A DNA stretch of 41,078 nt from a virus, in IMG/VR virus record IMGVR_UViG_3300044821_000062, positions 1-41,078 of that record; one strand, written 5' to 3'. Positions 1-41,078 of this stretch are shown here, piece after piece (positions within the stretch are counted from its first letter, which is position 1; each line of letters starts with the position of its first letter). A model generated the notes under the pieces. The model made no database searches, was not told the DNA's origin, and worked only from the letters and a program-made list of their open reading frames with translations. A program made the translations under genes and the position numbers.

Positions 1-145
1 AGGTCTCATGACGTGCTATCAGCGCCACGAGCGGCCGATCTACTACCCCACGCGAAACCTGATTCGATTTCATTCTGGCGCTATCGGTATAACTCGCTCC
101 GCTGAAGAGCCGGAGCGACTCAGAGGACCGCAGTTCAACAGATTT
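1..145. repeat. Terminal redundancy of the circular assembly (left copy)
   Basis: Positions 20-145 are identical to 40953-41078. Positions 1-19 match 40934-40952 except at 1, 4, 13 and 19. All four differences fall at third codon positions of the terminase frame and are synonymous (Ser, Gly, Thr, Tyr). This looks like an assembly overlap between two strain variants of one circular or permuted genome rather than a physical direct terminal repeat, because it lies inside terL and its copies differ. Confidence 0.9.
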
Positions 146-1060
146 TGGACTGACGAGAATTGCGCTTGGAAATACCTCGATGAGGCCTGGGCGCAACTCA
201 GTTTCGGGTTTCGAATGAAACACGGGAGATTGCAGGGCGTGATGACGACCACGCCGAAGCCTGTGAAGTGGCTCCGTAAGATGTTGGCGAACCCGGCTAC
301 GGTGGTGACGCGCGGGTCAACGTACGACAATCGCGCGAACCTCAGCGACACGTTTTACGAAGAAGTAATTCGTCCATACGAAGGAACGCGACTCGGCAGG
401 CAGGAACTCAACGCCGAGCTACTCGATGACGTCCCGGGTGCTCTGTGGACGCGCGCCATGATCGACGCGCAGCGGTGCAATCTGCGAGAAGTCGAGCCAC
501 TCATTCGGATCGTGGTCGCAGTGGATCCCGCGGTAACCGCGCGTGAAGGCTCAGACGAGACGGGCATCGTTGTCGCCGCGATTGGGCGCAAATATGCTTA
601 CATCCTCGAAGACGCATCGTGTCGAGCGACTCCAGGCGACTGGGCGGCGATCGTGATCAAATTGTGGCGCAAGTGGGGCGCTGACCGAATCGTCGCCGAA
701 GTCAATAACGGCGGCGACCTGGTTGAGCGCAACCTCCGCATGGCAGAGGGCGGCGCCGCAATCCCGTTCCGCGCGGTTCATGCGACGCGCGGCAAAGCGC
801 TCCGGGCGGAGCCGGGCGCGGCGCTGTATGAACGTGGGCTTGTGCGCCACGTGAGTGTGCAGGGTGGAGAGGCGCAAACGCTCGAAGTGCTCGAAGACCA
901 GATGTGTACATTCGTGCCCGGCGCGCCGCAATCGAAAGACACGGGCTCGCCGGATAGGCTTGATGCGCTCGTGTGGGCGCTGACTGATCTGGTTATTTCG
1001 CCGGTGATCGTCAGCAGTCCGGTGCAGTTCAGCGACTGGCAGAGCATCTCTCCCGTATGA
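2..1060 (+). CDS. terL: Terminase large subunit, 3' part (gene continues from the right end of the window)
   Basis: ATPase-nuclease motor that packages DNA into the prohead. This is the C-terminal three quarters; the first 111 codons lie at 40608-40940 because the window cuts a circular genome inside this gene. Joined, the protein is 461 aa, a usual TerL size. Visible here: the Walker B region FWTDE (D160/E161 of the joined protein), the coupling motif TTTPKP, and an RNase H-like nuclease domain with acidic residues in VAVDPA (D284), VAEVNNGGD (E342) and PDRLDAL (D430). The stop overlaps the next gene by ATGA. The ATG at position 8 is internal, not the real start. The first 145 bases duplicate the right end with only synonymous differences. 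Confidence 0.95.
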   Translation, partial: GLMTCYQRHERPIYYPTRNLIRFHSGAIGITRSAEEPERLRGPQFNRFWTDENCAWKYLDEAWAQLSFGFRMKHGRLQGVMTTTPKPVKWLRKMLANPATVVTRGSTYDNRANLSDTFYEEVIRPYEGTRLGRQELNAELLDDVPGALWTRAMIDAQRCNLREVEPLIRIVVAVDPAVTAREGSDETGIVVAAIGRKYAYILEDASCRATPGDWAAIVIKLWRKWGADRIVAEVNNGGDLVERNLRMAEGGAAIPFRAVHATRGKALRAEPGAALYERGLVRHVSVQGGEAQTLEVLEDQMCTFVPGAPQSKDTGSPDRLDALVWALTDLVISPVIVSSPVQFSDWQSISPV

Positions 1061-1716
1061 TTTCCTGCGTAATGCTGCACGGTGGGCCAACTCGGGCGCT
1101 GTGGCGCCTTGCGGCGGTCGAATCGTGGCTTGCTCAGCGCGGCGTCGAATCGGAGTTGCTCGTCGTCTCGGAACTGCCTACGCTTTCGCCGTTGCCGCGG
1201 GTGCGGTGGGTGCCATGTGAGCCCGGCGAGACGATCGGAGAGAAGCGGAACCGCGCGACGCTGGCGGCCGGCGGAGTGCTCATCGCGCACTGGGATGATG
1301 ACGATTGGTCCGCTCCGGGCCGTCTGGCGTTCCAGGCGACGGCGTTCTCCGATCCGGCCGTCATGATCTGCGGCTTTCGCTCCGCGCTGTTCTGGGACGT
1401 GGGGCGGCGTGAGACGTGGCGTTATACCGGTGAAGGCGAGTACGCAATCGGCTCGAGCCTGATGTACCGCCGTTCCTGGGCGATCCGAAATCCGTTTCAG
1501 AACCGACAGACGGGCGAAGACCACCAGATAGTGCTAGCCGCGCGCCGGGCGCGATCCTTGCGCGCGCTGGACAATCCGGGCCTACTCACCTGCCGGACGC
1601 ACGGCGGCTGCGTAACGCGCCGTAGCTCGCCTGAGGGCTGGCATCCTGATGGCGCATCCGGGCGGCAGTGGGAACCCGCGGCGGAGTCTGACTTGCCGGC
1701 CGATTTCCTGCGATAA
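1057..1716 (+). CDS. Family 2-like glycosyltransferase
   Basis: Likely a GT-A fold glycosyltransferase that moves a sugar from a nucleotide-sugar donor. The 219-aa protein has a short N-terminal Rossmann-like part, then the DXD-type metal-binding motif WDDDDW at residues 79-84, and a GEDHQIV segment near residue 153 that matches the usual ED catalytic-base region of family 2 enzymes. The start overlaps the terminase stop (ATGA), so translation is probably coupled to packaging genes. It is the first of four glycosyltransferase-like genes between terminase and portal. The acceptor (virion protein, phage DNA or host envelope) cannot be told from the sequence. Confidence 0.8.
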   Translation: MISCVMLHGGPTRALWRLAAVESWLAQRGVESELLVVSELPTLSPLPRVRWVPCEPGETIGEKRNRATLAAGGVLIAHWDDDDWSAPGRLAFQATAFSDPAVMICGFRSALFWDVGRRETWRYTGEGEYAIGSSLMYRRSWAIRNPFQNRQTGEDHQIVLAARRARSLRALDNPGLLTCRTHGGCVTRRSSPEGWHPDGASGRQWEPAAESDLPADFLR

Positions 1717-2201
1717 TGGGCGCAATGCGGCTAACCCGGGCAGTAGTAAGTTTGGTGACGCTTACAGCTCTTGCGTGTGGAGTGGTTGCCAGCGCGCAAG
1801 AGGCGCCCGGGCCGTCGTGGCGCCAGATGCTGAAAGACCACAAGCACTGGGCGATTTCGGCCGGCGCGCAACTCGGCGGCCAGCTTGTCGACGCGGTCAG
1901 CACGGGCTACGCGCTCGACTATCGGCATGCGCCCGGAGTGGTGGAGACAAACCCGCTGATAGTGCGCATCAACCAAGGCAATAATCAGGTCTTCGGCCCG
2001 GGTGGGTGGTCATTCAAAATTGGGGCCTGGGCGGCCCAGACCGCGGTGCAATACTGGTTGATTCGCCGGGCCGACAGGCAGGGTGGCAACGTGTACGGAG
2101 AGCGGCTGGCGAAGCGGTTCACCGCGACCAACTGGGCTACGTCAGCGGCCTTCCACGTGATCGCGATCCGCAACGCGAGAATCGCGAAAATCATTCGGTA
2201 A
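1716..2201 (+). CDS. Hypothetical exported or membrane protein with signal peptide
   Basis: 161 aa, family not recognised. The start overlaps the upstream stop (TAATG); a second ATG at 1725 would give the more typical signal-peptide N-terminus MRLTRAVV. A hydrophobic stretch follows and a likely signal-peptidase I site lies in VASAQEA near residue 28. The mature part holds moderately hydrophobic segments (around residues 45-65, 98-116 and 140-152), so it may be membrane-associated. It is coupled to the glycosyltransferase upstream, and a promoter begins right after its stop. It is one of four phage proteins here with an apparent export signal. It does not resemble a lysozyme, amidase or peptidase I know. 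Confidence 0.6.
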   Translation: MGAMRLTRAVVSLVTLTALACGVVASAQEAPGPSWRQMLKDHKHWAISAGAQLGGQLVDAVSTGYALDYRHAPGVVETNPLIVRINQGNNQVFGPGGWSFKIGAWAAQTAVQYWLIRRADRQGGNVYGERLAKRFTATNWATSAAFHVIAIRNARIAKIIR

Positions 2202-2203
2202 TC

Positions 2204-2253
2204 AGTACCTCCGTACCATTCGTTTTGTAGTGCTCTTGTAGTATGCTCGGGGC
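2204..2253 (+). promoter_or_regulatory. Leaderless promoter with palindromic operator, copy A
   Basis: The palindrome AGTACC-TC-CGTACC (2204-2217) is followed by TGTAGT boxes at 2226 and 2237, 11 bp apart. The -10-like hexamer TATGCT (2242-2247) ends 6 nt before the ATG at 2254, so the transcript should begin at or next to the start codon. No Shine-Dalgarno sequence is present. The same arrangement recurs before the genes at 4254, 28762 (minus), 31114 and 33110, and the palindrome alone at 11632. No clear -35 is visible (TTCGTT at the expected place). The palindrome centre lies about 43.5 bp upstream of the predicted transcription start, a classical activator position. Confidence 0.75.
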
Positions 2254-4140
2254 ATGACAAATCAACGGCGGCTACGAGCCGCACTTTTCGGTTTTGCTCT
2301 ATCGGCTTTCTGCTTGCTGGCTGAAACTCCGCTTCTCTACTACGATGCTCCGCCAGCTTCCCGGAGGTTGGTCTCTTACAAAGTCGTGCGTATCGACCCG
2401 GCCACGAAGTTGATTGAAGGCCCGATCCCTAACGCGAACGTCCACTTCTCTTGCACGGTGCAAGTCTGGTCTGGTGGCCACTTCCATTCAGACGGCGGGC
2501 GCCCGTGCGGCACGTTCGGCCCGACATCGGCGCTGACTGACTACGAAGGCATCGTCACCACGACTTTCTTCACGCCGAACGTTTCCGGCAAGGTAACGAT
2601 AACAGCGCGCGCCGACGTGTACCCGAACTACCCAAGCATCAGCGATGTGGTCATCATTGGCGTCGGAGGATTGAGCGAATTGCCAAATAGCTATTCGTTC
2701 ACTTCTGCCCCATACGATACGAAACACCCGCTTGGGATTGATTTCGTCAAGTCGTTGGTCGGCGCGGAATTCCAAAGTTTTGCGGCGGACTTGCAGGCCA
2801 ACCACAACATCAAGGTCAGCGCCATAAAGGCGTCTCTGATTGGCGGCGGCCTGAATGATACCGGCTCGTTGGTGCCGTGGGAATATGATGGGTTTGGCAA
2901 CCTTCAGGGTCGAGAAATCGACATTGAAGCTCCCAAGGGATCATCGGGATTGGTGAAGAGTAGGGCGCTCGCCTGGGGTTTTCTGCCGGTATCTCAGGGG
3001 ATCGCGAAAGATGGATTCGGCGATGAGTGGCATTTGATCGACAGCACCTTCAACCTGAAGTCTGCCGGTAACGTCAACTTGGCGCTATCCGTAGATCAAC
3101 AGTTATTCGGGGGCACGAGCGATGCTGACTGGATCGCGCAGCCGATGAACCCGGCGTACGCGCGCGACGGAAGCGTGCAACTCAACTTTGTAGGGCTCTC
3201 GCAACCACAGCAGGCGAACATGGGCGCCGCGGTGCAGTACGGTGGAGTTCCAATCGCGTTCGCGACGGGATCGTTTTACGACCCGGCCGGGCTCCAGTGG
3301 GTGCAGGTGTTGACTGCGGCGGCTCCAGACGGAGGCGGGCAACCGTACTGCTTCATTCACTACGATGTCAACGGCAACGGGCTCTGGTTGTACGGCGACA
3401 ATGGCTACTTCGTGGGTCCGGTGACGCCGGGCACGCCATCGAACGTGTTGCAGAATTCGCTATGCGCCATCAACACACAGAATTCATTTGTGACGCTGAA
3501 CCAGGATAGCTCGCTGGTGGAGCTTGCCGTTGCCGTGACTTACAAGTCCGTTCGGACGCTCAACACGTATGCGCACGCCATGAACAACGCGTACGGTGAT
3601 ACCGGGTGGGTGCTTCAGCCTGTTGACGCGCTGTCCACCACGACGACCCCCGCTCTGCCGATGCTGATCCAGCCGGGCGGCTCCGGCACTATCAATGGCG
3701 GAATCAACTTGCCCACTGGATTTGGAATGGTGAGTCCGGATCCTCCCGGTTGGGCTCGGCAGAATTTCGGTTGGGACGAAATCCTCATCGCCGCAGCTCC
3801 AGATGGTGGAGGCCAGCCGTTCTGTTTCGCTCACTTTGATCGGGCGGGCAACGGGCTGTGGATGTATTCGAGCGATGTTGGGTACTTCCTGGGGCCGGTG
3901 GCGCCTGGCGACGCTGATACCAACGTGCTCGATAGCTCCGCGTGCCACATAAACCCGGCTGCGGTCACGTGGAACACCTACACGGATCAGAATCACCCGC
4001 TCGGCGCATTCAAACTCAACGTGGGAATGACCTTCAAGTCGCCGATGGTGGGGCTGAAAAACGTCTACACTCGGCGGCTATCTCAGTTGAATATCGATTC
4101 CGGCTGGGTGCAGTTCGGCGCGCTCAACATCATGCAGTAG
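2254..4140 (+). CDS. Large secreted protein: Ig-like region, degenerate M15-peptidase-like domain, two C-terminal repeats
   Basis: 628 aa with an N-terminal signal peptide (about 1-24). Residues 45-137 look like a bacterial Ig-like fold. Residues 141-265 distantly resemble the zinc D-Ala-D-Ala peptidase (M15/Hedgehog) fold: HPLG, SLIGGGLND, GREID (D223) and DEWH (H260). The first metal His expected three residues before G219 is Asn216, so activity is doubtful. Residues about 351-460 and 510-628 are two diverged copies of one repeat (AAAPDGGGQPxCF, NGLWxY, YFxGPVxPG, TFKS/TYKS, SGWV/TGWV). From memory, this repeat and domain set is common in secreted proteins of Acidobacteriota. It is probably monocistronic: leaderless promoter before, strong terminator after. 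It could be a surface remodeller, an adhesin or an unusual cell-wall enzyme. Confidence 0.7.
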   Translation: MTNQRRLRAALFGFALSAFCLLAETPLLYYDAPPASRRLVSYKVVRIDPATKLIEGPIPNANVHFSCTVQVWSGGHFHSDGGRPCGTFGPTSALTDYEGIVTTTFFTPNVSGKVTITARADVYPNYPSISDVVIIGVGGLSELPNSYSFTSAPYDTKHPLGIDFVKSLVGAEFQSFAADLQANHNIKVSAIKASLIGGGLNDTGSLVPWEYDGFGNLQGREIDIEAPKGSSGLVKSRALAWGFLPVSQGIAKDGFGDEWHLIDSTFNLKSAGNVNLALSVDQQLFGGTSDADWIAQPMNPAYARDGSVQLNFVGLSQPQQANMGAAVQYGGVPIAFATGSFYDPAGLQWVQVLTAAAPDGGGQPYCFIHYDVNGNGLWLYGDNGYFVGPVTPGTPSNVLQNSLCAINTQNSFVTLNQDSSLVELAVAVTYKSVRTLNTYAHAMNNAYGDTGWVLQPVDALSTTTTPALPMLIQPGGSGTINGGINLPTGFGMVSPDPPGWARQNFGWDEILIAAAPDGGGQPFCFAHFDRAGNGLWMYSSDVGYFLGPVAPGDADTNVLDSSACHINPAAVTWNTYTDQNHPLGAFKLNVGMTFKSPMVGLKNVYTRRLSQLNIDSGWVQFGALNIMQ

Positions 4141-4171
4141 CATACACTTCCCCTGTAACTCCTCTCGCTTC

Positions 4172-4201
4172 GGCGCGCCTTCGCGGGCGCGCCCTTTTTT
4201 T
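4172..4201 (+). terminator. Rho-independent terminator
   Basis: A perfect 8-bp GGCGCGCC stem (4172-4179 with 4186-4193), a 6-nt loop and a run of seven T. It ends the transcript of the secreted-protein gene. The next promoter begins immediately after it. Confidence 0.9.
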
Positions 4202-4202
4202 A

Positions 4203-4253
4203 GGTACTTTAGTACCATTCCATTCTGTAGTGCACTTGTAGTAACCTACCACC
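4203..4253 (+). promoter_or_regulatory. Leaderless promoter with palindromic operator, copy B
   Basis: Perfect 6-2-6 palindrome GGTACT-TT-AGTACC (4203-4216), TGTAGT boxes at 4226 and 4237, and a -10-like TAACCT (4242-4247) ending 6 nt before the ATG at 4254. The two TGTAGT boxes sit at the same distance from the start codon as in copy A. No ribosome binding site. It should drive the operon that holds glycosyltransferase and methyltransferase genes. Confidence 0.75.
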
Positions 4254-4640
4254 ATGGTTTATGAACTGCCGAAGATCGGCGAGCCTATTGAGTCGCACGG
4301 GTTGTGCTACGTCTATCACCTTGTTCAAGGTCGAAAAACGCTCGTGTCGGTGTTGGACCCAAACACGCCACGAGAGGAAAGAAACATCTGTCAAGATGCG
4401 GCAACGCCTATGATGGAGCGTCCAATCGTGCAGCCTTTCGACGCGGCTCCGGCGACGTGCGCAACATGCGGCCGGCCGTTTACCCGGATCAAGCTCGATA
4501 TCTGTCCAGGCTGCCATCACGCCGAGAAACAAGAGAAGCGGCAAGCGAGCGCGCGCCGATTTCGGGCGTGGCAGAAGCGCGCAAAGATGGCCGCGGTATT
4601 CGGTTCTCGTCAGGCTCGCGCGGGAGGGGAGAATGCTTGA
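4254..4640 (+). CDS. Hypothetical zinc-ribbon-like protein
   Basis: 128 aa, not recognised. The C-terminal half has two CxxC pairs (CATCGRPF and CPGCHH, about residues 68-88) spaced as in a small zinc ribbon, followed by a basic helix rich in Lys, Arg and Gln that could bind nucleic acid. The ATG lies 6 nt after the -10-like hexamer of promoter B and has no Shine-Dalgarno sequence, so it should be read from a leaderless mRNA. It is the first gene of a long overlapping operon and overlaps the next gene by 8 nt. Confidence 0.65.
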   Translation: MVYELPKIGEPIESHGLCYVYHLVQGRKTLVSVLDPNTPREERNICQDAATPMMERPIVQPFDAAPATCATCGRPFTRIKLDICPGCHHAEKQEKRQASARRFRAWQKRAKMAAVFGSRQARAGGENA

Positions 4641-4818
4641 TTTCGTGATCGATCTGCTAATCCCCGGGTTGGTAATGGCTTGCTGTGTTGGTCTCATGGG
4701 GTACGGAGTATGGGTGGTCTATCAGCAGTACGGCATTGTCGAAGCACTGTGTTTAGCGTTAGTGCAGGCCTGCTGTATAGGCTTTCAGTTATGGATCAAA
4801 GGAAGGTTGAGGTTATGA
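4633..4818 (+). CDS. Small membrane protein, two predicted TM helices (holin-like candidate)
   Basis: 61 aa, almost entirely hydrophobic: one helix at about residues 5-29 and a second at about 36-55, ending in a short basic tail (KGRLRL). The start follows a strong purine-rich site (GGAGGGGAGA). Size, two TM segments and basic tail fit a class II holin, but no endolysin lies next to it, so the holin role is only a suggestion. The stop overlaps the next start (ATGA). Confidence 0.55.
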   Translation: MLDFVIDLLIPGLVMACCVGLMGYGVWVVYQQYGIVEALCLALVQACCIGFQLWIKGRLRL

Positions 4819-5531
4819 GCGCCTGGTTGTGTATTCCGTCGGCTCGCCCGCTCAAGTCGGCTCGCCCGGTGATTCAAGCATGGCTCGCAGAGGGCTACAA
4901 CGTGGCGCTGTGGCGCGAACGCGAGTTCGGCCAGGCGGATTGGCACATACCAATAGATCGTGGCATGGTGCTGACAAAGTTCGATGAGCCTTATCCCGGT
5001 TACGCGAACGCAACCAATTTTCTGATCAGTTTGGTCAGGTTGGCCGATAAAGGAGCCGACTGGTTTGTTATCGGCGGAGACGACGTGTATCCCGACCCGT
5101 TGCGGCCGGCTGAAGAGATCGCGCGCGAGTGCTCCACCTACTTCTCTGGCACGTACGGAGTCATGCAACCGACGGGCGACCGGTGGGGCGAAGACGGGCG
5201 TAACGGAGCCTACATCGATCGCATTTGCGGGTCAGCTTGGATCGGGCGTGGTTTCTCTGAGAGGATTTACGGCGGCAAAGGCCCGCTGTGGCACGAATAC
5301 CGCCACATGTTCGTTGATGAGGAGTTGCAGAATGTGGCGATACGCGAGGGAATGCTCTGGCAACGCCGCGATCTAACTCAACACCATGACCACGCGCTCA
5401 GACGCGGCCGGCGCGAAGAGTTGCCGGAGCACCTGCGGGAGTGGTATAGCTCTGAGCATTGGAACGAAAGTCGAGCGCTGTTTCAGCGCAGAAAGGCGGC
5501 CGGGTTTCCGGCGCATGAGGTGAAAGCATGA
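4815..5531 (+). CDS. Putative glycosyltransferase (GT-A-like)
   Basis: 238 aa from the ATG at 4815, chosen because GGAAGGTTGAGG lies just upstream and it overlaps the previous stop; the frame is open further upstream but that part is the shadow of the membrane-protein gene. The motif FVIGGDDVYPDP (about residue 87) is a DXD-type site. Later segments GSAWIGRGF, FVDEELQN and a final HHDH cluster follow the order of donor site, acidic base and His seen in GT-A enzymes. It is the second of four glycosyltransferase-like genes in this block. Donor and acceptor are unknown. Confidence 0.65.
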   Translation: MSAWLCIPSARPLKSARPVIQAWLAEGYNVALWREREFGQADWHIPIDRGMVLTKFDEPYPGYANATNFLISLVRLADKGADWFVIGGDDVYPDPLRPAEEIARECSTYFSGTYGVMQPTGDRWGEDGRNGAYIDRICGSAWIGRGFSERIYGGKGPLWHEYRHMFVDEELQNVAIREGMLWQRRDLTQHHDHALRRGRREELPEHLREWYSSEHWNESRALFQRRKAAGFPAHEVKA

Positions 5532-5659
5532 AGTCACGGGCTCCGGAGTGGACGGTGATTATCATAGGGCTATTGCTGGTCATTGGCATCGTCGTGTATT
5601 TCGAAAGCACAATGGAATTCGCGGCGAGAATTGACCGGGTGGTGTCCGATCAGCGATGA
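5528..5659 (+). CDS. Small single-pass membrane protein
   Basis: 43 aa: a short charged N-terminus (MKSRAPEW), one strong TM helix (about residues 9-25) and a charged C-terminal tail. ATGA overlap with the gene before and again with the gene after supports a real gene. The topology would suit an accessory lysis or membrane-anchor protein, but nothing shows its function. Confidence 0.55.
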   Translation: MKSRAPEWTVIIIGLLLVIGIVVYFESTMEFAARIDRVVSDQR

Positions 5660-5811
5660 GCGATCCTATCCGCGTCTCAAGCGGGCCTGACGATCCAGTG
5701 CGCTTCGTCAATGGTTCGTGGTGGTATCTGATCTGGGGGCCGTACGAAGACGAGTCGGCGGCGCGCCAAGCGCAAGAGCACGCCGAAATGGAGAAAGCAC
5801 AAAATGGCTGA
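5656..5811 (+). CDS. Small hypothetical protein
   Basis: 51 aa, starting MSDPIRVSSG and containing an aromatic patch (SWWYLIWG). It overlaps its upstream neighbour by ATGA and its downstream neighbour by 8 nt, so it fits the tightly coupled operon. The family is not recognised and no membrane segment or metal motif is seen. Confidence 0.5.
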   Translation: MSDPIRVSSGPDDPVRFVNGSWWYLIWGPYEDESAARQAQEHAEMEKAQNG

Positions 5812-6556
5812 GCCGAAAGTTGTCCTGACAACTGTGGCGCGCGGCGGGTGGTACGCTCGAGCTGTCGCGCGAATGATCGAGCGATTGCATCAGCATCATA
5901 TGGGAGATGTGATGTTGATGGCATGGGTGAACACCTTGCCGCCGAATGCCCAGGTGCTGATCGAGAACGGATACGATTATACGGCGTACGCGGCGAAGTC
6001 GGACGCGCTCTATGCCTGCTGGCAGTTGCAGGCGGCCGATATCGGCATTGTTCTCGATGCGGCGTATTCTCCGGTACGGCATTTCGGTCCTTTGATCGCG
6101 CACATTCAGGAGCACGGGTACTACTTGGGCGCGAACGGATTTCGAGTAGGCGAGTGGTCAACAGACCGGGCACTGAAGTATCTAGGCGTGTCGCGCGAAG
6201 CGGCGATGGGCATCCCGGACGTAGCGAGCGGCTGCGTCGGCGTGGACTTCCGTCATACACTCGGCCGGAAGCTGGCAAACGCATGGGCGGCCGAATGTAA
6301 TCCGTTCACTGTCCCGGGTCCGCATTCCAACATAGCGGCCGGCCCGGAAGCGCTCGCGCTCGCACGGTCAGGCGGTTATCGCAACGTTGGCTTTTGCTCC
6401 GTTGACCCTCGCGTCGCCGGGCATAGGCATGATCAGACCGTGCTATCCGTTGTAGCTCATCTACTGGGCTGCAATGTGCGGGTTGAGCGGCCGAAGTTCT
6501 GCTCTTACTCCGACAAGATCACGCCTGAGACTATCTTCTTGAACCGCGGGCTATGA
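5804..6556 (+). CDS. Putative glycosyltransferase-like protein
   Basis: 250 aa. The order of motifs suggests a nucleotide-sugar-dependent transferase: N-terminal strand KVVLTTVARGG, a segment IVLDAAYSP near residue 82 at the usual place of the metal-binding Asp, and a late GHRHDQTVLS segment (about residue 205) that resembles the D-Q/S base-helix region of several capsule-type transferases. No classical DXD is present, so the call is weaker than for its neighbours. It lies between other transferases and the methyltransferase in one coupled operon and overlaps the methyltransferase start (ATGA). Confidence 0.5.
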   Translation: MAEPKVVLTTVARGGWYARAVARMIERLHQHHMGDVMLMAWVNTLPPNAQVLIENGYDYTAYAAKSDALYACWQLQAADIGIVLDAAYSPVRHFGPLIAHIQEHGYYLGANGFRVGEWSTDRALKYLGVSREAAMGIPDVASGCVGVDFRHTLGRKLANAWAAECNPFTVPGPHSNIAAGPEALALARSGGYRNVGFCSVDPRVAGHRHDQTVLSVVAHLLGCNVRVERPKFCSYSDKITPETIFLNRGL

Positions 6557-7647
6557 CCTACGGTTCCGTGTGTTCGGGAATTGAGGCGGCTACCGTTGCG
6601 TGGTCGCCGTTGGGCTGGACTCCGGCATGGTTTGCAGAGATTGACTCTTATTGTTCGAAACTACTCAAGCATCACTATCCGACCGTAATCAACCATGGCG
6701 ACTTCACGGAAATTACGCAAGAGCAATCAGGCTACATTGACCTTCTCTGCGGAGGGACTCCCTGCCAGTCCTTCTCCGTTGCCGGCAGACGAGGCGGCCT
6801 GGAGGATGCGCGCGGCAACCTGGCCATCGAGTTTTGCCACCTTGCTGGCCGACTGCGGCCTCGGTGGATCGTCTGGGAAAACGTCCCCGGTGTTCTGTCA
6901 TCGAACGGCGGACGGGACTTTGGCTCCATCATCGGGGCGCTGGCGGAACTCGGGTATGGTTGCGCCTGGCGAGTGCTGGACGCTCAGTTCCTCGGAGTGC
7001 CCCAGCGACGCCGTCGCGTCTTCGTTGTCGGACATCTTGGAGACTGGCGCCGTGCCGCGGCGGTACTTCTTGAGCGCGAAAGCCTGTGCCGGGATACTCC
7101 GGCGCGCCGCAAAGCGCGGGAAGAAGTTGCCGGATCTCTTGGCGGCGGCACTGGCGAGCGTGGTTGGTGCAACGACCTTGACCGTTCCGGAGCGTTCGTG
7201 TCCATGAGCCTGAATGCAAAGGGAGGCAGTGGGCGGCTGGATGGTGAGAGCGAAACGTTCGTGGCCCACACTCTGCGAGGCGACGGCTGTGACGCCAGCG
7301 AAGATGGCACCGGACGTGGCACTCCACTCGTGCCGACGGCGGTTAGCGGGACTCTGGCGGTCAGACGTCTGACTCCGCGCGAGTGCGAGCGGCTCCAGGG
7401 ATTTTCCGACGACTACACGCTGATCCCGACCGTCCGAAAACGGCAAGCGGTGAAGGGCGCCAAAGCTGAAAAGTTGCTCGCCTATTACCATCGCACCGAA
7501 CGCGGCCGGCAGCATGTCGAGATGCGCGGCGGCCGGGTGTACGCAACATCGGACTCGCATAGGTACAAAGCTCTCGGGAACACCTGGGCCGTTCCGGTGG
7601 TGCGTTGGATCGGAGAGAGAATTGAGATGGTGGAAAGGATGAAATGA
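6553..7647 (+). CDS. DNA (cytosine-5) methyltransferase
   Basis: Methylates carbon 5 of cytosine in a specific DNA sequence using S-adenosylmethionine. The 364-aa protein carries the family motifs in order: motif I (VCSGIEAATVAW, SAM binding), motif IV (GGTPCQSFSVAG, catalytic Cys71), motif VI (ENVPGV, Glu109), motif VIII (QFLGVPQRRRR), motif IX (RRLTPRECERLQGF) and motif X (YKALGNTWAVPVV). The target recognition region lies between VIII and IX. No restriction enzyme gene is adjacent, so it is an orphan enzyme, probably protecting phage DNA from host restriction or marking it. It overlaps its neighbours on both sides by ATGA. Confidence 0.95.
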   Translation: MTYGSVCSGIEAATVAWSPLGWTPAWFAEIDSYCSKLLKHHYPTVINHGDFTEITQEQSGYIDLLCGGTPCQSFSVAGRRGGLEDARGNLAIEFCHLAGRLRPRWIVWENVPGVLSSNGGRDFGSIIGALAELGYGCAWRVLDAQFLGVPQRRRRVFVVGHLGDWRRAAAVLLERESLCRDTPARRKAREEVAGSLGGGTGERGWCNDLDRSGAFVSMSLNAKGGSGRLDGESETFVAHTLRGDGCDASEDGTGRGTPLVPTAVSGTLAVRRLTPRECERLQGFSDDYTLIPTVRKRQAVKGAKAEKLLAYYHRTERGRQHVEMRGGRVYATSDSHRYKALGNTWAVPVVRWIGERIEMVERMK

Positions 7648-7703
7648 CGATCTGTGAGCGGGTGTTTACTGACATTTACGCGCGCCGAGCTGGGGGCCTG
7701 TAA
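7644..7703 (+). CDS. Tiny 19-codon ORF bridging methyltransferase and glycosyltransferase
   Basis: It encodes MTICERVFTDIYARRAGGL. Its ATG overlaps the methyltransferase stop (ATGA) and its stop overlaps the next start (TAATG), the same links used by the real genes in this operon. It may be a real microprotein or only a device that keeps ribosomes moving between two genes. Confidence 0.35.
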   Translation: MTICERVFTDIYARRAGGL

Positions 7704-8599
7704 TGGAGCACCGAATTGTCGCGACGATGCCAGTTCGGAATGAGGATTGGTGTCTGGCGTACACGCTCAGGCACTTGCTGACCTGGGTGGACATGGTGGT
7801 TGTTTTCCTTCATGCGTGCGAAGACAAGAGCCATGCGATTGTACGGCACATCGATCGCCAGCAACCCGGGCGCCTGTCGGTGATCGTCGAGCCCGATCCG
7901 GTGTGGAGAGAAGCAACGCACCGTCAGACGATGCTGAACTGCGCGCGAATACTCGGAGCGAGCCACATCGTGCTGGTTGACGCCGACGAAGTGCTCACGC
8001 AAAACCTTGTGGCGCCCATCCGGGCGATCATCACCCAGACTCGGCCGGACGCAATCCTTCAGTTGCCGTGGGTTTGTCTTGCCCGATCACTCAGGCAGTA
8101 CTACGCGGCCGGGCCGTGGTTTAACAACTGGGTCACCACAGCGTTTCAGGATTCGCCGGAGTCGTGCTGGCAAGCTCCGAACGGGTACGATTTCCACCAC
8201 CGTCACCCGTTCGGACGTCCGGCTCGGTTTCATCGCCCGATAACGCAATCCGCGGACTCTTCGCACGGCGGCGGGCTCATGCACCTACAGTTCTTGTCGG
8301 AACGTCGGTTACGGGCGAAACAGGCGCTCTACAAGCTCACTGAGCGGTTGCGATGGCCCGACCGCATCTCGCTCGACAAACTGAACGAGATGTACAATTT
8401 CGCGGTATACGGGTCTGATTTATCGAGAAATCCGGTTGCGGAGTGCCACTCTACATGGTGGGGCGATGCATACATGGAAGCGGAAGTTGAGCGATCCATC
8501 GATATCAATGCGGCTCCGTGGCAAGAGGCTGAGTGTCGCCGATTAGTTCGCGAATACCCTCATTTGCGTGAGGGGCTTGACTTGTTCGGAGTGGTGTAA
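7703..8599 (+). CDS. Family 2-like glycosyltransferase
   Basis: 298 aa. The N-terminus (RIVATMPVRNEDWCLAYTL) is the nucleotide-sugar-binding start of many family 2 transferases, and VLVDADEV near residue 91 is the DXD metal site. A His/Arg-rich segment (FHHRHPFGRPARFHRP) and SSHGGG follow at the usual acceptor-loop position. It is the best supported of the four transferases together with the one at 1057-1716. It starts from a TAATG overlap. It is the last gene of the accessory operon before the head genes. Confidence 0.8.
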   Translation: MEHRIVATMPVRNEDWCLAYTLRHLLTWVDMVVVFLHACEDKSHAIVRHIDRQQPGRLSVIVEPDPVWREATHRQTMLNCARILGASHIVLVDADEVLTQNLVAPIRAIITQTRPDAILQLPWVCLARSLRQYYAAGPWFNNWVTTAFQDSPESCWQAPNGYDFHHRHPFGRPARFHRPITQSADSSHGGGLMHLQFLSERRLRAKQALYKLTERLRWPDRISLDKLNEMYNFAVYGSDLSRNPVAECHSTWWGDAYMEAEVERSIDINAAPWQEAECRRLVREYPHLREGLDLFGVV

Positions 8600-8625
8600 A
8601 CTCGTGTTGTACGAACAAAGAGCAA

Positions 8626-8937
8626 ATGATGATCGAAGCTTCCGGAAGCTCTCAATTTGTTACGAAAGACGATTTCAGGGAGTATAAAGAATCGTCCATT
8701 TCCGCACGCCGAGAAACAGACGAGCGCGTCGGCGAACTGGCCGGATCTGTGGGCGAATTGAGAGTTTCAGTCTCTCGTGTCTCAGACTATAATCGGAGGC
8801 ATGACGAACTGGAGTCGCGTGTGAGAGTACTGGAACGAGATGCGTCCGGGCTCGCTTCGGAAATCAGGACAGAACTTCGGGTATGGGGCGCGGTGCTGTG
8901 CATTGCGTTGCCGATCTTGCTTCACTTCTGGAAATAA
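8626..8937 (+). CDS. Tail-anchored coiled-coil membrane protein
   Basis: 103 aa (alternative start at 8629). The first ~80 residues are charged and heptad-like (VGELAGSVGELRVSVSRV, then HDELESRVRVLERD), predicting a coiled coil. One C-terminal TM helix follows (about residues 86-101, GAVLCIALPILLHFW). This is the layout of haemolysin XhlA-like proteins and of some phage lysis-accessory proteins, but similar proteins have other roles. It lies between the glycosyltransferase and the portal. A TGTAAACT at 8595-8602 could be a -10 for a leadered transcript. Confidence 0.55.
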   Translation: MMIEASGSSQFVTKDDFREYKESSISARRETDERVGELAGSVGELRVSVSRVSDYNRRHDELESRVRVLERDASGLASEIRTELRVWGAVLCIALPILLHFWK

Positions 8938-8948
8938 TCTCTGCCGGC

Positions 8949-8962
8949 TGTAGACTTGAGAC
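8949..8962 (+). promoter_or_regulatory. Leaderless -10 element before the portal gene
   Basis: CTGTAGACT contains the -10-like hexamer TAGACT (8951-8956), ending 6 nt before the portal ATG. No Shine-Dalgarno sequence and no palindromic operator are present, and no good -35 is visible. The spacing equals that of the other leaderless starts. Confidence 0.55.
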
Positions 8963-10894
8963 ATGGATCTCTTGCGCTACTTCCGACGCTCCAAGGCTCC
9001 GGCCGCAACTCCCACCACTTCCGATCCCCGCGATTCAGCGTTGCGCGCTCTCTCCGCTCTGGTCGCCGAATCCCAGGCTCGCGATAACTCTCGGGTAGCC
9101 GATCTTGCCGAACGCCTGAGCGAATACGAAGAGGCTCAGCAAATGGCGGGCGCCGGGCCGTGGCTGGCGAATTCCGGCGAGCGCACGAAAGACGCACGCC
9201 GGGCGCTTCGGGAGGCGAACCCCATCAGCGCCCAAGGCGCGTTCGGCGATATCGAGCTTGCGCTTCAGAATGTCGAATGGCGGCGAGAAGTCAACCTGTC
9301 CTGGACGGAGTTCAGCCGATGGGGAATCCAGCAAATCATCCTGATTTCGAGGCTTTACTACATCAAGAACCCCATTCTCCGGCGACTCATTGATGTGTGC
9401 GCGGCGTACGTCTTTGCGCGCGGAGTCGAGGTGTCGAGCACGGACAAAGCCGCGAATGAGGTGCTCGATGAGTTTTTCGAGCGCAACAAAGAAGTGCTCG
9501 GGCGCAACGCTCTGATCAAAGCGGAGAGGGCGAAAGACACAGACGGCAACCTGTTCTTTGCGTTGTTCGCCGATAGGTTCAGTAAAGGCAAAGTGACGGC
9601 CCGAATGCTGGACGCTACGGAAATTCAGGAAATCGTCGCAGATCCAAACGACTCCGCTGTGCCGTGGTATTACCGGCGCGTCTGGACGCAGAGGATCTTT
9701 AATCCGTCCACGGGCGCAACGAAACTCGAAACCACCGAAGCATGGTATCCGGCGCTTGACTACGATCCAGACGAGCAGCCGGAAACCATCGGAACTCGCC
9801 CGGTGCTGTGGGATTGCCGAGTGCTCCACCGTAAATGCGGGACGGTGGGTCAGTGGCAATTTGGTTGTCCGCGGGTATATCCGGCGCTAGACTGGGCAAA
9901 GGCCGCGCGCCGCTATCTGGAAGCCTGCGCAACGCTCGCCGCGTCGCTGGCCCAGTTCAGCCTGACTCTCACCACGAAGGGCGGCCAGGCCGCGCTGGAG
10001 GGCATAAAGCAACAACTTCAGACGACGGTCAGCGCAACACCCGGCAACTCGCTGTGGGATACGAACCCCACGGCCGTGAATGCATCGATCTTCGCTTCCG
10101 GGCCGGGCTCGAAACTCGAAGCGTTCAAGACTTCCGGCGCCGGGCTCGATCCTGAGAAGGTTCGAGACTACAAGCTCATGTGCACGATGGTGAAGGGCGT
10201 TCCTGAGACGTTCCTTGGTGACACGAAGACGGGAAACCTTGCAACCGCGGCGAGTCTCGACAGGCCAACGGAAACGGTGTTTCTCGAAGCGCAAGAGGAA
10301 TGGGTTGAAGATCTGACGACGATTTCTCAATACGTGCTGAAAACGAGCGCGGGCGCGCCATCAGGCAAGCTTCGCGAGTCGCTTGAGAATCCAGCCGCGG
10401 TTGCGATCGTCGGCGCGCGCCGGGTGCTCGGGAAAGACGGCCGCTTTCGTTATACGGAGGCCAGCACGGGCGCGACACCTGGAAAGATCGAGATCAAGGT
10501 GACCTTCCCGTCGATTCGTGAGGGCGATGTGCCGGCGCAAATCGCATCAGTCTGCGACGCGATGACGCTCCAAAACCGTGGCGGTCAGGTCGTCGGTATC
10601 GATGAGAAAGAGGGCGTGCGGAAGCTCGGGGAGCTTGTAGGGCTCGATAACAACGATGAGATCGTGGAGGCGATGTATCCAGAAAGCGAATACGTTGCGG
10701 ACCGATCCAAAGTTCCGCTCGATGCTCCTATCGGCAAAGCGTTGCCGCCGGCCGGTGGTGAACCTCAATTTCAGGCCGGGCAACCGCAGCAGGGGATCCC
10801 CCAAGACAAGCCCGTCGCAACGTCAACGGAAGCGGCGCGCCGAATGGTGGAGGCCGCGCGCGAGCTGCGGCAAGCGGTGGCGAGCCTATCATGA
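8963..10894 (+). CDS. Portal protein
   Basis: Forms the dodecameric ring at the capsid vertex through which DNA is packaged and to which the neck and tail attach. At 643 aa it is in the long range for portals. The N-terminal ~100 residues are charged and helical. The core begins near LSWTEFSRWGIQQIILISRLYY and contains the conserved region around VKGVPETFLGDTKTGNLATA, typical of siphovirus portals, followed by a C-terminal Pro/Gln-rich tail. It overlaps the MuF-like gene by 4 nt. The ATG lies 6 nt after a TAGACT hexamer and lacks a ribosome binding site, so the first head gene is probably read from a leaderless mRNA. Confidence 0.9.
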   Translation: MDLLRYFRRSKAPAATPTTSDPRDSALRALSALVAESQARDNSRVADLAERLSEYEEAQQMAGAGPWLANSGERTKDARRALREANPISAQGAFGDIELALQNVEWRREVNLSWTEFSRWGIQQIILISRLYYIKNPILRRLIDVCAAYVFARGVEVSSTDKAANEVLDEFFERNKEVLGRNALIKAERAKDTDGNLFFALFADRFSKGKVTARMLDATEIQEIVADPNDSAVPWYYRRVWTQRIFNPSTGATKLETTEAWYPALDYDPDEQPETIGTRPVLWDCRVLHRKCGTVGQWQFGCPRVYPALDWAKAARRYLEACATLAASLAQFSLTLTTKGGQAALEGIKQQLQTTVSATPGNSLWDTNPTAVNASIFASGPGSKLEAFKTSGAGLDPEKVRDYKLMCTMVKGVPETFLGDTKTGNLATAASLDRPTETVFLEAQEEWVEDLTTISQYVLKTSAGAPSGKLRESLENPAAVAIVGARRVLGKDGRFRYTEASTGATPGKIEIKVTFPSIREGDVPAQIASVCDAMTLQNRGGQVVGIDEKEGVRKLGELVGLDNNDEIVEAMYPESEYVADRSKVPLDAPIGKALPPAGGEPQFQAGQPQQGIPQDKPVATSTEAARRMVEAARELRQAVASLS

Positions 10895-11568
10895 AAGATG
10901 AGTTGACCGCACTGGCCGAGTCACTGGACTCGAAGGCCCGGGCGAAGATCGTTGATCCGGTGATTGCGGCGATAACCGCGCTACTCGCCCGGCGCTTCCG
11001 GAAACAGGCCGGACTCGTGGCAGCCGGCATGTCGATCTCTCACGGCCAGGACCTGAAGACGGCCGCTCGGCTTGACGCGCTGCTCGAACAAGCCGAAGAC
11101 GGCGGCGCCGGGCTGGTAGCCGATGAATTGGGGCTCTCCGACTTGGAGGCTCCGGACCTGACCCGGCAGGGCACCGACATCCTTGCTGACCTGGACCGCA
11201 CGTCCGCGCGTGAGGTGCGCTCGATCATCAAAGATGGGACTTTGAAGGGTCTCAGCCGCGAAGAGATTCAGGCCCAGATCGAGGCCGCGTTCAACGGGTG
11301 GGCTGATGCCAGGGCGAACGCCAGCGCGGTGCATGAGGCGTCTACGGCGCTCCACGATGGGATGCTGGCGGCGGCGCGTGCGAGCGGTGAAACGCTCGTC
11401 AAAGAGTGGCTGACCGATTCCGATCCGTGCCCCACGTGCGAGGATAACGCGGGTGAGCAGATCGGGCTCGATGAGCCGTTTGCTTCCGGTGAGATGGCTC
11501 CGCCGCAGCACCTTAATTGCCGGTGTTCTATGCGGGTTTTTGCGGCGTCCGAGGCCTCCGAAGAGTAG
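10891..11568 (+). CDS. Minor head protein, MuF/SPP1 gp7-like
   Basis: 225 aa, directly after the portal (ATGA-type overlap), the usual place of MuF-like minor head proteins that bind the portal and enter the capsid in small numbers. The C-terminal third holds the family's hallmark: DSDPCPTCEDNAGE, then EMAPPQHLNCRCSMRV, a Cys/His set that may bind metal. The N-terminal half is alpha-helical. No toxin domain is fused to its C-terminus, unlike some long MuF proteins. Confidence 0.85.
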   Translation: MKDELTALAESLDSKARAKIVDPVIAAITALLARRFRKQAGLVAAGMSISHGQDLKTAARLDALLEQAEDGGAGLVADELGLSDLEAPDLTRQGTDILADLDRTSAREVRSIIKDGTLKGLSREEIQAQIEAAFNGWADARANASAVHEASTALHDGMLAAARASGETLVKEWLTDSDPCPTCEDNAGEQIGLDEPFASGEMAPPQHLNCRCSMRVFAASEASEE

Positions 11569-11631
11569 CGGATCCAATATCGCTGGAAACGTCGGCGGAG
11601 TATCGCCAATTCCGGCGTGGGTGTCAATCGT

Positions 11632-11690
11632 AGTACTTTAGTTCCATTTACAGCCAATAGGGAATCAGGCTATGCTCTCCCGTGTGGAGG
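11632..11690 (+). promoter_or_regulatory. Operator plus conventional promoter, copy C
   Basis: The palindrome AGTACT-TT-AGTTCC (11632-11645) is followed directly by a -35 TTTACA (11647-11652), an 18-bp spacer and -10 TATGCT (11671-11676). There are no TGTAGT boxes. Unlike the other copies, the transcript should have a short leader with a ribosome binding site (TGGAGG, 11685-11690) before the ATG at 11699. The palindrome keeps the same distance to the predicted transcription start (about 38 bp) as in the leaderless copies. The rest of 11569-11698 shows no gene. Confidence 0.65.
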
Positions 11691-11698
11691 CATAGCCC

Positions 11699-11833
11699 AT
11701 GTCTGTTGTAGCTGGAGTGATCGCGTTCGGTTTCTTGTGGCTCGTTTTGTCGGCGTGCTTGCGGTCGCCGAAGTCAGGCCGTAAGCCGATGGACCTGGAA
11801 CGGCTGGAAAGGACGGGAAACCTGTGGCTGTAG
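11699..11833 (+). CDS. Small membrane protein or lipoprotein, 44 aa
   Basis: It starts MSVVAGVIAFGFLWLVLSAC; a hydrophobic segment ends in LSAC, which fits a lipobox, although the N-terminus lacks the usual basic residues. The remaining ~24 residues are basic and soluble. A good TGGAGG site precedes the ATG. A short lipoprotein could act as an outer-membrane spanin, but no inner-membrane partner overlaps it, so it may simply be a single-pass membrane protein. It overlaps the next gene by 10 nt. Confidence 0.5.
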   Translation: MSVVAGVIAFGFLWLVLSACLRSPKSGRKPMDLERLERTGNLWL

Positions 11834-12072
11834 GCATATCGAAGGTTCGGGCTCAGGTGTGCGTGGAAGCACTTGCGGCGCTTCGCAGTATCGCGCGGAA
11901 CTCGAAAGACGCCTGGGCGCGCCGGGCGGCCGAAGCATCGGTATACCGGTGCGGCCGGCTGTTACAGGAGTTCTCTGATTCTCTCCCGGTTCCGTTGGCG
12001 TCGGAGCCGGTAGAGGCGGAGATCCCGTGCGGTGAGTGCGGGGCATCGCTTACGGGGTGCGCTTGTGGCTGA
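11824..12072 (+). CDS. Hypothetical protein with C-terminal Cys cluster
   Basis: 82 aa from a GTG start preceded by GGAAAGG. The first 60 residues are helical. The C-terminus ends in CGECGASLTGCACG, four Cys that could bind one zinc ion. The family is not recognised. It is the second gene of the small operon under promoter C and overlaps the next gene by 8 nt. Confidence 0.55.
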   Translation: MAVGISKVRAQVCVEALAALRSIARNSKDAWARRAAEASVYRCGRLLQEFSDSLPVPLASEPVEAEIPCGECGASLTGCACG

Positions 12073-12301
12073 AGCTAGACAGAAACTCAGCGCCGAGTTG
12101 GCCAAGGCCGCGGCTGTATCTCCGTTAATCCATATCGAGCCTGACGATTGTTGCCGCTTAAGACTTCGGCGAGCGTTGCCGAAGCTTGGCTCAGCAACCA
12201 TCTGGGAGTGTCCGTGGTGCTTTTGTGAGTGGAAACGCCGCGATTCCGATGGCGTTATCGGATGGTATCCGGTGGTGTGGGCGGGGCGGTTACCGGGTTG
12301 A
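12065..12301 (+). CDS. Hypothetical small Cys-rich protein
   Basis: 78 aa from a GTG at 12065 that overlaps the previous stop; the frame is open further upstream but no better start is seen there. CC near residue 27 and CPWCFCEW near residue 50 could form a zinc-ribbon-like site. It ends by running 12 nt into the convergent minus-strand gene. Function unknown. Confidence 0.5.
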   Translation: MAEARQKLSAELAKAAAVSPLIHIEPDDCCRLRLRRALPKLGSATIWECPWCFCEWKRRDSDGVIGWYPVVWAGRLPG

Positions 12302-12568
12302 GGACACGAATTCCGGACGCTTCGTCTCAGCGATCCAGGCGGCTACGCTCCCGACCGTGACTTGCCCCATGGGATGCTGTTTCGAGATCTCTTCCAGCAA
12401 CTTCGCTCTCATCGCATCCGCTCCACGCAGGTAGGCTGAGTGCTCCACCATTCCGCTCTTTGTCTCTTCGTACTCCCGCTTGTACTTCGCGCGGCAGCTT
12501 TTGCACCATAGCGGATATCCCGTGGTGTCGAGATTGTCTCCGCACTTTCCGCATTTCAGTTCAGCCAT
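12290..12568 (-). CDS. Small zinc-finger protein on the minus strand
   Basis: 92 aa. The N-terminus AELKCGKCGDNL with WCKSCRAKYKREYEE makes a clear CxxC...CxxC zinc ribbon, followed by a charged helix and an amphipathic C-terminal part. This arrangement is typical of small DNA-binding or homing-endonuclease-related proteins, but no nuclease motif is visible. It is a lone minus-strand gene within the head cluster. The ATG lies 6 nt after a TAAATT hexamer, so it is predicted to be leaderless, and its promoter is divergent from that of the protease/scaffold gene. It could regulate the head operon. Confidence 0.7.
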   Translation of the reverse strand: MAELKCGKCGDNLDTTGYPLWCKSCRAKYKREYEETKSGMVEHSAYLRGADAMRAKLLEEISKQHPMGQVTVGSVAAWIAETKRPEFVSSTR

Positions 12569-12580
12569 ACGTTCAATTTA
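12569..12580 (-). promoter_or_regulatory. Leaderless -10 element for the minus-strand zinc-finger gene
   Basis: Read on the minus strand, TAAATT (12580-12575) is followed by 6 nt and the ATG at 12568. No ribosome binding site is present and no -35 is clear. Confidence 0.55.
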
Positions 12581-12601
12581 CTCTATTTTCCGACTCCAGA
12601 T

Positions 12602-12637
12602 TTGGAGCCGTGCTCACTCGCTTGTATTCTGTGAGCG
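12602..12637 (+). promoter_or_regulatory. Promoter for the protease/scaffold gene, predicted leaderless
   Basis: TTGGAG (12602-12607), a 17-bp spacer, -10 TATTCT (12625-12630, preceded by TG) and then 7 nt to the ATG at 12638. No Shine-Dalgarno sequence. It lies in a 69-bp divergent region with the minus-strand zinc-finger gene. Confidence 0.65.
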
Positions 12638-14290
12638 ATGGCACAGCACATAACGGCTGCTTACCTTTCGGTCGCGCTCCGACTCCAGGAAGCGGCCGGC
12701 GCTGACACTCTTTCCTCAAACGACATTCGCGCTCGGCTCGCTGATGCGATCCAGGATGCGCACCGCGGTACCGGGAAATGGGGCTACTACGTAGACCATT
12801 TCGGCGACGCTGAATCGGGAGACGTGATTTATTCCTGCGACGGCGACACGATGTCGGCGCCCTACTCAATCACCAGCGCGGGCGGCGCTTCGAAGTGCAT
12901 TATCGACATGGAGTCGGCGACGGATGTTGTTCCCAGGACCATTTACGAACCAGAGGCTGACGAAGACGAGCATTACGCCGCGATGGAAGAGAGCTTCCAG
13001 CGCAACGGGCTCTATACCGGGTTGCCGTTGTATGAGCGGTTCATCTCCAAGTCCGAACGTGAAAAGGCCGATGCTTCCGACTTCGCCGGTAAAGGCAAAT
13101 CGTTTCCGATCTTGAAGCCGGAAGACGTCCAGGCCGCGGCGCATGCTCTTGGCCGCGCCGGCGACAAAAACATGGGGCCGTCCGGGATCAAGGCCCGAAT
13201 CATCGGCATCGCGAAGCGCAAGGGTTGGGAGAAATACCTGCCGAAAGCATGGCAGGGCTCCGGTACCGATACGTCAGAAGCAGCGAGTGGAGCAGCTTCT
13301 GGCGAATTGTCGCTCACGGAGTCGGCGGCAACGGTGGATATCATCCGCCTGCAAGAGGCTCGCTCCGACTACGAGATCAAGCTCATTGCTCCGGGCAAAG
13401 GCTCGAGCGCGTACTACACGCCGGAGGTGTTGCGGCGCGATGGGCCGAGTGTGTTTGCGGCCGGCACGCACGTGTATCTCAACCATCCGACGGCGGCCGA
13501 AGAGTCAGCCAGGCCGGAGGGCGATATCCGCAACTTGGCGGGTGTCTTGACCACGGCGGCTGAATATCGCGAGTCGCATCCAAAGGGCGAAGGCTTGTAC
13601 GCGCGCATGAAAGTTTTTGCCGATCACGCCCAAACGGTCGAAGAGAAAGCGCCCCATGTGGGGATGTCGATCAGGGCAAGCGGAATCGCCGAATCCGGCA
13701 AGATGCGCGACGGTGTGCCGGTGCTCAAAGCGCTGACTCATGCGGAGAGCGTTGACGTGGTTACCCGCGCTGGAGCGGGCGGGATGATTCTCACGGAGTC
13801 GGCGCGCGCCGGGTCCGCAAGTTTAAAGGAGGCCGATGAAATGACGGCTGAAGAAGCAAAGAAGCTCATCGATACGGCGGTGGCGGAAGCTACCCGTCCG
13901 TTGCGTGAGCGCGCAATCCAGGGCGATGCCCGGGCGGAAGCGGCTCGACTGCTGGAGTCGGCTACCTTGCCCCACGTCGCCAAACAGCGGATCATCGAGC
14001 GGGCGGTTGTTACGCTTCCGCGCGATGCCGCGGGTGAACTCGACACGGCAAAATTCCGTGAGGCCGTGGTCGCCGAAGCGAAAGCCGAAGGCGAATATCT
14101 CGCCCAGGTGACGGGCTCAGGCCGGGTGTTCGGCATGGGCGCCGGGGCGCCTATCGCCATCGACGCCAAAGAAGCGGAACGCCAAGCCGCGGCCGACAGG
14201 GCTAGCGAGGCCGATGCAGTGAGCATCTTCGAGTCTCTCGGGATGCCGAAAGACGCGGCGCAACTCGCCGCGAAAGGACGTGCGGCATGA
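12638..14290 (+). CDS. Capsid maturation protease fused to scaffold
   Basis: 550 aa. Residues ~150-210 (FPILKPEDVQAAAHALGR, then IKARIIGIAKRKGWEKYLP) match the DUF6582-type region found in phage protease proteins. Residues ~240-390 look like the maturation protease: LIAPGKGSSAYYT, THVYLNHPTAAEES, HVGMSIRASG and AESVDVVTRAGAGG. Residues 402-550 are charged and helical, like a scaffold. An internal start at 13841 with a perfect ribosome binding site should make the scaffold separately. In this role it shapes and then cleaves the prohead around the capsid protein encoded two genes on. The ATG at 12638 has no ribosome binding site. Confidence 0.8.
   Translation: MAQHITAAYLSVALRLQEAAGADTLSSNDIRARLADAIQDAHRGTGKWGYYVDHFGDAESGDVIYSCDGDTMSAPYSITSAGGASKCIIDMESATDVVPRTIYEPEADEDEHYAAMEESFQRNGLYTGLPLYERFISKSEREKADASDFAGKGKSFPILKPEDVQAAAHALGRAGDKNMGPSGIKARIIGIAKRKGWEKYLPKAWQGSGTDTSEAASGAASGELSLTESAATVDIIRLQEARSDYEIKLIAPGKGSSAYYTPEVLRRDGPSVFAAGTHVYLNHPTAAEESARPEGDIRNLAGVLTTAAEYRESHPKGEGLYARMKVFADHAQTVEEKAPHVGMSIRASGIAESGKMRDGVPVLKALTHAESVDVVTRAGAGGMILTESARAGSASLKEADEMTAEEAKKLIDTAVAEATRPLRERAIQGDARAEAARLLESATLPHVAKQRIIERAVVTLPRDAAGELDTAKFREAVVAEAKAEGEYLAQVTGSGRVFGMGAGAPIAIDAKEAERQAAADRASEADAVSIFESLGMPKDAAQLAAKGRAA
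13841..14290 (+). CDS. Nested in-frame scaffold protein
   Basis: An internal ATG in the same frame as the protease is preceded by AAAGGAGG (13825-13832) with an 8-nt gap, one of the best ribosome binding sites in the window. The product is 149 aa, starts MTAEEAKKLIDTAVAE and is charged and helical, as expected for a scaffold. This mirrors the nested protease/scaffold arrangement of lambda C/Nu3. The short form would be made in excess over the full-length protein, whose own start is leaderless. Confidence 0.7.
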   Translation: MTAEEAKKLIDTAVAEATRPLRERAIQGDARAEAARLLESATLPHVAKQRIIERAVVTLPRDAAGELDTAKFREAVVAEAKAEGEYLAQVTGSGRVFGMGAGAPIAIDAKEAERQAAADRASEADAVSIFESLGMPKDAAQLAAKGRAA

Positions 14291-14694
14291 TCAATCAGGT
14301 ATACAACGGCACGCCGACATCTCGGCGATTCTCCGCGTGTCCCACAACGGTAAAGGCCGGCGACGCCGTGTTGCTCGGCTCGATTCCGGCCGTCGCGCTC
14401 GACAGCTACCAGAGCATCGAGGGTGGCACGACGTTTCTTCTCGGCGGCACTTTCGCTTTAACCGTCATCGGTCAGACGGCGGAATCTCCGGCCGTCAACG
14501 CGGCGATCAAGCCCGGCGCGAAACTGTACGCCACAGGCACGCTTGACTCGGCAACGAACGTAACGACTGGGTTGACGATCGACGCGAACTCCGGCAATAC
14601 GTTTTTCGGTTATCTGGACCCGTCCTATGTCACGGTGGGATCCGGCTCAACCGACACGAACGCGCAGGTACTTCTCGGCGGAGGTGGAATGTAA
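14287..14694 (+). CDS. Head decoration protein (DUF2190-like)
   Basis: 135 aa, beta-rich and Gly/Thr-rich, lying just before the major capsid gene. The segment VKAGDAVLLGSIPAVAL followed by a repeated beta pattern fits capsid-stabilising decoration proteins of the gpD/DUF2190 type, which sit as trimers on the outer capsid. GAAAGGACG precedes the ATG, which overlaps the previous stop. The stop overlaps the capsid start (TAATG). Confidence 0.75.
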   Translation: MINQVYNGTPTSRRFSACPTTVKAGDAVLLGSIPAVALDSYQSIEGGTTFLLGGTFALTVIGQTAESPAVNAAIKPGAKLYATGTLDSATNVTTGLTIDANSGNTFFGYLDPSYVTVGSGSTDTNAQVLLGGGGM

Positions 14695-16067
14695 TGCTCG
14701 AACTCACTCAGAAGGGCACTTACGAGCTTGGCTCGGGCATCACGAATCAGCCCGATATGGCAGGGTTTGCGGCGGCGCGTCGCAATGCATCGGCGGCTCA
14801 CGCGCGCCGAGTGATGGAAGCGGCTCGCCTGTACGCGGATGCGCTGTCCGGGCGTATTGAGCCGTTCTTTCTCCAGCAGGCTATTCGTCCGACAAACGAA
14901 GTCGCCGTTCGGCACCTGATGGAACGCTACCCGGCGATCTATGCTGGAGACCGCAACCTGCTGGGATTGCGCGAAACGATGTCGCTCACGGACTACCAGT
15001 CCCTGTATGTTGACGTCCTGGACCGCATGTACTACGGCTACTACAACGCCTACCCCATCGTGAACAAGGGGCTCGTGAAGACGCATACGCTTCGCGATTT
15101 CCGCGTTGTGTCCCGGTATCTGCTCGATGGCGTGGTGACTCCGTTCCTGCCGGCCGGAGCCGCGAACTCGTCTTCGACAATCGGCGGCGATGCCGCGGCG
15201 CCCGCGCAGCAACGCGCATTGCTCGGCCCGGTTCCGCAAGACGGCGCGACTCAGCCGAACACGAACACGGCTCCGCTCCAGTACCAACCGTTGCTATATG
15301 AAGCCAAGACGGCGGTCAACTGGCGGGCATTCGTCAACGATGACCTGGGGATCTTTCAGGACCTCGCTAATCGGCTGGCGATCGCGGGAAATCGCGGTGT
15401 CTCAAAGTTCATCACGAAGTTTTTCTTCGACGCGAATGGCCCGAACGCCAGTTTGTACAAAGCTGGCTACGGCAACCTCATCACCCAGGCCTACGGCGCC
15501 GGCAGTAATAACCCGGTGCTCGGAGTTCAGGGTCTCAGCGATGGGCTGAAAATCCTTGCGGGCATGAAGGACTCCACGGGTGACCCGATTCTCATCACCG
15601 GGCGCATCAAGCTCGTGTATCCGCCCGCGCTTCACGTGACGGCGAACAACTTGATGAATCAGCTTTCCGTCTACCTCTCGAATGAGGGCGGCGGCCAGGC
15701 AGGTTCGACGGGTTTCCCGGCGCAGTTCCTCCAGGTCAACAACTGGCTGATTCAGAACATGGATCTGGTCATGGATCCGTATATCCCGATTGTCGTGACC
15801 AACGGCGCGCGGGGTAACACGTCCTGGGCGCTCGTAGTAGATCCCAATACCCAGAATCGGCCGTGCGTCGAAATGGGGACGCTCAACGGCTACGATACTC
15901 CGCAGATCTTCTCGAAGGTCCCCAACACTCAGCGCGTGGGCGGCGGAATCGATGCCATGCTGGGCGACTTCTACTCGATGGATCAGGAGTTGAAGATCAT
16001 CTCGGTTTTCGGCGGCACGCAGATCGACGGTCGCTCGACTGTGGCGTCGAACGGTACGGGCTCGTAG
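14694..16067 (+). CDS. Major capsid protein
   Basis: 457 aa, in the canonical place after protease/scaffold and decoration genes. The N-terminal ~110 residues are helical and may be trimmed during maturation. The rest is an alpha/beta protein with long Gly/Asn-rich loops, consistent with the HK97 fold, although I recognise it mainly from context and size. GGAGGTGGA lies upstream of the ATG. A long hairpin follows the stop. Confidence 0.85.
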   Translation: MLELTQKGTYELGSGITNQPDMAGFAAARRNASAAHARRVMEAARLYADALSGRIEPFFLQQAIRPTNEVAVRHLMERYPAIYAGDRNLLGLRETMSLTDYQSLYVDVLDRMYYGYYNAYPIVNKGLVKTHTLRDFRVVSRYLLDGVVTPFLPAGAANSSSTIGGDAAAPAQQRALLGPVPQDGATQPNTNTAPLQYQPLLYEAKTAVNWRAFVNDDLGIFQDLANRLAIAGNRGVSKFITKFFFDANGPNASLYKAGYGNLITQAYGAGSNNPVLGVQGLSDGLKILAGMKDSTGDPILITGRIKLVYPPALHVTANNLMNQLSVYLSNEGGGQAGSTGFPAQFLQVNNWLIQNMDLVMDPYIPIVVTNGARGNTSWALVVDPNTQNRPCVEMGTLNGYDTPQIFSKVPNTQRVGGGIDAMLGDFYSMDQELKIISVFGGTQIDGRSTVASNGTGS

Positions 16068-16093
16068 GGCTGCAGGAACGGGCCTTGTTTAGT

Positions 16094-16123
16094 CTCGGCG
16101 CGGGTGGCTGTTCCCGCGCCGAG
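16094..16123 (+). terminator. Strong hairpin after the capsid gene (attenuator or weak terminator)
   Basis: A perfect 11-bp stem CTCGGCGCGGG/CCCGCGCCGAG with an 8-nt loop. It lacks a T run (TCTCTCC follows), so it may stall polymerase or protect the capsid mRNA 3' end rather than terminate fully. This would lower expression of the connector genes relative to the capsid. Confidence 0.6.
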
Positions 16124-16146
16124 TCTCTCCCGGGTGATTGACTTCC

Positions 16147-16593
16147 ATGGCCTTCACTTATCAGTACGGCGCAAACCCTCCGATTGACTATCCGCGGTTG
16201 CTGATCGCGGATACCAAGGACGTTGGGCACGTGTTCGAAGACTCTGAGATCATGGCGGCAACCACAATCGTCACGTTGCAGTATCAGAGCGGCATGTACT
16301 TCGCCGGCCCGCAGGGCGCAAACTTGCCGACGACTCCGGTGAGTTACCTGCGGATCGCGGCGTGCTTGCTCGATTGCCTTGCGAGCAATTACGCGCGGTT
16401 GGCGAACGCGCTCCGGGTACTCGACATCACAATGAACGTCCAGGCGGCGGCCCAGGAGCTTCAGAAACAAGCGAAGTCTTACCGCGACACCGACGACAAC
16501 GCGGGAGCATTCATGGTAATCGAGCAATGCAATAATGAGTGGTCTTTCAGTGATAGATGGTGGAAGTCGTGGCAGAGGTTCAGCGCCCAATGA
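16147..16593 (+). CDS. Head-tail connector (adaptor) protein
   Basis: 148 aa from the ATG at 16147, which has GGTGA at a proper distance; a TTG nine bases earlier is an alternative. It is largely helical in the middle (LRIAACLLDCLASNYARLA) with a C-terminal WSFSDRWWKSW patch. Its place directly after the major capsid and before the head-closure gene, and its size, fit the adaptor ring that docks under the portal. The family call is from context more than from motifs. ATGA overlap with the next gene. Confidence 0.65.
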   Translation: MAFTYQYGANPPIDYPRLLIADTKDVGHVFEDSEIMAATTIVTLQYQSGMYFAGPQGANLPTTPVSYLRIAACLLDCLASNYARLANALRVLDITMNVQAAAQELQKQAKSYRDTDDNAGAFMVIEQCNNEWSFSDRWWKSWQRFSAQ

Positions 16594-17000
16594 ACCAATC
16601 CGCCTTCCAGGATTTGAGCGCAGTCCTAGGAGCCGTAGAAGCGGCCGGGCTGTTCTCGTCATTGTGCTCAGTGTATGAGTTCCCAGACCCGGAGACGACA
16701 GGAGTTAGCGCCTGGGGGCAAGTCAACCTGACCGACGCTGTGCCGGTTACGGGGCTTCAGAACATACCGTGCATGAAAGCGCCGATGCCCGTTGGCGATC
16801 CATCGGCCAATAATGAGAAACGCGGCTCTGAGCTCATCGAGCAAACGAACGTGTTTCACGCTTTGCTGGACGGGTTTTATCCGACCGTGGTTCAGCGGCA
16901 GTTAGCCGTCATTGATGGCGTTGCGCATTCGATATTGAACACGGAGTCAGATTCGCAGTCAATTATGACTCGTCTGGCAGTAAGGGTGTACGCGCTATGA
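16590..17000 (+). CDS. Head closure/stopper-like protein
   Basis: 136 aa from the ATG at 16590 (ATGA overlap with the adaptor). Predicted beta-rich with a VYEFPDPETTGVSAWGQVN segment. It lies in the second connector position, usually occupied by the stopper that closes the portal after packaging. No diagnostic motif was recognised, so the role comes from gene order. Confidence 0.55.
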   Translation: MNQSAFQDLSAVLGAVEAAGLFSSLCSVYEFPDPETTGVSAWGQVNLTDAVPVTGLQNIPCMKAPMPVGDPSANNEKRGSELIEQTNVFHALLDGFYPTVVQRQLAVIDGVAHSILNTESDSQSIMTRLAVRVYAL

Positions 17001-17119
17001 GGCTTCTGTTTGAGGATGTTGGCGTGGTATCCGTCGTAAAGACGTGGCGCGAGTGCCGGATTGCGGATAGCGGCTGGCGCGGAGCATGGAACTGGTTTGT
17101 GCTGTGGTGGTATCGGTGA
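16997..17119 (+). CDS. Small 40-aa ORF in the connector region
   Basis: It encodes an aromatic-rich peptide (NWFVLWWYR at its end). Its ATG overlaps the previous stop and its TGA overlaps a GTG start of the next gene, so it fits the coupled gene chain. It may be a true small gene or a coupling ORF. Confidence 0.4.
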   Translation: MRLLFEDVGVVSVVKTWRECRIADSGWRGAWNWFVLWWYR

Positions 17120-17586
17120 AACTCACCGCTCAATTTCGGGGCTACGATAAGCTTTCTCTTCGCGTGAAATATCTGCAACGCGCCGCGGCCTGGGGGCTCA
17201 AGGCTGGCGTTGGAGAAGCGGGCCTGTTGATGGAGACGTCGGCAAAGGGTTACGTCCCAGTGCTTACGGGCAAACTGCGGGACTCCATCCACACGGAGAG
17301 CGTTGAGGACACCGAAGAGGTTCAGCGGGTCAAGGTTACCCCTATCACTGAGGCCGATAACAAGTACGGGTTCGAGCCCGCGTACCCGCGACGCATCGAG
17401 CTGGGTTTCTTCGGTCCTGACTCTCTCGGCCGGGTATACCATCAGGCGCCACAACCGTACATGCGGCCGGCCTTCGATGAGAATCAGGTGGAGGCCCGGG
17501 TTCGGATCAAAGACTCGATCCTGATGGAGTTACAGGCTGCCACAAACACGGCGGCGGGCGCCAGCAACCGAAGGAAAGCAGCGTGA
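17116..17586 (+). CDS. Tail completion protein, HK97 gp10-like
   Basis: 156 aa from the GTG at 17116; an ATG at 17086 in the same frame would add ten residues. The sequence has the family pattern: an N-terminal amphipathic region, then KGYVPVLTGKLRDSI, RRIELGF and a C-terminal QPYMRPAFDEN. Such proteins join the head connector to the tail terminator. The stop overlaps the next start (GTGA). Confidence 0.8.
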   Translation: MKLTAQFRGYDKLSLRVKYLQRAAAWGLKAGVGEAGLLMETSAKGYVPVLTGKLRDSIHTESVEDTEEVQRVKVTPITEADNKYGFEPAYPRRIELGFFGPDSLGRVYHQAPQPYMRPAFDENQVEARVRIKDSILMELQAATNTAAGASNRRKAA

Positions 17587-18029
17587 GCGCCGGCCTGGAA
17601 TTGCAGCTCCGCGAGTTCATGATCGCGAACCCAGGGGTGAGCGCGTACCTGGGGCAGCGGTGGTATTTTATCCAGCTACCCCAGGCGAACAAGACCTACC
17701 CGGCCGCGACCGTCCAGAGAATCTCAACGATCCCGGACGGCACGAACATGAGGCAGGATTACCGTTGGCAGAAGTCTGGATGGTGCCGGCTTCAGATCAC
17801 GGTATTTGTTGGGGGCGCCGATAGCGCCCAGGTGGCGGAGGATGTTTCGCTCGCGCTTCAGGATGCGATGCGGACATTCAACCCGGCCGTTGAGTCAGTA
17901 TCGCCCCAGGTGAGCTATCAGGGGCCGAATTTCCGCCTGAACCGTCGACTGATGTTTCAGGCTCAGACAGAACAGCCGATCTTGATGGATATTCAGGATT
18001 GGCGGGTGTGGTACAGAGACAGCGATTAA
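17583..18029 (+). CDS. Tail terminator protein (DUF3168-like)
   Basis: 148 aa from a GTG that overlaps the previous stop. The order of an N-terminal helix, TYPAATVQRIST, WCRLQITVFVGGADSAQVAED and a C-terminal beta segment matches tail terminator proteins that cap the tail tube at the head-proximal end. It lies immediately before the tail tube gene, as expected. Confidence 0.75.
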   Translation: MSAGLELQLREFMIANPGVSAYLGQRWYFIQLPQANKTYPAATVQRISTIPDGTNMRQDYRWQKSGWCRLQITVFVGGADSAQVAEDVSLALQDAMRTFNPAVESVSPQVSYQGPNFRLNRRLMFQAQTEQPILMDIQDWRVWYRDSD

Positions 18030-18039
18030 GGAGACGACA

Positions 18040-18510
18040 TTGAGCAATACGATTGAAATTCCGACCCTCTTAGCGTTGCCGTCAATTGGGTCACAGCTAT
18101 GGTACGGGGATGGAACGTCCCCCGAAAACTGGACTCTCATAACGAACGCGGCGCAATACAAAGGCCTGAGCCTGGGCGCAAAAATGGAAGACGTCACGAA
18201 CAACAACACGAACAATCCGTGGCGCCGCAAGATTCCTACGTTGCTGGATGCTGGCGACATGGCCTTTGACCTGTATTTCATCCCGAACGACGCCGGGCAC
18301 AAGGCCATCGTTGCGCTGTTCACGAACCGTGGATTGCCGACGGCGCCGGGCGTTCCGATTCAGTTCAAGCTGGTTTTCTCGGACGTGGGTCAGACCACTT
18401 GGTACTTCGACGGGTTCATCTCGAAACTGGACCTGTCCGGCGTGATTGATTCGGTGTGGAAATTCTCAGCCATGATCACGGCCGAGGGCGAACCCACCTT
18501 CCCGGCGTAG
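18040..18510 (+). CDS. Major tail tube protein
   Basis: 156 aa from a TTG start with AAGGAG at the right distance. Predicted beta-rich with MEDVTNNNTNNPWRRKIPT and GFISKLDLSG segments typical of tail tube subunits, which stack as hexameric rings around the tape measure. It is followed by a strong terminator, consistent with high expression ended cleanly. Its place between terminator protein and chaperones is canonical. Confidence 0.8.
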   Translation: MSNTIEIPTLLALPSIGSQLWYGDGTSPENWTLITNAAQYKGLSLGAKMEDVTNNNTNNPWRRKIPTLLDAGDMAFDLYFIPNDAGHKAIVALFTNRGLPTAPGVPIQFKLVFSDVGQTTWYFDGFISKLDLSGVIDSVWKFSAMITAEGEPTFPA

Positions 18511-18544
18511 TTCTCGACATATTGTTGCAACGTCCTAGCTGATA

Positions 18545-18572
18545 CGGGCGCCCAATCAAGGGCGCCCGTTTT
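18545..18572 (+). terminator. Rho-independent terminator after the tail tube gene
   Basis: A perfect 9-bp stem CGGGCGCCC/GGGCGCCCG, loop AATCAA, then TTTT. Confidence 0.9.
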
Positions 18573-18577
18573 GCGTT

Positions 18578-18589
18578 TATGCTGGATTC
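18578..18589 (+). promoter_or_regulatory. Leaderless -10 element before the tail chaperone gene
   Basis: TATGCT (18578-18583) ends 6 nt before the ATG at 18590, directly after a terminator. No good -35 is seen because the upstream bases form the terminator stem. Confidence 0.55.
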
Positions 18590-18949
18590 ATGGATCTTGT
18601 AAACTACCCGTCCGTTGAACTCGGCGGCAAGACGTTCACCCTGAAGTACCGCTACAAGGACATGAAGCTCCTTGCGGATGAACATAAGATAGACCTGTTC
18701 GAGGTTCCAGCATTTTCAGAAAAGATCGATGAGAAGTTCGTTCCGTTGCGCGGGCTCGCGCTTATGGATCGAGTCATCAAGCTTTTGGCGTACGGCGCTC
18801 AGATCAGCGTCGAAGAGGCGGCCGAAGTCATCACGGTTCGGGACATGCCGGACGCGATCAATGCGATTCGGCAAGCAGTGGTAAAAGCTTCGCCCCAGGC
18901 GACGGCGACGGAGAAAGCAGCTCCGGGGTTACCGTCACAAATCCAGTAG
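18590..18949 (+). CDS. Tail assembly chaperone, first ORF (gpG-like)
   Basis: 119 aa. Its place between tail tube and tape measure, the mixed alpha/beta N-terminus (ELGGKTFTLKYRYKDM) and the small size fit the upstream tail assembly chaperone. The -1 frame is open from 18733 through the stop of this ORF to 19290, so some ribosomes should slip back one base near the end and make a longer fusion, as with lambda G/GT. The ATG has no ribosome binding site and sits 6 nt after a TATGCT hexamer. Confidence 0.8.
   Translation: MDLVNYPSVELGGKTFTLKYRYKDMKLLADEHKIDLFEVPAFSEKIDEKFVPLRGLALMDRVIKLLAYGAQISVEEAAEVITVRDMPDAINAIRQAVVKASPQATATEKAAPGLPSQIQ
18883..18931 (+). other. Candidate -1 programmed frameshift region
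   Basis: Within the last 23 codons of the first chaperone ORF, two codons can re-pair perfectly after slipping back one base: AAA in GTA-AAA-GCT (18881-18889) and GGG in CCG-GGG-TTA (18923-18931). Neither is a full X-XXY-YYZ heptamer. The -1 frame stays open to 19290. Confidence 0.5.
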
Positions 18950-18966
18950 ATCCAGACCAACGGTGG

Positions 18967-19290
18967 TTGGATCTTTGGTCATCGGGACGAGTAGACCTGG
19001 GGCTGACCGATGAACAATTCTGGAGCCTGACAGTGAGAGAGCACAAGGCGCTCGTGAGCCGCTTGCGATTGAGAGAACGAAACCAAGATCGGCGCTTCGC
19101 TCTGATCGCGGCGGTAACGGCAAACTGCCATCGCGACCCAGCGAAAAGACCTGAGCCGTTCACGGAAGCGGACTTCATGCCGGGCACTCAACAGAAGTCG
19201 AAAGTATTGACCTTCCCGTCCGTCGAAGACCAAATCGAAATGGCGAAACGGGATACTGAAATCCTGAAACAAATCAGGCGAAGGGGATAA
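18967..19290 (+). CDS. Tail assembly chaperone, downstream ORF (gpT-like, expressed by -1 frameshift)
   Basis: 107 aa counted from a TTG, but no ribosome binding site or credible start exists, and the frame is open back to 18733, overlapping the upstream chaperone. It is therefore best read as the C-terminal extension of a fusion made by -1 frameshifting. The part beyond the upstream stop is charged and helical (LRLRERNQDRRFALIAAV, then a long basic C-terminus). Such extensions bind the tape measure protein and bring tube subunits to it. Confidence 0.75.
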   Translation: MDLWSSGRVDLGLTDEQFWSLTVREHKALVSRLRLRERNQDRRFALIAAVTANCHRDPAKRPEPFTEADFMPGTQQKSKVLTFPSVEDQIEMAKRDTEILKQIRRRG

Positions 19291-19292
19291 GC

Positions 19293-22200
19293 ATGGCATC
19301 CGGGAACAACAGCGGAACTGGCGATCTTGACATTCTCATTGGTGGAGACATTTCACCACTCGACGATGCACTTTCGGGTATCAGCGAAAGCGCCCAGGCC
19401 GCGGCCAGCGCGGTCAATGCCGCGCTCGGATCCACCGATGGGGCCGACGCTCTTACCACGAGCGCCACGGCCGCGGCGGGCGCGATTTCGGGCATTGCGC
19501 CCGCCGCTCAGGCGGCCGGATCAGCGGTCGCCGGTGTGGACACGGCGATTACGACCACCACGGGCGACACGGAAGGGCTCACGGCCGCAATCTCAAGTCT
19601 AGGCCAGCGCCTGGACGCGATCAATAACCAACTGACCACGGCGAACTCTTCACTCGCTGACATCGCGGATAGCGAGCAGCGAGTAGCGGAATCATCGCAG
19701 GAATCGGCCGGCGCGCTCGAGAAGGTTTCCGGCGCGCTCGAGACAGTCAAAAGTGTAGCGGAAGCGCTCGCCGCGGTTGCGCTTGCTGAGACGTTGCGGG
19801 AATTTGCGACGGCCGCTATCGAAGCTTACGGTGAGGCTCAACGCGTCGAGACGTCACTCCGGTTGATGAGTGGTTCCGCCGAATCGGCGTCCGAAATCAT
19901 GGAACATCTCGACGAGATGTCCACGAAGCTAGGCATACCGCTGGCGAACCTGGAAGCGGCGGCGCAACGCGCGTCAACGGTGCTTGGAACTGGCGACGGG
20001 CTTACGGCCGCGCTCAACGCCGCGGCGAATGCCAGCGCCGCTACAGGCGGCTCATTTGACAGCGTAGTAAACGCGCTGGACCGCATCCAAACCACGGGCG
20101 CGGTTACCGGCCGACAGTTGATGGCGCTTGGGCTTCAGTGGCAAGACCTTGCTACGACGATGGGCGTTTCGATCGATGAGGCTCAGGCGCGGTTGAAGCG
20201 AGGCGGTCAGGATGCGGTACAGGATGTCCAGGCTGTTGTGGACGCGATCGAGCAAAAGTATGGCGACGCCGCGGCCCAACAGGCGCAAGGAATTCTGTCT
20301 CAGATTCAGCAACTGAAAAACGCCGCAACGCTGGTGATGCAACAAATCGGCGAAGCGATCGCGCCGGCCGTCACCAGTATCGTCACAGCGCTCAAGACAA
20401 CGGTGATTCCGGCAATTCAGGCGGCCGTGGATGCGTTCAAGGCGCTCCCCCCGGGGATTCAGGATGTAATCGTTATTGGCGGAGCGCTGGCGACCGCGCT
20501 TGTGCCGGTTGCGGCCGGGCTCGCCACGTTGGGCTTTGCGATTTCAGGCGTAGAGACATTGCTTGGCGCTCTCGGCGTATCGTTTGGTCAGACGGCAGTT
20601 GCGGCCGGCACGTTTGCTGCGGCCGAAACAGCGGCGACGGCAGCGACGGAAGGTCTGGGCGCCGCAGCGGGAACCGTGGGAACCGGGCTGCTGAGCGGTA
20701 TCGGGGCTGCTATCGCGAGCATCGCGGCGGTGGCGTTACCGTCTCTCGGGGCCGCAGTGCTGGCGACCCGGGATCAGCTGGACGCGTTGAAAGCATCGGC
20801 GGCGAATTTCGACGCCACGCTGAAGGGAGCCACAAATACAGCGATCAACCATACGGCCGCACTGAAGGACATGGAATCCGGCGTCAAAGCGGCGATGGCT
20901 GCGTATAACTCCGGGATCACGATCATTGGTCAGTACTCCGGAGCAACGAAGGATTTCGTCGAGAAGCAACAGGCGCTAGTTCAGGCCGAGAAAGATGCGA
21001 AGCAAACGCTTCTCGATGTGACGGCGGCGCATAACGCCGGGCTCGCTCCGTTGTCTCTGGTGACAGCGGCGACGATAGCTCTCCAGAAAGCGCACGAAGC
21101 GGCGAACCCGGCGATCAAGGCGACAACGCTTTCGTTTGCAGACTTAGCGGCAAATGCGGTAATCACTCAACAGAACGTCGAAGAGTCGCGTAAGACCTTC
21201 CTCCAGACTGAAGCGGCGTTCATCTCCGGGTTTTCATCTCTTGCGGCTTATGATGCGGCCTGGAATCAGTACTCGAAGGATGCAAAAGCGGCCGGTGTTG
21301 TCGCTACCGATGTCACTCACGCGATCATCTCGCAAACGCAGTCAGCCAATGAGTCAATCCAGAAATTGACAGGGTTGATTGATACCTTCGAAACGCTCGA
21401 TAACATCGAGAACAAGAATCTCCAGCAAAGCGTTGCGACGTCGGCGTCATGGAAAGCGGCGCAAGAGCAAGCCAGCAAGTTAGGGCTGACGTTGGTTGAT
21501 GCTGGCGACCATTTGCAGGTTGACTTCACCGACAAGGCGACGAAGGCCGGAACTACAACGGACGCGTTGCGCAAGTACATCGAGAGCCTGTACGGACAGA
21601 CGGATGCCTATACCGTTCTCGTGAACGGCAAGGTCATGCCCGTACTTCAAAGCCTGTCTGATGGGCTCGCCAAGAACATCATTCAGGCCGGCGGCTTTTC
21701 GTCGGCGATGGAAAATGTCACCGACAAGGCGGGCAAGGCGGCCGGACAAATCGAAGTGCTTCGCGGGAGCACTGAAGCATATCAGACGGCCAGCGACGCG
21801 GCATCGGCGTCGATCATGACGGCTACAGGGAAAGTTGAGAGCCAGGCCGAAGCGGTCAAAGCGGTGAACGACGCATGGCTCGCCGCGGCGAAAGCTCAGG
21901 GCTCCTACCTCGAAGTGACGAACGCGGGCGCTGGCGAGATCGATGATGAGACGGGCGCGATTCAAACTCAAACCGAGTCAATCGGCGGCCAGATCAATGC
22001 TGTCAATGAACTCGCTCGGGCCTGGGATCTGGAGCTGGCGGCAAGCGAATCAGCCGCGGCCGGCCCGTCGAAGTCATCGAGCGCGAAAGGCGCCGGTGGA
22101 GTATCAGTGTCGCAACAAAACGTGCTCAGCATGTACGCGATGGCGGGCGCGACTGGTGGTCAGCTTGACGCGCTCGCTCAGGCGATGGGGCTGGTTGTGG

Positions 22201-23111
22201 TGGGTCAGAATCAGTACGCGACTCAGGACTACATCAACAGCCTGAAGCAACCCGGGGGGAACCCGAACGGCACCACGATCAGTAGTGGAGTCACGATCCA
22301 GAAGGGGTATTTCACTCCGACAACTGGGTCTACAAGCTCCTCGAGCACGAGCACGGCGACGGCGGCGACTCCGGTCAGCACGAGCACGGCGACGGCAACC
22401 ACGGCGGCGGCCGGCGCGACCAATGCTGCGCTCTCTTCGCTGGTGGCCACAGAGCAGCAGTACCAGCAGACCTTAAGCGACACCATAGCGGCATACCAGA
22501 CCGGAAACGAGACGCTCGCCGACGTCCAGGCCGCGCTGGCGAACTATCAGGCCGCGATGGATCAGGTCCAGGCCGCGGTGGATGAAACTGCGGCGACAAC
22601 GCAATCGTTATCTCAGGCGACGGGATCCCAGACCACCGCGGCCGATACGCTGGCGACGACTACGGCGGCGACGGCGGCAACCGTCACTGAGGCGGCCATG
22701 AGCATCGGCGACGCGCTCACAGGTACGGCCCAGGCTGCTACAGCCGCGGCGGCGGCAGTCAACACCACCACGGCGGCGCTCGCTGGAATGACGATGGAAG
22801 GATCGTTTGGTAGTGGAACCACGGCGACGGCGATGGCTCCGGATGTCGCCACGTCCGTAACAGCCGGGCTCGCCACGGGGCCGGCTTCGACGTATGGGCT
22901 TGTTCCGGCCAGTGGTCAGGTGATGTCTGGTCTGACTTCGGTGGTAGGATCGGATCTTTCGGCCAGCTCCCAGACGCCGACGGCCCAGGTGACCGTCAAC
23001 GTGTCGGCGGGTACCGTTGTCGGAGCCAACGGGATGCAACAGCTTTCGCAGATGGTCGGAAATCAGATCGTGACTCAGCTTCGACAGGTGACGGGCCTTA
23101 AGATCCCCTAG
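19293..23111 (+). CDS. Tail tape measure protein
   Basis: 1272 aa, the longest gene in the window, placed after the chaperones. The Ala/Thr/Ser-rich helical N-terminus and the region GRQLMALGLQWQDLATTMG at about residue 270 match the tape-measure N-terminal domain. Hydrophobic segments follow around residues 385-475 (for example PPGIQDVIVIGGALATALV), which may cross the host membrane at infection. The C-terminal third is a low-complexity Thr/Ala region. At about 0.15 nm per residue the tail should be near 190 nm long. AGGGG precedes the ATG. A 33-bp unit is duplicated at 22344-22396. Confidence 0.9.
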   Translation: MASGNNSGTGDLDILIGGDISPLDDALSGISESAQAAASAVNAALGSTDGADALTTSATAAAGAISGIAPAAQAAGSAVAGVDTAITTTTGDTEGLTAAISSLGQRLDAINNQLTTANSSLADIADSEQRVAESSQESAGALEKVSGALETVKSVAEALAAVALAETLREFATAAIEAYGEAQRVETSLRLMSGSAESASEIMEHLDEMSTKLGIPLANLEAAAQRASTVLGTGDGLTAALNAAANASAATGGSFDSVVNALDRIQTTGAVTGRQLMALGLQWQDLATTMGVSIDEAQARLKRGGQDAVQDVQAVVDAIEQKYGDAAAQQAQGILSQIQQLKNAATLVMQQIGEAIAPAVTSIVTALKTTVIPAIQAAVDAFKALPPGIQDVIVIGGALATALVPVAAGLATLGFAISGVETLLGALGVSFGQTAVAAGTFAAAETAATAATEGLGAAAGTVGTGLLSGIGAAIASIAAVALPSLGAAVLATRDQLDALKASAANFDATLKGATNTAINHTAALKDMESGVKAAMAAYNSGITIIGQYSGATKDFVEKQQALVQAEKDAKQTLLDVTAAHNAGLAPLSLVTAATIALQKAHEAANPAIKATTLSFADLAANAVITQQNVEESRKTFLQTEAAFISGFSSLAAYDAAWNQYSKDAKAAGVVATDVTHAIISQTQSANESIQKLTGLIDTFETLDNIENKNLQQSVATSASWKAAQEQASKLGLTLVDAGDHLQVDFTDKATKAGTTTDALRKYIESLYGQTDAYTVLVNGKVMPVLQSLSDGLAKNIIQAGGFSSAMENVTDKAGKAAGQIEVLRGSTEAYQTASDAASASIMTATGKVESQAEAVKAVNDAWLAAAKAQGSYLEVTNAGAGEIDDETGAIQTQTESIGGQINAVNELARAWDLELAASESAAAGPSKSSSAKGAGGVSVSQQNVLSMYAMAGATGGQLDALAQAMGLVVVGQNQYATQDYINSLKQPGGNPNGTTISSGVTIQKGYFTPTTGSTSSSSTSTATAATPVSTSTATATTAAAGATNAALSSLVATEQQYQQTLSDTIAAYQTGNETLADVQAALANYQAAMDQVQAAVDETAATTQSLSQATGSQTTAADTLATTTAATAATVTEAAMSIGDALTGTAQAATAAAAAVNTTTAALAGMTMEGSFGSGTTATAMAPDVATSVTAGLATGPASTYGLVPASGQVMSGLTSVVGSDLSASSQTPTAQVTVNVSAGTVVGANGMQQLSQMVGNQIVTQLRQVTGLKIP
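22344..22396 (+). repeat. Short direct repeat in the tape measure gene
   Basis: A 20-nt sequence (22344-22363) is repeated exactly at 22377-22396, a 33-bp period encoding TSTATA-type residues. In-frame units like this can change tail length by slippage. Confidence 0.7.
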
Positions 23112-23195
23112 CCGCTTTTGCGGGGGTTGACGCGGAAATATAAGCGCGGCAAAATAGATCCAACAGTAGACAAGCTCCTCTCAAGCTCCTAACTA

Positions 23196-23235
23196 GCGGG
23201 CCGTCTCTCCTCCGGGGCGGCCCGCTTCCTTTTTT
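23196..23235 (+). terminator. Rho-independent terminator after the tape measure gene
   Basis: Stem GCGGGCCG/CGGCCCGC, extended inward by wobble pairs, followed within four bases by TTTTTT. The 142-nt gap before the next gene also holds a TTGACG at about 23126 and the direct repeat CAAGCTCCT (23171 and 23182). Confidence 0.85.
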
Positions 23236-23239
23236 CCAG

Positions 23240-23252
23240 TACAATCAAAAGC
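23240..23252 (+). promoter_or_regulatory. Leaderless -10 element before the tail-tip genes
   Basis: TACAAT (23240-23245), a near-consensus -10, ends 7 nt before the ATG at 23253. It lies directly after a terminator. No ribosome binding site and no clear -35. Confidence 0.55.
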
Positions 23253-23471
23253 ATGAAGCCGATACATGACGTGCTGGTCGCTTTCTCTGGCGACGAAACG
23301 GCGCTCATTGCGGAGAAACAGGCGCGCGATGCCAAAGTGGCGCAACTCCGGCAAGAGATGCTCCAGATTCACGGCTGTCTTGAAACGTGTTGGGCAAAGA
23401 AGTATGCGGCGGCGCGAGCTGCGGCTCCAGCGAACCTGAAACAGACGATCCTGAAAGTTGGGGGTAAGTAA
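23253..23471 (+). CDS. Small hypothetical protein at the head of the tail-tip operon
   Basis: 72 aa, helical, with a Cys pair (HGCLETCW) in the middle and a basic C-terminus. The family is not recognised. It is the first gene after the terminator and -10 element and overlaps the next start by one base. It may be a small virion or assembly protein. Confidence 0.55.
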   Translation: MKPIHDVLVAFSGDETALIAEKQARDAKVAQLRQEMLQIHGCLETCWAKKYAAARAAAPANLKQTILKVGGK

Positions 23472-24010
23472 TGGCAAACCGATTCTACGACAAGGGAATC
23501 GAAGCGTTTCTCGAGGGCTCGATCGCCGCGCTCTCCGATACCATCAAGGCCGCGCTCGTCTCCTCGGCCAGTTACACGCCGAACTTTGCGACCGATCAAT
23601 ATCTCAACGTGATTCCGGGCGGCGCGATCATCGCGGCCGGAGTGGCGCTGACGTCGAAGACCGGATCGGCCGGCACGTTGTCGGCGGCTAACACGGTCTG
23701 GACTGCTGTTTCTGGATCGGCGGCGGCCTACATCTGCCTGTACAAAGACACGGGCACGTCCAGCACTTCTCCGTTGATCGGGTTGATAGACACGGCGACG
23801 GGCTTGCCGGTGACTCCGAATGGCGGAGATATCACTGCGGCCTGGGCGAGCGGACAGGTGTTCACGTTGTTCGAAGGGCTCAGCGAAGCGGATAAGCGGC
23901 GGGCGCCCGGGCTGGTGAAGCGGCTGCGAGAGTGGATCGCGGAACAACTCGGGGCGGCCCGCTCTCCAGGCGGTTTGTGGATCCCGGCTCCGGCGCTGTC
24001 GGAGAGGTGA
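23471..24010 (+). CDS. Minor structural (tail-tip) protein
   Basis: 179 aa. The start ANRFYDKGIEAFLEGSI followed by DTIKAALV and a Gly/Ala/Thr-rich beta region (GGAIIAAGVALTSKTGSA) is a pattern often seen in small phage virion proteins near the tail tip. The C-terminal 40 residues become charged and helical. GGGGGTAAG precedes the ATG. The exact role is unknown. Confidence 0.65.
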   Translation: MANRFYDKGIEAFLEGSIAALSDTIKAALVSSASYTPNFATDQYLNVIPGGAIIAAGVALTSKTGSAGTLSAANTVWTAVSGSAAAYICLYKDTGTSSTSPLIGLIDTATGLPVTPNGGDITAAWASGQVFTLFEGLSEADKRRAPGLVKRLREWIAEQLGAARSPGGLWIPAPALSER

Positions 24011-24013
24011 ACC

Positions 24014-25225
24014 ATGTCGGTATTCGTTGACCAACTTGATCGCATCTCGACAACCCTGTCTGGATCGTATACGGCCGGCGGTTCGTCGCTGTCGCTCTCG
24101 AGCGCGACCGGGTTGCCGTCGGGGGCCTGTTTTTTCTTTCTGATCGTGCAAGCGGAGGGCTCGAATACCGAAGAGGTGTTTCTCGTCACGAACGTCTCAG
24201 GAACCACAGCCACGGTGACGGGCGCCCAAGCCAACACCAGCGCATCCAATCACGCATCCGGAGCTGTGGTAATCGCCTCCATTCTGGCCGCGAATGCGAT
24301 GTATGGCCTAACTCCGGATCTGCTGTCTTTTGAGCATCGTCCATATGGCACTCCGACCAGTTTCAAAACGGAGGTGACGGCGTTCAACCATGGCGCGAGC
24401 GTTGACTTAGTGAACTACTCCGGAGGCCCGGGGTATATGTCGGATTTCTGGTTTAGCGTCACGCTGAACTACTCCGACCTGAACAACATCACCATGACGA
24501 TCACGGCCGATGGAAACACGGTCTTCAGTGATCGCGCGTGCTTGTACTTCGCGGCGGAATATCAGTACAACACGACAGTCTTCGCGTCGCGCTTTATAGG
24601 GGCGAGCAACAATAACTCGAACAACGTCGGCTATTACAACTTCCTGCCTGTTCCGTTTTCGTCCAGCCTTAAAATCACGATCACGAATAACTCGGGATCT
24701 CAGAACGGCTTCTGCTGGTCCACGTTGACGCTACAGTTAGGAGTGCCGAATAGAAGCCCACGCACTCGGCGAATGATTTGTTCAAGCGGGCTACTGACTA
24801 ATCAGACGGTCGATACAGTCATAACCCTTGTCAATGCAACTGGGCTCAACCCGGGTCGGCTCGCTGGCATTTCGATGTCGCTCGACTCGTATCCAAACGG
24901 AGCGAATCCGCCGACAGCTCCGCTCGAGGGGAATTTCAAGTTCTATCTCGATGGCTCCGGTTCTCCAAGCATCGAGACGTCGGGAACAGAGGACTATCCC
25001 CACATGGCGAACTACTTCCAGGGATACAATGCTCCAACGGTTCCCGATTATCTAGGGTTGACGTTCAAAACTTCTGAAACCTGGAACTTCTATCGCTTTC
25101 ACATTCCGGACCCGATCTGTTTTCAGAACGCGCTCAAGGTCACATGGAATTGCGGCGACTCCGGCGAAGTCAATTTCACTGGCGGCGTGCGCGTTGCTTT
25201 CTGCCTCTGGTACTACACTGAGTAG
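24014..25225 (+). CDS. Tail protein with DUF2961/GH172-like glycoside hydrolase domain
   Basis: 403 aa. Residues 1-95 form a phage-type beta adaptor (LSLSSATGLPSG, then HASGAVV). Residues ~107-403 follow the DUF2961 (GH172) pattern in order: GPGYMSDFWFSVT (139-150), YYNFLPVPFSSSLKI (207-221), LEGNFKFYLDG (304-314), SGTEDY (323-328) and YRFHIPDPICF (360-370). Characterised GH172 enzymes are double jelly-roll alpha-furanosidases acting on fructo- or D-arabinofuranosides. As I recall, their two catalytic Glu are 21 residues apart; here E305 and E326 are also 21 apart. It probably attacks a surface glycan during adsorption. GAGAGGTGA precedes the ATG. Confidence 0.75.
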   Translation: MSVFVDQLDRISTTLSGSYTAGGSSLSLSSATGLPSGACFFFLIVQAEGSNTEEVFLVTNVSGTTATVTGAQANTSASNHASGAVVIASILAANAMYGLTPDLLSFEHRPYGTPTSFKTEVTAFNHGASVDLVNYSGGPGYMSDFWFSVTLNYSDLNNITMTITADGNTVFSDRACLYFAAEYQYNTTVFASRFIGASNNNSNNVGYYNFLPVPFSSSLKITITNNSGSQNGFCWSTLTLQLGVPNRSPRTRRMICSSGLLTNQTVDTVITLVNATGLNPGRLAGISMSLDSYPNGANPPTAPLEGNFKFYLDGSGSPSIETSGTEDYPHMANYFQGYNAPTVPDYLGLTFKTSETWNFYRFHIPDPICFQNALKVTWNCGDSGEVNFTGGVRVAFCLWYYTE

Positions 25226-25231
25226 CTCGTC

Positions 25232-27571
25232 ATGAGCCAAACATCGCAAGTCGGAATAGCCCAGGTCGGGGCGGCGCAAGTAGGACAGCGCGGCGTTGTC
25301 AGTGGCGCTCAGACGATCTCGGGAGCCACTATCCCGACAATGGCTTCGTGGCCCACGCCAATTATCGAAGGCGCGCCGCAGACCGTCCACCCATCGATTC
25401 TCGGCCCTAACCGGAACTGGATCAACCCGACTGTCTCCGGACCTATCTCGCCTTCGCCTATCCCATCGCATCAAGCGTGGCCAGTTGCTGACAAGGTGAC
25501 CGTATCGCAAACGGTGTCTCTCGCAACGATCCAAAGCCAGCAGTCATGGCCCACAACTGATCGAGTCGCGCACGTTCAGTTGATTCACGGGACCTGTACT
25601 ATTCCCAGCCAGTCCGCATGGCCGTCTCCGACGATCACCGGCGGCCCGAAGTACCTCGCGGTATATGGTGGGATTCCGCCGCGCCGAAGCTGGCCACAGA
25701 CGTCAAAGGTGACCGGCGGAACGCTGACAAAGGGAGTAACTGCTTACCTGGGTGGAGTTGACATTTCCATCTATCTGGCTGCCACCGATTCGGCGTGCTC
25801 GCTTCAAAGCCAGACTCTCGGACGGTGGAAATTCACGGCTGATCTGGTAGCCGAAGACGGACTGTTGACGCTCAATCCGCAGTTGGGCCAGACCATCGTT
25901 ATCTATGATCACGGGTATAGGGTGTTCATGGGCTGCCTGACTGAAGTCATTTGTGACCGCTACTTGATGACTCGGGATGCGATCGTCTGGCACTTGACCG
26001 CAACAGATAAAAGCGGTATTTGCGATCATCGCATTGTCACTGGAACGACCTATCCGGCCGGCTCCGATGTGATCGGAACAATCAACGCAATTTGCGCGAA
26101 CTATCTCAACGGCGAAGGAATCCTATTGAACGCGATTCCGCCTGTTGGGACGTATGGCGCGTTGTCGTCTGATTTGGTGTGCAATTTTATAACGGTCACG
26201 AGCGCGTTTGACTCCATCGCAAGCGACGCAGGGCTCGTGTGGTGGATTGACTTCTACGGCGTTCTGCATTGGTCTCCATTTGACCAACTTGCGCCGGCTC
26301 CGTTTCAAATCACGGAGGATTCGCTCAACTGGCGCAACGCGCAAGGCAAGCACGGCATCACGGTCACGCGCACCACGACGGACTACTACAACAAACTGTA
26401 CGCCGTCTCCAACCTGAACGTGGTACCGGGCTCAGGATCTGGTGGAACTCCGCCGACAACAGGCGCGGGTAATGTCGAGACATTCAACTGGACGCCGGGC
26501 CAGCCGGGCATCCGAACGAATACCGACTCATCGGGCACGGTATACGCGACGGGCATCATTTGCTCGACGGCTATTTCCTCCATCGCGAGCCTGACCGTCA
26601 ACGGCGTAGCTCAGACTTGCGTGGACTTTGGCGCGTACGCGGGGCAGTCTCCGGCGCCGCCCGATTACCTGTGGTTTTTCACTGGCCCGGCGACAGGCGT
26701 TCCCGGGCCGGGCGCATCACCCGCGGCGCTTCCGCCGACGGGCTCAACCATTGTCATTACCTACCAGCCGTACGTCTCGACATCCTCGAGCATCGCGCAA
26801 TACGGCGACGCGCTGGCGCCCGTCAATCCGTCCAGCGGTCAACTCCTCGGGACGTGTGGCTCCGGCATTTATGAGGGCGTGGTGTCGGTGAAGGACATCT
26901 CATCTCAGGAGTACCTGAATGCGATCGCCGAAAGCGAGTTGAGCCGTATCGGTGGGGTGCCGACGATCATTGATTTCGAGACGGACTTTCCGGGGCTGGT
27001 GCCCGGGCAAGCGCTCAACGTGGATGTCCCATTGTCGGGGGTGTCAAATCTGGCAACGCTCATCACGAGCGTATCGGGGATCTACGTTGCGCCGACGCTG
27101 AAAGATGGCGGCTCGTTCCGCTGGCAGGTGCAAAGTCGCTCCAACCTGGACCCCGGGAACTGGGTCAAATGGTATGAGCGGCTCATCTCGCGAACTCTGA
27201 ACCCGTTGCCGATCCTTCAGTATGAGCAGGCTACCTTCGTGCTCGGAGCGGGCTCTACGCTCAGCAGTGGCGTCAACCTGACGAACCCTTATATCGTAGG
27301 GCGCACGGGGCAAGTCGTTACGCTGATGGCCGCGGCGGCAACTCCGCCAACAGGCCAGAGCTTGACTCTCCAGATTTCGATAAACGGATCGCCGAACACA
27401 ACGCTCATGGTGACCATTCCGGCCGGCGCGACCAATCTTCAAGTGGTGAACATCCCGAAATCGGCGGGGCTCTATCTCTTCGCTCAGGATCTGCTGAATG
27501 TGACGGCGTTCTACAGCGGAGGCGGTACGAAGGCCACAGCGGTCACCGTGGCGCTTCGTTGGGCGATGTAG
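25232..27571 (+). CDS. Large tail hub/tip protein with N-terminal WP repeats
   Basis: 779 aa. Residues ~30-165 hold about six degenerate repeats built on IPSxxxWPxxxxV (for example IPSHQAWPVADKV, IQSQQSWPTTDRV, IPSQSAWP). A beta-rich middle (GGVDISIYLAATDS, FMGCLTEVICDRY) resembles the barrel domains of tail hub proteins, with NLNVVPGSGSGG and later Ig-like parts. The C-terminal ~130 residues look like a separate beta domain. Place and size fit the central hub or baseplate protein that carries receptor-binding parts. It ends 29 nt inside the convergent minus-strand gene, with no terminator seen. Confidence 0.7.
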   Translation: MSQTSQVGIAQVGAAQVGQRGVVSGAQTISGATIPTMASWPTPIIEGAPQTVHPSILGPNRNWINPTVSGPISPSPIPSHQAWPVADKVTVSQTVSLATIQSQQSWPTTDRVAHVQLIHGTCTIPSQSAWPSPTITGGPKYLAVYGGIPPRRSWPQTSKVTGGTLTKGVTAYLGGVDISIYLAATDSACSLQSQTLGRWKFTADLVAEDGLLTLNPQLGQTIVIYDHGYRVFMGCLTEVICDRYLMTRDAIVWHLTATDKSGICDHRIVTGTTYPAGSDVIGTINAICANYLNGEGILLNAIPPVGTYGALSSDLVCNFITVTSAFDSIASDAGLVWWIDFYGVLHWSPFDQLAPAPFQITEDSLNWRNAQGKHGITVTRTTTDYYNKLYAVSNLNVVPGSGSGGTPPTTGAGNVETFNWTPGQPGIRTNTDSSGTVYATGIICSTAISSIASLTVNGVAQTCVDFGAYAGQSPAPPDYLWFFTGPATGVPGPGASPAALPPTGSTIVITYQPYVSTSSSIAQYGDALAPVNPSSGQLLGTCGSGIYEGVVSVKDISSQEYLNAIAESELSRIGGVPTIIDFETDFPGLVPGQALNVDVPLSGVSNLATLITSVSGIYVAPTLKDGGSFRWQVQSRSNLDPGNWVKWYERLISRTLNPLPILQYEQATFVLGAGSTLSSGVNLTNPYIVGRTGQVVTLMAAAATPPTGQSLTLQISINGSPNTTLMVTIPAGATNLQVVNIPKSAGLYLFAQDLLNVTAFYSGGGTKATAVTVALRWAM

Positions 27572-27857
27572 CAGCAGCGGAGGCGATCAGAGCTACCACG
27601 CGCGCGCGAGCTGCGGCGATCTGTTCTTGGGATTTCTGGCTGAGCACTTCGCGCGCGCGCTCAATCGCCTCTTGCGCCGAATGGCAATCAACGCCCAGGA
27701 TCTCTGTCCCGGTTTCGATATCAGAGACTTTCCACGCCGTCTGATCCTCAGTTCGGTGAACTGCAAATTCCGGAGATTCCTTGAGCCTGTAGCCATTCGC
27801 AGCAATACAGGAGAAATCCTCCATGACAAGCTGGAGGCGGATACGTTGTCCAGTCAT
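27543..27857 (-). CDS. Small hypothetical protein (minus-strand operon, gene 5)
   Basis: 104 aa from the ATG at 27857, which overlaps the upstream stop (ATGA). The N-terminal half looks like a beta-rich small domain (YRLKESPEFAVHRTEDQ, then WKVSDIETGTEI), followed by a helix with Glu, Arg and Gln. The same kind of strand pattern appears in the next gene upstream (WFEVRNVQTGERI), so the two may be distant paralogues. Function unknown. Confidence 0.6.
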   Translation of the reverse strand: MTGQRIRLQLVMEDFSCIAANGYRLKESPEFAVHRTEDQTAWKVSDIETGTEILGVDCHSAQEAIERAREVLSQKSQEQIAAARARVVALIASAAATSPNEAPR

Positions 27858-28057
27858 TCTGGTGCGCCTTTTAGCGATGTAATCCGGAACGCTCTCCAAT
27901 TGCGCCCGGCGCGCCGCGCTTCTCTATCGGCGAAAGTCCCATCGGAAAACGTTTCAAAAATTCGTTCACCTGTTTGAACATTGCGCACTTCAAACCATGC
28001 ATTCTTGGACGCGCACCATTTCGTTAAAAGCCTACGAAGTTTCCGTATTGCCGTCAT
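27854..28057 (-). CDS. Small hypothetical protein (minus-strand operon, gene 4)
   Basis: 67 aa, basic. AAAGGAG precedes the ATG and ATGA overlaps exist on both sides, so it is a convincing gene. The segment WFEVRNVQTGERIFE resembles WKVSDIETGTEIL of the downstream neighbour. Function unknown. Confidence 0.6.
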   Translation of the reverse strand: MTAIRKLRRLLTKWCASKNAWFEVRNVQTGERIFETFSDGTFADREARRAGRNWRAFRITSLKGAPE

Positions 28058-28323
28058 GCCGTTGCTCCTTTCGAGTTGAGAGCATCCCGTACCGCGGCGT
28101 TCTGCGTCGCAAGGCGCTCCATTTGTTCCAAGTTGCGGATGGTCTTCGCCTGCGTTGCGCCAAGCTCACGGCTCGGCGTCACTTGGGCGAGATGCGCGGC
28201 CATCGCCCATTCCTGGGCTGTAGCGTGAGACATCTGTGCGGCCGTAATTCCGACCGAATGAAGGTAGGCGGCCAGTTTCGCCGCTTTCCGTTCTTGGGCT
28301 GAATTCTGGTAGGAATTGCTCAT
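28054..28323 (-). CDS. Small hypothetical helical protein (minus-strand operon, gene 3)
   Basis: 89 aa, Ala/Gln-rich and helical. It contains ERKAAKLAAYLHSVGITAAQ, which could form a helix-turn-helix-like unit, but a DNA-binding role is only a guess. It overlaps both neighbours by ATGA. Confidence 0.6.
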   Translation of the reverse strand: MSNSYQNSAQERKAAKLAAYLHSVGITAAQMSHATAQEWAMAAHLAQVTPSRELGATQAKTIRNLEQMERLATQNAAVRDALNSKGATA

Positions 28324-28496
28324 AGCTCATCTCCGCGTAGCAGGCGGGGCGAGTTGGCCATGCTGCTGATGTCGGATTCAAGTGTGGTCAGGCGGATCAG
28401 GTGATCCGCAATCACTTCCCGAACCAAACGGTCTTTCGTGTTGATCGCCTCCGCCACGATACGGCTCGCTTCCAGTAACGCCTCTTCTCTCGTCAT
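28320..28496 (-). CDS. Small hypothetical protein (minus-strand operon, gene 2)
   Basis: 58 aa from the ATG at 28496, chosen because GGAAAGGTGGGG lies just upstream and it overlaps the previous stop (ATGA); the frame extends eight codons further upstream. It is helical and acidic/basic mixed (REEALLEASRIVAEAINTKD). Function unknown. Confidence 0.6.
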   Translation of the reverse strand: MTREEALLEASRIVAEAINTKDRLVREVIADHLIRLTTLESDISSMANSPRLLRGDEL

Positions 28497-28762
28497 CGCC
28501 CCACCTTTCCTACGGGCCAAAACTCGTTCGCTTTCAGTTGTGCGTTCAGTAGGCCCATTGGGGCCGCAGCGCGAACGAGAAAATCAACTCGATCCTTGGC
28601 GTCTCTTAAGGTGACATGCTCGTGGCGATCCTCGACAGTCCGGTTGCAAAGCAAGTAAGATACCCAGGTCCGTCCAGATCCGTTCACGCAGGCAAGGACC
28701 GGGAAGTCTATGTTCATGATCGTGCGCGTACCAACTTGTTGTTCGTATTTCATATCGGCCAC
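28493..28762 (-). CDS. Small hypothetical protein (minus-strand operon, gene 1), leaderless GTG start
   Basis: 89 aa, family not recognised. The GTG at 28762 lies exactly 6 nt after the TAGTAT of promoter D, so it is preferred over the ATG at 28753. The fold is probably alpha/beta (FPVLACVNGSGRTWVSYLL). It heads a five-gene minus-strand operon of small proteins, which in phages often means early host-takeover genes. Confidence 0.65.
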   Translation of the reverse strand: MADMKYEQQVGTRTIMNIDFPVLACVNGSGRTWVSYLLCNRTVEDRHEHVTLRDAKDRVDFLVRAAAPMGLLNAQLKANEFWPVGKVGR

Positions 28763-28812
28763 GCATTGATACTACAGCAATACTACACGATTTGGAATGG
28801 TACGGAAGTACC
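28763..28812 (-). promoter_or_regulatory. Leaderless promoter with palindromic operator, copy D
   Basis: On the minus strand: palindrome GGTACT-TC-CGTACC (28812-28799), TGTAGT boxes beginning at 28787 and 28776 (11 bp apart), and -10-like TAGTAT (28774-28769) ending 6 nt before a GTG start. The distance from palindrome to start codon is 36 nt, equal to copies A, E and F. Confidence 0.75.
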
Positions 28813-28816
28813 GATT

Positions 28817-29374
28817 TTAGGGAAGGCGAAGAGTGAGGGGCTTGCCGCCTGGAGTTGCGGCGACCAGCAGGCCAGACCATGATCCGGAGTCGAGCAGGAA
28901 CGGGGTATCGGGTAGCAGGCGAGCAACATCCGCCTCCGGGTTGGGGGTGTCTTTCTGCACTTGAGTGTGAACCGCGCCCCAGAGCGCGCACGCGATCCCG
29001 GCCGCGCTCGCTCCGATGGTGGCGATGTTCGCCTGGGCGGAGTGGCTTTTGACCCGCGAAAGCGCAAAGGCGGCGGCCGTCGGACAAAACCCGATTGTGA
29101 CTCCGCCTACCATCGAGAGGCGCGCCGGGCGCGAGGTAGCAGCTTCGAGCCGCAGATCGGCTCCGGCCTGGGCCTGTAACAGGAACCGCGGCAGGGCTGG
29201 TTGCTCAGAAATGGCCGCGGCAATGATCTGGGCGCGCGCCAAGCGGGCGCCAGGCACGCCGGATATTTCCACGTCCCAGACGCGGCCGGCACCTGGGACC
29301 AACGCCACAACCGTCTGGGCGCGGGATGCCTGGAGCACCCCGAACCCGATGGTGATGAGAAGTAGGGCTCGCAC
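28817..29374 (-). CDS. Hypothetical secreted or membrane protein
   Basis: 185 aa. It starts RALLLITIGFGVLQASRAQ, a signal peptide with a likely cleavage after SRA. The mature part is Ala/Val/Leu-rich, with a possible TM or buried helix at about residues 115-135 (ATIGASAAGIACALWGAV). The family is not recognised. It is the last gene of the minus-strand unit that begins with the lectin-like structural protein. It is one of four phage proteins here with export signals. Confidence 0.55.
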   Translation of the reverse strand: MRALLLITIGFGVLQASRAQTVVALVPGAGRVWDVEISGVPGARLARAQIIAAAISEQPALPRFLLQAQAGADLRLEAATSRPARLSMVGGVTIGFCPTAAAFALSRVKSHSAQANIATIGASAAGIACALWGAVHTQVQKDTPNPEADVARLLPDTPFLLDSGSWSGLLVAATPGGKPLTLRLP

Positions 29375-29383
29375 GGGCCGGCC

Positions 29384-29857
29384 TTAGTTGCTATCTTCGG
29401 CGGCGATGACAGCCGCGGAGCGCGCATTCAGATCGGCGACGACGTTGCCGTACAGGGCGCGGGTGAACAGGGCGAGCACGGTGTCAGACGTCGATCCGAT
29501 GGCCTTCGCGAGTGCGCCGGCCGCGTCGTTCGGTTGCAGCCGCAGATCCTGAATCGTGATTCCGACGATGGCCGAATTCACCTTGCCTCCAGCCAGCGCT
29601 TGGACATCCAAGTACAACATGAGCGGCATGTTGGCCGGCACCTTGTCGGCTTGCATTTCCGCCAATGAATAACGGGTGATCGAGCCATCGGGATTCATGC
29701 CTCCGGACGATGGCGGCAGAACGTACGTATCGACGACGGACACGAACGGGGCCAGCAGCGCGGCAAGGGCGGCGGCGGCGGCCAGAGTGGAATTCTCGAG
29801 CGGATTCTCGGCGCGACATCCGCTGTATTTCTTGGACACGTCTACGGTAAGCCTCAT
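29384..29857 (-). CDS. Hypothetical protein of the minus-strand structural unit
   Basis: 157 aa from the ATG at 29857 (start RLTVDVSKKY, preceded by GAAGG); the longer in-frame version would overlap the upstream gene. A hydrophobic Ala/Leu-rich segment lies at about residues 25-45, then a loop with PPSSGG and a beta/helix part ending in a helical tail. Not recognised. Its neighbours suggest a virion-associated or envelope role. Confidence 0.55.
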   Translation of the reverse strand: MRLTVDVSKKYSGCRAENPLENSTLAAAAALAALLAPFVSVVDTYVLPPSSGGMNPDGSITRYSLAEMQADKVPANMPLMLYLDVQALAGGKVNSAIVGITIQDLRLQPNDAAGALAKAIGSTSDTVLALFTRALYGNVVADLNARSAAVIAAEDSN

Positions 29858-29870
29858 GCCTTCAGGATAC

Positions 29871-31052
29871 CTAATATGCATAGTTTCCGCCTCCGCATTC
29901 ATACGGCTGCGGAGTCAGGCTGGTCAACTTCTCAATCCAGATCTGAGTGGCGTACACCCGCGCCGTTTTCAGCGCGCGGATTCCCCATGAGCCATTTGTG
30001 ATCGCGGCATCAATCCAGGTGGCGAAGGTGTCCGGATCTACCGCGGCGAGGCTTTGGTAGCTCAGATAGCCGGGCCAGGCTTCGCCGAAAACGTTCGGAA
30101 CGGGGGTAACAAGGTGCCCCAGGTCGAGCGCGTGGATGCCGAATCGGCCTTGATAAAGCAGCGTGATGATTTCGTCTCCGGCTGGCGGCCGGCAGGTTGC
30201 GTTCACGGAAACGGCCATGACCTTCCCGAAGCACGGAGACGGCTCAAAAACCATCAACTGATCGGCGTTGCCTGTCCCCGCGCCGGGCGGATAGATGTAG
30301 GTGACATCACCGTCGGGGCCTTGCGTATGGTCACCGCTTTCGGTGTCATCTTCGCGTACCTGATACCAGCGGCGCGTCCCGGTTTTCGGCGTCCACACGG
30401 CGTTATCATCGGCTTGACTGCGGAGTGAGTTGATGCGCACTCGGCCGAGGAAATTATCGTATCCGTCTGTGTGCTGGCCATCCCAGATCACATAGTTATC
30501 GATCTGGAACACGGCCGAACCGAGGTACTGAATCCGCAGGTTGATGGTGTCGGGATATCCTCCGGGAATCGCGACTCGGCCGATAGCTGCGGAAACGCCG
30601 TTGATCCGCAGTTCAAAGGCTCCGCCGGCCGAAACGAGCGTGAACTCGATGGTGTACCACGTGTTCGACAACAACGCGATGCTCGATGTTGCGGCGACGT
30701 GGCCTTGATAGTCCAGCACGTTCATTTTGTTGTCGGCGCGCGTTTGGAGCGATACGATAATTTCGGCCGGGTGCGCTGAGTCCCAGCATTGCCACCAAAT
30801 GATGTTCGGCGGAAGCGTCGGCGGCCCATCAAAATACCAATCGAGATGGAATCCCCACGTTGCCTGATAGTCGAATTGCGCGGCAAAGTTGACATCGCCG
30901 AAACCGGTATTGGTCAGGCCCAAGCAGTAGCCGGAACCATCGCGACCAACTGGCATCGGGCCACCCGCGCCGATGCTCTGAGCGAAAGCGTTCCACTGTA
31001 GCTTTGCTCCACCGAACGACACCACGTCAAAACCCGCCAACTTTCGCAACAT
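29871..31052 (-). CDS. Lectin-like (concanavalin/LamG-type) structural protein
   Basis: 393 aa. Residues ~35-195 look like a concanavalin-type beta sandwich: DYQATWGFHLDWYFDG, the NTWYTIEFTLV strand, FELRINGVSAAIG and a final FQIDNYVIWDG. A beta-rich C-terminal half follows (GRVRINSLRSQADD, then RRWYQVREDD). Proteins of this type are common among phage fibre and tail-surface proteins that bind glycans. It is on the minus strand, unlike other structural genes, with its own predicted promoter: the ATG lies 6 nt after CATAAT. The palindrome of the divergent promoter E lies just upstream of that hexamer and overlaps it by one base. Confidence 0.65.
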   Translation of the reverse strand: MLRKLAGFDVVSFGGAKLQWNAFAQSIGAGGPMPVGRDGSGYCLGLTNTGFGDVNFAAQFDYQATWGFHLDWYFDGPPTLPPNIIWWQCWDSAHPAEIIVSLQTRADNKMNVLDYQGHVAATSSIALLSNTWYTIEFTLVSAGGAFELRINGVSAAIGRVAIPGGYPDTINLRIQYLGSAVFQIDNYVIWDGQHTDGYDNFLGRVRINSLRSQADDNAVWTPKTGTRRWYQVREDDTESGDHTQGPDGDVTYIYPPGAGTGNADQLMVFEPSPCFGKVMAVSVNATCRPPAGDEIITLLYQGRFGIHALDLGHLVTPVPNVFGEAWPGYLSYQSLAAVDPDTFATWIDAAITNGSWGIRALKTARVYATQIWIEKLTSLTPQPYECGGGNYAY

Positions 31053-31064
31053 GCCTCAATTATG
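31053..31064 (-). promoter_or_regulatory. Divergent leaderless -10 for the lectin-like gene
   Basis: On the minus strand CATAAT (31064-31059) is followed by TGAGGC and the ATG at 31052. The operator palindrome (31064-31077) covers -12 to -25 of this promoter, so bound regulator should block it. Confidence 0.55.
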
Positions 31065-31113
31065 AACCGAAAGTACTATTGGACATGCTGTAGTATTCGT
31101 GTAGTATAGAGCC
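31064..31113 (+). promoter_or_regulatory. Leaderless promoter with degenerate operator, copy E
   Basis: Left half GAACCG is degenerate and right half AGTACT is intact (31064-31077). A -35-like TTGGAC follows at 31079. TGTAGT boxes begin at 31089 and 31100 and TAGTAT (31102-31107) ends 6 nt before the ATG at 31114; the -35 to -10 spacer is 17 bp. It drives the small-gene/collagen operon. Confidence 0.75.
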
Positions 31114-31395
31114 ATGGAAAGCACTTACGTAATCGCAGCAAACCCGGCCCGGCCGCATCATCTCAGCGCGACGGCGCCCGGAACATCTCAGATCTGTCTT
31201 GCATGGCCAACGGAAATCGTCGGCGCATACGGCCATGGCGACCGCAACGCGCTCGATGCCGCGCTCGATCAGTTCGTTGCCGATTCGGTCATTTCCGACT
31301 CGCCCGTGCTCCGCGTTGCCGGCGTCATCGCCGGGCGCAACCGCAAGCTCGTTCCTGTGGTTGTCGTTCGCCTCCAGGGAGGAGGCGCCCAGTGA
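31114..31395 (+). CDS. Small hypothetical protein, first gene of operon E
   Basis: 93 aa, family not recognised. It appears alpha/beta with LDAALDQFVADSVISD and a final VVVVRLQGGG strand. It is predicted to be read from a leaderless mRNA, since the ATG lies 6 nt after TAGTAT and has no Shine-Dalgarno sequence. It overlaps the ribbon-helix-helix gene by 4 nt, so the two are coupled. Confidence 0.6.
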   Translation: MESTYVIAANPARPHHLSATAPGTSQICLAWPTEIVGAYGHGDRNALDAALDQFVADSVISDSPVLRVAGVIAGRNRKLVPVVVVRLQGGGAQ

Positions 31396-31589
31396 AAACG
31401 GCAAAGAAAACCGCGCCCGCTGCGACGCCCGGGCCGTACCAGGTACGGCTTGATCCCGACATCAGGCGCGAATGGGCTCAGTGGTGCGCTGAGCGCGGAC
31501 TGATTCAGGGCGTCGCCGTAAGTCGCGCTCTACAGGCGTTTATGGAACAAAACGCAAGCGGGATCGAGCCCGCGAAGGCGGCGCAATGA
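31392..31589 (+). CDS. Candidate ribbon-helix-helix DNA-binding regulator
   Basis: 65 aa from a GTG that overlaps the previous stop (GTGA). After a basic disordered N-terminus it shows the pattern strand (YQVRLDPD), helix A (IRREWAQWCAERG), turn, helix B (VAVSRALQAFMEQN), as in Arc/CopG-type repressors, which bind DNA as dimers through the strand. It is the only recognisable small transcription-factor candidate in the window apart from zinc-ribbon proteins. It is encoded right after promoter E, so it could control the GTAC palindrome or the TGTAGT boxes, including its own promoter. The DNA target is inference. Confidence 0.55.
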   Translation: MKTAKKTAPAATPGPYQVRLDPDIRREWAQWCAERGLIQGVAVSRALQAFMEQNASGIEPAKAAQ

Positions 31590-31864
31590 GAAAACCGCCC
31601 AAGATCCGGACCCGCTACCAGCGGATGCAGCTTGCCTGTTTGCTGGCAGAGACGCTCAAGACGCATCCTGACCCGCAGGTGCAATGCCGCGCGCTTGAGA
31701 TCGAGTACGCTCTGGCGTCGCCGATGTCAACTTTGAATCACGTGATCGATCAGTTCCCCCGCGACATCGTTGCGTACGTCATGAAGACGCCCGATGCATC
31801 GTCGGGGCTGGTAGAGCACGTGCGCGCTATCAGGCGCGAGAAAGCGACGGCGACGGATATATGA
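31586..31864 (+). CDS. Small hypothetical helical protein
   Basis: 92 aa, basic N-terminus (RKPPKIRTRYQRMQ), mostly helical. It contains LACLLAETLKTHPDPQ and FPRDIVAYVMKT. Not recognised. It is coupled to both neighbours by 4-nt overlaps. Confidence 0.55.
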   Translation: MRKPPKIRTRYQRMQLACLLAETLKTHPDPQVQCRALEIEYALASPMSTLNHVIDQFPRDIVAYVMKTPDASSGLVEHVRAIRREKATATDI

Positions 31865-32046
31865 CCCACTGGAAGCGCGATGTCCCGTGTCCAGACGTGA
31901 GGCCGGGCGACGAGGAGACGGAAATACAAAGCCTGTATGATCTCAACATCCTGAAACTGAATTGCTCGACGTGTTCCAATGCGTTTTTATATGAGGCGAA
32001 AGCGGAGGGCGAACCACGGAGGATTCAGAAGGTGGATGGAAAATGA
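31861..32046 (+). CDS. Small hypothetical protein
   Basis: 61 aa, with one CSTC pair in [17 protein letters not shown] and a Cys near the N-terminus. Not recognised. It overlaps both neighbours by 4 nt, within the same operon. Confidence 0.5.
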
Positions 32047-33050
32047 TCAGGCGCCGCTTGAACCACATTGGGGCCTGGGTGCTCGCCGGGCTCATTTTTG
32101 CCGTGGAGCTTGCTGGCCTCGCGCGCGCCCAGACTTTGCCGTGCGTGCTGACGATCTCGCCCGGGATCGGCGGCGCGCCCGTGGTGGGATGCACTCCGCC
32201 GACGCCAGGCCCGGCCGGCAAAGACGGGGCCGCGGGGCCGCAAGGCCCGCAGGGTATTCCTGGGCCGGCGGGACCTGCGGGCGCGCCGGGCGCTTCTATG
32301 TCATCTATGTCAGCATCGGTAGCCGTTGGCGCTCCGTGGGTCACCCTTAGCGCAATGCTGGGACCGTTCAACTCGCTCCAGATTACGGCGCCAATGAACG
32401 TCACGGATTGGGAACCATGCGCGAACTTGCCGCCCGATGTTCTGGCCTTGCGGAGCAACTCCTACCAGAATCAGAAGTTTGATGGGATCTGGTGCGCTGC
32501 TCTCAAGAGGGCGGATGGTTCGATCGTCACGCTTTCCTCGCTCTCCGGCGCAGGCGCCGTGGGTCCGCAAGGCCCGATGGGGACACAAGGTCCGCCCGGG
32601 AAAGACGGCGCGCCGGGCGCGATAGGAGCACAAGGCCCGGCCGGCGCCCAAGGTCCCATCGGTGCAACGGGTCCGCAAGGTCCAGCAGGCCCGCAGGGGC
32701 CGGCCGGAACTCCGGGGACATCGGCGGGTAGCGCCGTCGCCAATTGCCCCATGGTTGAGGTGTGGACGTCGTACGGCGGAACTCAATCGTACGAGCTGAA
32801 ATGGTTCCCGGCCTACACAACGAACATCCCGCGCGTGACCACCACACCAGCGGCATTTATGGGATACGTCGGCCCGGCCGTATACATCAATGGGCAACTA
32901 CAAACGCCCGGGGTGGATTACACGATTTCCATCGCGACCGCGCCGAAGCTGCTAGCTACGGTAACGTTTATCTCTCAGGTGAACGCTGGCGACTATATAA
33001 CGTTTCGGTATACGGTCACTACCTGTTCTCAGCCACCAACTTACGACTGA
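32043..33050 (+). CDS. Secreted collagen-like protein
   Basis: 335 aa. A signal peptide (about 1-29, cleavage in ARAQT) is followed by two Gly-X-Y tracts: residues 56-85 (10 triplets) and 174-227 (18 triplets, with two GKD triplets). Between them lies a globular ~85-residue domain, and a ~105-residue beta-rich domain follows ([12 protein letters not shown], then [10 protein letters not shown]). Gly-X-Y tracts in phages usually build trimeric fibres, but the export signal and its place in a small-gene operon suggest an exported protein rather than a normal tail fibre. Trimerisation and surface location are inference. Confidence 0.75.
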
Positions 33051-33059
33051 CTCAAAATG

Positions 33060-33109
33060 AGTACTTCAGTACTATATGATCCTATGTAGTATTGCTGTAG
33101 TATAAAGAC
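33060..33109 (+). promoter_or_regulatory. Leaderless promoter with palindromic operator, copy F
   Basis: Perfect palindrome AGTACT-TC-AGTACT (33060-33073), TGTAGT boxes at 33085 and 33096, TAGTAT (33098-33103) and 6 nt to the ATG at 33110. It should drive the recombination module. Confidence 0.75.
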
Positions 33110-33289
33110 ATGGAAGACACCAGCAAGCCAGTCATCGAATGCTTCAGGCGCGGGCCGTGGTATCACGCCGTGTTCAACTACGACCTGGACCTGATCCCTG
33201 TTGGCTTTTCGTGGGCCGAAGGTAACACGTACGAGCAAGCGGTTGACGAGTTATCGAAACGGATACAGCAGTACCTGGGAGTGAAGTGA
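33110..33289 (+). CDS. Small hypothetical protein, first gene of the recombination operon
   Basis: 59 aa, starting MEDTSKPVIECFRRGPWYHA, with an alpha/beta pattern and an amphipathic C-terminal helix (YEQAVDELSKRIQQYLG). It lies exactly where promoter F predicts a leaderless start. Its stop overlaps the next ATG (TGATG). Function unknown. Confidence 0.6.
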   Translation: MEDTSKPVIECFRRGPWYHAVFNYDLDLIPVGFSWAEGNTYEQAVDELSKRIQQYLGVK

Positions 33290-33474
33290 TGACGGCTCAG
33301 ACTGGCGATGTTGTGTTGTATTCTTGTTCAGATATTGACAGCGAGGTTCGCATGGCGAACGTAATTGATTCGGGCCGCGTATCTGGATGGATTACTGTAC
33401 TGGACGTTGGGGCTCCCCAGGACGACGAAGCAGACCTCAACGAATCTTCGATTATTCTCGTGTTAGGAAAGTAG
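33289..33474 (+). CDS. Small hypothetical protein
   Basis: 61 aa from the ATG overlapping the previous stop. Beta-rich and acidic (GDVVLYSCSDIDSEV, then WITVLDVGAPQDDEADL), perhaps a small barrel-type fold. Not recognised. Confidence 0.5.
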   Translation: MTAQTGDVVLYSCSDIDSEVRMANVIDSGRVSGWITVLDVGAPQDDEADLNESSIILVLGK

Positions 33475-33486
33475 GAGTCAGTCACC

Positions 33487-33801
33487 ATGAACATACCCAT
33501 CAGTTTCTCTTATCATCGCCACTCGGAACGCAAGCCCGATCCGGTGGTTGTCTGTAGCATCTCGTCCGAGAATGGCCGATTCATTTCACTCGACATCGGC
33601 TATTCGATATCGGTGTTTCTCACGGATGCGCAGCTCGAAGAGATTCGGCTTGCCATCGTCAAGTTTCAAGACGCCGAAATCTTGGCTCCGGTTCAAGGTG
33701 GTTTGTTGACGGCCGAAGATCTAGGCACAGAAGCGGGTTATCCGGCGCGGACTCGGCGCGACAACGCCGATTTCTCGGCGGCTGATGAGGTGACCTTTTG
33801 A
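33487..33801 (+). CDS. Hypothetical protein preceding the annealing protein
   Basis: 104 aa with an upstream GTAGGAG. Beta-rich first half and a helix (DAQLEEIRLAIVKFQDAE) in the second. It overlaps the ERF-type gene by 4 nt. It may be a small accessory factor of the recombination module, but no family was recognised. Confidence 0.55.
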   Translation: MNIPISFSYHRHSERKPDPVVVCSISSENGRFISLDIGYSISVFLTDAQLEEIRLAIVKFQDAEILAPVQGGLLTAEDLGTEAGYPARTRRDNADFSAADEVTF

Positions 33802-34559
33802 GCGATGAGCGCGCGTTAACTATCCAGCCAGCCGGAGACTCGATATCTCCGGCTACGGCCGTGCTTGCCGTGATCGCGCGCGCGGCGTCTGACCCTTCCG
33901 TTGACGTCGCCAAGATGGGGGCGCTTCTTGCGCTCCAGAAAGACGTCATGGCCCAGGCCGCGAAGGTCACATTTGAGCACGACTTTGCACTAGCATCGCG
34001 GGAAATGCCCATCGTCAAGAAAGACGCCAAGAAAGACATGGGCGAGAAGGGCGTTATCCCATACGCATCATACGAAAAGCTCGATGCCGTAGTGCGCAAG
34101 ATAGAGGACAAGTACGGATTCACTCGCCGGTTTGTGTCTCGGCCGATTGCTGGGGGAATCGTCCAGATCTGCGTCCTATCTCACAGCGCCGGGCACAGCA
34201 TCGAGAGTGAAATGCAGCTCCCCCCAGATCCCGGGCCGGGCCGGAACGCGCTTCAGGCGATGGGCTCGAGCCGGAGTTATGGACGCAGGTATCTAACTCT
34301 CGACATCTGGAACATCGTCACGGTAGGAGCCGACGATGACGGTGAGTCAATCGGCTTGCTGAGCGAAAAGCAGATACTAGCCATCGAAGATCTGATGTTT
34401 CAGGCGGGCATGAAGCCGGCCGGAAGGGATACGCCAGAGGCGGCGGCTTCTCGGCGCCGATTCATGGAGTTCGCGGGCGCCGGAAAGGTGTCCGACATCA
34501 AGGCCGATCGCTACGACGAACTGGTCAGGAAACTGAGACTCAAGGCGGCACAGAAATGA
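33798..34559 (+). CDS. erf: ERF-family single-strand annealing recombinase
   Basis: Anneals complementary single strands for phage recombination and genome circularisation. The 253-aa protein has the ERF hallmarks: AYAS-type segment VIPYASYEKLDAVVRKIED (about residue 75), a GHSIESEMQLP strand, and the signature SRSYGRRYLTLDIWNIV followed by DDDGE (about 155-185). The start is a TTG overlapping the previous stop (TTGA) with GAGGTGA upstream; the next Met is at residue 40. It is directly coupled to the exonuclease gene, the classical annealing-protein/exonuclease pair. Confidence 0.9.
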   Translation: MSDERALTIQPAGDSISPATAVLAVIARAASDPSVDVAKMGALLALQKDVMAQAAKVTFEHDFALASREMPIVKKDAKKDMGEKGVIPYASYEKLDAVVRKIEDKYGFTRRFVSRPIAGGIVQICVLSHSAGHSIESEMQLPPDPGPGRNALQAMGSSRSYGRRYLTLDIWNIVTVGADDDGESIGLLSEKQILAIEDLMFQAGMKPAGRDTPEAAASRRRFMEFAGAGKVSDIKADRYDELVRKLRLKAAQK

Positions 34560-35290
34560 AGATCTACGACGTCAAACAAGGCTCTCCGGAATGGCTTGCT
34601 CTTCGCGCGGGCATCCCGACGGCGAGCGAGTTTCACCGCATCCTGACGGCGAAGAAACTCGAGATCTCCACTCAGGCAGAGAAGTACCGCGCGCGGCTCA
34701 TCGCCGAGAGAATCATCGGGCGCCCGATTGAGGACATCGAGCCGTCGTACGAGTCGGAGTACATGCGCCGCGGCTCCGACCTGGAGCTACAGGCGATCAA
34801 GGCGTATGAGTGCGACACAGAACAGGACACGGTGGCCGTTGGCTTCTGCACGCGCGACGATGGACGCGCCGGAGCGTCTCCGGATCGTCTCGTACCGGCC
34901 GCGCGCGGTTCTGTCGAGATGAAATGCCCAGCGTTGTCAACGCACGTCGGATATCTCCTGAATCCGCAGACGCTAGTTGATAAGTACCGTCCGCAAGCGC
35001 TCGGCCAGTTGTGGGTGGGCGAAGGAGCGCTCGAGTGGAATGACCTGTGCTCCTACCATCCGATGCTCCCTATGGTCCGCGTGCGCCTGTATCCCAAGCC
35101 AGAGATACAGCAGGCCATCGGGGCGGCGATGGAGGCATTCTGCCAGGCGTTGTTTATGGCGTACGAGCAGCTTGTCCAGATATACGGACCGTTCACTCCG
35201 CCGACGCCGGTGGAAAGCAGCAAACAACTCCTGACCGCAGACGATGAGGAGCTGATTATCGAAGGACTCAAGAAAGAGGGCAAGATATGA
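34556..35290 (+). CDS. YqaJ/lambda-type exonuclease
   Basis: 244 aa. It degrades one DNA strand from double-strand ends to give the partner annealing protein a substrate. Motifs of the PD-(D/E)XK YqaJ family are clear: QGSPEWLALRAGIPTASEF at the N-terminus, MRRGSDLELQAIKAYE, GASPDRLV (catalytic Asp), GSVEMKCP (E-x-K) and YRPQALGQLWVGE. It overlaps its neighbours by 4 nt on both sides and works with the ERF protein. Confidence 0.92.
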   Translation: MKIYDVKQGSPEWLALRAGIPTASEFHRILTAKKLEISTQAEKYRARLIAERIIGRPIEDIEPSYESEYMRRGSDLELQAIKAYECDTEQDTVAVGFCTRDDGRAGASPDRLVPAARGSVEMKCPALSTHVGYLLNPQTLVDKYRPQALGQLWVGEGALEWNDLCSYHPMLPMVRVRLYPKPEIQQAIGAAMEAFCQALFMAYEQLVQIYGPFTPPTPVESSKQLLTADDEELIIEGLKKEGKI

Positions 35291-35607
35291 AATCTGTTGT
35301 CACCAAAAAACAGCCGGCAAAGGAAAAAACACCCGCGGCTGTTGATCTCAACACGCTTCTGCCGATGCTGCTGGACGCCATCGTAGAACGGTTCCCGCAT
35401 GACCCTACAACTCCCGGGATCGTGCTTTCCCGCGTGAACAAAGAGTATTACGGGTCCATCGCTCGATACTCCGAACAGAACGGAGGCGGAAAATTTATCG
35501 CCGCGATGGCATACGGCCGAACGCTCGAGCAGGTGGTAACTGACTTGGGCCGGAAACTTACGGCGCCGACGGCTTTGTCGCAACTGAAATCAGCGATCTG
35601 GGGATAA
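35287..35607 (+). CDS. Hypothetical protein of the recombination module
   Basis: 106 aa: a Lys-rich N-terminus (KKQPAKEKTPA), then a helical domain. Not recognised; it could assist single-strand DNA binding, but nothing in the sequence proves this. ATGA-type overlap with the exonuclease gene. Confidence 0.6.
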   Translation: MKSVVTKKQPAKEKTPAAVDLNTLLPMLLDAIVERFPHDPTTPGIVLSRVNKEYYGSIARYSEQNGGGKFIAAMAYGRTLEQVVTDLGRKLTAPTALSQLKSAIWG

Positions 35608-35608
35608 C

Positions 35609-36220
35609 GTGCCTGAACCGCGCCGAAAAACCATTTTCTTTGACGTAGAGACAGGCGGAACTCAGCCACAGCATCCGACGATCCAACTGGCGGCCGTGGC
35701 GATTGACGATGAGAGTTGGAAGGAACTCGACTCCTTCCAGGTCAAGATTCAGTTCGATCCTGCGACGTGCGACCCGGAAGCGCTCAAGATGAATCACTAT
35801 GATCCCGAAGTCTGGGCCGCAACGGCGAAGTCTCGCTCCGCTATCGCTGGTCTCTTTTCGCGTTGGTCGCAACCGTACTTATGCGTTCAAATGGAGAGCA
35901 AGCGCAAGCCGGGCGTGAAATTCTGGGTTGCTTCGCTCGCCGGGCATAACGCTCAAACCTTCGACCTGCCGCGGCTTCAGGAGCTTTTTGCGGGTACGTT
36001 TTTCCCGTTCTCTTACCACGTGCGCGACACTCTGCAACGCGCCATGTGGTTCTATCATGAGCACCCGGAACTCACTCGCCCGGAGTCGCTCAAATTGTCT
36101 GTGCTCGCCCAGGCGTTCGGAATCGACGCCACGGGCGCGCATGACGCTCTCACCGATGTACGCCTATCGGTGCAGATCGCTCGATTCTTTGCCGACTTCG
36201 AGCGCAAGAAAGGAAGCTGA
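35609..36220 (+). CDS. DnaQ-like 3'-5' exonuclease
   Basis: 203 aa from a GTG start. All three exonuclease motifs of the DEDDh type are present: ExoI FFDVETGGTQ (Asp and Glu), ExoII HNAQTFDLPRL (Asp) and ExoIII HDALTDV (His and Asp). No polymerase is encoded here, so the protein probably acts in recombination, proofreading with a host polymerase or nucleotide recycling. Its stop overlaps the next start (TGATG). Confidence 0.88.
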   Translation: MPEPRRKTIFFDVETGGTQPQHPTIQLAAVAIDDESWKELDSFQVKIQFDPATCDPEALKMNHYDPEVWAATAKSRSAIAGLFSRWSQPYLCVQMESKRKPGVKFWVASLAGHNAQTFDLPRLQELFAGTFFPFSYHVRDTLQRAMWFYHEHPELTRPESLKLSVLAQAFGIDATGAHDALTDVRLSVQIARFFADFERKKGS

Positions 36221-36708
36221 TGGCAAAGTCTAACTCGATTACTTTTCGCGGCGCCAGGTTCACTCAATCTGGGCTGACTGTCGTCAACGCGCCGGAGGCT
36301 CCGCCGTACTGCCGGATCAACATCCGGTGCGATCTGTCGAAAAACGTCCTAAACGAGATGGGTTGGGACACCGGACACGGAATCAAGGCTGGCTCTCTGG
36401 AGGGGCAACTCAACGGTATCGCTATGATCATGACTCCAGCATCCGCCGCGTTGAAAAATCGCGAGTTGCAGCTCGAGGTATCGACCATCGATAAATTCAA
36501 GCTCGTGCCCGTCAAAACTGAAGGCGAGATAACGGGATACGATCTGACGTTTCAGATCCGGACGAGAGGGCTGGAGATTCCATCCATGGTCTACGGCTTT
36601 ATCGAGGCGGTTGGAATGGAGAAGTCGGCTCTCAAGATCCAGTACACTCGCGAGCCGAAGCAGACTGACTTACCGATGGATGAATCGGCACCGGCCGCAA
36701 CGGAGTAG
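36220..36708 (+). CDS. Hypothetical protein of the recombination/replication module
   Basis: 162 aa, beta-rich N-terminus (SITFRGARFTQSGLTVV), an AGSLEGQLNGIAMIM stretch and an acidic C-terminal tail (DLPMDESAPAATE). A beta-barrel core with an acidic tail and this operon position would suit a single-strand DNA-binding protein, but I do not see a defined SSB motif. AGGAAG precedes the ATG. Confidence 0.55.
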   Translation: MAKSNSITFRGARFTQSGLTVVNAPEAPPYCRINIRCDLSKNVLNEMGWDTGHGIKAGSLEGQLNGIAMIMTPASAALKNRELQLEVSTIDKFKLVPVKTEGEITGYDLTFQIRTRGLEIPSMVYGFIEAVGMEKSALKIQYTREPKQTDLPMDESAPAATE

Positions 36709-36710
36709 TT

Positions 36711-37142
36711 ATGCCGATCAGGCTCAACTCAGATCAGGCCGCAATGTTGTTCGGCGAGAAGACAGCGAGCGCGAAACCGAAGCGCGCTCGCTTGCGCAAG
36801 GCAACCGCGGCGCTTCCGGAAAACCAACTGGAGGCCCAAATCGTCGATCTACTCCGGTGCTCTGGTTGGCGCGTCGCGCGCCGTCAAAGCGGAGTCTTTC
36901 GGTCGCTGGACGGCAAACGGCATATCCATATCGGCGAGAAAGGAGAAGCGGATTGGGAGTGCATCCGGCGCCTGGAACCCGGTATCGGACGAGTTGAGCA
37001 CTTTTTTATGGAAGTCAAGGCGGCCGGAAAGTTCCCAGATGAGGATCAACTGAAGTTCGGTCGGCTAATGAAGGCGCAAGGCTTCGTCTGGGTCTGGTTT
37101 GACTCGCTCGAAGCATTCAAGCACTGGTACAACCACCGATAA
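36711..37142 (+). CDS. VRR-NUC domain nuclease (Holliday-junction-resolvase-like)
   Basis: 143 aa. Residues ~40-143 match the VRR-NUC pattern: ENQLEAQIVDLLRCSGW, then RRQSGVF, GEADWE (Asp), FFMEVKAAG (E-x-K) and Q near EDQLKFGRLMKAQG. Such phage proteins cut branched DNA, often to resolve junctions before packaging. The N-terminal 35 residues are basic and may bind DNA. GGAG precedes the ATG. It ends the recombination module. Confidence 0.85.
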   Translation: MPIRLNSDQAAMLFGEKTASAKPKRARLRKATAALPENQLEAQIVDLLRCSGWRVARRQSGVFRSLDGKRHIHIGEKGEADWECIRRLEPGIGRVEHFFMEVKAAGKFPDEDQLKFGRLMKAQGFVWVWFDSLEAFKHWYNHR

Positions 37143-37233
37143 CTCGGCTCAGATTGCATGATCGTCAGGCAAGGCAGGGGGAAACTGGTAAGTCTGATTG
37201 GGACTAAATAATCATGGTAACTGAGCACCCTTT

Positions 37234-37300
37234 TTGCGCCGATTGACTCAATCAGTGCTATGATCAATACGTAGTTAGCACGTGAGTTATAAACACTCAA
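37234..37300 (+). promoter_or_regulatory. Extended -10 promoter for the gene at 37322
   Basis: TGC-TATGAT (37256-37264) is a good extended -10; TTGCGC lies 19 bp upstream as a weak -35. The transcript would start near 37271 with a ~50-nt leader that holds GTGAGT-TATAAAC-ACTCAA, an imperfect inverted repeat (37282-37300), and a strong AGGAG site. The stretch 37143-37321 holds no gene. Confidence 0.5.
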
Positions 37301-37321
37301 CCACAATAGGAGAAAGTCACC

Positions 37322-37639
37322 ATGTCCGATACCACGATTCACGACGTTGACCCGCGCGCTGTTCTCGAAGCACGTCGCCTGGCCGAAGAGCAGACGGCCG
37401 CGGCCGTCAAAGCGCTCGAAGACAAGATCACCGAACGCGCCGAGTTGTACCGCGCTTTCGGCAAAGAGATCCGTATTGAGTTTGGCCCGGTGGTCAAAGT
37501 CAAGCGCACCATCCACCGTCGCACGCACGCCGAAATAGCGGCCGAAGCGGCGGCGAAAGCTGGCGCCCAGGCGACCGCCGCTCCGGCTCCGGAGACGGTC
37601 AACATGAACCCGGCCGGAGGCAAAAAGAAGGGCAAGTAG
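37322..37639 (+). CDS. Small basic protein upstream of the replication initiator
   Basis: 105 aa with a strong AGGAGA site, a conventional promoter and a helical, charged sequence (LEARRLAEEQTAAAVKALED). A beta-like stretch follows (EIRIEFGPVVKVKRTIHRR) and a Lys/Gly-rich tail (GGKKKGK). The basic tail suggests nucleic-acid binding. Not recognised. It is one of the few genes here with both a promoter at a distance and a good ribosome binding site, so it may be made in quantity. Confidence 0.65.
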   Translation: MSDTTIHDVDPRAVLEARRLAEEQTAAAVKALEDKITERAELYRAFGKEIRIEFGPVVKVKRTIHRRTHAEIAAEAAAKAGAQATAAPAPETVNMNPAGGKKKGK

Positions 37640-37752
37640 CCCCCTCATCTGCGACCGTCACGGTCACGGTGATAGGTGTAGAATTGCCTTGAACCCGTGG
37701 CCGTTTTTCGATACTCTGAAGGTGTCCCGATGGCCGTCGGGGCGCAAAGAAA

Positions 37753-37800
37753 TTGCGGGATCCCACGGGACGGTGTCCCTTTCACCGTCCCAACCCGCAA
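37753..37800 (+). other. Nested hairpin in the leader of the replication gene
   Basis: Inner stem GGGACGGTG/CACCGTCCC (37767-37775 with 37783-37791) is enclosed by outer stem TTGCGGG/CCCGCAA (37753-37759 with 37794-37800). There is no T run. It lies ~40 nt before the initiator start, so it could control translation or bind a replication factor. Just upstream, 37655-37675 holds overlapping GTCACGGT repeats. Confidence 0.55.
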
Positions 37801-37821
37801 GAACCCCAAGGGAGGGGTGCG

Positions 37822-37845
37822 ATGTCATACACCACACATTCATGA
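37822..37845 (+). CDS. Seven-codon leader ORF coupled to the initiator gene
   Basis: It encodes MSYTTHS. GGGAGGGG lies just upstream and its TGA overlaps the ATG of the initiator (ATGA). Ribosomes that finish this peptide could restart on the initiator, so it may set its level. Confidence 0.35.
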   Translation: MSYTTHS

Positions 37846-38969
37846 AGCGTGAGGCTATTGGCCACACGAAGATGAAACGGCTCTGCCGTTACCTAGACAT
37901 TCCACACTACCAAGCCGTCGGAATCATGGAATCGATTTGGCAGTTGTGTGCCAGAGAATGCCCGCGCGGAGACCTGGGGCGCCTGTCGGACGATGATATC
38001 GCGCTCGCGATCGATTACCGCGGAAACGAGCAGGCGCTTGTCGAAGCTCTGATCCGTTCTGAGTGGCTTGATGTGTCGCCTGAATCACGTTTTGTGGTTC
38101 ACGATTGGGCAACTCACTGCGAGGATTCTGTGCACACAAAACTAGCCCGCGCCGGGGAAACTTTCCACGATGGCACGATCCCGAGCATGGCAAGAATGAG
38201 CGAGCGTGAAAGAGCCACGTGCGCACAAAAGTACCAAACGTGCGCACAAAACACCGATCCGAGCGCACGCCGTGCGCACGCAGTGCGCACAAATGGCCAG
38301 TTTGAGCGCCCTACCTCTACCTCTACCTCTACCTCTACCCCGCCTCTACCAGAAGAAACCTCCCTTCGGTCGGTTGGCGATTCTGGCGAATCGCTGAACC
38401 CACCCGCCGCAAAACCACTCGCCGCAACAGCCGCGGCCGGAGCCGGAGCGAACGGAAACAATCGAGCTCCCACGCTCCCAGGTTTCGAGCACGAACCCGA
38501 ACCCGCGCCGCAACGCAAGCCGAAAAAACCCGTGACGAAAGGCCACCCGTTGAGCGCCACGCGCGCGGCTGGCTGGAGCCGGGCCGATATCACCCGGGCG
38601 TTCGCTGAGCAGTTCTGGCCCGCCGTATGGGCCAAGATCGGCAGGGATGCTTCGCTCCGGGCGTGGTTCAAGCGCGTGACAACCCAGGCCGATGCTGAGC
38701 GCATCACGGCCGCGGCGGTGGCGCAAGGCCCGCGGTTGATGGCTCAGGCGGTTGCGCGAGCGGCGCAAGAGGGCGGAGGCGAGCTGCGGCCATTGCATCC
38801 GGCGACGTGGCTCAACGCCGGGCGCTTCGAAGATGAGTTGCTGCCGGAGATTCGGCCGATAGCTCGTCTGCCATCACGGCCAACCGACAAAGCGGCCGAA
38901 GTGCGACGGTGTTTTGACGAACAGGTCGGGAGGGCGTTAGCGAATGGCGAATTTACACGTCGCAGTTGA
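37842..38969 (+). CDS. Replication initiator (lambda O-like organisation)
   Basis: 375 aa from the ATG at 37842; the frame is open upstream, but this Met begins the conserved domain. Residues 1-~105 form a winged-helix-like phage replication domain (HTKMKRLCRYLDIPHYQAVG, then RLSDDDIALAIDY and SEWLDV). Residues ~120-190 are a low-complexity linker encoded by the iteron array and a CTACCT repeat. The C-terminal domain (FAEQFWPAVWAKIGRD to LHPATWLNAGRFEDE) resembles helicase-loading domains. Like lambda O, the gene seems to carry the origin it recognises. It overlaps the loader-like gene by 26 nt. Confidence 0.75.
   Translation: MKREAIGHTKMKRLCRYLDIPHYQAVGIMESIWQLCARECPRGDLGRLSDDDIALAIDYRGNEQALVEALIRSEWLDVSPESRFVVHDWATHCEDSVHTKLARAGETFHDGTIPSMARMSERERATCAQKYQTCAQNTDPSARRAHAVRTNGQFERPTSTSTSTSTPPLPEETSLRSVGDSGESLNPPAAKPLAATAAAGAGANGNNRAPTLPGFEHEPEPAPQRKPKKPVTKGHPLSATRAAGWSRADITRAFAEQFWPAVWAKIGRDASLRAWFKRVTTQADAERITAAAVAQGPRLMAQAVARAAQEGGGELRPLHPATWLNAGRFEDELLPEIRPIARLPSRPTDKAAEVRRCFDEQVGRALANGEFTRRS
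38130..38293 (+). other. Candidate replication origin: iteron array inside the initiator gene
   Basis: GTGCGCACAAAA occurs at 38219 and 38240, GTGCGCACAAA at 38283, the core GTGCGCAC at 38272, and a variant GTGCACACAAAA at 38130. The 8-bp core is its own reverse complement; the A tract gives direction. Starts at 38219, 38240, 38272 and 38283 are 21, 32 and 11 bp apart, close to whole helical turns, so the sites face one side of the DNA. The location between the two domains of the initiator matches lambda's origin. Confidence 0.65.
38311..38340 (+). repeat. Hexanucleotide tandem repeat
   Basis: Nearly five copies of CTACCT, the last ending CCC, encoding alternating Thr and Ser in the initiator linker. 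It lies 17 bp after the last iteron and could be an easily melted or slippage-prone element of the origin, or only a linker. Confidence 0.8.
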
Positions 38970-39390
38970 GGATCTTGAAGAAGCGCGAGTGAGTCTCGCG
39001 ATGATTCCGTTTTTTCCGGCTGAGCCGGCCGTGCAAAGTCGCGTCATGGTTGAGCTGGCGCGTATGTGTCCACATCGGCGCGCGCTTCAGTGGGTGGTTG
39101 CAACGGCTCTCGCGAAGTGCAAGACATGGCCCGGAGTTGGCGAGTTACGCGGGATTCTGTGTGTTCGGTTTGCGCCGGCCGATGGCGTTCCTGCTGAGTG
39201 CTCGCTCCCAGGCTTGACAGCTTCCGATGGAGAAGCGAGATACGTAGCCCAGGTGTCGGCGCGCCCGGAGCAAAAGCGGCTGAGTGGCGAGATATCCGTT
39301 GCGGAGGATCCCGAGTTACTTGCTTCGCTGTCGAGAATTCGGGCGAAGCTCGAAGCGCGGAAGCGAGTCATGGGAGCGGTGGTGTCGTGA
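38944..39390 (+). CDS. Putative helicase-loader or replication accessory protein
   Basis: 148 aa, helical. The segment CKTWPGVGELRGILCVRFAP followed by ADGVP (about residues 58-83) is a pattern I recall from phage proteins encoded next to replication initiators. GGAGG lies upstream of the ATG. In gene order it holds the place of lambda P or a G39P-type loader, but direct homology is not claimed. Confidence 0.6.
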   Translation: MANLHVAVEDLEEARVSLAMIPFFPAEPAVQSRVMVELARMCPHRRALQWVVATALAKCKTWPGVGELRGILCVRFAPADGVPAECSLPGLTASDGEARYVAQVSARPEQKRLSGEISVAEDPELLASLSRIRAKLEARKRVMGAVVS

Positions 39391-39734
39391 CGGGGGTGAC
39401 GTATCACGAGCTAACTGAGTCAATCGGCTATCACGAGCATCCGGTTGACATCCCATATCACGAAGATCCTGAGTTATTGCGCGAGTTGGAGGCGGAATGT
39501 GTGACAACTGTCAGTTGCTGGAGTCAAATGGCTACAAATGCCTACTACATGCGCCTGGGACTCCGCTCGAGGAGTGCAGCCCGGCTCATGCGCACGGCAT
39601 CACGTGGGGCGACTGGGAAACCCGGCGATGGTCCGTGCTCCGGTGCCAGTGGCTCGCAGAGCATCCCGATTCCGACGCGCGACTCAAAACGCGCCCGCTG
39701 GTCGAAGCGAAGTCGCCGGCCGCGTATGGCGTGA
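39387..39734 (+). CDS. Possible overprinted or damaged ORF
   Basis: From the GTG at 39387 (GTGA overlap with the loader-like gene) the first ~37 residues look like a real protein (TYHELTESIGYHEHPVDIPY, then acidic helix). After that the frame reads the next gene in another frame and becomes Arg/Ser-rich. It is either a short gene that has lost its stop or a true overlapping gene. Confidence 0.35.
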   Translation: MTGVTYHELTESIGYHEHPVDIPYHEDPELLRELEAECVTTVSCWSQMATNAYYMRLGLRSRSAARLMRTASRGATGKPGDGPCSGASGSQSIPIPTRDSKRARWSKRSRRPRMA

Positions 39735-39790
39735 AATCGGCGATCCCGAATTACCGGCAGTTCGACAGGCACAAGCGGGGCGCCGATTGA
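39497..39790 (+). CDS. Hypothetical protein with N-terminal CxxC
   Basis: 97 aa. GGAGG with proper spacing precedes the ATG. N-terminal MCDNCQLL, then KCLLHAPG and EECSPAH may form a small zinc site; a Trp-rich segment (GDWETRRWSVLRCQWL) and a basic tail follow. Not recognised. It ends just before the promoter of the packaging genes. Confidence 0.6.
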   Translation: MCDNCQLLESNGYKCLLHAPGTPLEECSPAHAHGITWGDWETRRWSVLRCQWLAEHPDSDARLKTRPLVEAKSPAAYGVKSAIPNYRQFDRHKRGAD

Positions 39791-39795
39791 GCCGC

Positions 39796-39831
39796 TTGAC
39801 ACCGTTTCGGCGCCGGGTGTATTCTGCGAAC
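39796..39831 (+). promoter_or_regulatory. Consensus promoter for the packaging genes, leaderless GTG start
   Basis: TTGACA (39796-39801), an 18-bp spacer, TATTCT (39820-39825, preceded by TG) and 6 nt to a GTG at 39832. This is the best sigma-70-type promoter in the window and shows that the 6-nt spacing belongs to ordinary -35/-10 promoters. No ribosome binding site is present. Confidence 0.75.
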
Positions 39832-40065
39832 GTGGCAAGCGACACGAATCCGGCGCAAGCGGTCGAACCCGACGGCGAAGCGCCCGTAACGGCGAGCGAA
39901 GTTCCGTACGAGCTGCTCTACGCCGCAATGCGAGCCGAATTCGCGAAGCTTACCGGCGAACTAGCGGCCGGTATCCCCCCGCTCGAAATGCGCGAGCCGG
40001 AGGACATTGCCGCGTTTGAGGCGCTGTGCAATGTGTGGTTTGCCGAGTTTCTTCCGGAGGGGTAA
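39832..40065 (+). CDS. Hypothetical protein, first gene of the packaging unit
   Basis: 77 aa from the GTG placed by the promoter; the same frame is open upstream but that part is the shadow of the preceding gene. It has an acidic N-terminus and a helix (YELLYAAMRAEFAKLTGEL), ending in AFEALCNVWFAEFLPEG. The family is not recognised. The stop overlaps the next start (TAATG). Confidence 0.65.
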   Translation: MASDTNPAQAVEPDGEAPVTASEVPYELLYAAMRAEFAKLTGELAAGIPPLEMREPEDIAAFEALCNVWFAEFLPEG

Positions 40066-40298
40066 TGGCCTTGCAATCTGCTCTCGATCAAGCAATCACC
40101 GCGGCCTCGACGGCCGAAGCGACCTACAGCGCCGACACGGCGAATATCGCCTCGATTGAGACGGCCATTGCCACGGCAACCGCTCCCCTTGCCGCGGCTC
40201 AGTCCCAGGCCGCAGCCGATGCCCAGGCGTTCAACGCCGCGCTGGACGCACTGTCGGCGGCTGCTTTGTCCGCAAAAGTTCCCGTCCCCGGGGTGTAG
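40065..40298 (+). CDS. Small Ala-rich helical protein
   Basis: 77 aa from the ATG at 40065 with CGGAGGGG upstream. Nearly half Ala, with Thr, Ser and Gln, predicting one long helix or coiled coil. Not recognised. It lies between the first gene and the small terminase candidate. Confidence 0.6.
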   Translation: MALQSALDQAITAASTAEATYSADTANIASIETAIATATAPLAAAQSQAAADAQAFNAALDALSAAALSAKVPVPGV

Positions 40299-40300
40299 CT

Positions 40301-40681
40301 GTGGCGCTCTGCACGGCTCACTCGTCACGCACCGGCAAGCCGTGTCGACTCCACGCGATCAAAGGCGGCCACGTGTGCCCAAAGCACGGCGGAAGCGCTC
40401 CCCAGGTGCGTAAGGCCGCAATTTTGCGGCTCGCTGCGTTGGTAGACCCGGCTATCGGACGATTGGCCGAAGTCATCAAGAACTCGAAGCATCCCGATAC
40501 AGTCAAAGCCGCGATTGCGGTGCTCGATCGCACGGGCTACGGCCCAGGCCAGCAGATCACGCTGGACGACAAGACCACGGCCACAACGGCTACACTGGGC
40601 TTAGTCGATGAGATCGCAAGCAAGCTTGCTAGCCTTGCAACCGCTGGAAGTTCAGCGGGCGATACTCAGCGCGCTAACTGA
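40301..40681 (+). CDS. Small-terminase-like protein
   Basis: 126 aa from a GTG two bases after the previous stop. It starts ALCTAHSSRTGKPCRLHAIK, then VCPKHGGSAPQVRKAA, a Cys/His pattern known from phage proteins encoded just before the large terminase, followed by helices (ALVDPAIGRLAEVIKNSK, then DTVKAAIAVLDRTGYG). It is likely the DNA-recognition subunit, with the HGG motif possibly binding zinc. It overlaps the large subunit gene by 74 nt. The small-subunit role comes mainly from position. Confidence 0.65.
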   Translation: MALCTAHSSRTGKPCRLHAIKGGHVCPKHGGSAPQVRKAAILRLAALVDPAIGRLAEVIKNSKHPDTVKAAIAVLDRTGYGPGQQITLDDKTTATTATLGLVDEIASKLASLATAGSSAGDTQRAN

Positions 40682-41078
40682 CGATCAGCGTAAAGCTCTC
40701 CAGTACGAGTGGGATTTCTGGGCTCGCCCGAATCAACTTCCTCCAGGCACGAAGTTCTCGTACGACTCACGCACTGATTGGACGTACTGGCTTCTGCTGG
40801 CTGGGCGCGGCTTCGGAAAATCAAAGACGGGCGCCGAGACAGTCAAGCGATGGGCTCGCGATCCCCAGGCCCGTATCCTGCTGGTAGGCCCGACTGCGGC
40901 TGACGTGCGCGACGTCATGATAGAAGGTCCGTCGGGGCTCATGACATGCTACCAGCGCCACGAGCGGCCGATCTACTACCCCACGCGAAACCTGATTCGA
41001 TTTCATTCTGGCGCTATCGGTATAACTCGCTCCGCTGAAGAGCCGGAGCGACTCAGAGGACCGCAGTTCAACAGATTT
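40608..41078 (+). CDS. terL: Terminase large subunit, 5' part (continues at the left end of the window)
   Basis: The first 157 codons of TerL. The ATG at 40608 (MRSQASLLALQPLE) lies inside the small-subunit gene, without an evident ribosome binding site, so coupling is likely. The adenine-binding/Walker A region LLLAGRGFGKSKTGAE (K71) and the following strand RILLVGPTA are here; Walker B and the nuclease domain are at 2-1060. The right end repeats positions 1-145 with synonymous changes only. Confidence 0.93.
   Translation, partial: MRSQASLLALQPLEVQRAILSALTDDQRKALQYEWDFWARPNQLPPGTKFSYDSRTDWTYWLLLAGRGFGKSKTGAETVKRWARDPQARILLVGPTAADVRDVMIEGPSGLMTCYQRHERPIYYPTRNLIRFHSGAIGITRSAEEPERLRGPQFNRF
40934..41078. 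repeat. Terminal redundancy of the circular assembly (right copy)
   Basis: Copy of positions 1-145: 126 identical bases at 40953-41078 and 19 bases with four synonymous differences. See the left copy. Confidence 0.9.

Follow-up and report, generated by a model that had tools for sequence, protein, structure and literature searches.

Tail enzymes known so far belong to a limited set of folds, and typical phage tail depolymerases are endo-acting. The characterised GH172 enzymes are exo-acting on terminal furanosides. GH172 proteins form trimers with active sites at the interfaces (PMC8605356, PMC8812541, PMC10509167). In alphaFFase1, the roles of acid/base and nucleophile have been proposed for E270 and E291, both probed by mutation; E270, E291 and D292 are essential or nearly so (PMC8605356). 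Tyr187 is an active-site residue provided by the neighbouring protomer: Y187F is active, Y187A is inactive (PMC8605356). According to a 2022 analysis, DUF2961 homologues are present in each of the three domains "but not viruses", with no virus-specific genes in the vicinity of DUF2961 genes (PMC8812541). This statement formed part of the reasoning about how double-jelly-roll capsid proteins arose (PMC8812541). Full-text searches of open-access journal papers returned no report of a phage GH172/DUF2961 protein.

The window, i.e. the whole stretch of DNA analysed here, is the 41,078-nt IMG/VR record IMGVR_UViG_3300044821_000062 and belongs to an uncultured tailed phage. Its main features are given in the table below. 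The contig starts inside terL (positions 1-1060; 350 aa vs 454 aa in the sister phage) and its genes follow a circular permutation of the sister's order; the record therefore represents nearly a whole genome of ~41-43 kb. The GC content is 56-63% in 2-kb windows. A gene at 6553-7647 (+) has strong PHROG matches both to DNA methyltransferase and to a primase-annotated family.

Features of the window. Positions are those of the window; equivalent residues are those of alphaFFase1.
Feature	Positions	Strand	Basis
Major tail protein	18040-18510		PHROG
Tape measure protein	19293..23111	+	Pfam TMP_3 (E 6.2e-10, just under cut-off); PHROG tape measure
phrog_644 gene, conserved upstream phage gene	23471..24010	+	PHROG (E 4.8e-40); 84% aa identity in sister
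403-aa tail fibre/spike protein with C-terminal DUF2961 (GH172-like)	24014..25225	+	ORF, Pfam, Foldseek
N-terminal tail adaptor domain, aa 1-95	24014..24298	+	PHROG tail fibre (E 1.4e-7); sister phage identity
Double jelly-roll GH172-like domain (predicted), aa ~112-403	24347..25222	+	AlphaFold2, Foldseek
W235 codon: position of Y187', aromatic kept	24716..24718	+	Alignments
A302 codon: position of W267 (-1/+1 subsite), Trp lost	24917..24919	+	Alignment
E305 codon: equivalent of acid/base E270	24926..24928	+	Alignments
E326-D327 codons: equivalents of nucleophile E291 and of D292	24989..24994	+	Alignments
N333 codon: position of W298, aromatic lost, Y334 next	25010..25012	+	Alignment
Downstream conserved gene, probable tail hub/baseplate protein	25232..27571	+	Role inferred from position

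The open reading frame of the 403-aa protein begins with ATG, has a plausible Shine-Dalgarno sequence (GGAGAGGTGAACCATG) and is separated from the preceding gene by 3 bases. A sequence-only reading had assigned its C-terminal part to DUF2961 on the basis of five motifs, all of which are present in the translation, and the assignment is borne out by Pfam: PF11175 (DUF2961) matches aa 178-384 (E 1.9e-24, 87 bits). The gathering cut-off of this family being 27 bits, the match is not due to chance. An NCBIfam search with the protein gave no match. Among PDB sequences, the sole phmmer match below 1e-3 is alphaFFase1 (7v1v; E 8.6e-6), over the catalytic stretch. The AlphaFold2 model, built on an alignment of 52 related sequences from the window and the fetched loci, is confident for aa ~112-403 (pLDDT mostly 75-95) and of low confidence for the first ~110 residues (adaptor part). 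The double jelly roll foreseen in the sequence-only reading is found in the predicted structure of aa 112-403: the best PDB matches by Foldseek are 8ic8, 7v1v, 8ah3 and 4kq7 (E 4e-16 to 2e-14), the best seven being chains of four solved GH172 proteins. The next matches are the jelly-roll capsid proteins of SPV1, PM2, STIV, PRD1 and FLiP. In a viral structure library, the best match is UPI001E6B8B39 (BFVD), an unnamed 367-aa protein (E 2.9e-12); another viral-labelled protein with a GH172-like predicted fold therefore exists. Membership of DUF2961/GH172 is thus confirmed and solid at the level of sequence and predicted fold.

The acid/base Glu, the nucleophile Glu and the adjacent Asp of GH172 are all present (E305, E326 and D327). 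The two Glu are those that had been singled out for lying 21 residues apart, and they align with E270 and E291 of alphaFFase1; phmmer places E305 on E270 of 7v1v and the GTEDY motif on E291. The columns of E305, E326 and D327 are invariant in the 51 other sequences of the alignment (51/51 in each case). W235 aligns with Tyr187 of alphaFFase1, where the mutants on record are Phe and Ala only. At the -1/+1 subsite, Trp267 and Trp298 have given way to A302 and N333. These two Trp are not taken as defining for GH172, because 6 of the 51 aligned relatives have another residue at the Trp267 column (Trp in 45/51) and Tyr is common at the Trp298 column. One position after the latter, an aromatic residue is found in both the 403-aa protein (Y334) and a second phage copy described below, L055 (Trp). 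Twenty-six columns are conserved at a level of at least 95% in 49 cellular relatives; 19 of them are kept in the 403-aa protein and likewise 19/26 in L055, whereas the overall cellular consensus is matched at only 81 and 87 of 332 positions, respectively, which indicates that the catalytic core is held and that the rest has diverged. Several conserved residues of jelly roll 1 are altered. As judged from the alignment, the catalytic core is selectively kept and the sugar-contact surface is changed. Given the loss of W267 and W298, the sugar specificity is probably new; alternatively, the domain may only bind.

The N-terminal ~95 residues had been proposed to be a phage tail adaptor, and the data agree: residues 12-88 make up the adaptor, of which 12-87 match PHROG tail-fibre/virion proteins (best E 1.4e-7), and this part is common to the sister phage. 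A tblastn search of GenBank phages with the adaptor alone gave no match. The adaptor is also related to three tandem fibre genes of another uncultured phage, L142. These paralogous genes (IMGVR_UViG_3300022663_000001, 3857-6950) encode an adaptor of the same type followed by lectin-like C-termini. The gene of the 403-aa protein lies between the tape measure and phrog_644 genes on one side and the probable hub gene on the other. The capsid homologues of this phage correspond to 27 IMG/VR loci. The closest sister is IMGVR_UViG_3300044821_000049, with a capsid 84% identical; it keeps both flanking genes, the hub gene with 80% aa identity, and homologues of the hub gene follow the same slot in other relatives. 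The slot protein of this sister has an adaptor 43% identical to that of the 403-aa protein and an unrelated C-terminus, whose low-confidence model resembles ConA-like lectins and alginate lyases. In more distant sisters, two proteins encoded in the same slot reach a beta-helix family (PF13229; E 2.3e-7 and 6.8e-12). DUF2961 was found in none of 18 sister phage records. Fixed flanks with unrelated C-termini in sisters are the usual pattern of a receptor-binding/tailspike slot with an exchanged glycan module, and the 403-aa protein combines an N-terminal virion adaptor with a tail-tip position and an exchangeable C-terminus. The locus is a swappable receptor-binding/tailspike slot of a well-understood kind, with an unusual domain in it. 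Two other genes of the window may encode tail proteins. The product of the one at 32043-33050 (+), far from the tail gene run, is 335 aa long, contains collagen triple-helix repeats (PF01391, E 1.5e-12) and has PHROG tail-fibre matches; it could be a second fibre. The one at 29871-31052 (-) belongs to PHROG 2448, a family found directly after the hub gene in the relative L042 (9964-11016), which hints at another minor tail or lectin-like protein.

The reading that we favour, and hold to be on balance the probable one, is that the 403-aa protein is a GH172 spike, probably trimeric and anchored by its adaptor, which binds a terminal furanoside of a host glycan and removes it by retaining catalysis. 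In its favour are the DUF2961 and fold matches, the alignment of E305, E326 and D327 with residues probed by mutagenesis, the conservation of the catalytic core, the adaptor common to the sister phage, the beta-helix proteins in the slot of more distant sisters, and the location of another GH172 gene among tail genes in L056/L057, described below. Its trimeric state, location in the virion, activity and substrate are what we infer. The N-terminal ~95 residues would fix the protein at the tail tip, and the C-terminal double jelly roll would probably form a trimer as in cellular GH172, with active sites between neighbouring subunits, an architecture that suits a trimeric spike. The glycan on the host surface would carry the target, a terminal furanoside resembling alpha-D-fructo- or arabino-furanose, and its cleavage would follow a retaining mechanism in which E305 would act as acid/base and E326 as nucleophile. 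The spike would recognise or trim the receptor in the manner of other tailspikes. Known GH172 enzymes being exo-acting, the spike may trim or recognise the ends of side chains rather than cut a polymer backbone. With this domain, the phage would probably grip or trim an unusual furanose sugar of the host. The replacement of W267 and W298, the long branch of odd composition in the tree, the exo action of known GH172 and the low confidence of the adaptor part of the model count against this reading.

The strongest competing explanation, a serious one even if rather unlikely, is that the GH172 fold has been co-opted as a lectin whose pocket binds a sugar without cleaving it. The loss of the W267 and W298 equivalents, the changes of conserved residues in jelly roll 1 and the possible ConA-like domain (low-confidence model) in the slot of the closest sister agree with such a binder, but both Glu and the Asp are kept, even in the very divergent copy of L055, and loss of the catalytic pair would be expected in a protein that only binds.

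It is very unlikely that the protein acts as a depolymerase of mycobacterial D-arabinan and so points to a host among mycobacteria or their relatives, as the sequence-only reading had suggested. GH172 exo-D-arabinofuranosidases do act on arabinogalactan (PMC10115798, PMC10509167), and relatives of the upstream phrog_644 gene in mycobacteriophages reach 54% identity; however, relatives of this gene also occur in Pseudomonas phages (~52% identity) and in Caulobacter phages (441 records matched in all). The domain falls apart from Nocardia GH172 in the tree, and the capsid relatives indicate no host: the nearest cultured one is a Methanoculleus virus (~31% identity), followed at 21-26% by phages of Streptomyces, Curtobacterium, Arthrobacter and Stenotrophomonas. 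For portal and capsid together, the closest cultured relatives are around 31% identity or below, the Methanoculleus virus being the best. The capsid gene was searched in 1091 sampled genomes of three phyla and was found in none of 396 Actinomycetota, 398 Pseudomonadota and 297 Acidobacteriota (search without positive control). No tRNA genes were found in the window. With such remote capsid and portal relatives and empty genome searches, the D-arabinan idea is left unsupported, i.e. improbable rather than refuted. A cellular metabolic passenger gene or an assembly chimera, conceivable in that carbohydrate-use loci of cells often contain GH172 genes (PMC8812541), which also occur in plasmid loci, is hardly credible here, as the domain is fused in one open frame to a tail adaptor, tightly spaced in the tail gene run and located at the exact slot of spikes or fibres in relatives.

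A profile-style scan of IMG/VR revealed two further phage types with DUF2961. L055 (8.2 kb, with terminase, portal, protease, capsid and connector genes) encodes a 454-aa protein with a fused C-terminal DUF2961 (E 8.1e-15), 26% identical to the 403-aa protein and carrying the same Glu/Glu-Asp set. In L056/L057, DUF2961 (E 1.3e-78) is encoded by a stand-alone gene (342 aa) flanked by a Dit-like gene and a tail-protein gene. No close relatives of the 403-aa protein were found in IMG/VR, and scans with the pair that it forms with L055, or with L055 alone, gave no further phage copy. Two matches to a GTGTEDYF DNA pattern in IMG/VR were chance matches and not DUF2961. MT838830.1 (L002, "Bacteriophage sp." in GenBank), which matches the 403-aa protein, has beta-lactamase-like and ATPase genes beside its GH172 gene; it looks like bacterial DNA and is therefore not counted as a phage copy. 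Three similar MT83xxxx records were also matched, so the phage collection may hold cellular contigs. In the tree, the 403-aa protein and L055 group together (support 100/99) on very long branches, that of the 403-aa protein being of odd composition. They form a deep branch that is not closest to the Nocardia GH172 clade. L057 is nested with Bacillota genes, alongside the mislabelled L002 and an Oscillospiraceae gene that has an ordinary cellular neighbourhood. A single clade of all three phage copies is disfavoured but not rejected (p-AU 0.063), long branches making this test uncertain. Two independent captures of GH172 by phages are the simplest and likely reading of these sequences; long-branch attraction is possible. 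The proposal that the 403-aa protein and L055 represent a deep, phage-specific GH172 subfamily, employed as a module of the virion and having a new specificity for furanosides, is a tentative one, a little short of probable. If true, a fold thought to be ancestral to double-jelly-roll capsids would also have entered the particles of tailed phages without losing its catalytic core, and GH172 would have been recruited at least once more, independently, in the Bacillota-type phage L056/L057.

In view of the 403-aa protein, the published claim that DUF2961 is found in cells "but not viruses" (PMC8812541) needs to be qualified. With a GH172 domain, the tail enzymes would gain a furanose-specific fold, one that would point to hosts with unusual furanose decorations; the protein offers a self-contained domain with two predicted catalytic residues. 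Compared with the known GH172 (alphaFFase1 BBDE_2040, ExoMA1, DgGH172c and BACUNI_00161), it has the same double jelly roll (predicted), Glu pair and adjacent Asp, as well as YRxHxxDP and GTEDY-type motifs. It differs from the characterised members by its fusion with a phage tail adaptor, the loss of substrate-contact Trp and an identity of ~25%, and it lacks the long C-terminal helix of alphaFFase1. Proteins resembling beta-helix tailspike depolymerases occupy the same gene slot in distant sister phages, but the glycan-active fold is here a GH172 double jelly roll, and known GH172 are exo-acting. Double-jelly-roll capsid proteins share the fold (Foldseek E 3.6e-5 to 4e-4), whereas the 403-aa protein is a tail protein and the phage has a separate major capsid gene of the Phage_capsid_4 type. 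The GH183 (DUF4185) endo-D-arabinanase of Gordonia phage GMA6 is a phage-encoded D-arabinan-active enzyme (PMC10115798); it belongs to a different family with a different fold, and its phage has a known host.
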